Below, piece by piece: positions 1 through 64,000 of a stretch of DNA of 64,000 bases. This stretch comes from an uncultured Flavobacteriaceae bacterium (GTDB lineage Bacteria > Bacteroidota > Bacteroidia > Flavobacteriales > Flavobacteriaceae). The notes under the pieces are model-generated. The model did not search any database and was not told the origin of the DNA. It saw only the letters and a list, made by a program, of their open reading frames with translations. A program made the translations under genes and the position numbers. How positions within the stretch are numbered: position 1 is the stretch's first letter; each line of letters starts with the position of its first letter. The DNA lies in the NCBI GenBank assembly GCA_913048115.1, contig CAJWVI010000004.1, positions 1-64,000 on the forward strand. The letters run 5' to 3'.

Positions 1-25
1 TTTATATATAATAGATTGAGTGGTG

Positions 26-1921
26 TTATTTTACTTCCTCAAAGTCTACATCTTCTACATCTGCACTTTCTTCACTAGCTGCAGGATCTGCTGCTGGCTC
101 TTCACCTGCTTGTCCATCTGCTTGTGCTTTGTACATTTCTTCACTAGCTACTTTCCAAACTTCATTGATTTTATCTAGCGCTGGCTGGATTGTTTCAACA
201 TCTCTTGTTTCGTAGGCTTTCTTCAAGTCTTCTAAAGCATCTTGAATTGGTTGTTTCTTATCATCAGATAATTTATCTCCAAATTCTGTTAATTGCTTTT
301 CTGTCTGGAAGATCATGCCATCTGCTTCATTGATTTTGTCTGCTGTATCTTTAGCAATCTTATCTGCATCTGCATTGGCTTCAGCCTCTTGCTTCATCTT
401 TTGGATTTCCTCTTCTGTAAGTCCTGAAGAAGCTTCGATTCTAATGTCTTGCTTTTTGTTTGTAGCTTTATCCTCGGCACTTACCTTGATAATACCATTG
501 GCATCAATATCAAATGTTACTTCAATTTGAGGAACTCCTCGTTGTGCTGGTGGAATATCACTTAAATGAAAACGACCAATTGTCTTGTTATCATTTGCCA
601 TTGGGCGCTCCCCTTGTAATACATGAATCTCTACAGAAGGTTGATTGTCTGCTGCTGTTGAAAACACTTGACTCTTCTTTGTTGGAATCGTTGTATTAGC
701 TTCAATTAGTTTGGTCATTACACTTCCCATCGTTTCAATACCCAGTGATAATGGTGTTACATCAAGAAGTAAAACATCTTTTACATCTCCCGTTAATACA
801 CCCCCTTGAATAGCAGCTCCTAAAGCAACTACCTCATCTGGATTTACTCCTTTGCTTGGTACTTTACCAAAGAACTTCTCTACTGCTTGTTGTACTGCAG
901 GAATACGTGTTGATCCTCCTACCAAAATTACTTCATCAATATCGCTATTGCTTAATCCAGCTGCTTTCATAGCTGTTTGACAAGGCTCAATAGTTCTTTT
1001 TACCAAATCATCAATTAACTGCTCAAACTTAGCAAGCGTTAATGTTTTAACCAAGTGCTTTGGCCCACTAGCTGTTGCTGTTACGTATGGTAAGTTTATT
1101 TCTGTTTGTGCAGAAGAAGATAATTCAATCTTCGCTTTTTCTGCAGCTTCTTTTAAACGTTGTAATGCCATTGGGTCTTTACGAAGATCCAAGTCATTTT
1201 CTGCTTTAAACTCATCTGCTAACCAGCTAATGATTTTTTGATCAACATCATCACCACCTAAGTGTGTATCACCATCTGTTGCCAATACTTCAAATACACC
1301 ATCTCCTAATTCAAGGATAGATACATCATGAGTACCACCACCAAAATCAAATACTACAATTTTTTGGTCTGTGCTTTTCTTGTCAAGACCGTATGCCAAT
1401 GCAGCCGCTGTAGGCTCATTAATAATACGTTCTACCTTTAATCCAGCAATTTCACCAGCTTCTTTAGTAGCTTGACGTTGACTATCATTAAAGTAAGCAG
1501 GTACAGTAATTACCGCACGGGTTACTGGTTGGCCTAAGTAATCTTCAGCCGTTTTTTTCATTTTTTGCAATACCATTGCGCTTAATTCTTGTGGCGTATA
1601 CAAACGACCATCAATATCAACACGAGGAGTATCGTTATCTCCTTTTTTAACGGCAAATGCTGCACGTTCAGCCTCCGTAGAAGATTCACTGTACTTATTT
1701 CCCATAAAACGCTTTATAGAAGATATGGTTTTAGTAGGGTTTGTTACTGCTTGTCTTTTTGCAGGGTCTCCTACTTTAATCTCACCACCTTCTACAAAAG
1801 CAATCACTGAAGGTGTTGTTCTTTTTCCTTCTGCATTTGGGATTACCGTTGGCTCAGTTCCTTCCATTACGGCTACGCATGAGTTGGTTGTTCCTAAGTC
1901 GATTCCAATTATTTTACTCAT
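26..1921 (-). CDS. dnaK: Molecular chaperone DnaK (Hsp70)
   Basis: Cytoplasmic ATP-driven Hsp70 chaperone that works with DnaJ and GrpE. The 631-residue length is normal. The N-terminal ATPase domain opens with [14 protein letters not shown], carries the phosphate-loop motif [13 protein letters not shown] and the VGGSTRIP signature; the substrate-binding domain and helical lid follow, ending in the acidic tail [11 protein letters not shown] typical of bacterial DnaK. The ATG at 1921 sits directly before the conserved [10 protein letters not shown] start. No dnaJ or grpE lies alongside, and I see no CIRCE inverted repeat upstream, so the regulation of this copy is not readable here. The stop is 25 bases from the window edge, so any terminator lies outside. 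Confidence 0.98.
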
Positions 1922-2057
1922 AATGTTATAAATATATGTTTTAAAAATTCAGTTTACATATCTCTTCAGAAATTATTAATATCCTTAAAGACACTTTGCA
2001 TAAGTCAATGATTGTGCCATCCAAAATAGACTGCCATCGTGACAGATGAAAATATAT

Positions 2058-3326
2058 TCATTTATTTTTTAATTCTAACAACTCCCTCCATTGTGTGGTA
2101 TAGCGTTTACTGCGGTCTTTCTTGACAAGCTCCCACTCCTCTACCCTAGTACCTACCAAAGCTGAGCCTACGGTAGCTTTTCCAAACTTATGGTTTAACT
2201 GATCTATTACGTTCATCAGGCGTTTATCATGTAGTTTTAGATTTTCAAATAAATTGCCTTGCACATACTCTTGAGGCATCAACCCTGTAACATTTACACC
2301 TACCTTTTTATAACGGTACCCTGGTTTGTAGATACGTTGTAGTGCTTTTCTTGCTTGTTGTGTTAATACAAAGGTGTTGTTTGTGGGTACAGGCAGTGTC
2401 ACGATGCAACTGTCACTATGTTGCTTGTCGTTATCACTAAAATGACTTGTAGTCACAAAAACCTGTATATATGTTGCGCAAGATTTTTGAGCACGCAATA
2501 CTTCAGCGACTTCACTTATGTAATATGCACATGCTTCCTCTATACGTTCTAGGTCTTCCAATTTTTTTCCAAAAGATTTGGCGGTTCCTATTGCCTTTTT
2601 TGTTTTTGGCATCGTTCTAAATTCAATACAGGATTCTCCTCGCAGCTCTCTCCATAACCGCTCTCCTACTACAGTCATTTCTTTTCGTACCCAAGACAAA
2701 GGAAGTTGTGTAAACTCATAGGCTGTAAATACCCCTATATTTTTGAGTCTCGTTTGGTGTTTTTTACCCAAGCCCCAAACATCTTTGGTCTGTGCCCATT
2801 TAAGTGCCTTAATTCGTTTTTCATCTGTATCGATGACACAAACATGATCAAACTTTGCTACTTTTTTTGAGATTTTATTTGCCAATTTAGCCAGTACCTT
2901 GGTTGGTGCTATTCCTACTCCAACAGGAATTCCTGTATAGGTTACAATCTTGTCCTTAATAACCGTACCATAAGCTTTCAACGATACATGCTTGATACCA
3001 CTTACATCAATAAAAGCCTCATCAATACTATACACCTCTACATCAGGCGAGAAGGTTTCTAAAATATTCATGACCCGTTGAGACATTTCACCATACAGGG
3101 TGTAATTGGAAGAAAAAAAAGTAACCTTATTTTTAATAAGCTGATCCTTAATTTTAAACATAGGCTCAAACATAGGAATGTGCGCCATTTCTTTAGCTTC
3201 TTTATTAGCTGCAATCACACAGCCATCATTGTTACTTAATACCACCACAGGTTTTCCCCATAAATCTGGGCGAAATACTTGCTCGCAAGAAGCGTAAAAA
3301 CTATTACAGTCTACCATAGCTATCAT
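2058..3326 (-). CDS. umuC: DNA polymerase V catalytic subunit UmuC (Y family)
   Basis: Error-prone translesion DNA polymerase. Y-family metal ligands are intact: Asp6 in MVDCNSFYASCE and Asp102-Glu103 in YSIDEAFID. Thumb and little-finger regions follow and the length (422 residues) matches UmuC. The ATG at 3326 is chosen because it overlaps the umuD stop as ATGA, which implies translational coupling; an in-frame TTG at 3335 lies inside umuD and is less likely. It is the second gene of a umuDC operon and should share the umuD promoter and its palindromic operator. The intact polymerase contrasts with the damaged UmuD beside it. Confidence 0.95.
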   Translation of the reverse strand: MIAMVDCNSFYASCEQVFRPDLWGKPVVVLSNNDGCVIAANKEAKEMAHIPMFEPMFKIKDQLIKNKVTFFSSNYTLYGEMSQRVMNILETFSPDVEVYSIDEAFIDVSGIKHVSLKAYGTVIKDKIVTYTGIPVGVGIAPTKVLAKLANKISKKVAKFDHVCVIDTDEKRIKALKWAQTKDVWGLGKKHQTRLKNIGVFTAYEFTQLPLSWVRKEMTVVGERLWRELRGESCIEFRTMPKTKKAIGTAKSFGKKLEDLERIEEACAYYISEVAEVLRAQKSCATYIQVFVTTSHFSDNDKQHSDSCIVTLPVPTNNTFVLTQQARKALQRIYKPGYRYKKVGVNVTGLMPQEYVQGNLFENLKLHDKRLMNVIDQLNHKFGKATVGSALVGTRVEEWELVKKDRSKRYTTQWRELLELKNK

Positions 3327-3691
3327 GATGTACAATGTATTATATAGGTAATGATGCCCCAGACAACAAAAGAACCGCCAGAACTCGTTACAGGAATGCG
3401 TATTACCTTAAATGATCCCTCCTGGACTACCAAAACTAAGTTTCCTACTTTAGGGATGAGCGCTCTATCTATAATTAATACATCTTTATGTCGCATTGAA
3501 AATTGAGACCATGCATTACCCGATACCCGCACATAAAAAGTGGCATCTTTATGCTGTGTAAGCTCTTTGTTGAGATCTATAGACGGTTCTAAATAATGTG
3601 TCGCAGGACTTGGAAATCCAGTTTGCTTAGAAATTGCTGCTTCATGATGTGGTTCTTCTCTTTTAATTTTTCCTGTCTTCAAATATTCCAT
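3323..3691 (-). CDS. umuD: UmuD-like protein lacking the autoprotease Ser/Lys dyad
   Basis: Partner subunit of UmuC in DNA polymerase V, S24/LexA-like fold. UmuD normally cuts itself after residue 24 using Ser60 and Lys97 to give active UmuD'. This 122-residue protein aligns to E. coli UmuD without gaps through the core (FPSPATHYLE, IDLN, then the β core), so numbering is shared. Residue 60 is Ala (SGNAW in place of SGDSM), residue 97 is Ile (FKVIRI in place of FTVKKL), and the cleavage site reads Thr24-Gly25 rather than Cys-Gly. Self-cleavage therefore looks impossible. The C-terminus is shorter and divergent. The frame is open, so it is expressed rather than a frame-broken pseudogene. The ATG at 3691 is 4 bases from a -7 element, implying an almost leaderless mRNA. 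Confidence 0.88.
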   Translation of the reverse strand: MEYLKTGKIKREEPHHEAAISKQTGFPSPATHYLEPSIDLNKELTQHKDATFYVRVSGNAWSQFSMRHKDVLIIDRALIPKVGNLVLVVQEGSFKVIRIPVTSSGGSFVVWGIITYIIHCTS

Positions 3692-3735
3692 ATTGCAAAA
3701 ATATGGAATTATTCCATATTAAAGGAGTTATTCCA
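3685..3735. promoter_or_regulatory. Palindromic operator cluster over the umuDC promoter
   Basis: A perfect inverted repeat, ATATGGAAT-T-ATTCCATAT, occupies 3701-3719. A further ATTCCATAT half-site at 3685-3693 covers the umuD start codon and pairs with 3701-3709 as a second palindrome with a 7-base spacer. A partial half-site ATTCCA lies at 3730-3735. The cluster overlaps the umuD -7 element at 3696-3703. This is what a repressor site would look like, possibly for a damage-responsive repressor; the binding protein is unknown, and the sequence is not the E. coli SOS box (CTG-N10-CAG). Confidence 0.7.
3696..3703 (-). promoter_or_regulatory. -7 promoter element of umuDC (TATTTTTG)
   Basis: On the minus strand the site reads TATTTTTG, an exact match to the Bacteroidota TAnnTTTG -7 element. 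It lies 4 bases from the umuD ATG and is overlapped by the palindrome at 3701-3719. I see no convincing -33 TTG at the usual spacing, which would fit a weak, regulated promoter. Confidence 0.6.
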
Positions 3736-3781
3736 ACAATAAGATACCGTCAAAAGAGCATGTCAATGTATATAAATTCTG

Positions 3782-3789
3782 TACGTTTG
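3782..3789 (+). promoter_or_regulatory. -7 promoter element of the serine dehydratase gene (TACGTTTG)
   Basis: TACGTTTG matches TAnnTTTG and lies 18 bases before the ATG at 3808. It makes the longer reading from 3703 unlikely, since that would start upstream of the promoter and inside the umuDC operator. Confidence 0.6.
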
Positions 3790-3807
3790 AGCTACAAAAA
3801 ATTACCT

Positions 3808-5232
3808 ATGGAAAGTATCAGTATATTTGATATGCTTAAAATTGGTGTAGGGCCTTCCAGCTCCCACACCCTAGGACCTTGGCGCGCTTCGGGGCGCTGG
3901 ATTACCAGCCTAAAAAAAGGCGGGAACTTTAAAAAAATAGCACACATCTCGGTAGATTTATACGGGTCCTTGTCCTTAACAGGTAAAGGACATGCTACAG
4001 ATATTGCTGTTATGTTAGGGTTGTCTGGTTTTGACCCTGTAACATTTCCTATAGAAAAAATACAGCCTACCATAGATACCATAACCGAGACAAAAGTGCT
4101 TTCACTTAATAATGAATTGCCAATTGCCTTTACCAAGCAAGCCAATATCACATTCAACCGTAAATTTCTTGACTTCCACCCTAACGGAATTACCTTTACT
4201 GCAACCCTTACAAATGGAACCAATATTTCAGAAACCTACTACTCTATTGGAGGTGGTTTTGTAGTACAAGAGGAACGAAAACGCGCCAAAAAAAAACAAA
4301 AAAGTTTTTCTGAATTTCCATTTCAAATACAAGAAGGTGTAGATATATTAAAGCACTGTAAAGCAGAAGGCAAAAGCATTAGCGCTATCGTTCTTGAAAA
4401 TGAACTTTCATTACGTAGCTCAGAAGAAATTGACGCAGGTATTAAAGCACTTTGGGATGTCATGTTGGACTCTATGTATGTAGGATGTCATACCGTAGGG
4501 ACATTACCCGGCGGTCTCAACGTACGTCGTAGAGCATACAACACACACAAGGGCTTAATAGGAGAGGTCCCTTATCAAAACGCTTATCAATGGCTAAAGA
4601 CCATACGCGGTACCGAAGTTAAGTTTCGCCAAATATTAAAGTGGGTGAGTTGTTTTGCTTTGGCGGTAAATGAAGTAAATGCATCACTAGGACGGGTAGT
4701 TACGGCTCCTACCAATGGTAGTGCGGGTGTTATACCGTCTGTGCTTATGTATTATATGGTAATAGAAAACCATGATGCAGACTTTGAAGACATCAAAAAG
4801 TTTTTACTTGTAGCTAGTGAAATAGGAAGCCTCTTTAAAAAAGGCGCTACCATTAGCGCTGCTATGGGAGGATGCCAAGCAGAAATAGGGGTTTCTTCGG
4901 CCATGGCGGCAGGAGCACTTACAGAACGTATGGGTGGCTCTCCAGATCAATGTTTAATTGCAGCAGAAATAGCTATGGAGCATCACTTAGGGCTCACCTG
5001 CGACCCTATTGGAGGTTTGGTGCAAATACCTTGTATAGAACGCAACGCTATGGGTGCTATTAAAGCTATTAACGCTTGTGAGATGGCCCTTGATGCAGAT
5101 CCCTCTCAAACAAAAGTACCTATAGATAAAGTAATTGCAACGATGTGGGAGACCGCAAAGGATATGGCTGACAAATACAAAGAAACAAGTGAGGGCGGCT
5201 TAGCGGTTCAAGTAAACATGAGTGATTGTTAA
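3808..5232 (+). CDS. sdaA: L-serine ammonia-lyase, single-chain iron-sulfur type
   Basis: Converts L-serine to pyruvate and ammonia using a [4Fe-4S] cluster. One 474-residue chain carries both family parts: an N-terminal β-like domain with [19 protein letters not shown], which closely matches the family start, and a C-terminal catalytic α domain. Likely cluster ligands are Cys356 (GGCQAE), Cys398 (LTCDPIGG) and Cys409 (IPCIER). The ATG at 3808 is preferred over a frame-open start at 3703, because the extra 35 residues do not resemble the family and the -7 element lies at 3782. The gene diverges from umuDC. No terminator is obvious downstream. Confidence 0.95.
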
Positions 5233-5363
5233 GACAGCAGCGAGGTCATTACAAACATATTAACTAAAATGATTTGCTGCTCACAGCAGGCCTGACGCTA
5301 TTGGCTAGCCACTCTTTTTTGAAGTCATCGATATAGAAAGTAGCCTGTATTGACAGAATATAA

Positions 5364-5371
5364 TACCTTTG
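5364..5371 (+). promoter_or_regulatory. -7 promoter element (TACCTTTG)
   Basis: Exact TAnnTTTG match 15 bases upstream of the ATG of the peptide-binding lipoprotein at 5387. No -33 TTG is seen at the expected distance. Confidence 0.6.
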
Positions 5372-5386
5372 TACTAAGATCATAAA

Positions 5387-7021
5387 ATGACACGCTATAT
5401 GAACGCACAACAATGGGCAGCCTTTTTAAAAGTTAATTTGGTAGTCTTTGTGCTTTTTATAATGTGTGGTTGTACCTCTAGGCAAAAGCACAATAAAGAC
5501 CACCTTGTCTTTAAATACAATGAACACAGTAATATTGCCACTCTAGATCCTGCATTTGCTAGAAACCCTCAAACCATTTGGCCAAGCAATCAATTATTTA
5601 ACGGCCTAGTGCAACTAGATGATCAATTAAACATTCAACCAGATATAGCAAAATCTTGGCGGATCAATGACAGTACATCTACCTACACCTTTACCCTTCG
5701 AGATGATGTGTATTTTCATAAAAACAAGGTCTTTAAAAAGGATAGCACCAGAGCTGTCATAGCGCAAGACTTTGTGTATAGTTTTGACAGGTTATTATCT
5801 CCCGCTTTAGCCTCTCCTGGGAGTTGGGTGCTAAAGTCTGTGCAACAGTATCATGCTGCCAACGACTCTACTTTTGTTGTACAACTTAAAAAACCATTTC
5901 CTGCTTTTCTGGGCTTATTATCAATGCGGTATTGCTCTGTTGTGCCAAAAGAAGCTATTGCGCATTATGGAAATGATTTTAGAAGTAATCCCGTAGGTAC
6001 TGGAGCTTTTCAGTTTAAATTCTGGGAGGAAAATGTAAAACTTGTCTTTAGAAAAAATCCGCTTTATTTTGAAAAGGACCCTGAAGGTAACAAGCTTCCA
6101 TATCTAGAGGCTGTAGCCATTACTTTTTTGCCAGATAAACAAAGTGAATTTTTACAATTTGCGCAAGGCAATATTGATTTTATGACTGGGTTAGACAACT
6201 CCTATAAAGATGAAATCATTACGACCAAAGGAGCCTTACAACCAAAATACAGTGATAGAGTACATCTTATTACAACGCCCTATTTAAACACAGAGTATCT
6301 TGGGTTTTTTATGGAAAAACCAACACAAGAAATTGCATCGCCTCTTATCAGGCAGGCAATAAATTATGGTTTTGATAGAACAAAAATGGTAACTTATTTA
6401 CGAAATGGAATGGGCATACCAGCAATACACGGCTTTATCCCTAAAGGGCTGGCCGGCTTCAGCGCTATTGACGGTTACAGCTATGACCCAGAAAAAGCAA
6501 GAAGCCTTATTCAAAGGTATATAACACAAACTGGAGATGACAAACCAGAAGTTACTATTGGCACCAACAGCCAATACTTAGATCTCTGCGAGTATATACA
6601 ACGAGAATTAGAGAAGCTTGGGCTAGCCATTAAAATAGATGTAATGCCACCCGCAACACTTAGACAAATGAAAAGCAGCGGTGAACTTGATGTTTTTAGA
6701 GCTAGTTGGGTTGCAGATTATCCTGATGCAGAAAATTACTTATCGCTTTTTTACAGCCCTAACTTCACACCTAATGGCCCCAATTACACACATTTTAAAA
6801 ATGTAGTTTTTGACAGCTTATATGTGGAGGCACAGAAAATTTCAGAAATTACAAAACGAAAAGTTTTATACACAAAAATGGATAGCATTGTTATAGCACA
6901 GGCCCCTATTGTACCCCTATACTACGATATTGCAGTTAGGTTTGTATCAAACAAAATAACAGGACTAGGCATTAACCCACAAAACTTTTTGGTGCTCAAA
7001 AATGTTAAAAAAGCAAAATAA
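5387..7021 (+). CDS. ABC transporter substrate-binding lipoprotein, peptide/oligopeptide type (SBP family 5)
   Basis: Extracytoplasmic binding protein of the DppA/OppA type, expected to capture oligopeptides or similar solutes. The N-terminus has a hydrophobic segment ending in a lipobox-like MCGC with Cys29 as the likely lipidated residue. The body shows the family start (LVFKYNEHSNIATLDPAFARN), the segment NPVGTGAFQFKFWEENVKLVFRKNP and a C-terminal SBP_bac_5 region; 544 residues is normal. No permease or ATPase genes are adjacent, so it probably serves a transporter encoded elsewhere. An in-frame ATG at 5399 is an alternative start. trmL follows after 12 bases and may be co-transcribed. Confidence 0.9.
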   Translation: MTRYMNAQQWAAFLKVNLVVFVLFIMCGCTSRQKHNKDHLVFKYNEHSNIATLDPAFARNPQTIWPSNQLFNGLVQLDDQLNIQPDIAKSWRINDSTSTYTFTLRDDVYFHKNKVFKKDSTRAVIAQDFVYSFDRLLSPALASPGSWVLKSVQQYHAANDSTFVVQLKKPFPAFLGLLSMRYCSVVPKEAIAHYGNDFRSNPVGTGAFQFKFWEENVKLVFRKNPLYFEKDPEGNKLPYLEAVAITFLPDKQSEFLQFAQGNIDFMTGLDNSYKDEIITTKGALQPKYSDRVHLITTPYLNTEYLGFFMEKPTQEIASPLIRQAINYGFDRTKMVTYLRNGMGIPAIHGFIPKGLAGFSAIDGYSYDPEKARSLIQRYITQTGDDKPEVTIGTNSQYLDLCEYIQRELEKLGLAIKIDVMPPATLRQMKSSGELDVFRASWVADYPDAENYLSLFYSPNFTPNGPNYTHFKNVVFDSLYVEAQKISEITKRKVLYTKMDSIVIAQAPIVPLYYDIAVRFVSNKITGLGINPQNFLVLKNVKKAK

Positions 7022-7033
7022 AAGTACACATAC

Positions 7034-7489
7034 ATGGCGTATAACATTGTTCTTATAGAACCCGAAATACCAAACAATACAGGAAACATTGGTAGAATAA
7101 CCTTAGGTACTGGTTCTCACCTACACCTTGTAAAACCCTTTGGGTTTGAATTGAGCGACAGCAGGTTAAAACGTGCAGGTTTAGACTACTGGAAACATAT
7201 ACAATGTACCATTTATGAGAGTGCTGCAGATTTTTTTAAGCAACATGAAACAAAAAAAATGGCCTTTCTCTCTAGTCATGCCAAAAAAGAGTACCTAGAG
7301 ATCCCTTATGAAGATGAAATGTTTCTAGTATTTGGAAAAGAGTCTGCTGGACTTTCTTCAGAAATTTTAAAAAAATATCCAACACAACTCTATAAAATAC
7401 CTTTACATAGCCAACACATTAGGAGTTTAAACCTAGCAAATGCAGTAAGCATTGTAGTCTATGAAGGGTTGCGAAATTTAAAACAATAG
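7034..7489 (+). CDS. trmL: tRNA (cytidine/uridine-34-2'-O)-methyltransferase TrmL
   Basis: SPOUT-fold methyltransferase that methylates the 2'-O of the wobble nucleotide of some tRNA-Leu species. The 151 residues include the family start (NIVLIEPEIPNNTGNIGR), LVFGKESAGLS and the SAM-knot motif YKIPLHSQHIRSLNLANAVS. The length equals that of E. coli TrmL. It sits between the peptide-binding lipoprotein and a MiaE-like hydroxylase (9 bases downstream), so two tRNA-modification genes are paired and probably co-transcribed. Confidence 0.95.
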   Translation: MAYNIVLIEPEIPNNTGNIGRITLGTGSHLHLVKPFGFELSDSRLKRAGLDYWKHIQCTIYESAADFFKQHETKKMAFLSSHAKKEYLEIPYEDEMFLVFGKESAGLSSEILKKYPTQLYKIPLHSQHIRSLNLANAVSIVVYEGLRNLKQ

Positions 7490-7497
7490 AACACATC

Positions 7498-8079
7498 ATG
7501 CTTAATTTAAAACTTGCCACAGACCCAAGATGGGTAACCATTGTAGAGAGTAATCTAGAAGAAATATTAACAGACCACGCTTGGTGCGAACAAAAAGCCG
7601 CTACCAATGCCATTACTATCATTACCTTAAACAGTCATCTTGAAGACTTAGTGACAGAATTATTAAAACTTGCCCAAGAAGAATTAGAGCATTTTGAAAT
7701 GGTGCATAATATCATCAAAGAAAGAGGGTATAAACTAGGGCGAGAGCGCAAAGATCATTACGTAAACCAATTATTTCAATTTACACGTAATGGAGGTAGT
7801 AGACAACAGGCTATGGTTGATCGTTTGTTGTTTTCGGCAATGATAGAGGCGCGTAGCTGTGAGCGTTTCAAATTATTGAGCGAACGTATTAATGACAAAA
7901 AACTATCTCAATTTTATAGAGAGCTTATGATTAGCGAAGCGGGTCATTATACAACATTTCTTGGTTTTGCTAGAAAATATGGAGAAGGAATTGATGTAGA
8001 AAAAAGATGGCAAGACCTTATTGATTTTGAAGGAGAGATTATTAAAAATTATGGCAAAAAAGAAACCATACATGGCTAA
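7498..8079 (+). CDS. miaE: MiaE-like tRNA hydroxylase (ferritin-like diiron)
   Basis: Predicted tRNA-(ms2io6A) hydroxylase, a diiron oxygenase of the ferritin-like fold that hydroxylates the isopentenyl group of ms2i6A at position 37. The 193-residue protein shows carboxylate/His patterns in helices: EELEHFEMVHN, ARSCERF and SEAGHYTTFLGFA. These fit the two E...ExxH half-sites of the family. It is shorter than the proteobacterial enzyme but similar to the usual Bacteroidota form. It follows trmL closely. The exact substrate in this organism is inferred from family only. Confidence 0.88.
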   Translation: MLNLKLATDPRWVTIVESNLEEILTDHAWCEQKAATNAITIITLNSHLEDLVTELLKLAQEELEHFEMVHNIIKERGYKLGRERKDHYVNQLFQFTRNGGSRQQAMVDRLLFSAMIEARSCERFKLLSERINDKKLSQFYRELMISEAGHYTTFLGFARKYGEGIDVEKRWQDLIDFEGEIIKNYGKKETIHG

Positions 8080-8139
8080 TGGTTGCTAGTTAAACCTTAT
8101 TTGTAAAATAGTATCTCATCATAATTCATTGGCTTGTTA

Positions 8140-8147
8140 TATCTTTG
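8140..8147 (+). promoter_or_regulatory. -7 promoter element (TATCTTTG)
   Basis: Exact TAnnTTTG match. It falls after a possible TTG start at 8134, so translation of the next gene must begin downstream, most likely at the in-frame TTG at 8164. Confidence 0.6.
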
Positions 8148-8163
8148 CTTTAAAACATACCTT

Positions 8164-8643
8164 TTGAAACCTGCTACCCTCGCCCAAATAAAAAAAGAAA
8201 TAAAGCTTCGTTCGCCAGAAGATATAGAACAGCTTTGTTTACGTCTTGCCAGGTTTAAAAAAGAAAACAAAGAACTCCTTACCTATTTATTATTTGAGGC
8301 AGATGATGAACAAGGATATATCACCCATATCAAAGAAAGTATCGATGAAGAATTTAATAGCATTACAAACACCAATTTCTATTACCTTAAAAAAAGTGTA
8401 CGTAAGATATTAAGAAACGTAAAAAAATATGTTCGGTATTCTAGCAATAAAGAAACAGAAGTAGCTATACTGCTATATTTTTGTGAACGTCTCATTTCAT
8501 TTAAACCTTCTATTGCTAGAAACATAACCCTTCATAACATCTATGATAGGCAAATGCAACTCATAGATAAAAAAATTGATGGGCTACATGAAGATTTACA
8601 GCTTGATTATAGACAAGAGATAGAAGCGCTAGACCAAGAATAA
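8164..8643 (+). CDS. Hypothetical helical protein with a TTG start
   Basis: I do not recognise this protein (about 159 residues from TTG 8164). It is soluble, highly charged and predicted helical, beginning LKPATLAQIKKEIKLRSPED and continuing with FKKENKELLTYLLFEADDEQGY and a Lys-rich segment FYYLKKSVRKILRNVKKYVRY. No signal peptide, membrane segment or catalytic motif is visible. There is no ATG near the 5' end; an in-frame TTG at 8134 lies before the -7 element at 8140-8147, so TTG 8164 is the better start. It lies alone between the miaE-like gene and arsC. Confidence 0.7.
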   Translation: MKPATLAQIKKEIKLRSPEDIEQLCLRLARFKKENKELLTYLLFEADDEQGYITHIKESIDEEFNSITNTNFYYLKKSVRKILRNVKKYVRYSSNKETEVAILLYFCERLISFKPSIARNITLHNIYDRQMQLIDKKIDGLHEDLQLDYRQEIEALDQE

Positions 8644-8690
8644 ATAGGGCTACTAAAACACCTAGTTCACAAAATCAAAACACCTAAAAC

Positions 8691-9032
8691 ATGACAACAC
8701 TCTATCACAACCCGCGTTGCAGTAAATCAAGGGAAGCACTACAAATACTAGAAGAGGCTAAAGAGCCTGTTACTATTGTGTTGTATTTAAAAGACATCCT
8801 TAGCGAAGAGGCACTAAAAAAAATAGTACAACAGTTAGGAGTTTCTGCTTTAGACTTAGTTAGAAAAAACGAAGCTATTTGGAAACAGCACTACAAGGGT
8901 AAAGACCTTACAGAGGGTAATATTATTACTGCCATGCATAAGCACCCAAAACTCATCGAGCGTCCAATTGCTGTTAAAAATGAAATAGCAATCATAGCTA
9001 GACCCCCAAAAGAGGTCTTGAAAGTTTTATAA
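8691..9032 (+). CDS. arsC: Arsenate reductase, ArsC glutaredoxin-coupled type
   Basis: Small thioredoxin-fold protein of the ArsC/Spx family; the glutaredoxin-linked branch reduces arsenate to arsenite. The 113 residues start MTTLYHNPRCSKSREAL with catalytic Cys10 in the NPRCSKSR motif, and carry ERPIAV near the C-terminus, the usual position of the arsenate-binding Arg. No arsenite efflux pump or ArsR regulator is nearby, so an arsenic role is not confirmed by context; several ArsC-like proteins have other thiol-redox roles. Confidence 0.92.
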   Translation: MTTLYHNPRCSKSREALQILEEAKEPVTIVLYLKDILSEEALKKIVQQLGVSALDLVRKNEAIWKQHYKGKDLTEGNIITAMHKHPKLIERPIAVKNEIAIIARPPKEVLKVL

Positions 9033-9115
9033 ACAAATCATTAATAAAAGACTTCAATGCTCATAAACTAGAGTATCTTGGAGATAATATTGAAAATATA
9101 AAGAATTACGATACT

Positions 9116-9442
9116 ATGGAGAAAGAAGCATTTTTAGAAGAACATGTATTTACAGATTTAAAAAAAATAAAGAATGATTCTAACCAGGAAGACATTCATT
9201 TTTTTTCTGAAACAGATTTTGAAATCGTCTTACAGCGGGTTGAACATTTTGGTATTGGAGTCTTTGGAATTGACCCATGGTTAGACGGTAAGGAACATCT
9301 ACCAGCCACTCATGAAGAATATAAAAAGAAAGCAACAGATCCGAAATGGTATAAAAAAGCTTTTTTAACATTAAGAATGCGCACGCCTGGCATGGATTAT
9401 TCGGCGAGGTATAAAGTATCAAACAGGCTTTTAGCAAGATAA
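9116..9442 (+). CDS. Hypothetical protein, possibly 5'-truncated or with a lost upstream start
   Basis: I do not recognise this 108-residue soluble protein. Visible features are EEHVFTDLKKIK, FFSETDFEIVLQRVEHFGIG, FGIDPWLDG and a basic C-terminus. The reading frame is open upstream to 9002, and the stretch 9044-9115 translates as plausible protein (KDFNAHKLEYLGDNIENIKN...). No ATG, GTG or TTG opens it, though an ATA at 9044 sits where a start could have been. The gene may thus have lost its original ATG and now use ATG 9116, or it may be a remnant. Its DNA context is ordinary. Confidence 0.6.
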   Translation: MEKEAFLEEHVFTDLKKIKNDSNQEDIHFFSETDFEIVLQRVEHFGIGVFGIDPWLDGKEHLPATHEEYKKKATDPKWYKKAFLTLRMRTPGMDYSARYKVSNRLLAR

Positions 9443-9508
9443 TACAGTGTAAAACACGACAGCTATAAAAGCTGGATAGTTTTTGGACACCAAATAAAAC
9501 CCTATAAA

Positions 9509-9537
9509 AAAAGGGGAAGCCAATAGCTTCCCCTTTT
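9509..9537. terminator. Bidirectional intrinsic terminator
   Basis: AAAAGGGGAAGC at 9509-9520 and GCTTCCCCTTTT at 9526-9537 form a perfect 12-bp stem around a 5-base loop, flanked by A and T runs. It can end both the rightward 9116 gene and the leftward small membrane protein gene. Confidence 0.85.
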
Positions 9538-9557
9538 GTATATATAAGAACACGTTT

Positions 9558-9725
9558 TTACTTGTTCGCGTTCTTTTTTGCTTCACGCTTTAATTTCATG
9601 CTTTCAATTAATGCCCCACCAATCCAGTAAGGTATAATAGATACTAAGAAAATCATTAACCAAAAACCAATGGTTAAAATCGTTAAAAATGCAAGGAAAC
9701 CTAAGTATTGATCAAAGTCAAACAT
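9558..9725 (-). CDS. Small membrane protein (55 aa)
   Basis: A short protein of unknown function with two hydrophobic stretches (YLGFLAFLTILTIGFWLMIF and LVSIIPYWIGGALI) and a basic C-terminal tail MKLKREAKKNANK, probably facing the cytoplasm. The ATG at 9725 is chosen because the -7 element lies at 9744-9751 on this strand; the longer TTG reading would begin inside the promoter. It is monocistronic, with its own promoter and terminator, which supports it as a real gene. Confidence 0.75.
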   Translation of the reverse strand: MFDFDQYLGFLAFLTILTIGFWLMIFLVSIIPYWIGGALIESMKLKREAKKNANK

Positions 9726-9743
9726 AATATAGTGTTTAAAATA

Positions 9744-9751
9744 CAAAGATA
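9744..9751 (-). promoter_or_regulatory. -7 promoter element (TATCTTTG)
   Basis: Exact TAnnTTTG on the minus strand, 18 bases upstream of ATG 9725. It fixes the start of the small membrane protein. Confidence 0.6.
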
Positions 9752-9865
9752 AAATGATTTTTTTGTTTCTGAAAGGTTAAAGCGTTCAAAAATAAAAAAA
9801 ATGAACATGTTGCCTAAACGGCAAATAATACGCTACATCTTTACAAGTAAACCCCTATAAACTAG

Positions 9866-9873
9866 TATTTTTG
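9866..9873 (+). promoter_or_regulatory. -7 promoter element of fumC (TATTTTTG)
   Basis: Exact TAnnTTTG match, 21 bases before the fumC ATG at 9895. Confidence 0.6.
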
Positions 9874-9894
9874 TAATATAACACCGATTGACAT

Positions 9895-11289
9895 ATGGAA
9901 AATTTCAGAATAGAAAAAGACACAATGGGCGAGGTAAAAGTACCTGCCAATGTATTGTGGGGGGCTCAAACAGAGCGCTCTAGAAATAACTTTAAAATTG
10001 GAAGCCCTGCTTCTATGCCTTTAGAAATTATATATGGCTTTGCTTATTTAAAAAAGGCAGCAGCATACTCTAATTGTGAGTTAGGCACCCTACCAGTGGC
10101 TAAAAGAGATTTAATTGCTCAGGTATGTGATGAAATTTTGGCAGGAACGCATGATGATCAATTCCCGCTTGTGATTTGGCAAACCGGAAGTGGCACCCAA
10201 AGCAACATGAATGTAAATGAAGTAATTGCAAATCGTGCCCATCAATTGGCAGGAAATACAGTTGGAGAAGGCGAAAAAACCTTGCAACCTAACGATGATG
10301 TTAACAAATCACAATCTTCAAACGATACATTTCCAACTGGAATGCATATCGCAGCCTATAAAAAATTAATAGACGTTACCATTCCAGGCATAACAAGGCT
10401 GTATAATACACTCGTTGCAAAATCTAAAGAATTTGACAATATTGTAAAGATTGGACGTACACACTTAATGGACGCCACTCCCCTAACCCTAGGACAAGAG
10501 TTTGGCGGCTATGCATCACAATTAGAACATGGCCTTATAGCCTTGAAAAATACCTTGCCACATTTATCTCAACTAGCATTAGGAGGTACTGCGGTAGGAA
10601 CTGGAATTAATACCCCTAAAGGGTATTCAGAAAATGTAGCAGCATACATTGCTACTTTTACAGAACTTCCATTTATAACTGCAAAAAACAAGTTTGAAGC
10701 ACTAGCCGCTCACGACGCTATCGTTGAATCTCATGGCGCTTTAAAACAATTAGCAGTCTCTCTAAACAAAATTGCCAACGACATTCGTATGTTGGCTAGT
10801 GGACCTAGAAGTGGTATTGGTGAAATTTCTATCCCTGCTAATGAGCCAGGATCTTCTATTATGCCTGGAAAAGTAAATCCAACACAATGTGAAGCAATTA
10901 CAATGGTGTGCGCCCAAGTACTAGGAAACGATATGGCGATTGCTGTAGGTGGCATGCAAGGACATTATGAATTAAATGTATTTAAACCAGTTATGGGGGC
11001 AAATATGCTGCAATCTGCACAACTCATTGGAGATGCCTGCATGTCTTTTGAACAACACTGTGTACATGGCATTGAAGCAAATACAGCCGTTATTGAGCAA
11101 CAATTAAACAACTCACTAATGCTTGTTACTGCTTTAAATACTAAAATAGGATACTATAAAGCCGCAGAAATAGCAAATACAGCACATAAAAACGGAACTA
11201 CGTTAAAACAAGAGGCTGTAAAACTAGGATATCTTACAAAAGATGAGTTTGATGCTTGGGTTAAACCAAAAGACATGGTAGGGCATTAA
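9895..11289 (+). CDS. fumC: Fumarate hydratase class II
   Basis: TCA-cycle enzyme interconverting fumarate and L-malate; cytoplasmic, iron-independent. The 464-residue length and motifs fit FumC: substrate-site motifs [14 protein letters not shown] and [24 protein letters not shown], and the fumarase/aspartase signature [13 protein letters not shown]. Aspartase is the main alternative in this superfamily, but the start [20 protein letters not shown] and the [10 protein letters not shown] motif favour fumarase. It has its own promoter and a terminator, so it appears monocistronic. Confidence 0.97.
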
Positions 11290-11306
11290 AACACTACAAT
11301 ACAAAA

Positions 11307-11348
11307 TAAAAGAGAGTTTCAGATATACATGAATCTCTCTTTTTTTTT
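11307..11348 (+). terminator. Intrinsic terminator after fumC
   Basis: AAAAGAGAG-T-TTCA pairs with TGAA-T-CTCTCTTTT around an 8-base loop, with a single T-T mismatch, followed by more T residues. Confidence 0.75.
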
Positions 11349-11377
11349 GCTCTTTTAATCGATTAAATGCAAATTTA

Positions 11378-11407
11378 TTGGTTAAAGTGTAAATGTTTTG
11401 TATCTTG
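11378..11407 (+). promoter_or_regulatory. Promoter: -33 TTG and -7 TATCTTG
   Basis: TTG at 11378-11380, then 20 bases, then TATCTTG at 11401-11407, one T short of TAnnTTTG. Spacing fits the Bacteroidota consensus. It lies 29 bases upstream of the ATG at 11437. Confidence 0.55.
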
Positions 11408-11436
11408 CCCCTCCCAAATATATTTAACCTACGACT

Positions 11437-12606
11437 ATGAAACAAAAAATATACGTACCTACATTGTGTTTGTTTTTTCTTTTAAGCTTGTTTAGCTTTA
11501 GCTCCATAGGTGCTGAAACAGAAAAAAAAGCGACAATAGTACAACCCTTATTAACCAAGAGCATAAATAGTTCTACAGCAAAATCTGGAATGTTATTGCC
11601 AGTTAATACAGCATCTGCAACACACAACGATGCTGTGATTAGTGAAGTAACAAACAAAAGTCTATTTTTAAATGGTCTATTTTTTGGTGCTACAAGTATT
11701 ATCTTATTACTAAATATGATTAGCTTTTTATTATTTGAAGAAAAAGTATTTGGTTATTTTGGACTGGCAATTACAGGGACCTTAATGTTGGTTTTTGGAG
11801 AAGATAACCTATCTGCCTTATTATTCCAAAATTCATTGGCAAGCGGTGTTGCAGCAAAAACCTCTGTACTGTGTATTACAGCTGGAGTTGTTGCTTTATA
11901 CTCTTCTCAGTACCTAACTATAAATGAATATTTTCCAAGATTAAAGACGTTCACACTTCCACTGTTTTTAATGGCCGCAGGCTTATCAATTACAAATTGG
12001 ATCGTTGATGACGCAATGTTACCTGTCTCTGTCAACATCTTATCATTCACATTGTTGATGTGTTACTTTGGTGCTGGTGTGTCATTATTTTATAAAAATA
12101 ATTATTCAAAATTTTTTGTTGCAGGAATGACATTACCGCTTCTATTTATTTTTGATTATTTCATACTACAAACATTAGGTATTCAATTTTTAGAAATCTC
12201 TTTAACCTCTGTAAAGGCATCCTTCTTTAGTACCATATTATTTATGACTTATGCTACATTATTTAGAATGAGAGACATTAAAGAACAAACCGCGTTAAGA
12301 AAAACAGAAATGGAACTATTTCTAAAAAAACAAGAAATGATGGAGAGAGATACTATTGCCAAATTAACAGAAGATGTATATCTAGAAAACCTAATTATGA
12401 TGTATGACCTTGATGGGCTTGAAATAAAACTATTACAATACATTAGTGAAGGAAAAGAAAACAAAAAGATTGCAAAGAAGTTTAACACTACAGAAATTGA
12501 TGTAGAAGAAATGACTAGAGGTCTTTACAGTAAGATACAGGTTGGGGAGGCCGTTCAAGAAGATGTTAATCTACTGAACCTACAACCAGATTTTTTATAC
12601 AACTAG
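11437..12606 (+). CDS. Membrane-anchored HTH protein (7TM-like region plus LuxR-like helix-turn-helix)
   Basis: A 389-residue integral membrane protein with a probable signal peptide (residues 1-25, ending SSIGA), about 50 extracytoplasmic residues, about seven hydrophobic segments (residues 75-285), a charged coiled-coil-like linker (MRDIKEQTALRKTEMELFLKKQE) and a C-terminal domain resembling a LuxR/GerE helix-turn-helix (LDGLEIKLLQYISEGKENKKIAKKF). The layout resembles 7TM receptors with intracellular modules. If the HTH binds DNA, this would be a one-component regulator acting from the membrane; the HTH is degenerate, so DNA binding is an inference. No adjacent target gene is obvious. Confidence 0.7.
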   Translation: MKQKIYVPTLCLFFLLSLFSFSSIGAETEKKATIVQPLLTKSINSSTAKSGMLLPVNTASATHNDAVISEVTNKSLFLNGLFFGATSIILLLNMISFLLFEEKVFGYFGLAITGTLMLVFGEDNLSALLFQNSLASGVAAKTSVLCITAGVVALYSSQYLTINEYFPRLKTFTLPLFLMAAGLSITNWIVDDAMLPVSVNILSFTLLMCYFGAGVSLFYKNNYSKFFVAGMTLPLLFIFDYFILQTLGIQFLEISLTSVKASFFSTILFMTYATLFRMRDIKEQTALRKTEMELFLKKQEMMERDTIAKLTEDVYLENLIMMYDLDGLEIKLLQYISEGKENKKIAKKFNTTEIDVEEMTRGLYSKIQVGEAVQEDVNLLNLQPDFLYN

Positions 12607-12630
12607 TATTTAATCAAGAAATCACTTACA

Positions 12631-12664
12631 AAAAAAAGGATAGGCAAATGTCTATCCTTTTTTT
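12631..12664. terminator. Bidirectional intrinsic terminator
   Basis: AAAAAAAGGATAG (12631-12643) pairs with CTATCCTTTTTTT (12652-12664). It separates the converging HTH and ccsBA genes and overlaps the last codons of ccsBA. Confidence 0.85.
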
Positions 12665-15600
12665 ATGTAATGTTTTTTATAGAACAAGAAAGACACGATA
12701 GCTAATACCACTAAAAATGCTACAAGATAGTATACAAAAGAAGGGGTCACCGGCACATCTCCACTTGCATAAGAATGCAAACCTGTTAGGTAAAAGTTCA
12801 CTCCAAAATAGGTCATCATTATAGAACCAAGTGCCGCTATAGACGCTACATTATAAATCCATTTTCCACGAAGCCCTGGCACCAAACGCATGTGGATCAC
12901 AAAGGCATATATCATAATACTAATTAGAGCCCATGTTTCTTTAGGGTCCCAACCCCAATAACGCCCCCAGCTTTCATTAGCCCATTGTCCTCCTAAGAAA
13001 TTACCAATTGTAAGCATTACCAAACCAACGGTTAAGGCTAGTTCATTAATAACAGTGAGCTCCTTAATGTTTAAATCCATTTTTGCTTTGTTCTTACTGT
13101 TTGTAAGAATCATTAAAATTAGAACGGTAACACCAAGAATCATACCCAAGATAAAAGGGCCATAACTAGCCACAATCACAGCAACATGAATCATTAACCA
13201 ATAACTATCAAGTACCGGTACTAGTGTTGAGATCGCTGGATCTAACCAATTCTGGTTTGCAACCCATAATATAATGGCGGCAACAAAGGCTGTAGAGGCA
13301 ACCGTAAGGTCACTCTTCCTACCAAAGGCCAAACCAAAGAAAACTGTAGCCCAGGCTACATAAATAATAGATTCATAGGCATCAGTCCAGGGCGCATGCC
13401 CAGAAATATACCAACGTGCAATTAACCCCATAGTCATAGCAATAAAGAAGGACCAGATGACTATTTTACACGTTTTAACAAATCCATTTACAAGGGCACC
13501 TTCTTTAAATATCTGGATGATAATACCAATAAACATCAACACACCAAACAGTGTGAAACACATAAATAGCCTATTGAAAATTTTAATTTTATTGTAGGCT
13601 ATTTCAGCACTAATTTTAGCGTCACTTGGCAATACATCACTACCGTGTTTTTTCTGAAACTCTTTAATTAAGTTTAAAATTTCACTAGGTTTCGCATAAT
13701 CATTACTAGACTTAGCTGCTGTTAAACTATTAAAGTACAAGGGTAAAGCGGTTTTAGCAAACATAGAATCTTGCCCTTTAATTGCACTCTCATTTAGTTC
13801 TGGATAAGACACCCACTTGTTCCCTTGGTCTGCTGGCACTGGAAATATTTTTAAAATACTCCCTCCCAAGGCTTGGTTAAATATGTAATAACTTTCATAA
13901 GCCTTAACAAAATCTTTTTGAAACTGGTTTGGAGTATTGGTGCTCGTTGCAGCTTCCAGATAAGGATCTAGTTTAAAATTAACGTCTTTATCAAACAAGT
14001 CTATCAACGCAATTTTTTTGGTAGCTTTAGCAACCCCAACAATATCTCGTATACTATCGTTACCGCGCTTTAACTTAATGATAGGAACCTGAGACCATAA
14101 TCTAGGAAATTGAGTGATAGACATAAACACTTGATTAGCATCTAGACCTTCATAGGTGTCACTTCCACTTACTTTACGTATCAACTCACTAGCAAAGGTG
14201 CTAATTGGCTTCATACGGCCATTGTCTTGAATAACCAAACGTGCAAACTCGGCAGCATGCTCTTTAGAAACTGCATTTGCAAAGATTAAGGAGTCTACTT
14301 GCTTTTTTGCATTATTGACATGCTCATGGCTATCTACTTGCCCCATACCAATAGTACTTACAAATAATAAGACAATAGTCACGAGTTGTTTTTTCTTACG
14401 CTTTATTTTTTCTAAATGTTTTTTGAGATTCCCAAATCTTGAGTTTCTATCAAACAATATTGCCATGAGTCCAAAATATAGTAGAAAATACCCTATGTAG
14501 GTTATCCAAGTACCCCACATATCATGATTTACGGCAAGAATAGTACCCTTCTCGTCTGGTTGAAATCCAGATTGAAAAAAACGAAATCCCGCTTTATCTA
14601 AAACATGATTCATGAAAATTTCTTCCTCTTGAAATGTTCCATCTGCATTATTAACCGTTACCCTACTTTTAAAAGATTTATAACTCTTTTCTGTACCAGG
14701 ATACTTTTCTGCAATAAAGTCATTCAATGTAATACTAAAAGGCAATTCAATTTTTTTACTTCCGTAGGTAGCATATACCTCTAAGCCGTTTACATCTACT
14801 TTTACAGGGTTTGGGGTAGACCCCTTTCCTCCTAAAAGCTCTAAGGTCTTTGTCTGGCCACCAGAGCTAATATCTAACAATAACGCATTGGTTCCTACTG
14901 GGGCATCTTTGGGTGCTTTTATGACGCCCATGCGCCCGTTAATAACAGGGTCTGGAACTACAAAAGCCATTCCTGCAAGTTGGTATAATGAGCGTAACTG
15001 TAAGTCTTGTAAACTGTCTTTAAATACACTCCCTTTTTGTTGATCAGCCATACGCATATACTCTCCAGCAAAGGCAGGCTCTATTTGATATGATTCAGTT
15101 TGTGCATCATATAAAATATTTATAGCACCCTTTGTTGGCTTATTAATTGCAAATAATATGTTGTGAATATTAGATACCTCACCCACTTTCACAAAATGGT
15201 CATGACGGGTTCCATCTCCTGCTTCTACAATTTTCAAATATCCTTCTCCAGATGGATCTTCAATCATTCCTTCTGTAGCTCCTTTAATAAAGTCTTTATA
15301 GGTAACAGTAACGGGGGTTCCATTATATGTTTTATTCATAGAAAAACGATTGCTTAATCGCTCAGAAAGATCCATTTTTTTTGAGGCTAAACGCAGCCTT
15401 TGTTGTTGTCCATCAACGACATAGTCTCCATCGATAAATACATTTAAATAAGCATGCTCAGAAAGCATTTCATTAGATGTTTCTCCTTCATTAATCTGCA
15501 TAACCCCTTCATAACCAATGTATCTTGTTACAAATGCACCAACTAAAATAAGTATAAATGAAAGATGTAAGGTGAGTGTCGTTAGTTTTTCTTTACTAAA

Positions 15601-15822
15601 GAGTCTAAACCTAACAATGTTTCCTAAGAAATTAACAACAAACAACATCATAATGGCCTCAAACCACCAAGCATTGTATATCAGTGATCGAGAATAGGGT
15701 GTTGGAGAGGTTTCTGAAGAGGCATCAACCAATGTGCCGACAGCCATAGCAACAGCAAACACAATAAATAAAGTAGCAGTTAAACGAGTAGAAAACAGAA
15801 TGGAAGCTAGCTTCTTTTGCAT
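12652..15822 (-). CDS. ccsBA: Fused cytochrome c biogenesis protein CcsBA (ResB-CcsA)
   Basis: System II haem exporter and cytochrome c-haem ligase. The 1056-residue chain has an N-terminal ResB/CcsB part (transmembrane helices at about 10-100, a large periplasmic region, another helix near 435), a second large periplasmic segment at about 490-740, and a C-terminal CcsA part with several helices and the haem-binding WWD-type motif (WANESWGRYWGWDPKETWAL) plus membrane histidines. Fusion of both subunits is usual in Bacteroidota. The class I cytochrome c gene at 30477 would be one client. It diverges from the DUF2520 gene and has its own promoter. Confidence 0.95.
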   Translation of the reverse strand: MQKKLASILFSTRLTATLFIVFAVAMAVGTLVDASSETSPTPYSRSLIYNAWWFEAIMMLFVVNFLGNIVRFRLFSKEKLTTLTLHLSFILILVGAFVTRYIGYEGVMQINEGETSNEMLSEHAYLNVFIDGDYVVDGQQQRLRLASKKMDLSERLSNRFSMNKTYNGTPVTVTYKDFIKGATEGMIEDPSGEGYLKIVEAGDGTRHDHFVKVGEVSNIHNILFAINKPTKGAINILYDAQTESYQIEPAFAGEYMRMADQQKGSVFKDSLQDLQLRSLYQLAGMAFVVPDPVINGRMGVIKAPKDAPVGTNALLLDISSGGQTKTLELLGGKGSTPNPVKVDVNGLEVYATYGSKKIELPFSITLNDFIAEKYPGTEKSYKSFKSRVTVNNADGTFQEEEIFMNHVLDKAGFRFFQSGFQPDEKGTILAVNHDMWGTWITYIGYFLLYFGLMAILFDRNSRFGNLKKHLEKIKRKKKQLVTIVLLFVSTIGMGQVDSHEHVNNAKKQVDSLIFANAVSKEHAAEFARLVIQDNGRMKPISTFASELIRKVSGSDTYEGLDANQVFMSITQFPRLWSQVPIIKLKRGNDSIRDIVGVAKATKKIALIDLFDKDVNFKLDPYLEAATSTNTPNQFQKDFVKAYESYYIFNQALGGSILKIFPVPADQGNKWVSYPELNESAIKGQDSMFAKTALPLYFNSLTAAKSSNDYAKPSEILNLIKEFQKKHGSDVLPSDAKISAEIAYNKIKIFNRLFMCFTLFGVLMFIGIIIQIFKEGALVNGFVKTCKIVIWSFFIAMTMGLIARWYISGHAPWTDAYESIIYVAWATVFFGLAFGRKSDLTVASTAFVAAIILWVANQNWLDPAISTLVPVLDSYWLMIHVAVIVASYGPFILGMILGVTVLILMILTNSKNKAKMDLNIKELTVINELALTVGLVMLTIGNFLGGQWANESWGRYWGWDPKETWALISIMIYAFVIHMRLVPGLRGKWIYNVASIAALGSIMMTYFGVNFYLTGLHSYASGDVPVTPSFVYYLVAFLVVLAIVSFLFYKKHYIKKG

Positions 15823-15836
15823 CGAATATTTTTATG

Positions 15837-15844
15837 CAAAAATA
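15837..15844 (-). promoter_or_regulatory. -7 promoter element of ccsBA (TATTTTTG)
   Basis: Exact TAnnTTTG on the minus strand, 14 bases from the ccsBA ATG at 15822. Confidence 0.6.
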
Positions 15845-15963
15845 CTACAAAATCGTCTTTTAGTCCTCCTTATACTTCTGAAATGTGATAGCATTAACAC
15901 TCTTTAGCATTCATTCATGAAAAGGCAACCATCTAGCATAAAAAATTCTTGTATTTTTACAAT

Positions 15964-16725
15964 ATGATTACAGTTGTTATTATAGGTTTTGGTAATGTTG
16001 GATCACATCTCTATCGTGTATTTGAGGCCACACCAGATATTGAAATACTCCAGGTGTATGCCCGCAGCATACCTATGGAAATAATAGATGCTAAAAAAGT
16101 GACTACAAACATAAAGGATATTGTTGATCATGCAGATGTCTATATTGCGGCAGTACCTGACGACACTATAAATGCCGTAACATCACAACTTGATTTTACA
16201 AACAAATTGGTGGTCCACACCTCCGGAAGTGCATCTTTAAAAAGCGGCAGTGACACCAACAGAAGAGGTGTTTTTTACCCCCTGCAAACATTTTCAAAAA
16301 ATAAAGAAATCAACTTCAAAGAAATTCCTATTTGTGTGGAGGCTGAAAACGAAGAAGACCTCTCTTTACTTATAAACATTGGCCGTCATATTTCGGAAAA
16401 AGTACACGTTATCAATAGTATAGAACGCGCAAAAATACATGTTGCCGCCGTGTTTGTGAACAATTTTGTAAATGAATTATATCATATTTCAGAAGATATT
16501 TTAAAGGAACAACAACTGGATTTTAGCCTGTTAACACCCCTTATAAAAGAAACAGCTCAAAAAATAGAACAACTAACTCCTGCCCTAGCCCAAACAGGGC
16601 CAGCAAAGAGAGGAGATAAAAAAACAATGCTTAGACACCAAGGTCTTCTTACCCAGCAACAACAAGAAGTCTATCATTTGCTAACCAAAAGCATTCAAAA
16701 AAGAAATATATCACAAGATGAGTAA
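15964..16725 (+). CDS. Rossmann-fold oxidoreductase-like protein (DUF2520)
   Basis: A 253-residue protein with an N-terminal NAD(P)-type dinucleotide fold (VVIIGFGNVGSHLYRVFE, a GxGxxG-like loop), VYIAAVPDDTIN, VVHTSGS and GVFYPLQTFSK, then a helical C-terminal DUF2520 domain. It resembles F420-dependent NADP reductase and 6-phosphogluconate-dehydrogenase-like proteins, but the substrate is unknown. ATG 15964 is preferred to a TTG at 15949 that lies next to a TATTTTTA -7 element (15952-15959). The stop overlaps the start of the KdsC-type gene by 8 bases, so the two are coupled. Confidence 0.85.
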   Translation: MITVVIIGFGNVGSHLYRVFEATPDIEILQVYARSIPMEIIDAKKVTTNIKDIVDHADVYIAAVPDDTINAVTSQLDFTNKLVVHTSGSASLKSGSDTNRRGVFYPLQTFSKNKEINFKEIPICVEAENEEDLSLLINIGRHISEKVHVINSIERAKIHVAAVFVNNFVNELYHISEDILKEQQLDFSLLTPLIKETAQKIEQLTPALAQTGPAKRGDKKTMLRHQGLLTQQQQEVYHLLTKSIQKRNISQDE

Positions 16726-17251
16726 AAGCTATAAAGAATATCTACACCAAGTTACCACCTTCGTTTTTGACGTCGATGGTGTTCTTACAGACGGGACTAT
16801 TACAATTACTACAGATGGAGACATGTACAGAACCATGCATACCAAAGACGGTTTTGCTTTAAAAGAAGCACTCCTGCAAGGTTTTAATGTTTGTATCATT
16901 TCTGGAGGCACCAACCAAGGCGTTTTTAAGCGTTTAAGTGGCCTTGGCATTAAAGACATACATCTAGGAACACACCACAAAACCGAAACACTTAAAAAAT
17001 ACCTTCAAGAAAACAACATTTCTCCAAGCCAGGTACTGTATATGGGTGATGACTTGCCAGATTACAAGGTGATGCAAGAAGTCATGATGCCTACCTGCCC
17101 TCAAGATGCTGTTCCAGAGATTAAAGCGCTTAGCAAATATATTTCACACAAAGAAGGAGGGAAAGGTTGTGTTCGTGATGTTATAGAACAAGTATTAAAG
17201 GTTCATGGTAAATGGAACTTCGACACAAATGTAAGCGCACAGTACGACTAA
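16718..17251 (+). CDS. kdsC: HAD phosphatase, KdsC type (3-deoxy-D-manno-octulosonate 8-phosphate phosphatase)
   Basis: Predicted to remove phosphate from KDO-8-phosphate in lipopolysaccharide core synthesis. The 177-residue protein has the HAD nucleophile motif VFDVDGVLTDG (Asp18 and Asp20), Ser/Thr motif II (CIISGG), a Lys in the HLGTHHKTE segment and motif III MGDDLPD. It lacks a large cap domain, as expected for the tetrameric C0-type KdsC. It overlaps the DUF2520 gene by 8 bases. Other C0 HAD sugar phosphatases cannot be ruled out from sequence alone. Confidence 0.9.
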   Translation: MSKSYKEYLHQVTTFVFDVDGVLTDGTITITTDGDMYRTMHTKDGFALKEALLQGFNVCIISGGTNQGVFKRLSGLGIKDIHLGTHHKTETLKKYLQENNISPSQVLYMGDDLPDYKVMQEVMMPTCPQDAVPEIKALSKYISHKEGGKGCVRDVIEQVLKVHGKWNFDTNVSAQYD

Positions 17252-17360
17252 ACCCTTTAATCAAAGTGTCACAAGCGCCCTAAAAATAAAGATCTCATCA
17301 CCGAAATTTTATTAATGTAAACACAAAATTAGTACCTTTACAATCAATAAATAACACCCT

Positions 17361-18179
17361 ATGTCTACAGCAAAAAAAGAATACAAAAGAATCACAACCA
17401 AGACCTTGGTTGATATGAAGAATCGAGGCGAAAAAATATCTATGCTAACGGCGTATGATTTTACCATGGCACAAATTGTAGACGGTGCTGGTATTGATGT
17501 AATACTAGTTGGTGACTCTGCCTCTAATGTTATGGCGGGGCATGAAACCACGCTACCCATTACACTAGATCAAATGATTTATCATGCAGCATCAGTAATA
17601 CGTGGTGTTAACCGTAGTTTAGTGGTGGTTGACATCCCTTTTGGAAGCTATCAAAGCGATCCAAAAGAAGCCTTACGTTCTGCAATACGCATCATGAAAG
17701 AAAGTGGTGGTCATGCAGTGAAAGTAGAAGGTGGAAAAGAAATTAAAGAATCTGTGAAAAGAATTTTAAATGCAGGGATCCCGGTGATGGGTCATTTAGG
17801 CCTTACACCACAATCTATTTACAAATTTGGAACCTATACAGTAAGAGCTAAGGAAGATGAGGAAGCAGAAGCTCTTAAACAAGATGCTTTACTTCTTGAA
17901 AAAGCGGGTTGCTTTGCTATTGTATTAGAGAAAGTTCCTGCCAAACTTGCAGAAGAAGTAGCCAAAAGCCTCACCATTCCTGTAATTGGCATTGGGGCTG
18001 GTAATGGTGTTGATGGACAAGTACTGGTAACACACGACATGCTTGGTATGACACATGAGTTTAATCCACGTTTTTTAAGAAGGTATTTAGACATGCATGA
18101 TGCAATGACCAATGCATTTAAAAATTACAGTAAAGATGTAAAAAGTGGTGACTTTCCTAATGAAGAAGAACAGTATTAA
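17361..18179 (+). CDS. panB: 3-methyl-2-oxobutanoate hydroxymethyltransferase
   Basis: First committed step of pantothenate (coenzyme A) synthesis: transfers a hydroxymethyl group from methylene-tetrahydrofolate to α-ketoisovalerate, giving ketopantoate. The 272 residues show family motifs: [52 protein letters not shown] and [18 protein letters not shown]. Metal and substrate residues (Asp in VGDS, Glu in KVEGG) are present. A TACCTTTA element at 17333-17340 may be its promoter. The pseudouridine synthase gene overlaps its 3' end, implying co-transcription. Confidence 0.97.
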
Positions 18180-18924
18180 TACCTATCTTATTTCGGAAAA
18201 ACCAAACAAGCATACCGCAGTTAAATCAAAAACTACACATAGCACACCAGAAAATCTTCAGGTACTATTTGAAGACAATCATATTATTGTAGTAAACAAA
18301 CGGCCAGGAGATATCGTACAGGGAGATAAAACTGGTGATACCCCGCTCTGTGAGGTAACCAAGCAATATCTAGCTAAAAAATACAATAAACCAGGTGCTG
18401 TCTTCTTAGGGGTGGTTCATAGGCTTGATAGACCCACAAGTGGTGTTATTGTTTTTGCTAGAACATCAAAGGCACTTCCTAGACTCAATACATCCTTTGC
18501 AGATCGAGAAATACAAAAAACTTATTGGGCAGTAGTAAAGAATCATCCACCTAAAGAGCATGATAGCTTAACACACTTTCTAAAAAGAAACCCAAAACAA
18601 AACAAAAGCTACGCCCACACCAAAGAAGTTCCAGAAAGTAAAAAAGCTATATTACACTATCGTGTTTTAAAGAAAATGGATCGCTATATAGCCCTTGAAA
18701 TTCAATTAGAGACAGGCAGACATCACCAAATTAGAGCTCAACTAGCAAGCATTAATTGCCCAATAAAAGGAGATTTAAAATATGGTTTTGACAGAAGTAA
18801 TAAAGATGGAAGCATTCATTTACATGCAAGAAAACTATCGTTTATTCATCCTGTAAAAAAAGAAGAAATGACTGTTATTGCGCCTCCACCTCAAGATATT
18901 TTATGGAAAAACTGCACTTTATAA
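18160..18924 (+). CDS. RluA-family RNA pseudouridine synthase
   Basis: Isomerises uridine to pseudouridine in rRNA or tRNA. The protein (254 residues from ATG 18160) has the catalytic motif [17 protein letters not shown] with the nucleophilic Asp, an early [18 protein letters not shown] segment and the late [14 protein letters not shown] motif. No S4 domain precedes it, unlike RluD, so it belongs to the shorter RluA/RluC/TruC-like group. The target nucleotide cannot be told from sequence. It overlaps the end of panB by 20 bases. Confidence 0.92.
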
Positions 18925-18947
18925 AAACATATACTAATTGTTCATAT

Positions 18948-19030
18948 AAATACTTTTAAGTATTTGAAATATAGCCTATTATGTTAAACTTTTAGTCTAG
19001 ACTAAAAGTTTTAAAATGACTTTTAAGTAT
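18948..19030. repeat. Palindrome cluster with a 12-base direct repeat
   Basis: Between the pseudouridine synthase and the M16 protease. AAATACTT-TT-AAGTATTT lies at 18948-18965. A 26-base perfect palindrome without spacer lies at 18986-19011 (AAACTTTTAGTCT followed by its reverse complement). ACTTTTAAGTAT occurs at 18952-18963 and again at 19019-19030. A normal terminator follows at 19101, so these are extra structure of unknown role: an operator, a weak terminator or a small element remnant. Confidence 0.6.
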
Positions 19031-19100
19031 AAATATCAAACTAGCTACACCTGCTAGTGCTATGGAGAATATCTTTCAATAAAAAGCAAATAAACAAATA

Positions 19101-19133
19101 AAAAAAGGGAGACCATACGGCTCCCCTTTTTTT
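19101..19133. terminator. Bidirectional intrinsic terminator
   Basis: AAAAAAGGGAG and CTCCCCTTTTTTT form the stem around ACCATACGG. It separates the converging pseudouridine synthase and M16 protease genes. Confidence 0.8.
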
Positions 19134-19160
19134 AAAAAAAACAATAAATTTAAAGTGATG

Positions 19161-22025
19161 CTATTGTTTAACTTGCTCTAGTTTTACCTCTTCACCATCT
19201 TTGTCTAAAAGCAAAACCTCATCAAAGCCCATATCTCTAAACTGTGTGTATTGACTCTCTGCATCACCAACAACCAAATAGGCCATTTTTGATGGGTCCA
19301 GGTATTTATTAGCTAATGCTTTATGGCTCTCTAGAGTCATGTTTCTAACAGTTGCCTCTTCCCCCTCTATATAATTTGAATCTAAACCATATGTGCTCAT
19401 CTCTTGTAGCATACCCAGTAAAGCAAATTGCGTTTCAAAACGACGTGCATTAGACTTTATTAATGCATTTTTCGTGAAGTCAAGGTCGTCTTGACTAATA
19501 CCATCCTTGTATCGATTAATCTCATCCCTAAAGATAGACACAGATTCACCCGTTGTGTTTGTTCTTACACTAGAGGTGGCCCTAAAGGTTCCTGGTATCT
19601 TACTACCACCAAAACCAGTACGTGCTCCATAAGTATATCCTTTTTCTTCACGCAAAATCTTATTCACGACACCGTTAAAGGCACCTCCTAATGCGTAATT
19701 CATTACTTCTGCAGAGTAAAAGTCTGCATCATTTCTTGCCATAGAAATATTTCCTATTTGAATCACAGACTGCTTTGAACCAGGAATGTCTACAAAATAA
19801 ACAGAAGACTTATCTCTGTTATTTGAAATAGGGTATGCCGGAATAGATACCTCTTTAGCCGCCCAATTTTTTTCTAAAGCGCGAAGTCCAGCCATGGCTT
19901 TTACTTTTTCTATTTGACCCACAATATGAAATTTGGATACAGATGGAGAGAAGTTAGCAGCATAAAATGCTTTCACGTCCTCCATACTAATAGCGCTTAT
20001 AGAAGCAACGGTGCCGGAAGTTGGATATGCAAAGATATGATCTTCACCGTACAACAACTTATTAAAAACACGTCCAGCTACCGCATTTGGATTGGCAGAC
20101 GATCTTTTTACCCGATTAATAGCCGCTGTTTTAATGCGCCCAAACTCTTCCAAATCCCAACGTGGCTGTGTTAAGACCTCTTCCACAAGGGCTAGCGTAG
20201 CATCATAGTTGCGTGCTAAGGTATTTACCTGAATAACGATAGACTCACGAGTGGTGTACATATTGATGTTAGCGCCCAGCATCTCAATTTCTTCTTGTAA
20301 TTCTTGAGGTGTCTTATTTGCAGTGCCCTCCATCATTATGCTAGTGATTAAATTGGCTACACCATTTTTATCCATGTTATCCAGCAAGTGTCCACCTTCC
20401 ATAACCAAACTAAAGTTTACAGTAGGAATCTCGTTTTGCTCAATACCATATACCTTCATACCATTAGCTAGCTCTTCTCTCCAGCTATTTGGAACAATAA
20501 GTGCAGGAGATTCTCCCTGCAAAGGCTCTATTGAGCGGTCAAATACAGAAGGGGTCTTAGCGACCTCTGCTGTGGTTTCTTTTTTAGTTTCTTTTTGTAT
20601 GTTATCAATGATCTTTTCTTCTACAACTTCTGCTTTAATAGAATTGTCTGCAATTAAGTCTGTCTTTCCTTTTGGAACAAAACTTGTCATTACAAAAGGC
20701 ATTTCTTTGATATAGGTATTGTAAACACGCATCACATCATCTTTGGTGACCTTCTGGATGTTTTCTATGTCAGTTTCTATAAAGCTAGGGCTTCCTGCAA
20801 ACACGTTATAACTAGCCAACTGAAAAGCTTTTCCTTGCACACTGCTAATTCCGTTATAAAAACCAGTCTCTAAACCAGCTTTTACTCTAGCAATGTCTTT
20901 ATCTGTAATACCCTCTTTTTCAAACAATGCAAAAGCTTCATTTACTCCAGCTTCTACATCTTTTAGACTTTTACCATCGTTTGCAGTTACCGAAAGTCTA
21001 AATACTCCCGCTAATTCTGCAGATCCATTATAAGAATAAAAGCTTGAAGAAAGTCCTTTTTCTTTTTCTAAGACCTTGTACAAAGGTGCTTTTTTTCCTC
21101 TAGAGAATAATTCTGCTAGCACATCTAAAGCATAAGCATCATCAGTATATTGCTCTAATGTTGGCCAAACCATATTTAACTGTGCTGTTGTAGCAAAGTT
21201 GTCTTCATGGTATAATCTTTTTGACTCAGTTAACGTAGTGCGTTGTGGAGCTAGTTTTGGAACGTCTTGACCTCTTTTTACTTCCCCAAAATACTTTTCA
21301 ATCATTGCTTTTGCCTCTTGCGTCTCAAAGTCTCCTACCAATACTAAAGTAGCGTTGTTTGGACCGTAGAACTTTTCGTAGAATTCACGAACATCTGCAA
21401 CTGTTGCGCTTTGTAAATCTACTAACTCCCCAATAACTTGCCAGTTGTAAGGGTGGCTTTCTGGATATATAGCTTTATCAATTACCCATCCTGTATGTCC
21501 ATAAGGATTATTATCTACCCGTTGGCGTTTTTCATTTTGAACCACTTCTTGTTGGTTTTCGAAAGCAGGTTCTGTTACTGTATTAATAAACCATCCCATA
21601 CGGTCGCTTTCCAACCACATCATCATTTCCATAGCATTGTTTGGTACCGTTTCATAATAGATAGTTCCATCTTTCCAGGTACCTCCATTTAATGTTCCTC
21701 CTGCATCTTGAATTTTCTTAAAAAATTGATCTTGTGGTACATTTTCAGATTCTTGAAATAACATATGCTCAAACAAGTGAGCAAAGCCGGTACGCCCTGT
21801 CTTCTCTCTGTTAGAACCTACACCGTATTGTACCGCAAGAGAAACAATAGGATCACTTTTATCTTGGTGTAAAATAACATCGAGCCCATTTGCTAATTCA
21901 TATTTCTCAAAGGCAACAGATAGTTTTGCACCATCGTTTGAGGTTTCGCTGTCCTTACAAGATATCGTAAAAACAAACACCGCTACTACTGCTAATAATG
22001 GTGCTTTAAAGATTAATTTTTTCAT
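19161..22025 (-). CDS. M16 zinc metallopeptidase lipoprotein (two-lobed)
   Basis: Insulinase/pitrilysin-family peptidase on the periplasmic side. The 954-residue chain starts with a lipoprotein signal (VFVFTISC, Cys23), then the inverted zinc motif HLFEH (His83, Glu86, His87) and the downstream Glu in QEVVQNEKRQR, so the first half is catalytic. The second half (from about residue 500) repeats the fold without HxxEH and should be the structural partner lobe. Such double-lobed lipoproteins are common in Bacteroidota and degrade peptides. It is transcribed away from katG's end, with a likely -7 TATATTTA at 22062-22069. Confidence 0.93.
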   Translation of the reverse strand: MKKLIFKAPLLAVVAVFVFTISCKDSETSNDGAKLSVAFEKYELANGLDVILHQDKSDPIVSLAVQYGVGSNREKTGRTGFAHLFEHMLFQESENVPQDQFFKKIQDAGGTLNGGTWKDGTIYYETVPNNAMEMMMWLESDRMGWFINTVTEPAFENQQEVVQNEKRQRVDNNPYGHTGWVIDKAIYPESHPYNWQVIGELVDLQSATVADVREFYEKFYGPNNATLVLVGDFETQEAKAMIEKYFGEVKRGQDVPKLAPQRTTLTESKRLYHEDNFATTAQLNMVWPTLEQYTDDAYALDVLAELFSRGKKAPLYKVLEKEKGLSSSFYSYNGSAELAGVFRLSVTANDGKSLKDVEAGVNEAFALFEKEGITDKDIARVKAGLETGFYNGISSVQGKAFQLASYNVFAGSPSFIETDIENIQKVTKDDVMRVYNTYIKEMPFVMTSFVPKGKTDLIADNSIKAEVVEEKIIDNIQKETKKETTAEVAKTPSVFDRSIEPLQGESPALIVPNSWREELANGMKVYGIEQNEIPTVNFSLVMEGGHLLDNMDKNGVANLITSIMMEGTANKTPQELQEEIEMLGANINMYTTRESIVIQVNTLARNYDATLALVEEVLTQPRWDLEEFGRIKTAAINRVKRSSANPNAVAGRVFNKLLYGEDHIFAYPTSGTVASISAISMEDVKAFYAANFSPSVSKFHIVGQIEKVKAMAGLRALEKNWAAKEVSIPAYPISNNRDKSSVYFVDIPGSKQSVIQIGNISMARNDADFYSAEVMNYALGGAFNGVVNKILREEKGYTYGARTGFGGSKIPGTFRATSSVRTNTTGESVSIFRDEINRYKDGISQDDLDFTKNALIKSNARRFETQFALLGMLQEMSTYGLDSNYIEGEEATVRNMTLESHKALANKYLDPSKMAYLVVGDAESQYTQFRDMGFDEVLLLDKDGEEVKLEQVKQ

Positions 22026-22188
22026 AAGTTATTTATTGGTTGTGTATTAATTTTTAAAGTGTAAATATAATTTCTACACCTTTTTGATGCTCATAAATTA
22101 TTGTTAAATCATACACTTAAGGTAATGCAATAGAACAATAAATCGTGAAGTGTTTAAAAAACCCAATGACGTCGACTTTTAAAGACTT

Positions 22189-22220
22189 AAAAAAAGAGGT
22201 GACACATATTGTATCACCCC
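22189..22220 (-). terminator. Intrinsic terminator after katG
   Basis: On the minus strand GGTGATACA and TGTCACC pair around ATATG with one bulge, followed by CTCTTTTTTT. Confidence 0.65.
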
Positions 22221-22244
22221 CTACCTTTACTGTACTTTGAAGTT

Positions 22245-24506
<2,262 letters not shown>

Positions 24507-24659
24507 TTACAAAAAAATTGAACACAGTATCAGGAATATCTATACTTATAAAAATAACAGGAGCTCTTTAATGTTTTGTGATGCTGAAAATTTTTTAAAT
24601 TAAGAGGGGATTATCTAGATAAAAAAGATTGAATTTGAGAAAAAACAGCAGACATTATA

Positions 24660-24667
24660 TATCTTTG
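24660..24667 (+). promoter_or_regulatory. -7 promoter element of maf (TATCTTTG)
   Basis: Exact TAnnTTTG, 23 bases before ATG 24691, with a TTG about 22 bases further upstream. Confidence 0.6.
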
Positions 24668-24690
24668 ATTTGGACAAAAAACACTTTATA

Positions 24691-25281
24691 ATGCTAAAAG
24701 AACAACTCGCTGATTTTGATATTATTTTAGCATCTGGATCCCCAAGGAGACAGCTTTTTTTTAAAGAACTAGCCATTAATTTCACGATAGATGTTAGAGA
24801 AATTGAGGAAGTATATCCACCGCATTTAAAAGCTCAAGAAATCACAAATTACTTAGCGCGACTAAAAGCTACTGCGTTCAAGGATATCGATGAGAAGCAA
24901 ATTGTTATAACCAGTGACACTATTGTTTGGAATGAAGGTCAAGCTATAGGAAAACCTAAAGATCATGCAGAGGCATTTCAAATGTTGAGCGCTTTAAGTG
25001 GCAGTGCTCACGAGGTCTTTACCTCCGTTTGTTTTACCACAAAAGAAGCACAGCAAACGGTGTATGATTGTACTAAAGTATATTTTAAAGAACTTACACC
25101 TGCTCAAATAGAGTACTACCTAAAGACCTGTAAGCCTTATGATAAAGCTGGGAGCTATGGGATACAAGATTGGCTAGGATATATTGGTATCGATAAAATT
25201 GAAGGGTGCTTCTTTAATGTCATGGGGCTTCCTACTAGACTTGTTTATGAAACGTTAATAGCACTAGCAAGTTCAAAATAG
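24691..25281 (+). CDS. maf: Maf-family nucleotide pyrophosphatase
   Basis: Maf/HAM1-fold hydrolase that releases pyrophosphate from non-canonical or modified nucleoside triphosphates. The 196-residue protein carries IILASGSPRRQ near the N-terminus, ITSDTIVW with the catalytic Asp, AIGKPKDHAEAFQML, and a late YDKAGSYGIQDW segment. ATG 24691 is chosen because the -7 element lies at 24660-24667 and an upstream TTG (24670) overlaps the expected transcription start. A lipoprotein gene follows; the two occur together in related genomes, so the second is sometimes mislabelled as Maf. Confidence 0.95.
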   Translation: MLKEQLADFDIILASGSPRRQLFFKELAINFTIDVREIEEVYPPHLKAQEITNYLARLKATAFKDIDEKQIVITSDTIVWNEGQAIGKPKDHAEAFQMLSALSGSAHEVFTSVCFTTKEAQQTVYDCTKVYFKELTPAQIEYYLKTCKPYDKAGSYGIQDWLGYIGIDKIEGCFFNVMGLPTRLVYETLIALASSK

Positions 25282-25286
25282 TCTTG

Positions 25287-25294
25287 TATTTTTG
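25287..25294 (+). promoter_or_regulatory. -7 promoter element (TATTTTTG)
   Basis: Exact TAnnTTTG between maf and the lipoprotein gene, 15 bases before ATG 25310. The lipoprotein may therefore be transcribed on its own as well as from the maf promoter. Confidence 0.55.
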
Positions 25295-25309
25295 CCTAAA
25301 ACAAGCCTC

Positions 25310-26233
25310 ATGAAGAAGTATAGCCTTTTTATTATTACAACCATAATAGTTGTTTTAAGCAGTTGTATGGAAACCAAAAGTAGTGACACAGCTGTTTTTA
25401 CTTCTGAAATTGAAGCAGAAAAAACCACCACAGATAGCTCAAAATTAAGACCGCTCTCTAATGCATTTAAAAAGTACTGGTATCAAGCCACCGCAGAAAT
25501 CACAAGCTACAAACTCACTCAATCACGCTATGGAGAATTACGAGAAGGAACTGCTGTTACTATTTTTGTAACCGAAGACTTTGTTCCAAAAAAGCAAGTA
25601 AAAGCTGACAGATTAAATGTTAGCAACATTGCAGTATTAAAACTAAATAAAACCAAGAATTTTAATACCGGAATATACCCTTACAGCATCATGACCAGTG
25701 TTTTTAATCCTGTAAAAACAGATAGTCATGCTCTAAAAATAAGTAATTCTATTCAAGAATGGTGCGGGCAAACCTACATGCAACTTAACAATAGAGACGC
25801 CTTTGAAATTACTGGCCACTCTTATTTTGAGAGCGAAGGTGATGAGTCGATCATGCTTTCAAAAACATGGATGGAGGATGAACTTTTTAACATAATACGC
25901 ATTGAGCCTGAAACCCTTCCAATAGGAACCATCAAAGTACTTCCAGCATTTGAGACACTAAGACTCAATCACAAAGATATCAAAGCCTATACTGCGGATG
26001 CTAGTCAAGAAAAAAAAGAAGGCATAACAATCTACACAATAGCATATAAAAATATAGGAAGGCATTTACAAATACACTTTACCACCAAATTTCCACATAC
26101 TATAGAAAAATGGGAGCAAACACATGCCAATGGGCAAATAACAAGGGCTGTTAAAATAAAACGTATGCAATCTGCCTATTGGAATCAAAATAGCAACATA
26201 TACCTTGCAATGCGAGATTCATTAGGCTTGTAA
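25310..26233 (+). CDS. Hypothetical lipoprotein next to maf
   Basis: About 307 residues with a lipoprotein signal ending TIIVVLSSC; the mature part is predicted periplasmic or membrane-anchored. Visible segments are ALSNAFKKYW-like helix starts (LSNAFKKYWYQATAEITSYKL), GELREGTAVTIFVTEDF, SIQEWCGQTYMQLNN and RAVKIKRMQSAYW. It has no recognised catalytic motif. Homologues in Bacteroidota are often labelled septum formation inhibitor Maf only because of the neighbouring gene; this protein shows no Maf motifs. ATG 25310 follows the -7 element at 25287-25294. Confidence 0.8.
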   Translation: MKKYSLFIITTIIVVLSSCMETKSSDTAVFTSEIEAEKTTTDSSKLRPLSNAFKKYWYQATAEITSYKLTQSRYGELREGTAVTIFVTEDFVPKKQVKADRLNVSNIAVLKLNKTKNFNTGIYPYSIMTSVFNPVKTDSHALKISNSIQEWCGQTYMQLNNRDAFEITGHSYFESEGDESIMLSKTWMEDELFNIIRIEPETLPIGTIKVLPAFETLRLNHKDIKAYTADASQEKKEGITIYTIAYKNIGRHLQIHFTTKFPHTIEKWEQTHANGQITRAVKIKRMQSAYWNQNSNIYLAMRDSLGL

Positions 26234-26270
26234 AATAATGCTTAAGGCATAATCTTGTTAAAAAAATCTT

Positions 26271-26849
26271 TTATTCTTTTTTTTCAGTAGCAAATGCAAA
26301 CCCTTCGACCATATGGAAAAATCCATTTTTATGGTAAAAATCTGTGTCTTTAATGATTGCGGTATTACCCTGGTCATCTGAAAGAGTTAACACACCTTCT
26401 TTTTGAGTAGCCGCTAACTTTTTTCCATTTAAGGTGATGAAATAAGCAATTCCACCAGAGGTAGAAATGGCTTTTTCTATAGCGTCGCTGTCTACTCTTC
26501 CAGGTATAGTGTGAAACTTTACTAATTGCGAAAGTCGCGGAGTGTCTGCCAATAAGGCATCACGAGTAGCCTTATCCAAGGCTAAAAAAGAAGCGTCGTT
26601 GGCAACAAAAACAGTGACCATTTCCTGTTTACGTAACTGCTTTGCAAGGACTTCATCATTTAAAATTTCAGTCATGAAAGAAAAAGAAGGACTCTGCGCC
26701 AAATTTTCTTTCAATGATTTGCCAGAGGTAAAAACAATTTCTTGCCAATCTTTGGTAATGGTGCTAGTGGGTGCGCTTTTATATTTTTGAGCAGAAGCAA
26801 CTGTTGAAAGCCCTAAAACTAAAATGCAAAGTAGATGTTTAAAATTCAT
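26271..26849 (-). CDS. Fasciclin (FAS1) domain secreted protein
   Basis: A 192-residue exported protein with a signal peptide (residues 1-20, ending VASAQ) and a single FAS1 domain. Typical elements are FSFMTEILNDEVLAKQLRKQ, VTVFVANDASFLALDK, LVKFHTIPGRVD and the late NGFFHMVEGFAF. FAS1 proteins are cell-surface or extracellular, often involved in adhesion. Monocistronic; a TATCTTTA element on the minus strand at 26861-26868 is the likely promoter. Confidence 0.9.
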   Translation of the reverse strand: MNFKHLLCILVLGLSTVASAQKYKSAPTSTITKDWQEIVFTSGKSLKENLAQSPSFSFMTEILNDEVLAKQLRKQEMVTVFVANDASFLALDKATRDALLADTPRLSQLVKFHTIPGRVDSDAIEKAISTSGGIAYFITLNGKKLAATQKEGVLTLSDDQGNTAIIKDTDFYHKNGFFHMVEGFAFATEKKE

Positions 26850-26942
26850 AGTTTTTTTTTTAAAGATACATATTACAAATTATGTACCATACCGAGTAAA
26901 TGGCAATAATATCTAAACAAAGCGTTAAAAAAAGAGAATCTG

Positions 26943-26973
26943 TTGGATTTTTAATCTTTAGGTAGTATTTTTA
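26943..26973 (+). promoter_or_regulatory. Promoter: -33 TTG and -7 TATTTTTA
   Basis: TTG at 26943-26945, 20 bases, then TATTTTTA at 26966-26973 (final G replaced by A). The ATG of the next gene is at 26991. Confidence 0.55.
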
Positions 26974-26990
26974 TATTCAAAATAAACGTT

Positions 26991-27707
26991 ATGTTTTCAA
27001 AAACCAATATTAAGACAGTACTTCAAAAAGTTAGGGAGATTCAAACCTCTGAAAATAAAGTACTTACAAACGTTAAAGATATATTACGCCAAAATGAAAT
27101 AGAACGAAAAAGCATTAAAGACGAACTACACAAGACTACACTTACTCAAGAAAATGCTTTTAATTTTGATTCTTTAAAAACTGCACAGATTTTTCATATT
27201 TCAGCCATAGAAAAGCTATGTATAGACTATAGATTGCGTTTTTTGGATGCTCGGTATTTTAAAGGTCCATTTCCAGATGAAGCCATTACAAAAATTAGAA
27301 CACTTGAAAAAGAACACAACACAACTCTAAAGGGTTTTAAAATTGTTGCTCCCTCCAAATTAATGAAATTAGAAAATGCAGATGACCCATTATTGTTTGC
27401 TCCCATAGGAAATGACTATTTCTATCTTATCCATAAATGGGGAAATGACTTACACCCTTTTAGAAAAGCAATGGTCTGGCCATACAAAACCTTTGAAAAC
27501 TTAGTTTTTACCATCTTAATAATTAGTATCTTCTTAGCTGGAATAACACCATTGCATTTATTCTCTTCAGGAAACCCAACTCAAGAATACCTTCTATACT
27601 TTTTATTTGTATTCAAAGGCGTTGCAGGGATTGTATTATTTTATGGTTTTGCTAAAGGAAAAAACTTTAATAACGCAATTTGGAGAAGCAAATATTACAA
27701 CGCATAA
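26991..27707 (+). CDS. Hypothetical protein with C-terminal membrane helices
   Basis: A 238-residue protein I cannot assign. The first about 160 residues are soluble and helical (ILRQNEIERKSIKDELHKTT; ISAIEKLCIDYRLRFLDARY) with KGFKIVAPSKLMKLENADDP in the middle. Two or three membrane helices follow from about residue 172 (LVFTILIISIFLAGI; YLLYFLFVFKGVAGIVLFYG), ending in a short polar tail. It is followed after 3 bases by DUF2007 and then a GNAT gene, so the three are probably one transcript. Confidence 0.75.
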   Translation: MFSKTNIKTVLQKVREIQTSENKVLTNVKDILRQNEIERKSIKDELHKTTLTQENAFNFDSLKTAQIFHISAIEKLCIDYRLRFLDARYFKGPFPDEAITKIRTLEKEHNTTLKGFKIVAPSKLMKLENADDPLLFAPIGNDYFYLIHKWGNDLHPFRKAMVWPYKTFENLVFTILIISIFLAGITPLHLFSSGNPTQEYLLYFLFVFKGVAGIVLFYGFAKGKNFNNAIWRSKYYNA

Positions 27708-27710
27708 AAC

Positions 27711-27959
27711 ATGAATAAGGATCAAAAAACTATACGAATATACACAGGACCAACAATGATAGGGAGTGGCCTTATAGCAAGACTTAACGAGATAGGCATC
27801 TCTCCCATTGTGAAGGATGACCACCACAGTGGTATTACTGGTGGTTTTTCAACAGGGGTGCCAAATCAAGTACGTTTATTTATTAGAAACGAAGAACTTG
27901 ACAAGGCAAAAAACATGATCAATGAGTATTTCAATGAAGTAGGAGAACCCCTCATATAA
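27711..27959 (+). CDS. DUF2007 family protein (putative signal-transducing protein)
   Basis: An 82-residue protein matching the DUF2007 pattern: IRIYTGPTMIGSGLIARLNEIGI, VRLFIRNEELDKAKNMINEY. The fold resembles PII-like/ACT-type small domains, hence the informal signal-transducing label, but no function is known. It starts 3 bases after the preceding membrane protein gene. Confidence 0.8.
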   Translation: MNKDQKTIRIYTGPTMIGSGLIARLNEIGISPIVKDDHHSGITGGFSTGVPNQVRLFIRNEELDKAKNMINEYFNEVGEPLI

Positions 27960-27970
27960 GTAGCTGTACT

Positions 27971-28426
27971 TTGGAAATAAAACCTTTTCAACAAGATTAC
28001 GCTCTTGCTTTTTATGACCTTAACATAGAGTGGCTTGAAACATACTTTTATATTGAGCCTTATGACAGAGAAGTTCTCAGCAATCCTCAACAATATATTA
28101 TAATCCCTGGCGGATATATCTTCTTTATCCTTGAAAACAAGACTATATTAGGCACTGTAGCACTTTTAAAAAGAGGTAGTGGTGTTTTTGAACTCACCAA
28201 AATGGCTATTGAACCCAAACAACGAGGGAAATACCTCGGGCAGCAACTCCTGAAGTATTGTATTAGTTTTGCGAAGGAAAATAATTTTAAGCAGCTTTAT
28301 CTATACTCTAATACCATATTAGAAAATGCTATATATATTTATCGTAAACATGGTTTTAAACAAGTTACTATGCCAAAAGACACTCCTTATCTTCGCAGTA
28401 ATATAAAAATGATATATCCTCTATAA
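27971..28426 (+). CDS. GNAT family N-acetyltransferase with a TTG start
   Basis: A 151-residue acetyl-CoA-dependent acyltransferase. The acetyl-CoA pyrophosphate loop is visible in LTKMAIEPKQRGKYLGQQLLKYC (Q/RxxGxG/A pattern), preceded by the β-strand IFFILENKTILGTVAL and followed by LYLYSNTILENAIYIYRKHGF. There is no ATG at the 5' end; TTG 27971 opens the conserved part (MEIKPFQQDYALAFYDLN), 11 bases after the DUF2007 stop. The substrate is unknown. Confidence 0.85.
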   Translation: MEIKPFQQDYALAFYDLNIEWLETYFYIEPYDREVLSNPQQYIIIPGGYIFFILENKTILGTVALLKRGSGVFELTKMAIEPKQRGKYLGQQLLKYCISFAKENNFKQLYLYSNTILENAIYIYRKHGFKQVTMPKDTPYLRSNIKMIYPL

Positions 28427-28443
28427 CTTAAAACAAGGGATCT

Positions 28444-28469
28444 AAAGGCGTACGCCATAGGCCTTTTTA
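28444..28469 (+). terminator. Probable intrinsic terminator after the GNAT gene
   Basis: AAAGGC (28444-28449) pairs with GCCTTT (28461-28466), with TTT following, and an inner GGCGTACGCC palindrome. Confidence 0.5.
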
Positions 28470-28493
28470 ATATTTTTAGAAAGAACATGAAAA

Positions 28494-29906
28494 ATGCTAG
28501 CAATTAAAGACACAACCTTTGCAATTATTGACGTAGAAACAACAGGAGGCGTGAATAAGGGTCGAATGACAGAGGTATGTATCATACTTGTTAAAAACGG
28601 AAAACGCATTAATACCTATAGCTCATTGATTAACCCACAATGCCTTATCCCTCATACTATCACTGCCTTAACAGGCATTGATAATGAGCTCGTTGCTAGC
28701 GCCCCTGTATTTGCAGAAATTGCTCAAGAAATCAATGAATTTACAAAAGACGCTGTGTTTGTAGCGCACAATGTGAATTTTGATTTTGGCTTTTTTAAGA
28801 AAGAATTTGCTGGACTTGGTATAGCCTATTTAAGAAAGAAGTTATGCACCGTACGTCTCTCTAGAAAACTAATACCAGGACTTCCGTCCTATAGTCTAGG
28901 AAGGCTAACTAGCGCTATAGGTATTACATTAACTGGAGCACATAGAGCCGAGGCAGACACCCTGGCTACCGTAGAACTCTTTAAAAAGTTACTTATAATA
29001 GATGCTGCTTCGGGGTACCAGACTATCTTACACTCCCTGGATGTAACCTCTAAAGAAGCAACACTACCTCCACACCTACCAGCAAAAGATATAGCGATGT
29101 TACCAGAGACTCCAGGGACATATTTTTTTAAAAATGAAGCTCAAAAAGTCATCTATGTAGGAAAAGCAAAAAACATTAAATCTAGAGTGCTTTCTCATCT
29201 GTATTCTAAACTTTCAAAAGAAATTGCATTAGCTCAAGAAACACACCATATCGATTTTGAAGAAACTGGAAATGAACTCACTGCATTGTTATTAGAATCG
29301 CAAAACATTCTTAAACATTACCCAAAGTATAATAAGGTACAAAAAAGGCCCACAACAACATATCAAATTATTAATTACACCAATAGAAAAGGAGTGATTC
29401 AACTCGCTATTGGGAAAACAAAAACAACTACAAACTCAATTGCTACGCTATACAGTAATGCATTGGCGATAGAAAAACTAGAACTTCTATGCCAAGAATA
29501 TGAGCTTTGCCCCAGATTCTGCTCTCTTCAAAGCCAAGGCGAAGCTTGTTCTCACTATAAAATAAAAAACTGCAAAGGTATTTGTCAAGACAATGAGGAT
29601 GTAGCAACTTACAATAGTAGAGTTATCAAAGCTGTAGATGCATTTCAAAAAAATCAAGCCAGTTATATTATTAAAGGAAAAGGCCGAAGCGCATCAGAAT
29701 TCTCAATTATTTTAATAGAGCAAGGAACCTATAAAGGCTTTGGATTTATTGATGGATCTGAAGCGATACAGTATTTTGATGATTTTGCAAATCATATCAC
29801 ACGATACAATAGCACCTATTACACAACTAAAATCATACAGTCATATCTTAAGAAAAATAGTAACAAAGATATTATCACTAAGAAAGAAGCTGCTTTTTTA
29901 TCCTAA
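28494..29906 (+). CDS. DEDD 3'-5' exonuclease fused to a GIY-YIG (UvrC-like) nuclease domain
   Basis: A 470-residue two-nuclease fusion. Residues 1-170 are a PolC/DnaQ-type exonuclease: FAIIDVETTGG (Asp13, Glu15), VFVAHNVNFDFGF and HRAEADTLATVELF. Residues about 200-285 are a GIY-YIG domain: ETPGTYFFKNEAQKVIYVGKAKNIKSRV, with Arg and Glu downstream. The rest has a Cys-rich patch (CPRFCSLQ, ACSHYKIKNCKGIC) as in UvrC/Cho-like proteins. The architecture is known in Bacteroidota and actinobacteria and points to DNA repair. The ATG at 28494 precedes the exonuclease fold directly. Confidence 0.92.
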   Translation: MLAIKDTTFAIIDVETTGGVNKGRMTEVCIILVKNGKRINTYSSLINPQCLIPHTITALTGIDNELVASAPVFAEIAQEINEFTKDAVFVAHNVNFDFGFFKKEFAGLGIAYLRKKLCTVRLSRKLIPGLPSYSLGRLTSAIGITLTGAHRAEADTLATVELFKKLLIIDAASGYQTILHSLDVTSKEATLPPHLPAKDIAMLPETPGTYFFKNEAQKVIYVGKAKNIKSRVLSHLYSKLSKEIALAQETHHIDFEETGNELTALLLESQNILKHYPKYNKVQKRPTTTYQIINYTNRKGVIQLAIGKTKTTTNSIATLYSNALAIEKLELLCQEYELCPRFCSLQSQGEACSHYKIKNCKGICQDNEDVATYNSRVIKAVDAFQKNQASYIIKGKGRSASEFSIILIEQGTYKGFGFIDGSEAIQYFDDFANHITRYNSTYYTTKIIQSYLKKNSNKDIITKKEAAFLS

Positions 29907-30072
29907 TGCATTTAAAATCTCTTGTCACAAAGCTAGCCGCAAAATTAAAACAAAGCTTTTTTTAAAATATAAGTATGAAGATGTCCTAACTAAGGATTTA
30001 TATGCTTGAAGAAAAAAAAATCTAGCTCATAGAAAAATTAATCAATGAAATAGAATCTCTTTTTTATGTATG

Positions 30073-30146
30073 TCGGGATGACAGGATTTGAACCTACGAC
30101 CACTTGACCCCCAGCAAAGTACGCTAACGGACTGCGCTACATCCCG
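30073..30146 (-). tRNA. tRNA-Pro(GGG), degenerate
   Basis: The minus strand folds as a cloverleaf: acceptor CGGGATG/CATCCCG, D stem GCGC/GCGT, T arm GTAGG-TTCAAAT-CCTGT, anticodon loop CTGGGGG with anticodon GGG. Two faults stand out. The D loop is AGTCCGTTA, lacking the normally invariant G18-G19 pair, and the anticodon stem CTTTG/TCAAG has a U-C mismatch plus a G-U pair. A -7 TATTTTTG lies on this strand at 30191-30198. CCA is not encoded. It may be a decaying gene, because the neighbouring tRNA-Pro(UGG) could read all proline codons. Confidence 0.7.
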
Positions 30147-30295
30147 TAGAAAAAAATAAACCTATGTTTAGCGTTTAAATACATTGTATTCAAAAATAAT
30201 AAAATCAACAATCAATAACCATAAAATAAATTAAAAATAAAGAGGTAATATCTATATAAATCACTAATTTCGCAGTCCGAATTTATAATTCAATT

Positions 30296-30373
30296 CGGGG
30301 TGTAGCGTAGCCCGGTTATCGCGCCACGTTTGGGACGTGGAGGCCGCAGGTTCGAATCCTGCCACCCCGACCA
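30296..30373 (+). tRNA. tRNA-Pro(UGG)
   Basis: Intact cloverleaf: acceptor CGGGGTG/CACCCCG, D loop with GG, anticodon stem CCACG/CGTGG with loop TTTGGGA (anticodon TGG), T arm GCAGG-TTCGAAT-CCTGC, discriminator A at 30370 and encoded CCA at 30371-30373. A TAATTTCG element at 30265-30272 is the likely -7 site. A strong terminator follows immediately. Confidence 0.97.
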
Positions 30374-30375
30374 AG

Positions 30376-30406
30376 AACCGTCTGAAAAATCAGACGGTTT
30401 TTTTCG
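30376..30406 (+). terminator. Intrinsic terminator of tRNA-Pro(UGG)
   Basis: AACCGTCTGA (30376-30385) and TCAGACGGTT (30390-30399) make a 10-bp stem with a 4-base loop, followed by a T run. Confidence 0.9.
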
Positions 30407-30476
30407 TTTAAAACAAAAATTAGACTGTTATATTTACATAGCTTTTGGCATGATAATATTATAAAAAAATCTAAGA

Positions 30477-30932
30477 ATGATTAAGATTAGAATACACCAC
30501 GCTGTTGTTATAGCTGTCTTAATACTTTCATGCAATAACGTAAAAAAAGAAAATACAACAACAATCAAGTTAGCTACTACAAAAAAAATAACACTGAGCC
30601 CTTTAGAGAAAAGCATCAAAAGAGGATCAAAAGTATACAGAAACATCTGTTCTCAATGCCACAGACCAAATGGTAAAGGTATTGCAAGGAATTTCCCACC
30701 ATTGGCTGGCTCTAATTGGCTAACAGAAAAAAGATTAGAAAGTATCAAGTCTGTAAAATACGGTTTGAGAGGGAAAATAATTGTTAATGGTAAGCCCTAT
30801 GACGGTGTAATGACCCCAATGGGGCTAAGTAATACACAAGTTGCAGACGTTATGAATTATACAATGAATTCTTGGGAAAACGAGCAAAAAGAAATGGTTA
30901 CAGAGCAAGAAGTTACTTCTGTTAAAAAGTAA
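30477..30932 (+). CDS. Class I c-type cytochrome lipoprotein
   Basis: A 151-residue mono-haem cytochrome c. The signal peptide ends in a lipobox LILSC (Cys19), so it is likely tethered to a membrane. The haem motif is CSQCH (Cys58, Cys61, His62); the methionine in GVMTPMG is the probable sixth ligand. It would need the CcsBA system at 12652 for haem attachment. Neighbours do not show which oxidase or dehydrogenase it serves. Confidence 0.92.
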   Translation: MIKIRIHHAVVIAVLILSCNNVKKENTTTIKLATTKKITLSPLEKSIKRGSKVYRNICSQCHRPNGKGIARNFPPLAGSNWLTEKRLESIKSVKYGLRGKIIVNGKPYDGVMTPMGLSNTQVADVMNYTMNSWENEQKEMVTEQEVTSVKK

Positions 30933-30966
30933 TGACTCGTAAAGATAGCTAGCATCACAAAATCCT

Positions 30967-30974
30967 TATTTTTG
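30967..30974 (+). promoter_or_regulatory. -7 promoter element of udk (TATTTTTG)
   Basis: Exact TAnnTTTG, 15 bases before ATG 30990. It probably drives udk, the ftsB-like gene and possibly the mutase genes. Confidence 0.6.
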
Positions 30975-30989
30975 TAAAAAACATATCCT

Positions 30990-31595
30990 ATGCTCATTAT
31001 TGGTATTGCAGGTGGTACTGGCTGCGGAAAAACAACAGTAGTAGAACAAATTATAGCGCAACTTCCAGTAGATGAAGTATGTGTAATATCTCAGGATTCT
31101 TATTATAAAGACACCAGTCATCTTCCTTATGACGAACGGGTAGCCATTAATTTTGATCATCCAAACTCTATCGATTTCGAATTACTATTGCAGCATTTAA
31201 TAACCCTAAGAAATGGAGAATCATTTGAACAACCCGTGTATTCTTTTGTAGAACATAACCGTACTGGAGAAACAATTACAACACATCCAAAAAAAGTAGT
31301 CATCGTAGAGGGTATTTTAATACTTACCCAGCCCGAGATTAGAGAGATGTTTGATGTTAACGTATTTGTACACGCAGATAGTGATGAACGTTTAATAAGA
31401 AGATTAAAGAGAGATACCTCTGAGCGCGGAAGAAACATAAATGAAGTTCTTACACGCTATCAAACCACACTCAAACCAATGCATCAACAGTTTATCGAAC
31501 CCACAAAGGAATTTGCAGACATCATTATACCCACCAATAGATACAATACGGTAGCTGTAGATTTAATAAGAACGATTATTTCAGAACGACTCTAA
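30990..31595 (+). CDS. udk: Uridine kinase
   Basis: Pyrimidine salvage enzyme phosphorylating uridine and cytidine. The 201-residue protein starts with a P-loop (IAGGTGCGKTTVVEQ, residues 6-20), then ISQDSYYKD, NFDHPNSIDF, the lid YSFVEHNRTGETI and RRLKRDTSERGR. All match Udk. It is followed by the FtsB-like gene after 3 bases, a pairing also common in Flavobacteriia. Confidence 0.97.
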   Translation: MLIIGIAGGTGCGKTTVVEQIIAQLPVDEVCVISQDSYYKDTSHLPYDERVAINFDHPNSIDFELLLQHLITLRNGESFEQPVYSFVEHNRTGETITTHPKKVVIVEGILILTQPEIREMFDVNVFVHADSDERLIRRLKRDTSERGRNINEVLTRYQTTLKPMHQQFIEPTKEFADIIIPTNRYNTVAVDLIRTIISERL

Positions 31596-31598
31596 GGT

Positions 31599-31919
31599 AT
31601 GTTTAAAATTTCAGAATTAAAGAAAACCAAATGGCACCAATGGATCGGTAATATATATGTGCTTATTTTAGCGCTTTTTCTAGTGTGGATGTTTTTTTTT
31701 GATGCCAATAATTATTTTTTCCACAAAGAGTTAAGTGATGACATTGAGGCTTTAGAGCAAAATAAAGAGTTTTATACTGCAGAAATACAAAAGGATAAAT
31801 CTTTTATAGAAAAGATGAAAGACAGTACAGAAATGGAACGTTTTGCGAGAGAAAAATATTATCTAAAAAAAGAAAACGAAGATATATACATCATAGAAAA
31901 CCAAGACAGTATCAAGTAG
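31599..31919 (+). CDS. Septum formation initiator family protein (FtsB/DivIC-like)
   Basis: Small bitopic membrane protein of the division complex. The 106 residues have a short cytoplasmic N-terminus, one transmembrane helix (IYVLILALFLVWMFFFDA, about residues 18-35), and a coiled coil (LSDDIEALEQNKEFYTAEIQ) followed by the family motif MERFAREKYYLKKENEDIYII. In E. coli FtsB works with FtsL and FtsQ. It is co-transcribed with udk and lies just before the mutase genes. Confidence 0.88.
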   Translation: MFKISELKKTKWHQWIGNIYVLILALFLVWMFFFDANNYFFHKELSDDIEALEQNKEFYTAEIQKDKSFIEKMKDSTEMERFAREKYYLKKENEDIYIIENQDSIK

Positions 31920-31952
31920 ACTAGCTGCTTGATTTTAAGAGAATAAACACCT

Positions 31953-33299
31953 ATGAAAAAACATTTGTTGACAGATTTTGATTCGGTTTCCGCAAAAGCA
32001 TGGAAGCAAAAAATACAAGCAGATCTCAAGGGTGCAGAGTATAATGAAACACTGGTAAGCAAAACACTAGAAGGAATACATATAAAGCCTTTTTATCATA
32101 ACGATGATGCCATTGCTGCTTTAAAGGTTCCAGGAACTCCCTTAAAATGGAACATCACACAAGGTGTGTTTATTGACGACACTAAAATAGCAAACAATAT
32201 TGCTGTAGATGCCATAGAGAGAGGGGCTGAAGCCATCTTGTTTACCGCAAAAAAACCCTTTGACACCCTTACCGTTTTTAAAGATTTTCCTTTTGATAAA
32301 GCAACAATTTATTTTGATTTCACTTTTTTAGACACCGTATTTCTTAAACAACTTTCTACACATCTAAATCAAGTAAAAGCTACATTCTATCTCAATATAG
32401 ACCCTATTGGGAAACTTGCAAAAGAAGGAAATTGGTTTAAAAATAAACAAGAAGATTTTAAAGCACTTCAAAGCATAAAAGAGACCACAAATACAATATC
32501 TGTGGACACAACCAACTACCAAAACGCAGGAGCCACAATGGTACAGCAACTGGCATATGGGCTTGCTCACGCCAATGAGTATTTTAACCATCAAAAAATA
32601 GATAGTATTACCTTTAAAATAGCAACAGGAACACATTACTTTTTTGAAATAGCCAAAATAAGAGCACTAAGAATACTCTATGCATCGCTAGCCAAACAAT
32701 ACAAGTGCACCAATGATACTTGCCATATTATAATGCAACCTTCTAGACGTAACAAAACCCTATATGATTATAACATAAACATGCTGCGAAGTACAACAGA
32801 AACGATGTCTGGTGTTCTTGGAGGTGCTAATGCAATATGCAATATGCCTTATGATGCATTATATCATAAAAGCAATGAGTTTGGGGAGCGTATATCTCGC
32901 AACCAGTTATTAATATTAAAAAAAGAAAGCTATTTTGATGTTGTTACAAACCCTGCAGATGGAGCCTATTATATAGAAAGTGTAACTAAAGAATTGGCAG
33001 AAAAAGCATTGATACTCTTTAAACAAATTGAAGCTGGTGGAGGTTTCATCAAACAACTGCAAGAGGGAGGTATTCAGAAAAAAATAAAAGAGAGTGCTGC
33101 CACAGAACAAGAACTTTTTAATAGTGGAAGTATAACGCTACTGGGCACAAACAAACATCCAAACCCAATGGATCTAATGAAAGAGAACCTAGAGTTATTC
33201 CCTTTTTTGAAAAGCAATCCTAGAAAAACCCTAATTCAACCCATTATAGCAAAACGTTTGGCAGAAGCTATAGAACAAGAAAGACTAAGTCATGAGTAG
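31953..33299 (+). CDS. mutA: Methylmalonyl-CoA mutase small subunit
   Basis: Non-catalytic subunit of heterodimeric methylmalonyl-CoA mutase, which interconverts succinyl-CoA and methylmalonyl-CoA. The 448 residues carry the MM_CoA_mutase fold (YATL-like segments replaced, [14 protein letters not shown] in the barrel, [41 protein letters not shown]), but lack the C-terminal B12-binding domain and its DxHxxG motif. Its last 8 bases overlap the large-subunit gene, so the two are translated together. Confidence 0.95.
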
Positions 33300-35430
33300 A
33301 AAAGATATATCAAAAATATCCTTGCACTATGACGAGGAACATTTAAAAAATAAAGATCAAAAAACAGTTTTTAAAACTGCTGAAGATATTGAAATACGTA
33401 AACACTATGTAAAACAGGATATTTCAACCCTAAAACATTTAGACTTTATAGCTGGTATTGCTCCAAATCTAAGGGGACCTTACGCTACTATGTATGTTCG
33501 TAGACCTTGGACTATAAGACAATATGCAGGGTTTTCTACTGCCGAGGATAGCAATGCTTTTTATAGACGTAATCTAGCTGCTGGTCAAAAAGGGCTATCT
33601 GTTGCCTTTGACTTGGCTACCCATAGAGGCTATGACAGTGATCATGAGCGCGTTGTTGGTGATGTTGGAAAAGCAGGAGTAGCCATTGATAGTGTCGAGG
33701 ATATGAAAATTTTGTTTGATCAAATTCCATTAGACAAGATGAGTGTTTCTATGACCATGAATGGGGCCGTGCTTCCAATTATGGCCTTTTACATTGTAGC
33801 TGCACAGGAACAAGGAGTTGCTTTAAAAGACCTTGCTGGAACCATTCAAAACGATATTTTAAAGGAATTCATGGTACGCAATACATACATCTACCCTCCT
33901 ACACCGTCCATGAAAATTATAAGCGATATTTTTCAATATACCTCGCAACATATGCCTAAGTTTAATAGTATTTCTATTTCTGGATATCATATGCAAGAAG
34001 CTGGGGCTACCTGTGATATAGAATTAGCATACACCCTGGCAGATGGACTGGAGTACATTCGTAAAGGCTTAGATGCAGGAATGGATATCGACACCTTTGC
34101 TCCTCGCCTATCTTTCTTTTGGGCCATAGGTATGAATCATTTTATGGAAATCGCCAAAATGCGGGCTGCTAGAATGTTATGGGCAAAACTGGTGAAACAG
34201 TTTAATCCAAAAAATCCAAAATCATTAGCATTAAGAACCCATTGCCAAACAAGTGGTTGGAGCCTAACAGAGCAAGACCCCTTTAACAATGTTGCGCGTA
34301 CTTGTATTGAGGCATCAGCAGCTGCTTTTGGCGGAACACAGTCTTTGCACACTAATGCATTAGACGAGGCTATAGCGCTTCCTACAGATTTTAGTGCACG
34401 TATTGCAAGAAACACACAAATTTACCTTCAAGAAGAAACGCTTATTACAAAAACAGTTGATCCCTGGGCAGGAAGCTATTATGTAGAAAACCTAACCAAC
34501 GATATTGCAAATAAAGCATGGTCACTCATACAAGAGGTAGAAGAACTGGGTGGCATGACAAAAGCCATTGAAGCGGGAATTCCAAAATTACGCATAGAAG
34601 AAGCTGCCGCAAGAAAACAGGCGCGCATTGATAGCGGCCAAGATATTATTGTAGGGGTTAATAAATATAGACTAGAAAAAGAAGATCCATTACAGATTCT
34701 AGATGTAGATAACCAAATGGTAAGAACCTCTCAATTAGAGCGATTAGCAAATATTAAAGCCACTAGAAATAATAAAAAGGTAGCAGAAAGTTTAAAAGCT
34801 TTAACCCATGGTGCAACTACGGGAACAGAAAATTTATTAGCTTTGGCAGTAATAGCGGCCAAAGAAAGAGCCACACTAGGAGAAATTAGTGATGCACTCG
34901 AAATACCTTTTGGCAGATATAAAGCTCAAATAAAATCATTTAGCGGCGTGTATAGTAAAGAGATAAAAAAAGACCCTTCCTTCGCCAAAGCAAGAGAACT
35001 CGCAAATAAATTTGCCGAGCTAGAAGGGCGTAGACCTAGAATTATGATTGCTAAAATGGGGCAAGACGGCCATGATCGTGGCGCCAAAGTAGTAGCAACT
35101 GGCTATGCAGATGTTGGCTTTGATGTAGATATTGGACCCCTTTTTCAAACACCAAAAGAGGCAGCACAACAAGCCATAGAAAATGATGTGCATATTCTGG
35201 GTATTTCTTCATTAGCAGCTGGTCATAAAACACTTGTACCTCAGGTTATTGAACAGATGAAAGAACTTGGCCGTGAAGACATCATGGTAATTGTTGGTGG
35301 TGTTATACCTGCTCAAGATTATCAATTTTTATTTGATGCAGGCGCATTAGCAGTCTATGGACCTGGAACAAGAATTAGTGACGCAGCCATAGAAATGTTG
35401 GATATCTTAATAGACTCTGTGGCAGATTAA
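33292..35430 (+). CDS. mutB: Methylmalonyl-CoA mutase large (catalytic) subunit
   Basis: Adenosylcobalamin-dependent catalytic subunit. The 712-residue chain has the substrate barrel ([54 protein letters not shown]) and a C-terminal cobalamin domain with DGHDRGAKV, where His594 is the lower axial ligand, then [10 protein letters not shown] and SSLAAGH. The pathway would link propionate or branched-chain catabolism with the TCA cycle. The MeaB GTPase chaperone and the epimerase are not in the window. Confidence 0.98.
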
Positions 35431-35450
35431 GTTTTTAAACTTCTTATATA

Positions 35451-36137
35451 ATGAAAAACTTCTTTCTACTATTGTGTGCATTATTTGTACTTCATGGCAT
35501 TGCTCAAGAAAAAGACACAGATCAAAAAACCTTATTAAGTGTTGTTGGCGGTTTTCATACTTTAAAAGTTGCCGAGTCTGACTTTATTAAGCAATCTAGT
35601 GAAGATAATAGCGGCTACTCTATTGGTATACAATATTCTATTTTTCCAGATTATGAATTTTCAAAAGCACTTATAAGATTTGGGCTTGAATACTCAAAAG
35701 AAAAGGTTTCAACAAATAGAACTATGAGGTTTCAAGATCAAATAGTACTAAGTGATATTAATACATCACTTATAAACCTTAGTGCATTTGCGGCCTATCG
35801 ATTTAGTACAGACACAAAAATAGACGCATATGTAGGTGGAGGTTTTGCAGCGCAGGCGCTACTCAGTAAAAGTGCAGACAGCTATCAATTTACGAATGAA
35901 GATGGCCTTGTTTTTCCAATTTTTGATGAAAACGAATATAGCTACCCTATTCGATATCAAAACAATGCGCCGCGAATTTTCTTAGGATTCATACTTGAAG
36001 CTGGTGCCTATCTTACCATTCAAGAAAAACTAGCAAATGTTGCTTTAGGTGTCTTGTTTAGTTCAGATATTGAATTTTCAAGAAAAATACTGCAAAAAAA
36101 CATCTTCTATCTTAAAGTAGGTTACGAAATATTTTAA
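35451..36137 (+). CDS. Outer-membrane β-barrel protein (putative)
   Basis: A 228-residue exported protein with a signal peptide (residues 1-18, ending HGIAQ) and alternating amphipathic strands such as IRFGLEYSKEKVS, LSAFAAYRFSTDTKIDAYVGGGF and FLKVGYEIF at the C-terminus with a terminal aromatic. This fits a small outer-membrane barrel of the OmpA/PorT-like kind. No function can be assigned; it follows mutB after 20 bases. Confidence 0.75.
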   Translation: MKNFFLLLCALFVLHGIAQEKDTDQKTLLSVVGGFHTLKVAESDFIKQSSEDNSGYSIGIQYSIFPDYEFSKALIRFGLEYSKEKVSTNRTMRFQDQIVLSDINTSLINLSAFAAYRFSTDTKIDAYVGGGFAAQALLSKSADSYQFTNEDGLVFPIFDENEYSYPIRYQNNAPRIFLGFILEAGAYLTIQEKLANVALGVLFSSDIEFSRKILQKNIFYLKVGYEIF

Positions 36138-36363
36138 TGCTCTTTTGTACATTATATTTCATCCAAGCAAACAAACACTTGCAATGTCAAAAAACAGCCA
36201 AAGTACTTTACATGCTAAATAACCTGGTGACTAATTATCACTAAAAACGCTACTAAATACACAGACTTTTAAAGACCAGAAAGATGTTCACTATCTGTTA
36301 ACAAAAATCATTTTAGATTCGGTTATTAAATAGTATTTTTACTCTTAAAATCAAGACAACTTA
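36138..36363. other. Intergenic region before parA
   Basis: Contains a TATTTTTA element at 36334-36341, the probable -7 site of parA. I looked for a parS palindrome of the GTTTCACGTGAAAC type here and saw none. Confidence 0.5.
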
Positions 36364-37128
36364 ATGGGTAAAATTATTGCAATTGCCAATCAAAAAGGAG
36401 GTGTGGGTAAAACTACAACTTCTATTAATCTAGCAGCATCTCTGGGTGTTTTAGAAAAAAAAGTGCTTTTAATTGATGCAGACCCACAAGCCAATGCTAC
36501 TTCTGGATTAGGCATTGATGTAGAGGCTGTAATTAATGGTACCTATCAATTACTAGAACATTCTACAACAGCCAAGCAGGCTATTGTGAAAACCAGCTCC
36601 CCAAATCTTGATATAATACCTGCGCACATTGACCTTGTTGCTATTGAAATTGAATTAGTAGACAAAAAAAACAGAGAGTACATGCTCAAGCAAATGATCA
36701 CTGATCTTAAAAATGAGTATGATTATATTATTATAGATTGCGCCCCATCATTAGGCTTACTAACATTAAATGCATTGACTGCCGCAGATGCTGTTATCAT
36801 TCCAATACAGTGTGAGTATTTCGCACTAGAAGGACTTGGCAAGCTTTTAAACACTATAAAAAGTGTACAGAAAATACACAACCCAGATTTAGACATCGAG
36901 GGCTTACTGCTCACCATGTATGATTCTAGACTAAGACTATCTAACCAAGTGGTGGAAGAAGTGAAAAAACATTTTGATGCTATGGTTTTTAAGACAATCA
37001 TACAGCGTAATGTACGTTTAAGTGAAGCCCCTAGTTACGGCGAAAGTATTATTAGTTACGATGCAAGTAGTAGAGGCGCTAATAATTACCTAAGCTTAGC
37101 AGAAGAGTTAATTAAAAAAAATAAATAA
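36364..37128 (+). CDS. parA: Chromosome partitioning ATPase ParA (Soj)
   Basis: Walker-type ATPase that segregates the chromosome with ParB. The 254 residues contain the deviant Walker A motif KGGVGKTTTSINLAA, the LLIDADPQANATSGLG segment, Walker B YIIIDCAPSLG and RLSEAPSYGESI. ParB follows, so this is the chromosomal parAB pair. Confidence 0.97.
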   Translation: MGKIIAIANQKGGVGKTTTSINLAASLGVLEKKVLLIDADPQANATSGLGIDVEAVINGTYQLLEHSTTAKQAIVKTSSPNLDIIPAHIDLVAIEIELVDKKNREYMLKQMITDLKNEYDYIIIDCAPSLGLLTLNALTAADAVIIPIQCEYFALEGLGKLLNTIKSVQKIHNPDLDIEGLLLTMYDSRLRLSNQVVEEVKKHFDAMVFKTIIQRNVRLSEAPSYGESIISYDASSRGANNYLSLAEELIKKNK

Positions 37129-37179
37129 AAGTCAATCGCCTCAATACTATAAATGCACCCACCTACGTGGGCAATCAAT

Positions 37180-38079
37180 ATGGCTAAAGCAACAAAAAAA
37201 CAAGCATTAGGACGTGGACTTTCTGCCTTATTGAAAGACCCTGCCAACGACATTCAATCTGCTAATGATAAAAATGCAGATAAAGTTGTGGGTAGTATCG
37301 TGGAGCTTGACCTCACCGCAATTGAAGTAAACCCGTTCCAACCCAGAACTAGCTTTAATGAAGATTCTCTTCAAGAATTAGGTTCTTCCATCAAAGAATT
37401 AGGTGTTATACAGCCCATTACTGTTCGTAAACTTGGCTTTAACCAATATCAACTCGTTAGTGGTGAACGTCGTTTTCGCGCATCAGCACTTATAGGGTTA
37501 ACGACCATTCCTGCCTACATACGTATTGCCAATGACCAAGAATCTTTGGAAATGGCTTTGGTTGAAAATATTCAGCGCGAAGATCTTGATCCAATTGAGA
37601 TTGCGCTCTCGTATCAACGTCTTATTGAAGAAATTGATTTAACACAAGAGCAGATGAGTGATCGTGTTGGCAAAAATAGATCCACCATCGCAAACTACTT
37701 ACGCTTACTTAAATTAGACCCTATCATACAAACGGGAATGCGTGATGGTTTTATTTCTATGGGGCACGGTAGGGCGCTTATTAATATAGTAGATACAGAC
37801 TCCCAACTTGATATCTATGAGAAAATTCTAGCAGACAAACTATCTGTTCGTGAAACAGAAGCTTTAGTGCGTGGCAGTAAACCTGGTAAGACTACTTCAA
37901 CAAAAAAAGAAGCTACACTTCCAAAATATGCTGTAAAAGCAAAAAAAGAAGTAGCTCACGCTTTAGATACTAAAATAGATCTTAAAATAAACAAAGCAGG
38001 AAAAGGACAATTTATTGTACCCTTTAAAAATAAAGATGAATTTGATCGTCTATTGAAGCTACTCTCCCGTGAAGCATAA
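37180..38079 (+). CDS. parB: Chromosome partitioning protein ParB (Spo0J)
   Basis: CTP-dependent parS-binding clamp. The protein (299 residues from ATG 37180) has the N-terminal LGRGLSALL helix that stimulates ParA, the domain PFQPRTSF, the CTP-binding motif LVSGERRFRAS, VENIQREDLDPIE and an HTH (MSDRVGKNRSTIANYLRLL), then a C-terminal dimer domain. An upstream ATG at 37153 adds nine residues not seen in the family, so 37180 is preferred. It overlaps the DUF5683 gene by 11 bases. Confidence 0.96.
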   Translation: MAKATKKQALGRGLSALLKDPANDIQSANDKNADKVVGSIVELDLTAIEVNPFQPRTSFNEDSLQELGSSIKELGVIQPITVRKLGFNQYQLVSGERRFRASALIGLTTIPAYIRIANDQESLEMALVENIQREDLDPIEIALSYQRLIEEIDLTQEQMSDRVGKNRSTIANYLRLLKLDPIIQTGMRDGFISMGHGRALINIVDTDSQLDIYEKILADKLSVRETEALVRGSKPGKTTSTKKEATLPKYAVKAKKEVAHALDTKIDLKINKAGKGQFIVPFKNKDEFDRLLKLLSREA

Positions 38080-38659
38080 ACTCTATAATATTATCTTTTT
38101 TTTAGCAAGCATATCATTGTTTGCTCAAAATGACAGCATTACCGTTTCTAAAGAAATGAAGATAATGGTAGAAGAAACTGGGTTTCAAAAAGTAGCCTAT
38201 GACCCTCTTGCCCCATCTCGCGCTGCTTTTTACTCTGCTGCACTCCCAGGGCTTGGACAAGCTTACAATAAAAAATATTGGAAAATCCCTGTTATCTATG
38301 CGGGAATTGCTTCTGGTATTTATTTCTACATCAAAAATGACACAGATTATAACCGCTTTAGAGACGCTTACAAAAGAAGACTTGCTGGATTTACAGACGA
38401 TGAGTTTTATGGAACAGGTACAACTGCTGCCATTTCAAACAATAGACTTATAGATGCACAAAAAAGCACACAGCGAAACAAAGATGTAAGTATTATTGTG
38501 TCGATTGGTTTCTATTTATTTAATATTATAGACGCTAATGTAGATGCCCATCTAAGACAGTATGATATTAGTGATGATCTTTCTATCTCGCCAAAATTAA
38601 ATACCTCAAACATTGCCCAACCAAGTTATGGGCTTTCCTTTAGATATACAATACGATGA
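38069..38659 (+). CDS. DUF5683 membrane protein with a GTG start
   Basis: A 196-residue protein with a signal-like N-terminus (YNIIFFLASISLFAQ) and DUF5683 features: RAAFYSAALPGLGQAYNKKYWKIPVIYAG, followed by a membrane helix, a RFRDAYKRRLAGF segment and a second helix (VSIIVSIGFYLFNIIDANVDAHL). GTG 38069 overlaps parB by 11 bases. Its stop overlaps dapB as ATGA. Function unknown; it is regularly found between parB and dapB in this group. Confidence 0.85.
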   Translation: MKHKLYNIIFFLASISLFAQNDSITVSKEMKIMVEETGFQKVAYDPLAPSRAAFYSAALPGLGQAYNKKYWKIPVIYAGIASGIYFYIKNDTDYNRFRDAYKRRLAGFTDDEFYGTGTTAAISNNRLIDAQKSTQRNKDVSIIVSIGFYLFNIIDANVDAHLRQYDISDDLSISPKLNTSNIAQPSYGLSFRYTIR

Positions 38660-39354
38660 AAATAGCACTCTTAGGATATGGTAAAATGGGTAAAACTATA
38701 GAAAAAATGGCACTGCAAAAAGGTCATGAAATTGTCTATAAGAGTACTTCATCTTCGCAAAGCGGAAATTTTAAAGATGCACAAATAGCCATAGAGTTTT
38801 CTATAGCAGAAACGGCTCCTGCAAACATTAAAAGATGTTTTGAAGCTCAAATTCCAGTGGTTTGTGGAACAACAGGTTGGTTAGATCAAAAAATAGATGT
38901 AGAAAAAGCATGTCAAAATTGTAACGGAAGTTTCATTTATGCGTCAAACTTTAGTGTTGGTGTACATCTGTTTTTTAATTTGAATAAGCACTTGGCAAAA
39001 CTAATGGAACCCTGGAATGAGTATGATATCGCCATAGAAGAAATACACCATACACAGAAAAAGGATGCTCCAAGCGGCACAGCGATTTCATTAGCAGAAG
39101 ATGTATTGCCTTTTACAAACAAAAAAAAATGGGCTTTAGACAATATAGCCCATGACGCTATACCAATAAAAGCACTTAGAGAAACAGATGTAAAAGGAAC
39201 ACATAGTGTTGGCTTTACATCAAAAATAGATACCATTACCATCAAACACGAAGCACATACCAGAGATGGTTTTGCAAAAGGAGCCATCATAGCTGCAGAG
39301 TTTCTAATTGATAAAAAAGGAGTTTTTACGATGAGTGATGTAATGGGGTTATAG
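38656..39354 (+). CDS. dapB: 4-hydroxy-tetrahydrodipicolinate reductase
   Basis: Lysine/meso-diaminopimelate pathway enzyme. The 232-residue protein begins with an NAD(P) motif (IALLGYGKMGKTIE), has GTTGW, the FSVGVHLFF segment, the catalytic EEIHHTQKKDAPSGTA motif and HTRDGFAKGAI. It is slightly shorter than the E. coli enzyme, as usual in Bacteroidota. Coupled to DUF5683 by an ATGA overlap. Confidence 0.96.
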   Translation: MKIALLGYGKMGKTIEKMALQKGHEIVYKSTSSSQSGNFKDAQIAIEFSIAETAPANIKRCFEAQIPVVCGTTGWLDQKIDVEKACQNCNGSFIYASNFSVGVHLFFNLNKHLAKLMEPWNEYDIAIEEIHHTQKKDAPSGTAISLAEDVLPFTNKKKWALDNIAHDAIPIKALRETDVKGTHSVGFTSKIDTITIKHEAHTRDGFAKGAIIAAEFLIDKKGVFTMSDVMGL

Positions 39355-39510
39355 GTTTTTATATTCAACTATAAAAGCAAGATAGCTACAAGAAGATGAA
39401 TTATAAGAATAGATTTAATTAAAAACAAAAAGGTTGAAACAAGAATCCACTCTAATAAAAATGATGGTAACTAAAAACCTTTAGAGTAAGAAATTAAAAA
39501 AGAAGACAAA

Positions 39511-39879
39511 ATGAATTGGTATTTAAAGGTATTAAATCAGTATGCAGATTTTAATGGTCGAGCAAGAAGAAAAGAATATTGGATGTTTACATTATTTAAT
39601 ATGATTTTTGGAGCCCTAGCAATGATTTTGGATAGCGTTTTTGGTATAGTGACTGAGATTGGGTATGGACCCTTGTATGGATTATATACCTTAGCGATGT
39701 TTGTTCCTGGTCTAGCAGTTTCAGTGAGACGACTCCATGATGTTGGAAAAAGCGGTTGGATGCTTTTCATTGCTTTAATACCACTAGCAGGTGCAATATA
39801 CCTCTTAGTGCTTACCTTGACCGACAGTGATTCTAATGAGAATAACTACGGGGTAAACCCAAAGCAAGCCCTCGATTAA
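39511..39879 (+). CDS. DUF805 family membrane protein
   Basis: A 122-residue membrane protein with the family N-terminus MNWYLKVLNQYADFNGRARRKEYW, three or four helices (MFTLFNMIFGALAMILDSVF; YGLYTLAMFVPGLAVSVRRLHDVG with the RRLHDVGKSGW motif) and a C-terminal polar tail. YhaH/YhaI-like proteins have no assigned function. It lies between dapB and lepB. Confidence 0.88.
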   Translation: MNWYLKVLNQYADFNGRARRKEYWMFTLFNMIFGALAMILDSVFGIVTEIGYGPLYGLYTLAMFVPGLAVSVRRLHDVGKSGWMLFIALIPLAGAIYLLVLTLTDSDSNENNYGVNPKQALD

Positions 39880-39966
39880 ATAATACAACAAAGGTGTTTA
39901 AAAAATAGATAGAACTTTGTTTTACACGCCCTTTTAAAGCCCTTTTTTACGTAAAAAAAATAATAT

Positions 39967-41583
39967 ATGAGTTTATTAGATTGGTTGTTATTTATTGTTA
40001 TTATTCAAGTAGTACATTTTTTAGGTACTTGGAAATTTTATGTTGCAGCAGGCAAAAAATCATGGGAAGCAGCAGTGCCAATTTATAATGCTGTAGTTCT
40101 TATGCAAATATTAAAACGTCCTTGGTGGTGGACGCTACTATTATTTATCCCTATTGTAAACCTTATTATGTTTCCGGTTATATGGGTAGAGCTGTTAAAT
40201 AGATATGGAAAAACTAGCACCGTAGATACGTTGTTAGTGATCTTTACAGCAGGTTTGTATTTATATTATATTAACTACACTCAAGAACTTAACTGCCTAG
40301 AAGATGATAAATTAAAGAAGCCTAATGGACTGGTAGAGTGGATTGGATCTTTAGCATATGCTATTGTTGCTGCTACTATTGTACATACCTATGCAATGCA
40401 ACCTTTTGTAATACCAACATCTTCTTTAGAAAAAACATTATTAGTAGGTGACTTTTTATTTGTAAGTAAATTTCACTTTGGTGCCCGCACCCCTATGACT
40501 CCTGTTGCAATGCCTATGATGCATGATGTATTTATGGGTACAAGAGCAAAATCGTATCTTCCAAAACCTCAAGCACCCAGTGTTAGACTGCCTGGCTTTG
40601 AAGACATAGAACATAATGACATTGTAGTGTTTAACTGGCCTATTGATAATTTTGTAGATATTGGCCCACCTCCATCTGGTGAAATGTATAAGCCTATTGA
40701 TAAAAAATCAAATTACGTAAAGCGTTGTGTTGGTCTTCCTGGAGACTCTCTAGAGGTACGTGATGGATATGTTTATATAAACGGCACAAAGAACGATTTG
40801 CCAGATCGTGCAAAATTACAATTTGCCTATACCATTACATCAAAAAGCGTTCTAGTGAAAATTGACGACCAAAGAAGACTTTTGCCAGAGCCAAATAATT
40901 ATTTCTCTAATAGATATGGAGTAAGCGATATGTATGCTACAGCACTAGATAGAGCTACGGGAGTGTATACCTATACTGCTCATTTAACAGATAAAGCATA
41001 CCAAGGCATAAAAAACTACCCAGATGTAATAAGTGCAGAAAGGAAAATGATAGAAAAAGGCATAAAAGATGATGGAGTTTTTCCACATACCCCAGCAAAG
41101 GCCTGGAATAATGACCACTTTGGGCCTATCTACATTCCACAGGCAGGAAAAACAGTAGTTATCAACCAAGAGAGTATTGCTTTTTACAAGCGTATCATAG
41201 AGGTGTATGAAGGAAGTGAATTAGGTATAGACAATACCATAACACAAAACGGGACCACCATACTTTTAAATGACAGCCCTATTACATCCTATACTTTCGC
41301 TATGGACTACTATTGGATGATGGGAGATAACCGCAACAACTCTCAAGATGCTCGTTCTTGGGGTTATGTACCCATGAATCATGTAGTAGGAAAACCAGTA
41401 TTTGTGTGGATGAGTTTTAACAGCAAAGCAAAAGGATTGTTTAATAAAATACGTTGGGATCGTTTCTTTACTACCGTTGGTGGTAAGGGAGAAACAACCT
41501 CTTATTTTATTCCGTTTTTACTACTATTGACAGGATGGATTGGTTTTCGTTGGTTTCAAAAAAGAAGAAAAAAGCTTAATTAA
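39967..41583 (+). CDS. lepB: Signal peptidase I
   Basis: Membrane serine protease that removes signal peptides from exported proteins. The 538-residue form is much longer than E. coli LepB and typical of Bacteroidota: residues 1-125 add a membrane domain (three helices), the catalytic part starts near 130. Ser153 (IPTSSLEKTL) is the nucleophile and Lys252 (YVKRCVGLPGD) the general base. Box E is GDNRNNSQDARSWGYVP. A large insertion separates the boxes and a C-terminal helix (YFIPFLLLLTGWIGF) ends in a basic tail. It is followed after 2 bases by the WbqC-like gene. Confidence 0.95.
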   Translation: MSLLDWLLFIVIIQVVHFLGTWKFYVAAGKKSWEAAVPIYNAVVLMQILKRPWWWTLLLFIPIVNLIMFPVIWVELLNRYGKTSTVDTLLVIFTAGLYLYYINYTQELNCLEDDKLKKPNGLVEWIGSLAYAIVAATIVHTYAMQPFVIPTSSLEKTLLVGDFLFVSKFHFGARTPMTPVAMPMMHDVFMGTRAKSYLPKPQAPSVRLPGFEDIEHNDIVVFNWPIDNFVDIGPPPSGEMYKPIDKKSNYVKRCVGLPGDSLEVRDGYVYINGTKNDLPDRAKLQFAYTITSKSVLVKIDDQRRLLPEPNNYFSNRYGVSDMYATALDRATGVYTYTAHLTDKAYQGIKNYPDVISAERKMIEKGIKDDGVFPHTPAKAWNNDHFGPIYIPQAGKTVVINQESIAFYKRIIEVYEGSELGIDNTITQNGTTILLNDSPITSYTFAMDYYWMMGDNRNNSQDARSWGYVPMNHVVGKPVFVWMSFNSKAKGLFNKIRWDRFFTTVGGKGETTSYFIPFLLLLTGWIGFRWFQKRRKKLN

Positions 41584-41585
41584 AG

Positions 41586-42212
41586 GTGGAACAACATATT
41601 CTTATATACCCAACATACTTTCCTTGTATTGCAACCATGGTGGCGATGGCAAAGGCCCATAAAATAACACTAGAGGTTGAAGATAATTATCAAAAACAAA
41701 CCTACAGAAACAGAACTTACATAGCGCACAGCAATGGAAAACTGTTATTGAACATTCCTGTAAAACACTCTAAAGATTCTCTACATCAAAAGTCAAAAGA
41801 TGTTACTGCTGAAAACAACTTTCCATGGTTAGCAGAACATTGGAAGTCTATACAGGTGGCATACAAAACATCTCCTTATTTTGAATATTATGAAGATGAC
41901 TTACTGCCTCTTTTTAAAAACCCAGCTGTAAAATTACAAGATTTTAATATTACAATACTAGAGAAAATTGTAGCGATAATAGGTCTAGAAATTAAAATTG
42001 AAAAAACAAATAGCTATCAAAAAAAAACAGAATTGCAAGACATGCGCCACCTAGTAAATTGCAAAAAAGAGCCACTTTATGATTTTGAAAAGTACCACCA
42101 AGTCTTTGAACAAAGTCATGGACACCTAGAAAACCTATCTATTATTGATTTACTTTGTAATGAAGGACCTAATACGTTACACTATCTAGAAAGCCAATCC
42201 CTCAAAAGATAA
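41586..42212 (+). CDS. WbqC-like family protein with a GTG start
   Basis: A 208-residue protein with the WbqC family pattern: ILIYPTYFPCIATMVAMAKAH, YRNRTYIAHSNGKLLLNIPVKHS, EHWKSIQVAYKTSPYFEYYEDDL. Members are linked to polysaccharide synthesis or sugar modification, but the reaction is not established. GTG 41586 lies 2 bases after the lepB stop, implying coupling. The gene converges with the EEP gene, with one base between the stops. Confidence 0.85.
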   Translation: MEQHILIYPTYFPCIATMVAMAKAHKITLEVEDNYQKQTYRNRTYIAHSNGKLLLNIPVKHSKDSLHQKSKDVTAENNFPWLAEHWKSIQVAYKTSPYFEYYEDDLLPLFKNPAVKLQDFNITILEKIVAIIGLEIKIEKTNSYQKKTELQDMRHLVNCKKEPLYDFEKYHQVFEQSHGHLENLSIIDLLCNEGPNTLHYLESQSLKR

Positions 42213-42213
42213 G

Positions 42214-43245
42214 CTACTGCGGTATTCTAAAAACTGCGGCTATGGGAGCGTGGTCTGAAAATGTTTCTTCTAATGTACTAAAGTCTATCACCTCTAATGT
42301 TTTAGAACCAAATATATAATCGATTCTCAAGGGGTATGAATCAAATGTAAAGGTAGTACCAAGACCACTGCCTTTTTCTAAAAAAGTGTCTTTCATACCC
42401 TTTTTCAAGGTTCTATAAACATAAGAAAATGCGGTATTGTTAAAATCACCCCCTAAAATAATAGGATATTTAGTCATATTCATGTGCTTTAATATAGCCT
42501 CAGCTTGTTCTTGTTGCTTTTGAAAAGCCAAAGTGATTCTACCATATAACATATTCTTGTCTTGCTCTTGTAGAGAGTTTACCGATGGGTTAATCTTTAG
42601 AGACTTTAAATGTAAATTATATAATCGCAGCGTATCATTCCCTTTAATAATATCGGCAAACAAGGTGTTATTGTATGTTTTAACAAAATCGAAAGCTCCT
42701 TTGTTTACAAGTGGATATTTAGAAAAAATAGCATGTCCTAGGAGAACCTTATCATTTTTAAAATGAATATAACGATGTGGATATTTTGAGAATTTATGTG
42801 ATGTATTTCTATAATATTCTTGAATAAAAACAACATCTGGTGCCGCTTTTGTTAATGTATTATTGAGCACTTCTGCAATATTTGAGGTGTTTTCATTTTT
42901 CTCGTAAAGATTAAATAATCGTACATTATAACTTAATACTGATATCGTGTGGTCATTAGAAGAGACCTGGTCATTAGAAGAAAATTTATAAAATGGATTA
43001 AAAAAGGAGTATGCTGCAAACAACATCACAGCAGATAAAACAAACTGTTTTTTTAATTTTAGCAACCAATACAAACCAAACAAAAAAGTAAGAAGGATAA
43101 GTGGAGATACAGTAAGACTTAATAAGGCAATGGCCGGAAAGCTTTTGGGAGGGAGAAATGGCAACACAAAAGAGATCAAAAGTAAGAATGCAACAATGCT
43201 GTTGCACCAAAAAATAATTTTCTCAAAGAATGATAGCTTTTTCAA
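42214..43245 (-). CDS. Endonuclease/exonuclease/phosphatase family membrane protein
   Basis: A 343-residue protein with about three N-terminal membrane helices (residues 10-90) and an EEP metallo-phosphohydrolase domain facing outward. Family residues are VLSYNVRLFN, VVFIQEY with the metal-binding Glu, YPIILGGDFNNTAFS and the terminal FSDHAPIAAVF (Asp-His). The substrate could be a lipid, a sugar phosphate or nucleic acid; sequence does not say. It is the last gene of the leftward block after two rhomboids. Confidence 0.88.
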   Translation of the reverse strand: MKKLSFFEKIIFWCNSIVAFLLLISFVLPFLPPKSFPAIALLSLTVSPLILLTFLFGLYWLLKLKKQFVLSAVMLFAAYSFFNPFYKFSSNDQVSSNDHTISVLSYNVRLFNLYEKNENTSNIAEVLNNTLTKAAPDVVFIQEYYRNTSHKFSKYPHRYIHFKNDKVLLGHAIFSKYPLVNKGAFDFVKTYNNTLFADIIKGNDTLRLYNLHLKSLKINPSVNSLQEQDKNMLYGRITLAFQKQQEQAEAILKHMNMTKYPIILGGDFNNTAFSYVYRTLKKGMKDTFLEKGSGLGTTFTFDSYPLRIDYIFGSKTLEVIDFSTLEETFSDHAPIAAVFRIPQ

Positions 43246-43257
43246 AAATGTATGTTT

Positions 43258-44127
43258 TTATTCGTTTCCTGCTTTAAATAGAAAGTGCTTCTCTGCTTTG
43301 CTTAAACTTTCATAACCACTTTTACCAATCTTGTCTAATATTGAATCTATCTTCATTTGACGCTCATCTTTAGCTCCCTTTGCAGGTACTTTTGATTTTT
43401 TCCTAGGGGTTTTGTGTACTTTTTTAAAAGGGCGTTCTTTTCTAGTTTTAAATAAATCTACTGCCCAGTCTAGTATTTTTTCAAACCAAGCGCCAATATC
43501 GTTTCCTTTAGCCAATTGTATGGCATAAAAATAACCAAAAACAGCCCCTCCAATATGAGAAAGCATTCCTCCTGCATTTGTACCAGTTCCTAGTCTAAAT
43601 AAATCTAATAAAAACAAGCCTAATGCCAATTGCCAAAGTTTAACATTCACCATAAAAAAGCGAAAGGAGATATTAGGCGAATAGGTTGCAGCAAATACCA
43701 TTAACGCAGATACAGAAGCAGAAGCACCCAACAAATATCCTGCTTTACTTTGAAATACAGGAAATACATTGTACCCAACAACAAATAACAATCCACCAAA
43801 CAAAGCACCTAATAGATAAATGGTGAGGAAGCGCTTTTCACTAAATAGGTTTAGTATAAACTTAGAAAAAAAATGTAGCCAGATCATGTTAAACAAAATA
43901 TGATAAAAACCACCATGTAAAAAACTATAGGTAAGTATAGACCAAGGTTGTTTTATTATTTCAATAGGCTGTTCTGGCAAGACAAACCATTGCATCAAAA
44001 CATCGGTAGAGGTTCTAAATAAAAAAGAAGCAATAAAAAATGCTAAAAAGACCACGACATTAATCACGATTAATCTCATCGCAATATTTTGCGTCTTAAA
44101 TTTGTATAGTAAGTTTTGTCCTTGCAT
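43258..44127 (-). CDS. Rhomboid-family intramembrane serine protease (GASA variant)
   Basis: A 289-residue protein with six membrane helices (about residues 20-205). The likely catalytic dyad is Ser136 (LLGASASVS) and His191 (LSHIGGAVFGY); the usual GASG has become GASA. FLHGGFYHILFNMIWL matches the HxxxHxxxN region. A basic cytoplasmic tail of about 80 residues follows (KKVHKTPRKKSKVP). It ends at 4 bases from a second rhomboid gene, and the pair is probably one transcript from the mutL side. Confidence 0.9.
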   Translation of the reverse strand: MQGQNLLYKFKTQNIAMRLIVINVVVFLAFFIASFLFRTSTDVLMQWFVLPEQPIEIIKQPWSILTYSFLHGGFYHILFNMIWLHFFSKFILNLFSEKRFLTIYLLGALFGGLLFVVGYNVFPVFQSKAGYLLGASASVSALMVFAATYSPNISFRFFMVNVKLWQLALGLFLLDLFRLGTGTNAGGMLSHIGGAVFGYFYAIQLAKGNDIGAWFEKILDWAVDLFKTRKERPFKKVHKTPRKKSKVPAKGAKDERQMKIDSILDKIGKSGYESLSKAEKHFLFKAGNE

Positions 44128-44130
44128 AGG

Positions 44131-44880
44131 TTAATCCCAACGGGTGTTATTTAAATCGTTTCTTTTCCAATAATAAGCCATGATAAAGCCAAATAATGCG
44201 CCACCAATATGAGCCCAATTAGCAATGTTTTGTCCAAACATTGAAAAGCCAGTAATCCCAGAAAACAAATCTAAGAGTATTAATCCTGGTATAAAGTATT
44301 TCGCCTTAATAGGTACCGGTAAAAACATTAACATTAAGCCTGTATTAGGAAACATAAGGCCAAAAGCAACCAAAATACCATACAAGGCTCCAGAGGCTCC
44401 AACCGCTGGTGTGTTAAATTCTATAAATAATCGTTCTATTGTCTCTAAAGGAACACTGTTTAAAATTGATGTATTATACTGTCCTATTGACATAAGCTCA
44501 TTAAGCTCTGCCTGAGAGGCGCCAGAACTCAATAAAACATCCATAGCACTATGCACATGATAATAACCCACCAAAGAATGAATGAAAGCGGCGCCTAATC
44601 CTGCTGAAAAGTAAAAGAACAAAAACTTTTTTTGCCCCCAACGTTCTTCCAAAGGAGCACCAAACATATACAAGCCAAACATATTAAAGAAAATATGCAT
44701 CAAGCCGCTTCTATCATGCATGAACAAATGCGTAATAGGTTGCCAAATTTGAAAATCTGGATGTTCAAAATAATACAATGAGAACAAGCGATACGCAACA
44801 TCGCCAATAAAGACGGAACCTGCGTACACGATCACATTAATAATGATTAATATTTTAACGGTATCTGTTATTCTTCCCAT
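44131..44880 (-). CDS. Rhomboid-family intramembrane serine protease
   Basis: A 249-residue rhomboid with six helices. The catalytic pair is Ser163 (AVGASGALYGI) and His224 (WAHIGGALFGF). HLFMHDRSGLMHIFFNMFGLYMFG provides the HxxxHxxxN segment and ERWGQKKF the L1-loop region. It contains all standard motifs, unlike its neighbour with GASA. Substrates are unknown. It lies 36 bases downstream of mutL. Confidence 0.93.
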   Translation of the reverse strand: MGRITDTVKILIIINVIVYAGSVFIGDVAYRLFSLYYFEHPDFQIWQPITHLFMHDRSGLMHIFFNMFGLYMFGAPLEERWGQKKFLFFYFSAGLGAAFIHSLVGYYHVHSAMDVLLSSGASQAELNELMSIGQYNTSILNSVPLETIERLFIEFNTPAVGASGALYGILVAFGLMFPNTGLMLMFLPVPIKAKYFIPGLILLDLFSGITGFSMFGQNIANWAHIGGALFGFIMAYYWKRNDLNNTRWD

Positions 44881-44916
44881 ATATAAACCCTTTGCTAAGG
44901 GTAAATTATTTACTAT

Positions 44917-46773
44917 TTATATAAATTTTTTATCAAGATCATTTGCATCAAGTGTAATAATCACCGGTTTGTTGGACGGAGAAATACTAGGTTCTTTACA
45001 CATAAATAATTGATTAACTAGATGTTCTCTCTCTTTGCTATTTAAGGCAACACCTGTTTTTACAGCCATGCTTTTTGCCATAGACCGGACCAACAAATCA
45101 TTTTGGCTAAACCCTGCATCTGGAACCTCATCCATAATATCTTGAATGAGTTGTTCTAACACTGTACTTGCTTGGCTTTCTGCCAATGCTACAGGAATAC
45201 CAGTTACAGACAAGGTGTCTTCCCCAAATGTCTCAAAAACAAAACCAGTGTGCTCTAGCTGTTCTTGTATTTTTTGAAGCACCTGCATATCTGGCTTAGA
45301 AAAATTCATTTCAAGGGGAAACAATAACTGCTGACTCACAGCTTGATGTACTGTGATGTTTTTTAATAATTCTTCATACAACACACGTTGATGTGCCAAA
45401 TGTTGATGTATGATCATCATACCACTTTTAATGGGGCTAATAATATATTTGTTTTGAAGTTGAAATGTAAGTTGTCCTGCCACAGCATCTTCTTCGTCAA
45501 ATAGCGAGCCTGTTACCTCATCACTTTCAAAGGTGAGATGTGTCTCTTGAGTATAGGATGTTGCCGAACTCTCTTCATCCTTTAAGCCTACATACAAAGA
45601 CTCCCAATGCGTTGTGTTTTTATCACGCTTAAATGGAAAATCTATATTTTTTTGTTTGGGGGCTGCACTAAAGGGGTTAAAGCTCCTGTCTACATCAATG
45701 GTTGGAGATATCGGCGGCTTATTAGCGTAATTATACGGTGTGTCTAAAGTACTCTCTCTATTAAAATCTAATATAGGTGCAATGCTAAACTGCCCTAAAC
45801 TGTGTTTCACCGTAGCCCGAACCATGGCATACAAAGCATGCTCATCATCAAACTTAATTTCAGTTTTAGTAGGGTGTATGTTAATATCTATAGATTGCGG
45901 GTCTACCTCTAGAAATAGAAAATAGCCTGGATGTACTCCACTTTTTATTAATCCTTCAAAGGCTGCATTTACTGCATGATTGAGATATGAACTTTTTATA
46001 AACCGATCGTTCACAAAAAAGAACTGTTGCCCCCTACTCTTCTTGGCAAAATCTGGTTTTAAAACAAAGCCCTCTATTTTTAAAATATCGGTGGTTTCGC
46101 TAACAGGAACTAGCTTCTCGTTGGTTTTATTTCCGAAGATATTTACAATACGTTGTCTTACATTACTCTGTGGTAAATTAAACACAAGGTCCTGATTGTG
46201 CGTCATTGTAAAAGCAATGTTTGGATGCGCCAAAGCCACACGGTGAAACTCATCAATAATGTGACGCGTTTCTACAGGGTTAGATTTAAGAAAATTACGC
46301 CTTGCAGGAATATTAAAAAATAAATTTTTAACAGAGATAGTAGTGCCACTTGGAACTACAGCTGGCTCTTGAGAAACAACCTTGCTTCCCGCCACTGTAA
46401 TCTTGGTGCCAATTTCTTGATCGTGCTCTTTGGTTTTAAGAACCACATGCGCAATGGCCGCAATAGAAGCCAGTGCCTCTCCTCTAAAGCCTTTGGTGTG
46501 AAGTTTAAACAAATCTTCTGCCACCTTAATTTTTGATGTTGCATGACGCTCAAAGCTCAACCGAGCATCTGTAGTGCTCATTCCAACACCATTATCAGTA
46601 ACTTGAATGAGTGTTTTTCCTGCATCTTTAAGCACTAAAGTAATGATAGAAGCTTTAGCATCAATGGCATTTTCAAGCAATTCTTTTACCACAGAGGCGG
46701 GCCTTTGAACTACTTCTCCTGCGGCAATTTGGTTTGCAACGTGGTCTGGCAATAATTGTATAATGTCTGCCAT
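44917..46773 (-). CDS. mutL: DNA mismatch repair protein MutL (with an eroded endonuclease motif)
   Basis: Mismatch repair ATPase linking MutS to strand removal. The 618-residue protein has the GHKL ATPase (IAAGEVVQRPASVVKELLENA, DNGVGM, FRGEALASIA) and the middle transducer, a variable linker at about 340-435, and a C-terminal dimer domain. The nicking motif DQHAxxExxxxE reads HQHLAHQRVLYEE here: Asp becomes His456 and the first Glu becomes Gln. The late zinc region reads MCKEPSISPSNKP in place of the usual CxHGRP pattern. The start overlaps the stop of the 99-residue gene upstream (TAATG). Confidence 0.94.
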   Translation of the reverse strand: MADIIQLLPDHVANQIAAGEVVQRPASVVKELLENAIDAKASIITLVLKDAGKTLIQVTDNGVGMSTTDARLSFERHATSKIKVAEDLFKLHTKGFRGEALASIAAIAHVVLKTKEHDQEIGTKITVAGSKVVSQEPAVVPSGTTISVKNLFFNIPARRNFLKSNPVETRHIIDEFHRVALAHPNIAFTMTHNQDLVFNLPQSNVRQRIVNIFGNKTNEKLVPVSETTDILKIEGFVLKPDFAKKSRGQQFFFVNDRFIKSSYLNHAVNAAFEGLIKSGVHPGYFLFLEVDPQSIDINIHPTKTEIKFDDEHALYAMVRATVKHSLGQFSIAPILDFNRESTLDTPYNYANKPPISPTIDVDRSFNPFSAAPKQKNIDFPFKRDKNTTHWESLYVGLKDEESSATSYTQETHLTFESDEVTGSLFDEEDAVAGQLTFQLQNKYIISPIKSGMMIIHQHLAHQRVLYEELLKNITVHQAVSQQLLFPLEMNFSKPDMQVLQKIQEQLEHTGFVFETFGEDTLSVTGIPVALAESQASTVLEQLIQDIMDEVPDAGFSQNDLLVRSMAKSMAVKTGVALNSKEREHLVNQLFMCKEPSISPSNKPVIITLDANDLDKKFI

Positions 46774-47072
46774 TAGCTAGAAAAGATTGATAAATCAAAA
46801 TCAATAATGTACAAGAATACAAATATCAAAACAGCCATCACTATAAGTACTGTTTTATTGAAAGCTATATTATTTCGGTTGCGGTTATGTACACGTGCGT
46901 TTTGCCATTGCCCTGCATAATCATTTTCATTATAGGTATCTGCATAAGCATCAAACTTTGTCGTGTGGTTTTTATCCTCAACCCCTTCTTTTCCTTTATA
47001 GTAACGGGGCGTGTAGTTAAATCGATTGTTCGATTTTAACTTTTTTATAATAGTAAACTTTATAGGGCCCAT
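46773..47072 (-). CDS. Small membrane protein upstream of mutL
   Basis: A 99-residue protein with a polar, basic N-terminal region (residues 1-72) and one C-terminal membrane helix (TVLIVMAVLIFVFLYIIDF). It is often labelled riboflavin synthase subunit beta because ribH is adjacent, but it has no lumazine synthase motifs. Its TAA overlaps the mutL ATG by one base, so the two are translationally coupled. ATG 47072 is supported by a -7 element at 47091-47098. Confidence 0.75.
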   Translation of the reverse strand: MGPIKFTIIKKLKSNNRFNYTPRYYKGKEGVEDKNHTTKFDAYADTYNENDYAGQWQNARVHNRNRNNIAFNKTVLIVMAVLIFVFLYIIDFDLSIFSS

Positions 47073-47090
47073 AAATACGTGCTATTACAT

Positions 47091-47098
47091 CAAAGATA
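47091..47098 (-). promoter_or_regulatory. -7 promoter element of the mutL operon (TATCTTTG)
   Basis: Exact TAnnTTTG on the minus strand, 18 bases before ATG 47072. It would drive the small membrane protein, mutL and perhaps the two rhomboids and the EEP gene. Confidence 0.55.
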
Positions 47099-47270
47099 CC
47101 TAAAAATAGGGTTTTGTGGCAGCCTGAAACCTTACAATTTTTAAACAAAAAGATATTTAAGATAAAAGAGAAAACAAGCAAATTATAAACCAGGTAGGCT
47201 TGAAGTTAGCCAGCAATTAAAAAAGGCACTTCATACATTAAAAAAAAAGAAATATAATATTGCTTTATCT

Positions 47271-47768
47271 CTAGAAAGAAGCGTCTTTACGCAACTGCGC
47301 CATCTTGATTGCAGCTATAGCAGCTTCGGTCCCTTTATTACCATGAACGCCACCGCTTCTATCAATAGCCTGTTGCATGTTATTATCTGTTAAGACACAA
47401 AATACTACGGGAATATCACCTTGAATATTTAAGTCTTTAATGCCTTGAGAAACACCTTGACAAACAAAGTCAAAATGTTTTGTTTCTCCTTGAATAACAC
47501 TTCCAATTGCTATTACGGCATCTAGCATGTTATAGCTTTGGGTCATTTTCTTACAACCATAAATCAATTCAAAGCTTCCTGGCACGTCCCACCTAACAAT
47601 GTTCTCTTTGATACCTCCACAATCTAAAATTGCATCAAAAGCGCCTTGAAACATCCCATTAGTAATCTCTGGGTTCCATTGTGAAACAACAATCCCAAAC
47701 CGAAAATTTTTCGCGTTTGGGATTGTTGTAGTATCGTATGCCGATAAGTTTGTATTTTTTGTTGCCAT
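47271..47768 (-). CDS. ribH: 6,7-dimethyl-8-ribityllumazine synthase
   Basis: Penultimate enzyme of riboflavin synthesis. The 165-residue protein shows FRFGIVVSQWNPEITNGM, VPGSFELIYGCKKM, the active-site AIGSVIQGETKHFDFVCQGVSQGI and PVVFCVLTDNNMQQAIDRSGG; the ETKHFD segment contains the catalytic His. It is transcribed after the TPR gene with a 27-base gap. The other riboflavin genes are elsewhere. Confidence 0.97.
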   Translation of the reverse strand: MATKNTNLSAYDTTTIPNAKNFRFGIVVSQWNPEITNGMFQGAFDAILDCGGIKENIVRWDVPGSFELIYGCKKMTQSYNMLDAVIAIGSVIQGETKHFDFVCQGVSQGIKDLNIQGDIPVVFCVLTDNNMQQAIDRSGGVHGNKGTEAAIAAIKMAQLRKDASF

Positions 47769-47795
47769 AGGTATGATTCACCAAAGTGAAATACA

Positions 47796-48572
47796 TTATT
47801 TCATTGCTTGAGCTTGGCTTAGGTAGGCTGCAGCTTTAGAAGCTTCTGTTGTGTTTGAGTAGCTACCTGTTATTGTTGCAAAGTGGGTAGCTGCTTTCGA
47901 GGCATCACCTAGTTTCATTGCAGTAATACCAGCTTTTAATAAAAAACGTGGAGCTGTAAACTCATTATCCTGCATTTTTGCAGCAGTTTCATAATACTCT
48001 AAGGCTTTATTCATTTGGTCTAATTGAACAAAAGCATCACCAATAGCTCCTTTTGCTAAAGGGCCTAAAACAGCATCATCACTCTCAAAAGCATCTAGAT
48101 AACTAATTGCGTTTTTGTAATCATTCATGTTTAAATAAGCAACACCCGCATAGTAATTTGAAACATTAGAAGCTTTTGTGCCCCCATAGTTCTCTATGAT
48201 ATCCAAGAAACCATACTTACTATTTCCACCACTTAATGAAAGATTGTATAAAGAATCTTTTTCAACAGAAGATGTTAACGCTTGATCAAAGTATTCTTGG
48301 GCTTGGTACATTTCACTCATTGCCTCTTTTTCTTTAGGCTCTTGAATGACGTTTACAAAACCTAGATATGCTAATACCGAAAGTGCGATAGCACCAACAG
48401 CGATTAAGATAACTTTTTGGTTTTTCTCAACCCATTCTTCGGTTTTGTTAGCAGTATCATCTAAAGTATTAAATACCTCAGCTGTTGTGCTTTCCCCTTC
48501 TAAAAGCTCAGAATCGTTAACTTCTTCTGACTTTGATTTTATTTTTCCGCCTCGTTTCTTGTACGTTGCCAT
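47796..48572 (-). CDS. Tetratricopeptide-repeat membrane protein (YfgM-like)
   Basis: About 258 residues with a basic cytoplasmic N-terminus (MATYKKRGGKIKSKSEEVND), one membrane helix (VILIAVGAIALSVLAYLGF) and a C-terminal periplasmic TPR region (SNYYAGVAYLNMNDYKNAI; AKGAIGDAFVQLDQMNKALEYYETAAKM). It resembles YfgM, which assists secretion chaperones, but the role here is inferred. ATG 48572 is chosen because the -7 element at 48594-48601 lies just upstream. It diverges from recF. Confidence 0.85.
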   Translation of the reverse strand: MATYKKRGGKIKSKSEEVNDSELLEGESTTAEVFNTLDDTANKTEEWVEKNQKVILIAVGAIALSVLAYLGFVNVIQEPKEKEAMSEMYQAQEYFDQALTSSVEKDSLYNLSLSGGNSKYGFLDIIENYGGTKASNVSNYYAGVAYLNMNDYKNAISYLDAFESDDAVLGPLAKGAIGDAFVQLDQMNKALEYYETAAKMQDNEFTAPRFLLKAGITAMKLGDASKAATHFATITGSYSNTTEASKAAAYLSQAQAMK

Positions 48573-48593
48573 AGATTGATTTTTTATGTACCG

Positions 48594-48601
48594 CAAAAAT
48601 A
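48594..48601 (-). promoter_or_regulatory. -7 promoter element of the TPR-ribH operon (TATTTTTG)
   Basis: Exact TAnnTTTG on the minus strand, 21 bases from ATG 48572. On the plus strand recF has its own TATTTTTA at 48686-48693 in the same divergent gap. Confidence 0.6.
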
Positions 48602-48723
48602 AAATTTTTATCAGAATATAAAAGGTAAAAGATTTGTTATTTTTCAATAATTTGCAAGAGCAAAAACAAGTCTATAATACGCACCTATTTTTACCACAAA
48701 TAGTCTGCAAACCACTAATTACA

Positions 48724-49803
48724 ATGCAACTAGAGCAACTTTCTTTACTGAACTATAAAAACTTCGAATCGCAGTCTTTTGCCTTCGACGCCAAGATTAA
48801 TTGCTTTGTTGGCTATAACGGGGTTGGAAAAACGAACGTATTAGACGCTATTTATCACTTATCCTTCGGAAAGAGTTATTTTAATCCTGTAACGGGGCAA
48901 AATATGCGTCATGGCACAGATTTTTTCATGATCGAAGGTACTTATCAAAAAAATGATCGGCCCGAAAAAATCAATGTGAGTGCTAAGCGAGGGAATAAAA
49001 AAATATTAAAACGCAACGGGAAAGTCTACGAGAAGTTTAGTGAACATATTGGTTTCTTACCACTAGTTATGATCTCTCCTGCAGATCGTGATTTAATTGT
49101 CGAGGGAAGCGATACGCGTAGAAAATTTATAGATGGTGTTATTTCACAAGCAGATACAAGCTACTTACAACATCTCATTAACTATAACAAAGTGCTGCTA
49201 CAACGCAACTCTTTATTAAAATATTTTGCAGCAAACCAAACACACAATCAAGACACCCTTGATATTTATGACGAGCAACTTACGCAATACGGGACTATTA
49301 TTTTTGAAAAAAGAGCTGCCTTCTTAAAAGAGTTTCTACCTATTTTCTTAGCACGTCACAAAATTATCAGCAATGGAGCAGAGGATGTTTCTCTTGTCTA
49401 CAAAAGCCAACTGGAAGATGCTACACTTTTAAGTTTGTTAAAAAACAATGTCACTAAAGACAAAATGATGCAATACACCGGCTTTGGAATCCATAAAGAC
49501 GATTTGGTCTTTGAAATTGACGGACACCCTATTAAAAAGTTTGGTTCTCAAGGACAACAAAAATCATTCTTGATTGCACTTAAACTCGCGCAATTTGACT
49601 TTATAAAGCAGTTAAATGGTATTACCCCTATCCTACTTTTAGATGATATTTTTGACAAGCTTGATGAGCAGCGTGTAGCACAACTTATTAGTCTGGTTCA
49701 TGATGATGCTTTTGGACAAATATTTATAAGCGATACCCACGCCGAGAGAACCGAGGCGGTGGTCAAAGAAATTCATAAGAGTTATACGTTATTTAAATTA
49801 TAA
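48724..49803 (+). CDS. recF: DNA replication and repair protein RecF
   Basis: ABC-type ATPase that helps load RecA at single-strand gaps. The protein (359 residues from ATG 48724) starts [19 protein letters not shown], has the Walker A motif [14 protein letters not shown], the signature [20 protein letters not shown] and Walker [17 protein letters not shown]. An upstream ATG at 48634 adds 30 residues that do not match the family and lies before the TATTTTTA element at 48686-48693. A lipoprotein and a DciA-like gene follow on the same strand. Confidence 0.96.
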
Positions 49804-49806
49804 AAT

Positions 49807-50232
49807 ATGAAACAGTATTTAATTTTTAGTTTTTTAGTGCTACTTACTTTTACTTTAACCAGTTGTCAACAAAACACTGCAGAACTAAAACAAAACCTTG
49901 CTGGCTATTGGGAAATTGAAAAAGTAACTACCTTGGAGGGAGAAACAAAAGAATTCAAGATTAGCATTATCGTAGATTATATTACCATTGAAGGCAATAC
50001 CGGAAAACGTACCAAAGTGAGTCCTCAACTTGATGGAAGCTATAAAAACAACGGCGTTGTAGAATCATTTACCATAGACGGCAGCTCTGGCGAACTTGTT
50101 TTACGCTACCAAACACCCTTGAGCGCTTGGAACGAAAAAGTAAAAAAAGCCACGAAAGAGAAACTAATTGTAGTTAATAATCAAGGCAAAGAGTATGTCT
50201 ACAAACGCTTTGAAAAACTTAATATATACTAA
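49807..50232 (+). CDS. Hypothetical lipocalin-like lipoprotein
   Basis: A 141-residue lipoprotein: signal LLTFTLTSC with lipidated Cys at about residue 20, then a β-rich domain with LAGYWEIEKVTTLEGETKEFK, resembling the lipocalin-like small lipoproteins of Bacteroidota (starting GxWxxxx). No conserved active site is visible. It begins 3 bases after recF, so it is probably co-transcribed, and is followed after 12 bases by the DciA-like gene. Confidence 0.78.
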   Translation: MKQYLIFSFLVLLTFTLTSCQQNTAELKQNLAGYWEIEKVTTLEGETKEFKISIIVDYITIEGNTGKRTKVSPQLDGSYKNNGVVESFTIDGSSGELVLRYQTPLSAWNEKVKKATKEKLIVVNNQGKEYVYKRFEKLNIY

Positions 50233-50244
50233 TAGTAAAAAATT

Positions 50245-50541
50245 ATGACAAAAAGAAACACAGAAGAGTCTACTATTGGTGATGTATTAAAAGCATTTAT
50301 CGGCAAAGGAAAGCTCGCCAAAGGCCTAGATAAAGTAGATGCTAAAAATGCTTGGCTGAATGTCATGGGGCCAGGGGTTGCTAACTACACTACCGAGGTA
50401 ATACTAGAGAGAGATATTCTCTATGTGCAATTAAGCTCTTCTGTACTGAGAGAAGAACTAAGTTACGGTAGAGAAAAAATAATACGCCTACTCAATGAAG
50501 AATTAGGTAAAAATTTAATTGACAAAGTGGTGCTTAGATAA
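50245..50541 (+). CDS. DUF721 protein (DciA-like, possible helicase loader)
   Basis: A 98-residue protein with the DUF721/DciA pattern: IGDVLKAFIGKGKLAKGLDKVDAKNAWLNVMGPGVANYT, then VQLSSSVLREELSYGREKIIRLLNEELG. In other bacteria DciA is the ancestral loader of the DnaB replicative helicase. Its place in a run after recF fits a DNA-replication role, but helicase loading is inferred from family and context. The terminator at 50565-50601 follows. Confidence 0.85.
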   Translation: MTKRNTEESTIGDVLKAFIGKGKLAKGLDKVDAKNAWLNVMGPGVANYTTEVILERDILYVQLSSSVLREELSYGREKIIRLLNEELGKNLIDKVVLR

Positions 50542-50564
50542 TTCCTTAGGGAATCTTTCAAAAT

Positions 50565-50601
50565 AAAAAAGCCGTTTATCTTTAAGATAAACGGCTTTTT
50601 T
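50565..50601. terminator. Bidirectional intrinsic terminator
   Basis: GCCGTTTATCTT (50571-50582) and AAGATAAACGGC (50584-50595) form a perfect 12-bp stem, flanked by A and T runs. It ends the recF operon and ndk, which converge here. Confidence 0.92.
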
Positions 50602-50619
50602 ATAGGGTATGTTTTAATA

Positions 50620-51039
50620 CTAAAACATGTCTCTACCTGAGAAATGAAACGCTCCTTCAATAGCAGCATTTTCATCACTGTCACTTCCATGAACAGCATT
50701 CTCTCCCATAGAGGCAGCATACAACTTACGTATTGTACCTTCAGCAGCATCTGCTGGATTGGTGGCTCCAATTAATGTTCTAAAGTCTGCAACTGCATTA
50801 TCCTTCTCCAAGATAGCTGCTACAACAGGACCACGTGTCATGTACTCAACCAACTCTCCATAAAATGGACGCTCACTGTGTACTGCGTAAAACTCCTGCG
50901 CATCTTGCGTAGTCATGTGTGATAGTTTCATAGCAACGATTCTAAAACCTGCTGCATTTATTTTATCTAAAATAGCACCAATGTGTCCTTTCTCAACACT
51001 ATCAGGCTTTAACATTGTAAAGGTTCTGTCTGTTCTCAT
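50620..51039 (-). CDS. ndk: Nucleoside diphosphate kinase
   Basis: Balances nucleoside triphosphate pools by phosphate transfer through a His intermediate. The 139-residue protein has [39 protein letters not shown] and the active-site [15 protein letters not shown], with the catalytic His. All residues of the family are present. Monocistronic, between its promoter at 51059-51066 and the shared terminator. Confidence 0.97.
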
Positions 51040-51058
51040 AATCTTTTTAAATTTTGTG

Positions 51059-51066
51059 CAAAAATA
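51059..51066 (-). promoter_or_regulatory. -7 promoter element of ndk (TATTTTTG)
   Basis: Exact TAnnTTTG on the minus strand, 19 bases before the ndk ATG. Confidence 0.6.
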
Positions 51067-51172
51067 AACTTTTATGTCACATTTTTAAGCAGAAAAGGCA
51101 AAAACTAATAGTAACAACAAGTATTTAAAATTTAATGAGGTTCGTACTTCTGTAATTAGCATGAAAAAATAT

Positions 51173-51197
51173 TAAAAAAAAGCGCTTTAGTAGCGCC
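51173..51197 (-). terminator. Orphan intrinsic terminator (minus strand)
   Basis: On the minus strand GCGCT-ACTAA-AGCGC (51182-51196) is followed by eight T residues. It lies about 110 bases upstream of the ndk promoter, so it cannot end ndk or the plus-strand genes. Confidence 0.7.
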
Positions 51198-51359
51198 AAA
51201 AAGACACTAGGGGTAGTTTATTTATCTCAAAGCAAAACTTTACAAGAAAGACCCTCAAGGTGGCCTAAAAACAAAAACAAACTCAAAGACTACCAAAAAC
51301 GAGTGAACCCTTTAAATTTTCTGAAGTAGATATTGTTATTAATTGTATCTTCGTGGCTT

Positions 51360-52370
51360 ATGAATATAGCGCTTACCTCACAAATAAAAGACCTTCTTTC
51401 TAGCCCAAAAAAATGTGTGATTATAGGTCACAAAAACCCCGATGGTGATGCCGTAGGGTCTACCCTTGGCCTTGATTTATTTTTAAAATCAATAGGGCAA
51501 AACAGTCAAGTTGTTCTTCCTAATGATTTTCCAGAGTTTTTAAAATGGCTGCCATATACAGACACCGTTTTAAATTTCGAGAAGCAAAACCAACAAGCGG
51601 TAAAAGCCATTGAGCAAGCCGATGTTATTTTTACCTTAGATTTTAATTCTTTGAGCCGCGTAGGAGATGTTCAATCTTCTTTAGAGAAAAGCAAGGCACA
51701 ATTTGTTATGATAGACCACCATCAACAACCAGATGATTATGCGTTTATCACCTATTCAGACACTAAGATGGGGTCTACCTGTGAGATGATTTTTCATTTT
51801 ATTGTTGCTTTGGATGGAGCTCAACACATTACGCCACAGATGGCCACACTACTGTATACTGGTATTATGACAGACACAGGATCTTTTAGGTTTGCCTCTA
51901 CCACAGCAGTAACACATCGTGTAATTGCCTCTTTGATGGAACATGGAGCTGAAAATGCTCAAATTCATCAAAATATATATGATACCAACTCTACTTCAAG
52001 AATAAAGTTACTAGGTATTGCCCTTGATAATCTAGTGGTTATAGAACAATACAACACCGCTTACATAACCATCTCACAAAAAGAACTTGACGACAATAGT
52101 TTTAAAAAGGGAGATACAGAGGGTTTTGTTAACTATGCACTATCGGTTTTAGGTATTGTTTTTGCCATTATCTTTATTGAAAACAAGCAGGAAAATATTG
52201 TAAAAATATCGCTGCGCAGTAAAGGTGATTTTTCTGTTAACGAATTTTCTAGAACACATTACAACGGCGGAGGGCATACCAATGCTGCAGGTGGAAGAAG
52301 CCTACTCTCCCTTAAAGAAACTGTAACGCAATTTATTAGTATATTGCCCGACTATAAAGATGTATTATAA
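51360..52370 (+). CDS. nrnA: DHH-family phosphoesterase (NrnA-like oligoribonuclease / pAp phosphatase)
   Basis: Hydrolyses short RNA oligonucleotides and 3',5'-pAp in the families studied. The protein (336 residues from ATG 51360) has GHKNPDGDAVGS, the TLDFNSLSRVGD metal motif, the name-giving DHH in MIDHHQQPDDY and the C-terminal DHHA1 loop HYNGGGHTNAAGG. ATG 51360 is preferred to the upstream start at 51333, which precedes a TATCTTCG element at 51346-51353. gldI starts 1 base after its stop. Confidence 0.93.
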   Translation: MNIALTSQIKDLLSSPKKCVIIGHKNPDGDAVGSTLGLDLFLKSIGQNSQVVLPNDFPEFLKWLPYTDTVLNFEKQNQQAVKAIEQADVIFTLDFNSLSRVGDVQSSLEKSKAQFVMIDHHQQPDDYAFITYSDTKMGSTCEMIFHFIVALDGAQHITPQMATLLYTGIMTDTGSFRFASTTAVTHRVIASLMEHGAENAQIHQNIYDTNSTSRIKLLGIALDNLVVIEQYNTAYITISQKELDDNSFKKGDTEGFVNYALSVLGIVFAIIFIENKQENIVKISLRSKGDFSVNEFSRTHYNGGGHTNAAGGRSLLSLKETVTQFISILPDYKDVL

Positions 52371-52371
52371 T

Positions 52372-52920
52372 ATGAGCCGTATCCTTAGTATAAGTTGCTT
52401 AATTATTGCCTGTATGTACAGCTGTAAAAGCCCCAAAGCAAGAGCTCCTGAAAAAACGACATCTGGTAGTTTTATTGAAGCCTCTGTGGAGCGTAATAAA
52501 CTAATTTACAAACAGGAGAAGGCCCTTATTCAAGAACTTATTAAAAAAGATAGTTTGCGTGATTATATTTCTTCAGAAAGTGGGTTTTGGTATACCATTT
52601 CGCAAAAAGACAGCAGCGCTTCTCAACAAAAACCAACACTTGGAGATCTTATTGCTTTCACCTATAACGTGAAAGACTTAAAAGGAAACTTGATTGTTTC
52701 AGCAAAAGAAAACGGAATTCAAAACTATAAAGTAGACCAATCAAACCAAGATTTAATTTCAGGAATTAGAGATGGTATCAAACTATTAAGTGTTGGAGAA
52801 CAAGCAACTTTTATATTCCCGTCATACAAGGCCTATGGATACTATGGCATTGAAAAAATACTTGGCACTAACGTACCCATTACAAGTGACATTACATTAA
52901 TATCAATAAATCAAAATTAA
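52372..52920 (+). CDS. gldI: Gliding motility-associated FKBP lipoprotein GldI
   Basis: Peptidyl-prolyl isomerase lipoprotein needed for gliding in Flavobacterium. The protein (182 residues) has a lipobox ending CMYSC, an N-terminal linker helix (KLIYKQEKALIQELIKKD) and an FKBP domain (LGDLIAFTYNV, IRDGIKLLSVGEQATFIFPSYKAYGYYG). The FKBP active-site core is partly altered, as in other GldI proteins. Start ATG 52372 lies just after the DHH gene stop. The next gene is another isomerase. Confidence 0.85.
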   Translation: MSRILSISCLIIACMYSCKSPKARAPEKTTSGSFIEASVERNKLIYKQEKALIQELIKKDSLRDYISSESGFWYTISQKDSSASQQKPTLGDLIAFTYNVKDLKGNLIVSAKENGIQNYKVDQSNQDLISGIRDGIKLLSVGEQATFIFPSYKAYGYYGIEKILGTNVPITSDITLISINQN

Positions 52921-52938
52921 TAAATTAGTTCAATTATT

Positions 52939-54045
52939 ATGAAAAGAGTCTCACTATTATTATTACTGGCATTGACCGTTGGGTCATGCCAAAACGAATA
53001 CCCAGATCTTAAAAACGGGGTATATGCAGAAATCATTACAAATAAAGGAACCTTTGTTGCTAAATTATACAACGAAGCTACCCCTTTAACAGTGGCTAAC
53101 TTTGTATCGCTTGCCCAGGGAACAAACCAGATGGTGGATGATAAGTATAAAGGGAAAAAGTTTTATGACAGTATTATTTTTCACCGTGTCATTAAAGATT
53201 TTATGATTCAAGGAGGTGACCCAACTGGAACAGGATCAGGAAATCCAGGATATAAATTCCCTGATGAAATTGTACCAGCCCTTGTACATGACAAAAAAGG
53301 AATCTTATCTATGGCAAATAGTGGTCCTGGCACAAACGGCAGTCAGTTCTTTGTAACTTTAAAAGAAACTCCTTGGTTAAACGGGAAACACACTGTTTTT
53401 GGGGAAGTAGTAATTGGTGAAGAAGTGGTAGATGCAATTGGAGCTGTTTCTGTTCAAAGCCCTGCAAACAAGCCTCTAGAAGACATCATCATTAAAACCG
53501 TGAATATCATTAATGTAGGAGGACAAAAAATAACTTCTTTTACAGATGCAATGACTAAAGTAGAAGAAGAAAATAAAGCGAAAGAAGCTGCGCTGTCTAA
53601 ATTTGCGGAAGGAATGAAAAATAAATTTGACACTTTAAAACAAGACGCTCAAACACTTTCTTCTGGATTACAAATACACGTAGATTCTAAAGCAGACGCA
53701 GAGCGCCCAGTAGAAGGTGTTAAAGTATTGGTTAATTACGCAGGATATCTTGCAACAACCGGAATGTTATTTGACACCAATAGAGTTTTAGTAGCAAGAG
53801 ATTACAGTGCAATAAACCCACAACGTGAAGCACAAAATGGATATGCTCCTACTTCTATGTCTTACAGTAAAGATGCGCAATTAAACCCAGGATTTCTGGA
53901 GGCATTATTAACTATGTCTATTGGTGATAAAATCACTGCCTTCATCCCTGCACATCTTGGTTATGGTGAGCGTGGTGCTGGAAATGTAATTCCACCAAAC
54001 TCAGACTTAGTATTTGAAATAGAAATTACAGAATTACAAAAATAA
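52939..54045 (+). CDS. Peptidyl-prolyl isomerase lipoprotein, cyclophilin-FKBP fusion
   Basis: A 368-residue envelope foldase with two isomerase domains. The signal ends LTVGSC (lipidated Cys at 17). Residues about 25-195 are a cyclophilin: TPLTVANFVSLAQG, FHRVIKDFMIQGGDPTGTGSG, GILSMANSGPGTNGSQFFVTL. A helical linker (KVEEENKAKEAALSKFAEG) joins residues about 255-368, an FKBP domain (VKVLVNYAGYLATTGMLFDTN, FLEALLTMSIGDKITAFIPAHLGYGERG). It follows gldI by 18 bases. Confidence 0.92.
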   Translation: MKRVSLLLLLALTVGSCQNEYPDLKNGVYAEIITNKGTFVAKLYNEATPLTVANFVSLAQGTNQMVDDKYKGKKFYDSIIFHRVIKDFMIQGGDPTGTGSGNPGYKFPDEIVPALVHDKKGILSMANSGPGTNGSQFFVTLKETPWLNGKHTVFGEVVIGEEVVDAIGAVSVQSPANKPLEDIIIKTVNIINVGGQKITSFTDAMTKVEEENKAKEAALSKFAEGMKNKFDTLKQDAQTLSSGLQIHVDSKADAERPVEGVKVLVNYAGYLATTGMLFDTNRVLVARDYSAINPQREAQNGYAPTSMSYSKDAQLNPGFLEALLTMSIGDKITAFIPAHLGYGERGAGNVIPPNSDLVFEIEITELQK

Positions 54046-54077
54046 ATAAGTTTCTATTTATTTTAAATAGCAATAAC

Positions 54078-54112
54078 AAAAATCCCGATGGAATCAACCA
54101 TCGGGATTTTTT
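54078..54112 (+). terminator. Intrinsic terminator after the isomerase genes
   Basis: AAAAATCCCGATGG (54078-54091) pairs perfectly with CCATCGGGATTTTT (54098-54111) around a 6-base loop; the A-rich side also lets it act for the converging pepD gene. Confidence 0.9.
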
Positions 54113-54195
54113 ATGTTTTTAGCTATCGCTTTTCTTCTTTAACAAGCAAGTATATTGGCCATAACTAGATGCATATTGTTTCTAGAGAAACACCC

Positions 54196-55647
54196 CTATT
54201 TTATAGGTATATTCTTTAAAATCTCTAAGACAAATTTCCAATATTTTTGAGCGCTAGAAATACTCGCGCGCTCATCAGGAGAATGTGCTCCTTTAATGGT
54301 TGGCCCAAAGCTTATCATATCCATACCTGGATAGTTTTGACCTAAAATACCACACTCTAAGCCTGCGTGACAGGCCGCAACGTTTGGTTTCTCTCCATTG
54401 ATGGATGTATACAGCTCTTCCAGTACCTTTAAAATAGGGCTGTCCATATTTGGTGCCCATCCAGGATAGTGACCACTCAAGGCTACTGTATATCCTGCCA
54501 TATCAAAAACAGCAGTTAATGTTGCCGCCATATCATCTTTGGAAGAATCTACAGAAGACCGCGTAAGGCATTTAATATTTAAAGATCCGTTTTGTAGAGA
54601 AATTTTTGCAATGTTATTTGAAGTTTCTACCAAACCTTCAATAGCTGGGCTCATTCTAAAAACACCATTATGAGCGGCGTATACTGCATTTATAAAAGCA
54701 ATTTGATCTTTAGAAGCCATTACGGTAGCAGGACTAGCTACTTTTTGTGTTTCAATGGTTAAACCTGGCTCTAACAACCTGTATTCTTCAACTAGCGCAA
54801 ATTGTGTTTTCTCCATCTGTAGTACAAACTCAGAAATATCTTCTGTCTTTACCACTACAGTAACCACACTCTCTCTAGGAATTGCATTACGTAAACTTCC
54901 ACCAGCAAGTGACGCTATATGAGCAATCTCTTTATTTGCAGCCAACAAACGATTCATCATTTTGTTAGCATTACCCAGACCTTTAATAATATCCATTCCA
55001 CTATGCCCTCCTTGTAAGCCTTTTAAGGTAATGGTATATGCCTGTCCATCTGGAGCAGAAACAGCATCATAGCTTCCTGTTGCAGTCACGTCTACACCAC
55101 CGGCACACCCTACTCCTATTTCATCGTCTTCTTCTGTATCTAGATTTAATAAAATCTCTCCTTGAAGCAAACCACCTTTAAGACCAATAGCGCCTGTCAT
55201 TCCAGTTTCTTCATCAATAGTAAACAGTGCTTCAATAGCTGGGTGAGCAATTGTATCACTATCTAAAATAGCCATAATAGTAGCCACTCCAAGGCCGTTA
55301 TCTGCACCTAGTGTTGTTCCATTAGCACGAACCCAATCCCCATCTACATACATCTGTATGCCTTGGGTATCAAAATCAAAAACAGTGTCCCCGTTTTTTT
55401 GATGTACCATATCTAAATGAGATTGCATTACAATGGCTTTTCTATCCTCCATGCCCTGGCTAGCAGGCTTTTTTATAATCACATTTCCTACCTCATCCTC
55501 TAGCGTTTCAAAACCTAAAGAGGCTCCAAAGTCTTTCATAAATTGTATGACGCGCGCTTCTTTTTTTGAAGGACGTGGCACAGCGTTTAAATCTGCAAAT
55601 TTATTCCAAAGAGGTTTTGGAGATAGGTTTCTTATAGCTTCACTCAT
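54196..55647 (-). CDS. pepD: Aminoacyl-histidine dipeptidase (PepD, M20 family)
   Basis: Zinc dipeptidase that cleaves Xaa-His and similar dipeptides. The 483-residue protein has the metal sites VMQSHLDMVHQ (His, Asp), GADNGLGVATIMAIL, TIDEETGMTGA with the catalytic Glu pair, LNLDTEEDDEIGVGCAGG and late HAGLECGILG and GPTIKGAHSPDERASI. All match PepD. Monocistronic and convergent with the isomerase gene. Confidence 0.95.
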   Translation of the reverse strand: MSEAIRNLSPKPLWNKFADLNAVPRPSKKEARVIQFMKDFGASLGFETLEDEVGNVIIKKPASQGMEDRKAIVMQSHLDMVHQKNGDTVFDFDTQGIQMYVDGDWVRANGTTLGADNGLGVATIMAILDSDTIAHPAIEALFTIDEETGMTGAIGLKGGLLQGEILLNLDTEEDDEIGVGCAGGVDVTATGSYDAVSAPDGQAYTITLKGLQGGHSGMDIIKGLGNANKMMNRLLAANKEIAHIASLAGGSLRNAIPRESVVTVVVKTEDISEFVLQMEKTQFALVEEYRLLEPGLTIETQKVASPATVMASKDQIAFINAVYAAHNGVFRMSPAIEGLVETSNNIAKISLQNGSLNIKCLTRSSVDSSKDDMAATLTAVFDMAGYTVALSGHYPGWAPNMDSPILKVLEELYTSINGEKPNVAACHAGLECGILGQNYPGMDMISFGPTIKGAHSPDERASISSAQKYWKFVLEILKNIPIK

Positions 55648-55680
55648 TTTATTGTCATTAAATCATTAAATATTCTGTGA

Positions 55681-55688
55681 CAAAGGTA
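55681..55688 (-). promoter_or_regulatory. -7 promoter element of pepD (TACCTTTG)
   Basis: Exact TAnnTTTG on the minus strand, 33 bases before the ATG at 55647. Confidence 0.6.
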
Positions 55689-55838
55689 ACCAATTTCGAT
55701 TTTTTTAAACATTGTTACTCTGTTTAAGATTCAAGAAAAACGAGTGTCATAAAACGTATCGATATGCAGACATTACAGAAATAATAAATACCTGGCACTA
55801 TTGATTTTATTTAAAGATGGTTTTAGTATTTTGCTAGC

Positions 55839-56909
55839 ATGTTTAAAAAGAAATCTACACTAATTGTTGCTTTACTACTGCCCTTGCAAATTGTATTGAT
55901 ACAGCTTTTAAAACACAGTCCATCGTTTGTAGAAAAATGGTATAGTTTGGGGCTATATCCATGGATAGGAAAAATATCTAGAAATCTTTGGGGCTGGGTT
56001 CCTTTTTCAGTAGGTGATGTTTTTTATACCCTAATTACCGTAGTAGTTATACGCTGGATTTATAAAAACTTTAAAAGCTTTAGACATGAATCCGTTCGTT
56101 TGGTATTTGAAGCAACAGCACATCTATCAGTGGTATATTTTATGTTTCATTTACTCTGGGGTTTTAATTACTACAGAGAACCATTACACAAATCTTTAAA
56201 CCTAGGAAATGATTATACCACACAAGAACTTATAGATATCACTAACAGGATTGTAAAAAAATCTAATGAGCTTCATAATTCATTAGGCTTTGCAGATAGC
56301 GTAAAAATTGATCTACCCTATTCACAAAAAGAAATGTTTGTCTTAACAGAAAATAGCTTTACAAACCTTCAAAAAACCTTTCCGAGTCTTTCTCTTGAGC
56401 CTAGAAGTATCAAAAAAAGTCTGTGGAGCCTGGGGCTTACCTATATGGGATATAGTGGGTATTTAAATCCCTTTTCTGGAGAAGCGCAGGTTAATGGCTT
56501 GATAAAATCTTATAAATATCCTGTGGTAGCATGCCATGAACAAGCACACCAACTAGGCTATGCAAAGGAGAATGAGGCCAACTTTATTGCTACCCTTGCG
56601 GCGATACATAATGATAATGATTATATTAAATACACCGGCTATATTTTTGCGTTGCGATATTGCGTAAACGAACTCTCATACAGAGATGAAGATAAATATA
56701 TAGAAACACTTAAGGATATACATCCTGGTATTTTGGCAAGTTATAAAGAGATGCGTGATTTCTGGAATCGCTACGACAACCCACTAGAAGAACTTTCTAA
56801 ATCTTGGTATAATTTATTTTTAAAAGCGAACAATCAACCTAAGGGCATTAAAACATATAGCTATATGGTAGCGCTTATGGTACATTATTTTGATAATAAG
56901 ACACTATAG
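55839..56909 (+). CDS. DUF3810 membrane protein with an HExxH zinc-protease motif
   Basis: A 356-residue protein with about three N-terminal membrane helices (LIVALLLPLQIVLIQLL; VGDVFYTLITVVVIRWIY; LSVVYFMFHLLWGFNYY) and a large domain beyond residue 110. Inside it lies VVACHEQAHQLGYAKENEANF: His233-Glu234-x-x-His237 with Glu244/Glu246 nearby, the arrangement of a zinc metallopeptidase. Membership in DUF3810 is known; a peptidase function is inferred from the motif. It lies between pepD and the amidohydrolase pair. Confidence 0.82.
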   Translation: MFKKKSTLIVALLLPLQIVLIQLLKHSPSFVEKWYSLGLYPWIGKISRNLWGWVPFSVGDVFYTLITVVVIRWIYKNFKSFRHESVRLVFEATAHLSVVYFMFHLLWGFNYYREPLHKSLNLGNDYTTQELIDITNRIVKKSNELHNSLGFADSVKIDLPYSQKEMFVLTENSFTNLQKTFPSLSLEPRSIKKSLWSLGLTYMGYSGYLNPFSGEAQVNGLIKSYKYPVVACHEQAHQLGYAKENEANFIATLAAIHNDNDYIKYTGYIFALRYCVNELSYRDEDKYIETLKDIHPGILASYKEMRDFWNRYDNPLEELSKSWYNLFLKANNQPKGIKTYSYMVALMVHYFDNKTL

Positions 56910-57024
56910 AAATATAAAAGAAGAAAATTAAAATTGAATTAAGGTATTTTTAACAACTAGGCACACCATAGTAATATTGATAATTTAGTATATTAACAAC
57001 AAAAAAAAGAAACTCTACAAAATC

Positions 57025-60000
57025 ATGAAAAAAAGCATCCTTATAGTGCTCACTTTATGTTTATCGCATGTTGGAATCTCGCAAGAATACTTTCCAAAAA
57101 ACGATGGCGTAAAAGAAACTAACGCACTTTACACCGCCTTTACAAATGCTACATTATTTGTATCTCCCACACAAAAAATAAACAATGCAACACTGCTTAT
57201 AAAGGAAGGCAAAGTGGTTGCCACTGGTAAGAATATATCTATTCCAAGCAATACTGTTTTGATAGATCTTGATGGAAAATTTATTTACCCATCTTTCATT
57301 GATCTTTATACAAATTTTGGAGTTAAAAAGCCAGAGCGTGCTTCTGGAGGTGGCCGCTCTCCCCAATATAGTGCAAGTAGAGAGGGTTTTTATTGGAATG
57401 ATCACATTATGCCAGAAAAAGATGCTATTGATCATTTTAATTATGATACAAAAAAAGCCAAGGCAATGCGTCAAGAAGGTTTTGGTGTTGTAAACACTCA
57501 CAGCATGGATGGTATTGCCCGCGGCACAGGAGTTTTAGTAGCCCTTAACGATCAAGGCAATGAAGCAATGCGTATTATTGATGACGCGTCATCGCAACAC
57601 TTCTCTTTTTCTAAAAGTGTTACTAGCAGACAGTCATACCCTGGCTCTCTTATGGGTGCTATGGCTCTACTACGCCAAGTATATCAAGATGCAGATTGGT
57701 ATAATAAAGGAAATATAGCGACCAAGGATAGATCGTTGGAAGCCTTGCTTAGAAATAAAAACAAAGTTTCCTTTTTTGAGGCTGGAAATAAAACCAACAA
57801 CCTACGAGCAGACAAAATTGGAGATCAGTTTGGCATCAACTACCTAATTGTAGGTGGTGGGGATGAGTATGAAATGATACAGCAAACTAAAGCCAGTAAT
57901 GCACGTTATATTATACCCTTAAATTTTCCAGATGCCTATGATGTAAGCAATCCGTACATGGCCAATTATATTTCCCTGGGAGATATGCGCGCCTGGAACC
58001 AAGCACCAACAAATCCAAAAATACTTCAAGACAACGGTGTACCTTTTGCATTGACAACCTTTAAGTCTAAAAAACCCAAAGACTTTAGCAAAGACCTTCT
58101 CGTTGCTATTGCCTATGGTTTGGATAAAACCAAAGCACTAGAGGCTTTAACAACCCAACCCGCTAGTATGCTTCAAATAAGCGATAAGGTAGGTACTCTA
58201 GAAAAAGGAAAATATGCCAACTTCTTAATTACCTCGGGCGCTTTATTTGAAGAAGAAACAACACTTTATGAAAACTGGGTTCAAGGAACAAGAAATGTAA
58301 TTAACACCATGGACCAAATAGACATTAGAGGTTCTTACAACTTGGCACTAGCAGGTAAAAGCTATGCTTTAGAAATCTCTGGAGAGCCAGACAAGCCTAA
58401 TGCTAGTGTTAGTCTTGGTGAAGCACAATATTCTACCAAGTTAACTTATAAAGACAATTGGATAACCCTTTCTTTTACAGACAAACAAACCCTTGAGGTA
58501 TATCGCACTACTGCTATCATTCCAAAAAACAGTATGAGTTTTTCGGGAAAAGCAGTATTGCCAGATGGTAAACAAACATCTTTTAATGCAAATAGAAACA
58601 TGGGTGTTGCCAAAGAAGTTTCACAAGAAGGTAAAGACATAAAGGACATAAAACCAAAAGAGCTTCGTGAAATTGTACCCATTACCTATCCAAATGTGGG
58701 CTTCGGAAATCTTACACAACCCCAACAAGAAACACTCTTGTTTAAAAATGCAACCGTATGGACAGGCGAGGCAGATGGGATCTTAAAACAAACCGATGTC
58801 CTTGTAAAGGATGGAAAGATTACAAAGATTGGACAAAACCTTAGCTTCAAAGGCGCTACCACAATTGACGCAACAGGAAAGCACCTTACGGCAGGTGTTA
58901 TCGATGAACACAGCCATATTGCTGCTTTATCTATTAATGAAGGTGGACAAAACTCTTCTGCAGAAGTAACCATTGAAGACGTAGTAGATCCAGAAGACAT
59001 AAATATTTATCGCAATCTAGCCGGTGGGGTAACCTCCATCCAGATACTACATGGTTCTGCAAATCCAATTGGAGGACGGTCTGCTATTTTAAAATTAAAG
59101 TGGGGAGAAGATGCAGAGGGACTACTTTATGACAACAGCCCTAAATTTATCAAGTTTGCTTTGGGTGAAAATGTAAAGCAATCTAACTGGGAGAGTTATA
59201 GTAGATTCCCGCAAACACGTATGGGTGTAGAACAATTGTATGTAAACTACTTTAACCGTGCCAAGGCTTATGACGCAATAAAGAAAAGTGGCAAGCCCTT
59301 TCGTAAGGATGATGAAATGGAAACATTATCTGAAATTTTAAACGGAGAGCGTTTTATTAGTTGCCATAGTTATGTGCAAAGCGAAATTAACATGCTTATG
59401 AAAGTTGCCGAGAAATTCAACTTTCGCATCAACACATTCACCCACATATTGGAAGGATATAAAGTAGCCGATAAAATGGTAGCTCACGGTGTGGGCGCTT
59501 CTACATTTAGTGACTGGTGGGCATATAAGTATGAAGTAAATGATGCCATACCCTACAATGCTGCAATTATGGCTAGTCAAGGAGTTACGGTAGCCATTAA
59601 TAGTGATGATGGTGAAATGTCTAGGCGGTTAAACCAAGAGGCTGCAAAAACAATAAAGTATGGAGCTATGAGCGAAGAAGAAGCCTGGAAAACAGTAACA
59701 ATTAACCCCGCAAAACTATTGCACATTGATCACCGCGTTGGAAGTATTAAATTAGGAAAAGATGCAGATTTGGTTTTGTGGAGTGGCCACCCAATGTCTG
59801 TGTATACAAAAGCAGAAAAAACCCTTATAGAAGGAAGAACCTACTTTGACATTGCACAAGACAAGAAAAAAAGAGACGCTATAAAAGCAGAACGAAATGT
59901 TTTGATGACCATGATGCTCAATGAAAAAGAAAGCGGAGGTAAAACAAGACCACCCGTTAAAAAAGGAAATAAAAACTTTCACTGTGATACTCAATTTTAA
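57025..60000 (+). CDS. Exported double amidohydrolase (N-terminal half lacks the HxH metal motif)
   Basis: A 991-residue secreted or periplasmic protein with a signal peptide (residues 1-19, ending SHVGISQ) and two amidohydrolase-fold halves. The first half (about 30-430) keeps the β-sandwich and barrel but reads FIYPSFIDLYTNFG where the HxH metal motif should be. The second half (about 570-960) has VIDEHSHIAALS (His629, His631), CHSYVQSE, FTHILEGY and NSDDGE, so it should bind metal. The substrate is unknown (imidazolonepropionase/prolidase-like family). The gene is followed by a single-domain paralogue. Confidence 0.88.
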   Translation: MKKSILIVLTLCLSHVGISQEYFPKNDGVKETNALYTAFTNATLFVSPTQKINNATLLIKEGKVVATGKNISIPSNTVLIDLDGKFIYPSFIDLYTNFGVKKPERASGGGRSPQYSASREGFYWNDHIMPEKDAIDHFNYDTKKAKAMRQEGFGVVNTHSMDGIARGTGVLVALNDQGNEAMRIIDDASSQHFSFSKSVTSRQSYPGSLMGAMALLRQVYQDADWYNKGNIATKDRSLEALLRNKNKVSFFEAGNKTNNLRADKIGDQFGINYLIVGGGDEYEMIQQTKASNARYIIPLNFPDAYDVSNPYMANYISLGDMRAWNQAPTNPKILQDNGVPFALTTFKSKKPKDFSKDLLVAIAYGLDKTKALEALTTQPASMLQISDKVGTLEKGKYANFLITSGALFEEETTLYENWVQGTRNVINTMDQIDIRGSYNLALAGKSYALEISGEPDKPNASVSLGEAQYSTKLTYKDNWITLSFTDKQTLEVYRTTAIIPKNSMSFSGKAVLPDGKQTSFNANRNMGVAKEVSQEGKDIKDIKPKELREIVPITYPNVGFGNLTQPQQETLLFKNATVWTGEADGILKQTDVLVKDGKITKIGQNLSFKGATTIDATGKHLTAGVIDEHSHIAALSINEGGQNSSAEVTIEDVVDPEDINIYRNLAGGVTSIQILHGSANPIGGRSAILKLKWGEDAEGLLYDNSPKFIKFALGENVKQSNWESYSRFPQTRMGVEQLYVNYFNRAKAYDAIKKSGKPFRKDDEMETLSEILNGERFISCHSYVQSEINMLMKVAEKFNFRINTFTHILEGYKVADKMVAHGVGASTFSDWWAYKYEVNDAIPYNAAIMASQGVTVAINSDDGEMSRRLNQEAAKTIKYGAMSEEEAWKTVTINPAKLLHIDHRVGSIKLGKDADLVLWSGHPMSVYTKAEKTLIEGRTYFDIAQDKKKRDAIKAERNVLMTMMLNEKESGGKTRPPVKKGNKNFHCDTQF

Positions 60001-60021
60001 TAACCATAGCACGTATATATT

Positions 60022-61311
60022 ATGAACACTCTAAGACACTTATTAATTGTATTAACGGCTATGATTGGATTTTCTGTAGCCGCACAACAGACCCCTGCTC
60101 CCGCTCAAAAAGGAGCAATCACTATTTCTGGAGCCACGGCTCATATTGGCAACGGAAATACCATTGAAAATGCAACCATTGTTTTTGAAAATGGCATTAT
60201 AACCGCGATTGGGACCTCAGTAATTACACCAAAAGGAACCATTATTAACGCTGCTGGAAAGCATCTATATCCTGGATTTATAGCACCTGCAAAATCATTA
60301 GGCCTTATCGAGGTAAATGCTGTAAGAGCCAGTAACGACCAAGACGAAATTGGAGATATGATACCGCACATTAGAAGTATTATAGCTTATAATGCAGAGA
60401 GTAAAGTAGTAGAGTCTATGCGTCCTAATGGCATACTAATTGGGCAGATTACACCCCAAGGAGGCACCATATCTGGAACTTCTTCTATTGTACAGTTTGA
60501 TGCTTGGAACTGGGAAGATGCTGCTATTAAGACAGATGATGGTATTCACCTTCACTGGCCTAGTACTTTTAGAAGAGGTAGATGGTGGGCAGCAGAGCCA
60601 AGAGGGTACCAACCCAATAAAAAATATACCGAAGACGTACAACAAATAACGAGCTACCTTAAAGAGTCGAAGGCCTTTGGTACAGGAAATGAACAACCAG
60701 CCAATGAGTCCATGAAAGCAATGCAAGGACTCTTTGATGGAATGAAAAAGCTATACCTATACGCAGACGGTGAAAAAGAAATCATAGATGCAATTACCCT
60801 TAGCATGGAAGCGGGAATCAAAGAGATTGTACTAATTGGAGGCTATCAGGCATATAAAATTATTCCTTTTCTAAAGCAACATAATATTCCTGTATTAGTT
60901 CAAGAAACTCATGCACTCCCAAAAAGTGAAGATGACGACTACGACCTGGCTTACAAACTCCCTAAATTATTGGTAGATGGCGGCTTAATGGTAGCCATAC
61001 AAAATAGCAGTATGTCAAACTTCCAGACTAGAAACCTACCATTTTATGCAGGACAACTTGTGGGTCAAGGCATGGACAAAGAAATAGCATTACAGCTTAT
61101 TTCTGGTAACACTGCTAAGATTTTAGGCTTAGACCAGTATGGAACTCTTGAGACTGGAAAAAGCGCAACCTTGTTTATAAGTGAAGGAGATGCTCTAGAT
61201 ATGATGGGAAACACACTAACCAGAGCTTTTATTGATGGTCGTGATATTTCATTGCAGACCCATCAAACAAAATTATGGAAACGCTATATGGATAAATACA
61301 ACCAAAAGTAA
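60022..61311 (+). CDS. Exported amidohydrolase-fold protein without the HxH motif
   Basis: A 429-residue protein with a signal peptide (ending VAAQQ, residues 1-20) and the amidohydrolase fold: GATAHIGNGNTIENATIVFENGIITAIG, then HLYPGFIAPAKSLGL where the metal-binding HxH normally follows PGFID. Late features LISGNTAKILGLDQYGTLETGKSATLFI are retained. As with the N-terminal half of its neighbour, metal binding looks lost. It lies 21 bases after that gene and probably forms a complex or operon with it. Confidence 0.85.
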   Translation: MNTLRHLLIVLTAMIGFSVAAQQTPAPAQKGAITISGATAHIGNGNTIENATIVFENGIITAIGTSVITPKGTIINAAGKHLYPGFIAPAKSLGLIEVNAVRASNDQDEIGDMIPHIRSIIAYNAESKVVESMRPNGILIGQITPQGGTISGTSSIVQFDAWNWEDAAIKTDDGIHLHWPSTFRRGRWWAAEPRGYQPNKKYTEDVQQITSYLKESKAFGTGNEQPANESMKAMQGLFDGMKKLYLYADGEKEIIDAITLSMEAGIKEIVLIGGYQAYKIIPFLKQHNIPVLVQETHALPKSEDDDYDLAYKLPKLLVDGGLMVAIQNSSMSNFQTRNLPFYAGQLVGQGMDKEIALQLISGNTAKILGLDQYGTLETGKSATLFISEGDALDMMGNTLTRAFIDGRDISLQTHQTKLWKRYMDKYNQK

Positions 61312-61336
61312 ATCTTTAAAAAAAGTAATTTATAGC

Positions 61337-62128
61337 ATGTATAAAAAAATAGACAGCTCTCAAAACAGCTTAATTAAACAGTGTGCTGTGCTTCTTGAAA
61401 AGTCGAGAGAGCGCCGTAAGCAAGGTTTATTTTTAATAGAGGGACAGCGAGAAACACAACTAGCTATTAAAGGAGGCTACAACATAAAAACACTCTTTTT
61501 TTGTAAAGCTATTTTCGCAGCAGACATCACAGAGTATGCAACTTTGGGTACAGAAGTTGTTGAAATATCTTTAGAGGTTTACCAAAAATTAGCATATAGA
61601 ACAACCACAGAGGGTATCTTGGCTGTTGCTAAAACAAAAGAACTTGCTATTCGTGAATTGCGTTTTCAAAAAGAAAACCCTTTAATACTCATTGCAGAAG
61701 CTCCAGAGAAACCTGGAAATATTGGCGCCTTGTTACGCACTGCAGATGCAGCAAATGTTGATGCATTTATTATTGCCAATCCAAAGACTGATGTGTATAA
61801 CCCAAATATCATTAGAAGTAGCGTAGGTTGTTTATTTACCAACAACCTCTATACGGGAACTACCCAAGAGATAATTACATTTCTACAACAACACAACATT
61901 CAATTGTACAGTGCTATTTTGCAAGAATCTAAACCATACCATAGTCAAGATTTTACCAAACCTACAGCCATTGCCGTAGGAACAGAAGCTACAGGTCTGT
62001 CTGAGCCTTGGCGCACTGAAAGTGCTCAAAACATACATATCCCTATGCAGGGTGCTATTGATAGCATGAATGTATCTGTGGCTGCTGGAATTTTAATTTT
62101 TGAAGCCAAAAGACAACGAGGTTTTTAA
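61337..62128 (+). CDS. TrmH/SpoU-family RNA 2'-O-methyltransferase
   Basis: SPOUT methyltransferase acting on rRNA or tRNA ribose. The protein (263 residues from ATG 61337) has an N-terminal RNA-binding SpoU_sub_bind part (LLEKSRERRKQGLFLIEGQRETQLA) and a catalytic part: LIAEAPEKPGNIGALLRTADAANVDAFI, FTNNLYTG, AIAVGTEATGLSEPW and IPMQGAIDSMNVSVAAGILIFEAKRQ, all SPOUT motifs. ATG 61337 is preferred, because an upstream start at 61232 lies inside the preceding gene. The target nucleotide is unknown. Confidence 0.93.
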   Translation: MYKKIDSSQNSLIKQCAVLLEKSRERRKQGLFLIEGQRETQLAIKGGYNIKTLFFCKAIFAADITEYATLGTEVVEISLEVYQKLAYRTTTEGILAVAKTKELAIRELRFQKENPLILIAEAPEKPGNIGALLRTADAANVDAFIIANPKTDVYNPNIIRSSVGCLFTNNLYTGTTQEIITFLQQHNIQLYSAILQESKPYHSQDFTKPTAIAVGTEATGLSEPWRTESAQNIHIPMQGAIDSMNVSVAAGILIFEAKRQRGF

Positions 62129-62251
62129 ATACCTTAAACCTTGAGAGTGATTTTATAGTGCAAACTCATATTTGCAGATATTGTTTTATCCTTGCCTATT
62201 TATTTATTGAAACTTTAAACTCTTATAATTTTTTTTAAAAATTGGAATTTG

Positions 62252-62259
62252 TATTTTTA
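62252..62259 (+). promoter_or_regulatory. -7 promoter element of the relA/spoT gene (TATTTTTA)
   Basis: One base from TAnnTTTG, ending 4 bases before the ATG at 62264. The mRNA would be nearly leaderless. Confidence 0.45.
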
Positions 62260-62263
62260 ATAA

Positions 62264-64000
62264 ATGACAGAGATTGATATTGTAGAAGAAAACAAAGCCA
62301 TTGCCAAGGAGTATAAGGAGCTTCTTAAAATAAGTTATCGAATTCTTTCTAAAGAAGATAAAAAACTTATTAGATCTGCCTTTGATGTAGCGGTAGATGC
62401 ACACAAAGAGCAGCGCAGAAAAAGTGGTGAGGCATATATTTTTCATCCCATTGCAGTAGCCAAAATTGTGGCTAGTGAAATTGGCTTGGATGCTACGTCT
62501 ATTGCTGCTGCCCTATTGCATGACGTTATTGAAGACACGAAATATACCTTCACAGATATTGAACAACTCTTTGGAGAAACAGTTGCACGTATTGTAGGGG
62601 GTTTAACTAAAATTTCGAAAATGCCATATGAAGGGGATGTGTCACTTCAAGCAGAAAATTTCAGGAAAATGCTATTGACCCTTAATGAAGATATTAGGGT
62701 GATTATTATAAAAATTGCAGATCGTTTACATAATATGCAAACGATGGATTCAATGCCAAGTTATAAGCAGGTAAAGATTGCCAGTGAGACCCTGTATATA
62801 TATGCTCCAATGGCGCATCGCATTGGTTTATATAAAATTAAAACCGAACTAGAAGATCTAAGTTTAAAATACACAGAACAAGAAATATACGATGATCTTT
62901 TAAGTAAGATAAAAGAGAGTAAACAAGAACAAGACACCTATATTAAGTCATTTTCAAAAACAATTGAGGATGCGCTTACCATCGAGAACTTAGATTACGA
63001 GATAAAAGGTCGACCAAAATCTATCTATAGCATACGAAGAAAGATTGTTGCTCAAAATGTAACCTTCGATGAAGTCTATGATAAATTTGCAGTTCGTATT
63101 ATATATAAAAGCGATGTTGCCAATGAAAAATTCTTGGCTTGGAAAATCTACAGCATAGTTACCGACCATTTTCGTCCTAACCCAGTACGTTTGAGAGACT
63201 GGATATCATCCCCAAAATCTACAGGGTACGAAGCGCTACACATAACCGTCATGGGGCCAAAAGGAAAGTGGGTTGAAGTGCAAATACGTAGTGAGCGCAT
63301 GAATGAAATTGCAGAAAAAGGCTTTGCAGCTCATTACAAATACAAAAACAAAGACAATGATGAAGGAGGACTTGATGTTTGGCTCAATAAACTTCAAGAA
63401 ACACTAGAGAATCAAGATATTAGCGCAGTAGACTTTGTAGAGGAATTTAAACTCAGCCTGTATGCCAAAGAGATTTTTGTGTTTACCCCAAAAGGTGATT
63501 TGTATTCTTTGCCAAAAGGAGCCTCTGCATTAGATTTTGCATTTCATATTCACACAGAGGTAGGTATGCACACAAGGGGCACCAAGGTGAATGGAAAACT
63601 AGTGCCCTTAAGTCACTCTTTACATAGTGGAGACCAAGTAGAAGTCATTACATCAAATAATGCAAAACCTTCTGCTAACTGGCTAGATTATGTCTTTACA
63701 AGTAGGGCACGTTCTAAAATCAAATCTTCTCTAAAGGAAGAACGCAAGGAAATAGCCAATTATGGTAAAGAAATACTGCGGCGTAAATTAAAATCACTTA
63801 AGATTAGTCTTGATGAGAGAACGATCAACCAACTGGTTACTTTTTGTAAACTAAAAACCAGTCTTGATTTATATTATCGTGTGGGTGCAGGCATTGTAGA
63901 TAACAAACAGCTAAAAGACTTTGCGGCATCCAAAACAAATGCTTTGGTGAGTTTTATTAAAAATAAAATTAGAAAACCCACCAACCCAGATGAGATTAAT
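62264..64000 (+). CDS. RelA/SpoT bifunctional (p)ppGpp synthetase/hydrolase (3' end beyond window)
   Basis: Stringent-response enzyme that makes and degrades (p)ppGpp. The visible 579 residues run from ATG 62264 to the window edge without a stop. The HD hydrolase domain has FHPIAVAKIVASE, ALLHDVIEDT (His86, Asp87) and IIKIADRLHNMQTM, so hydrolysis should be active. The synthetase has GRPKSIYSIRRK, YDKFAVRIIY and SPKSTGYEALHITV. A TGS domain starts near residue 400 (IFVFTPKGDLYSLPKGASALDFAFHIHTEVG). The C-terminal ACT part is cut off. Confidence 0.96.
   Translation, partial: MTEIDIVEENKAIAKEYKELLKISYRILSKEDKKLIRSAFDVAVDAHKEQRRKSGEAYIFHPIAVAKIVASEIGLDATSIAAALLHDVIEDTKYTFTDIEQLFGETVARIVGGLTKISKMPYEGDVSLQAENFRKMLLTLNEDIRVIIIKIADRLHNMQTMDSMPSYKQVKIASETLYIYAPMAHRIGLYKIKTELEDLSLKYTEQEIYDDLLSKIKESKQEQDTYIKSFSKTIEDALTIENLDYEIKGRPKSIYSIRRKIVAQNVTFDEVYDKFAVRIIYKSDVANEKFLAWKIYSIVTDHFRPNPVRLRDWISSPKSTGYEALHITVMGPKGKWVEVQIRSERMNEIAEKGFAAHYKYKNKDNDEGGLDVWLNKLQETLENQDISAVDFVEEFKLSLYAKEIFVFTPKGDLYSLPKGASALDFAFHIHTEVGMHTRGTKVNGKLVPLSHSLHSGDQVEVITSNNAKPSANWLDYVFTSRARSKIKSSLKEERKEIANYGKEILRRKLKSLKISLDERTINQLVTFCKLKTSLDLYYRVGAGIVDNKQLKDFAASKTNALVSFIKNKIRKPTNPDEIN

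Follow-up and report, generated by a model that had tools for sequence, protein, structure and literature searches.

A clade of shortened UmuD homologues in Flavobacteriaceae predicted to have lost self-cleavage and to act as UmuD′-like subunits of an SOS-controlled polymerase V

Introduction

In the textbook account, mutagenic polymerase V (Pol V) is delayed by a switch, the self-cleavage of UmuD driven by RecA. The umuDC locus of an uncultured Flavobacteriaceae bacterium raises the question of what becomes of Pol V control when the residues for this cleavage are replaced. The locus lies in a 64-kb stretch of DNA analysed here as a whole (the window), which is part of contig 4 of a 2.0 Mb genome in 80 contigs that is 90% complete. 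An initial annotation, made from the letters of the window, had proposed that the UmuD encoded here lacks both autoprotease residues, so that Pol V would be held in the uncleaved form, work without RecA-driven cleavage, or use another UmuD in trans. Here, we examine this protein, its UmuC partner and its upstream region together with those of its relatives. The two genes of the operon are:

3323–3691, minus strand: umuD homologue, 122 amino acids as translated from the open reading frame, matching Pfam PF00717
2058–3326, minus strand: umuC, encoding the catalytic subunit of Pol V, with the Pfam domains IMS, IMS_C and DUF4113

Results

The window encodes a UmuD homologue with a replaced dyad and a shortened C-terminal part

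Codon 60 of the window umuD is GCA and codon 97 is ATA, and alignment with E. coli UmuD places Ala on Ser60 and Ile on Lys97, in agreement with the initial annotation. Residues 22–102 of the E. coli sequence used for this alignment match PDB 8gmt_B, save for the Ala at 97 in 8gmt_B. The alignment had been described as ungapped, which holds to about residue 101 but not beyond, where a 17-column gap marks a shortened C-terminal part. At the cleavage site, the window protein has Thr24-Gly25 where E. coli UmuD has Cys24-Gly25. The protein passes the Pfam cut-off for Peptidase_S24 (PF00717; 31.4 bits, cut-off 23.3). With the NCBIfam UmuD model NF007621 it scored 82.2 bits, under the cut-off of 110, and eight other members of the short type described below scored 78.8–95.5 bits against the same cut-off.

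Structure prediction, one of the checks suggested by the initial annotation, gave a UmuD′-like model. The AlphaFold model, built with 51 sequences, had a mean pLDDT of 79.7, with values of at least 90 in 60 of the 122 residues; it is weak in the first 40 residues (block means 52–67) and hence uninformative on the N-terminal extension. Its nearest solved structure was UmuD′ (1ay9; Z 11.1, rmsd 2.3, 91 residues), followed by RecA-bound UmuD (8gmt) and 1umu, both at Z 11.0. LexA domains ranked lower (Z 9.2 or less), and Foldseek likewise put UmuD entries on top. The short UmuD is accordingly modelled with the UmuD′ fold. By fold, operon and descent, the window ORF is a UmuD homologue; judged by its dyad positions, its cleavage bond and its score with the curated model, it is predicted not to be an autoproteolytic UmuD.

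Short UmuDs were collected from 37 genomes of the family

The gene was found in 8 of the 11 genomes of the genus, whose assemblies fall into two size groups, of 1.7–2.1 Mb (59–90% complete) and 3.2–3.6 Mb (96–100%). Searching with a profile of these eight proteins gave matches at E 1e-3 in 170 of 299 family genomes, in two separate groups: 32 genomes matched at 3.7e-31 or better with most or all of the profile covered, and the remaining ones at 6e-24 or weaker. From this search we examined 32 short-form and 42 long-form loci; a few genomes also gave matches between E 1e-5 and 1e-12, outside this set. A further 65 loci were taken from named GTDB genomes, including Aequorivita, Cellulophaga, Maribacter, Leeuwenhoekiella, Mesonia, Salegentibacter, Dokdonia and Patiriisocius, by means of the sequence patterns FPSPATHY and [LM]EP[ST]IDL[NH][KQ]. 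The invariance of residues within these patterns is partly imposed by the fetch; positions 24, 60 and 97 lie outside them, and the profile-found loci of the family genomes are free of this bias.

The resulting 171 unique UmuD-like ORFs were divided, by the length of the segment matching E. coli residues 102–118 as the only criterion, into 88 short-type proteins, which are unique proteins from ranked searches rather than a census, and 83 long-type proteins. The long class comprises 82 UmuDs and the HTH-S24 protein L112, which was left out of the tree and of the conservation, upstream-shuffle, operon-order and box counts. Dyad, umuC, conservation and box comparisons use all 88 short rows; the codon and start scan, the dN/dS sample and the shuffles use 85, leaving out L041, which is without the trimming motif, and L235 and L236, which were added later. 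The short form was present in 37 genomes with 24 genus codes. In samples of the order (296 genomes) and of the phylum (395 genomes), which overlap and contain members of the family, matches of 1e-31 or better occurred only in the window's family among the matches listed; the other matches listed were at 1.5e-25 or weaker and mostly aligned from about residue 20. The weaker order and phylum matches that we examined were canonical UmuD. Spread by phages or plasmids was considered and rejected: with P0001 as the query, all matches were below 60% identity, both in 53 of 53 phage records and in at least 5000 plasmid records, all of those listed. The single relative from IMG/VR, L240, is a canonical UmuD with GDSM.

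Dyad and cleavage bond go missing together

A complete Ser60-Lys97 dyad was present in none of the 88 short-type rows and in all 83 long-type rows. Within the short class, Ser60 alone was found in 11 proteins and Lys97 alone in 10. Position 24 separates the classes as well, being Thr (84), Val (2) or Ser (2) in the 88 short proteins and Ala (81) or Cys (2) in the 83 long ones; in the Thr24-Gly25 named as cleavage site by the initial annotation, the bond itself is thus changed too. Over E. coli residues 99–121, the short rows have 12–19 residues fewer, and exactly 17 fewer in 62 of 88. Across the 88 rows of the short clade, positions 60 and 97 vary, with 2.65 and 2.76 bits, and both are invariant in the 82 long UmuDs. 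This co-segregation across 88 short and 83 long rows indicates that both catalytic residues and the bond go missing together.

All eight genus genomes with the gene lack Ser60, with Ala, Gly, Glu or Lys in its place, and all carry Ile97. Relatives with Ser60 and Lys97 at the same locus, which the initial annotation had named as grounds for giving up its reading, were thus not found in the genus, and its argument against a sequencing error is strengthened by the incomplete dyad in every clade member. Its remark that a single base change would turn each of the codons GCA and ATA into one for Ser or Lys is correct, but it does not imply a recent change, because the loss is common to the clade. 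Judging from these residues, self-cleavage has in all likelihood been lost clade-wide, as an old loss and not a private mutation. What had been presented as a local change in one protein is real, but belongs to this older loss, which is accompanied by changes at the bond and in UmuC, by a shorter C-terminal part and by an SOS box.

Short UmuDs form one clade under purifying selection

In a maximum-likelihood tree of 96 rows less than 85% identical to each other, calculated on 90 columns after removal of the trait columns, a single branch (support 100/96) set all 54 short rows apart; the inner forks of this tree are weak and its root was not inferred. UmuC rows split likewise, 50 short from 34 long, in a tree made by a quick method from the 84 of 95 usable rows and with long-branch warnings. 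The short UmuDs form one clade and have one origin on the UmuD tree. They are also under purifying selection: dN/dS had a median of 0.25 and a maximum of 0.66 (Nei-Gojobori, 80 sequences, dS 0.2–1.5) over 434 pairs, which share sequences and so are not independent. The most conserved stretch of the clade, Q-T-G-F-x-S-x-A-T-H-Y-x-E, corresponds to the UmuD′ arm and the residues preceding it; the fetch patterns account for part of this conservation, but ATHY is also seen in the loci found with the profile. Gln23 was found in 87 of 88 short proteins and is variable in long ones. The extension of about 22 residues before it has been kept, with a mean dN over gene dS of 0.32, compared with 0.24 for the body. 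As Gln23 is nearly fixed, the residues before the old cut now belong to the constrained protein.

UmuC retains its catalytic motifs and carries class-specific residues

The ATG of the window umuC (3326–3324) overlaps the umuD stop codon TGA (3325–3323) as ATGA at 3326–3323; the ORF tool starts the gene at TTG 3335, and the UmuC residue numbers given here count from that codon. umuC directly follows umuD in all 88 short-type loci, with the junction at 12 nt in 78 of them. The reverse of this usual operon order, umuC and then umuD, was seen in 19 of 50 long-type family loci (including L135, L137–L140, L142, L157, L209 and L210); in that survey 14 of 50 loci were without umuC in reach, and no more than about 145 bp of upstream sequence was available for seven of the umuC-first loci.

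The catalytic Asp and Asp-Glu motifs are kept in the window UmuC, as stated in the initial annotation, and both motifs are present in 86 of the 88 short-type neighbours (the first motif alone in two). That description of an intact active site did not extend to the class-specific replacements elsewhere in the protein. These lie in the N-terminal part (12, 19, 22, 24, 43, 44, 56, 62, 95 and 96), in the middle (among them 253–303) and in the C-terminal part (386, 403, 405, 408, 411 and 416), bearing in mind that short and long groups are separate clades anyway. Position 43 is Ala in 47 of 50 short-type rows and Arg in all 34 long-type rows, and position 44 is Asn in the short type where the long type has Ser. 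In Y-family alignments, position 43 falls within the fingers, over the nascent base pair. Nucleotide selection may differ in short-type UmuC, to go by these residues. In published models (PMC12926913), one UmuD′ is bound by the C-terminus of UmuC, and the second inserts its arm into the Palm–Little Finger cleft, close to the active site. Several of the changed UmuC regions sit where contacts with UmuD may be expected, which is suggestive only. The window UmuD probably works as a Pol V subunit.

Most short umuDC operons lie behind SOS boxes

Three elements were located upstream of the window umuD:

3696–3703, minus strand: TATTTTTG, a −7 promoter element of the Bacteroidetes type, with its end 4 nt from the start codon of umuD
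3705–3715, minus strand: SOS box 1, GGA-N5-TCC, GGAATAATTCC, identified by its motif and found at the same place in relatives
3724–3734, minus strand: SOS box 2, GGA-N5-TCC, GGAATAACTCC, 19 bp upstream of box 1 (−43 in L001)

Box 1 is the sole GGA-W5-TCC in the window, where 0.67 would be expected by chance, so that this count alone is uninformative. Across loci, GGA-N5-TCC occurred within 80 bp upstream of 78 of the 88 short genes and of 4 of the 50 long-type operons of the family, and two boxes in 62 of 88 against 2 of 50, with one rule for both classes; in effect, this contrast reflects few evolutionary events and not 88 independent ones. The box was present in 77 of 85 short upstream regions, compared with a mean of 1.34 and a largest value of 5 in 50 rounds of dinucleotide shuffling. 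It was absent in ten genes (L041, L050, L052, L062, L101–L105 and L235). Six of these belong to the seven-member sister subclade of the remaining short rows (L101–L105, L235 and L236).

We take TATTTTTG to be a −7 element on the basis of the motif TAnnTTTG, which was found within 22 nt of the start codon in 75 of 88 short-type genes. With a promoter element this close to the start in the window and in these relatives, umuDC mRNA may have almost no leader. A sigma-70 promoter scan gave 7 sites, against 6.8 in shuffles. Two further searches were abandoned: a box pattern with the wrong spacing gave 68 matches against 74 for its reversed control, and, for a wider regulon in the genome, copies of TGGAATNATTCCA with one mismatch occurred at 14 sites against 9 in the control, beside mixed genes. 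Divergent from umuDC, the ORF at 3703–5232 resembles L-serine dehydratase by eye; since the first ATG of this ORF (3703) runs into the SOS box region, its real start is probably further in. Elsewhere in the window, 28494–29906 encodes an exonuclease-like protein, presumably of DnaQ plus GIY-YIG build to judge by its motifs, near which a GGA-W5-TCC site was not found. A protein of DnaQ plus GIY-YIG type is listed under both SOS motifs in PMC8565304.

According to that study, GGA-N5-TCC is recognised by one of the groups of SOS repressors in Bacteroidetes, a group mostly confined to Flavobacteriaceae; exemplar repressors bind it, their targets are induced by mitomycin C, and a umuDC operon is among the putative members of the regulon (PMC8565304). 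Short umuDC appears to be controlled by an upstream SOS switch in place of UmuD cleavage, as far as the placement of the boxes can tell.

The genome encodes a candidate repressor that keeps the self-cleavage motifs

Besides the short UmuD, the only S24 protein found in the window's genome is L002, which is encoded on contig 71, has 267 aa, combines an HTH_3 with an S24 domain and keeps GDSM and VKKL. Three tandem A/T-spaced GGA-N5-TCC boxes lie at its gene start (2443–2496), and A/T-spaced boxes 8–12 bp apart were found only there in the genome (reversed-pattern control, 0). The ORF tool starts L002 at a TTG preceding the last box, and the true start is probably an ATG further in. By build and boxes, this is a putative non-canonical LexA of the published group. 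It presumably cuts itself and, by analogy with the exemplar repressors, would bind the umuDC boxes. Of the 37 short-form genomes, 33 contain a long S24 protein, with an open frame some 250–345 codons in length; all 22 regulators examined keep GDSM and the Lys motif, and 18 of them have boxes near their start. A long HTH-type S24 protein was not found in the other four, G170, G301 and G121 (64–76% complete) and the single-contig G134. With the motifs intact in 22 of 22 regulators and the dyad lost throughout the short clade, the same cells have preserved the signature of self-cleavage in their repressor but not in their polymerase subunit.

A canonical UmuD was found neither in the window's genome (90% complete, 80 contigs) nor, at E 0.01, in 31 of the 37 short-form genomes, among them the single-contig genomes G263, G250, G096, G236 and G245. 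It accompanies the short form in the other six, which leaves little room for the suggestion that another UmuD serves in trans. Genomes of the sister subclade with a canonical UmuD as well are G202, G100, G134 and G302, so that the dyad loss may have begun in a second umuD copy.

Discussion

We think it fairly likely that the short protein is a UmuD′-like Pol V subunit needing no self-cleavage, with RecA-driven proteolysis left to the repressor. It has lost the dyad, the Ala/Cys-Gly bond and, from the S24 domain, 12–19 residues (17 in most cases), but has kept the UmuD′ arm (GFPSPATHYxE) and core; the short UmuD, uncut, would act as a UmuD′-type accessory subunit of the UmuC translesion polymerase. 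Upon damage, the non-canonical LexA, an HTH-S24 protein with its dyad motifs kept, would cleave itself and free the GGA-N5-TCC boxes, and umuDC would then be transcribed as a ready-to-assemble Pol V. RecA-driven proteolysis would act only one step earlier than UmuD, at the repressor. Working without RecA-driven cleavage had rightly been listed among the options by the initial annotation; that the uncut short UmuD is active with UmuC we infer from the sequences. We regard as an even call the wider proposal that a lineage of Flavobacteriaceae has an SOS-induced Pol V without the UmuD-to-UmuD′ switch, in which the delay was discarded once and replaced by tandem-box transcriptional control, and the extension took on a different function together with a UmuC that evolved alongside it.

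Two observations speak against our preferred reading and make a lasting brake its main rival. The E. coli precedent, in which the uncleavable UmuD S60A greatly reduces UV mutagenesis (PMC3901139), would make an uncut form inactive or braking, and a pure mimic of UmuD′ would not need the constrained N-terminal extension. We also count against it the 10 of 88 genes without a box, six of them in the sister subclade, the canonical UmuD that accompanies the short form in four genomes of this subclade, and the 4 of 37 genomes in which no long HTH-type S24 protein was found. The short protein would, as a brake, stay permanently in the uncut UmuD-like state and serve with UmuC as a damage checkpoint or fidelity manager and not as a mutagenic Pol V. 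This agrees with the reduction of UV mutagenesis by S60A together with UmuC and with the restraint of UmuC and DinB by full-length UmuD (PMC3901139), and the extension is indeed kept and constrained throughout the short clade. However, the stretch matching the UmuD′ arm ranks with the best-conserved regions of the clade, even if partly through the fetch patterns, and both catalytic motifs are retained in 86 of 88 UmuC neighbours, as expected of a working polymerase pair. We judge a permanent brake unlikely, though the most probable of the rivals.

The other explanations seem to us less probable still. Another protease, or an internal translation start near codon 20–25, could give rise to a UmuD′-sized form, and in 38 of 85 genes an in-frame ATG, GTG or TTG does occur between codon 7 and two codons past Gly25; there is none in the other 47, nor in the window gene, and the codon five before Gly25 is GTG in just 13 of 85. 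Gln23 (87/88) and Thr24 (84/88) are moreover nearly fixed and the arm is under constraint, which makes this route improbable. Because UmuD acts as a dimer, and a canonical UmuD co-occurs in six genomes, an intact UmuD from elsewhere might be the active subunit or cut the short one in trans; its apparent absence from the window's own genome and from 31 of 37 genomes, five of them single-contig, together with the changed residue before the bond in 88 of 88 proteins, renders this very improbable. The single-base distance of the Ala60 and Ile97 codons from Ser or Lys codons would suit a sequencing error or a decaying pseudogene, but the dyad is absent in all eight genus genomes with the gene and incomplete in all 88 clade members, the frames are open and the median dN/dS is 0.25, so that we give this explanation almost no credence. 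A recent point mutation is contradicted by the clade-wide state and dN/dS.

If the wider proposal is correct, this lineage offers a natural experiment on the purpose of UmuD cleavage. With a clade in 37 genomes that lacks the switch and is still under selection, the need for cleavage can be tested by comparing relatives that have the switch with those that do not. An S24 peptidase annotation would be wrong for short UmuDs, of which the window protein passes the Pfam cut-off, and strict UmuD models may miss them in surveys, as the NF007621 scores suggest. Our literature search, with most subscription papers outside its reach, found no description of UmuD proteins without the dyad, and the sections of PMC8565304 consulted contain nothing on them.

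The closest known systems include E. coli UmuD/UmuD′ (S24), with which the short UmuD shares the fold (1ay9, Z 11.1), the N-terminal arm motif, the operon with umuC and an SOS-type box upstream; it differs in having no Ser-Lys dyad, Thr and not Cys at position 24, and a 17-column C-terminal deletion. HumD, of the phage P1 type, is a naturally UmuD′-like relative of UmuD that is not known to need cleavage or to carry the N-terminal extension. The HumD model NF051876 matches the core of the window protein at 58.8 bits, though under its cut-off of 120; the short UmuD has lost the dyad and, unlike HumD, keeps the 22-residue extension. With the non-canonical LexA of Bacteroidetes (HTH-S24, COG2932 group; PMC8565304), it has in common the GGA-N5-TCC boxes, which are also present at the gene for the protein of this build on contig 71 of the same genome, but that repressor keeps the dyad motifs and an HTH domain, and the short UmuD has neither. 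Finally, UmuDAb of Acinetobacter (PMC8565304) is likewise a UmuD lineage in which the roles of repressor and polymerase subunit have shifted; UmuDAb has a DNA-binding domain and still cleaves, whereas the short UmuD appears to have lost cleavage.
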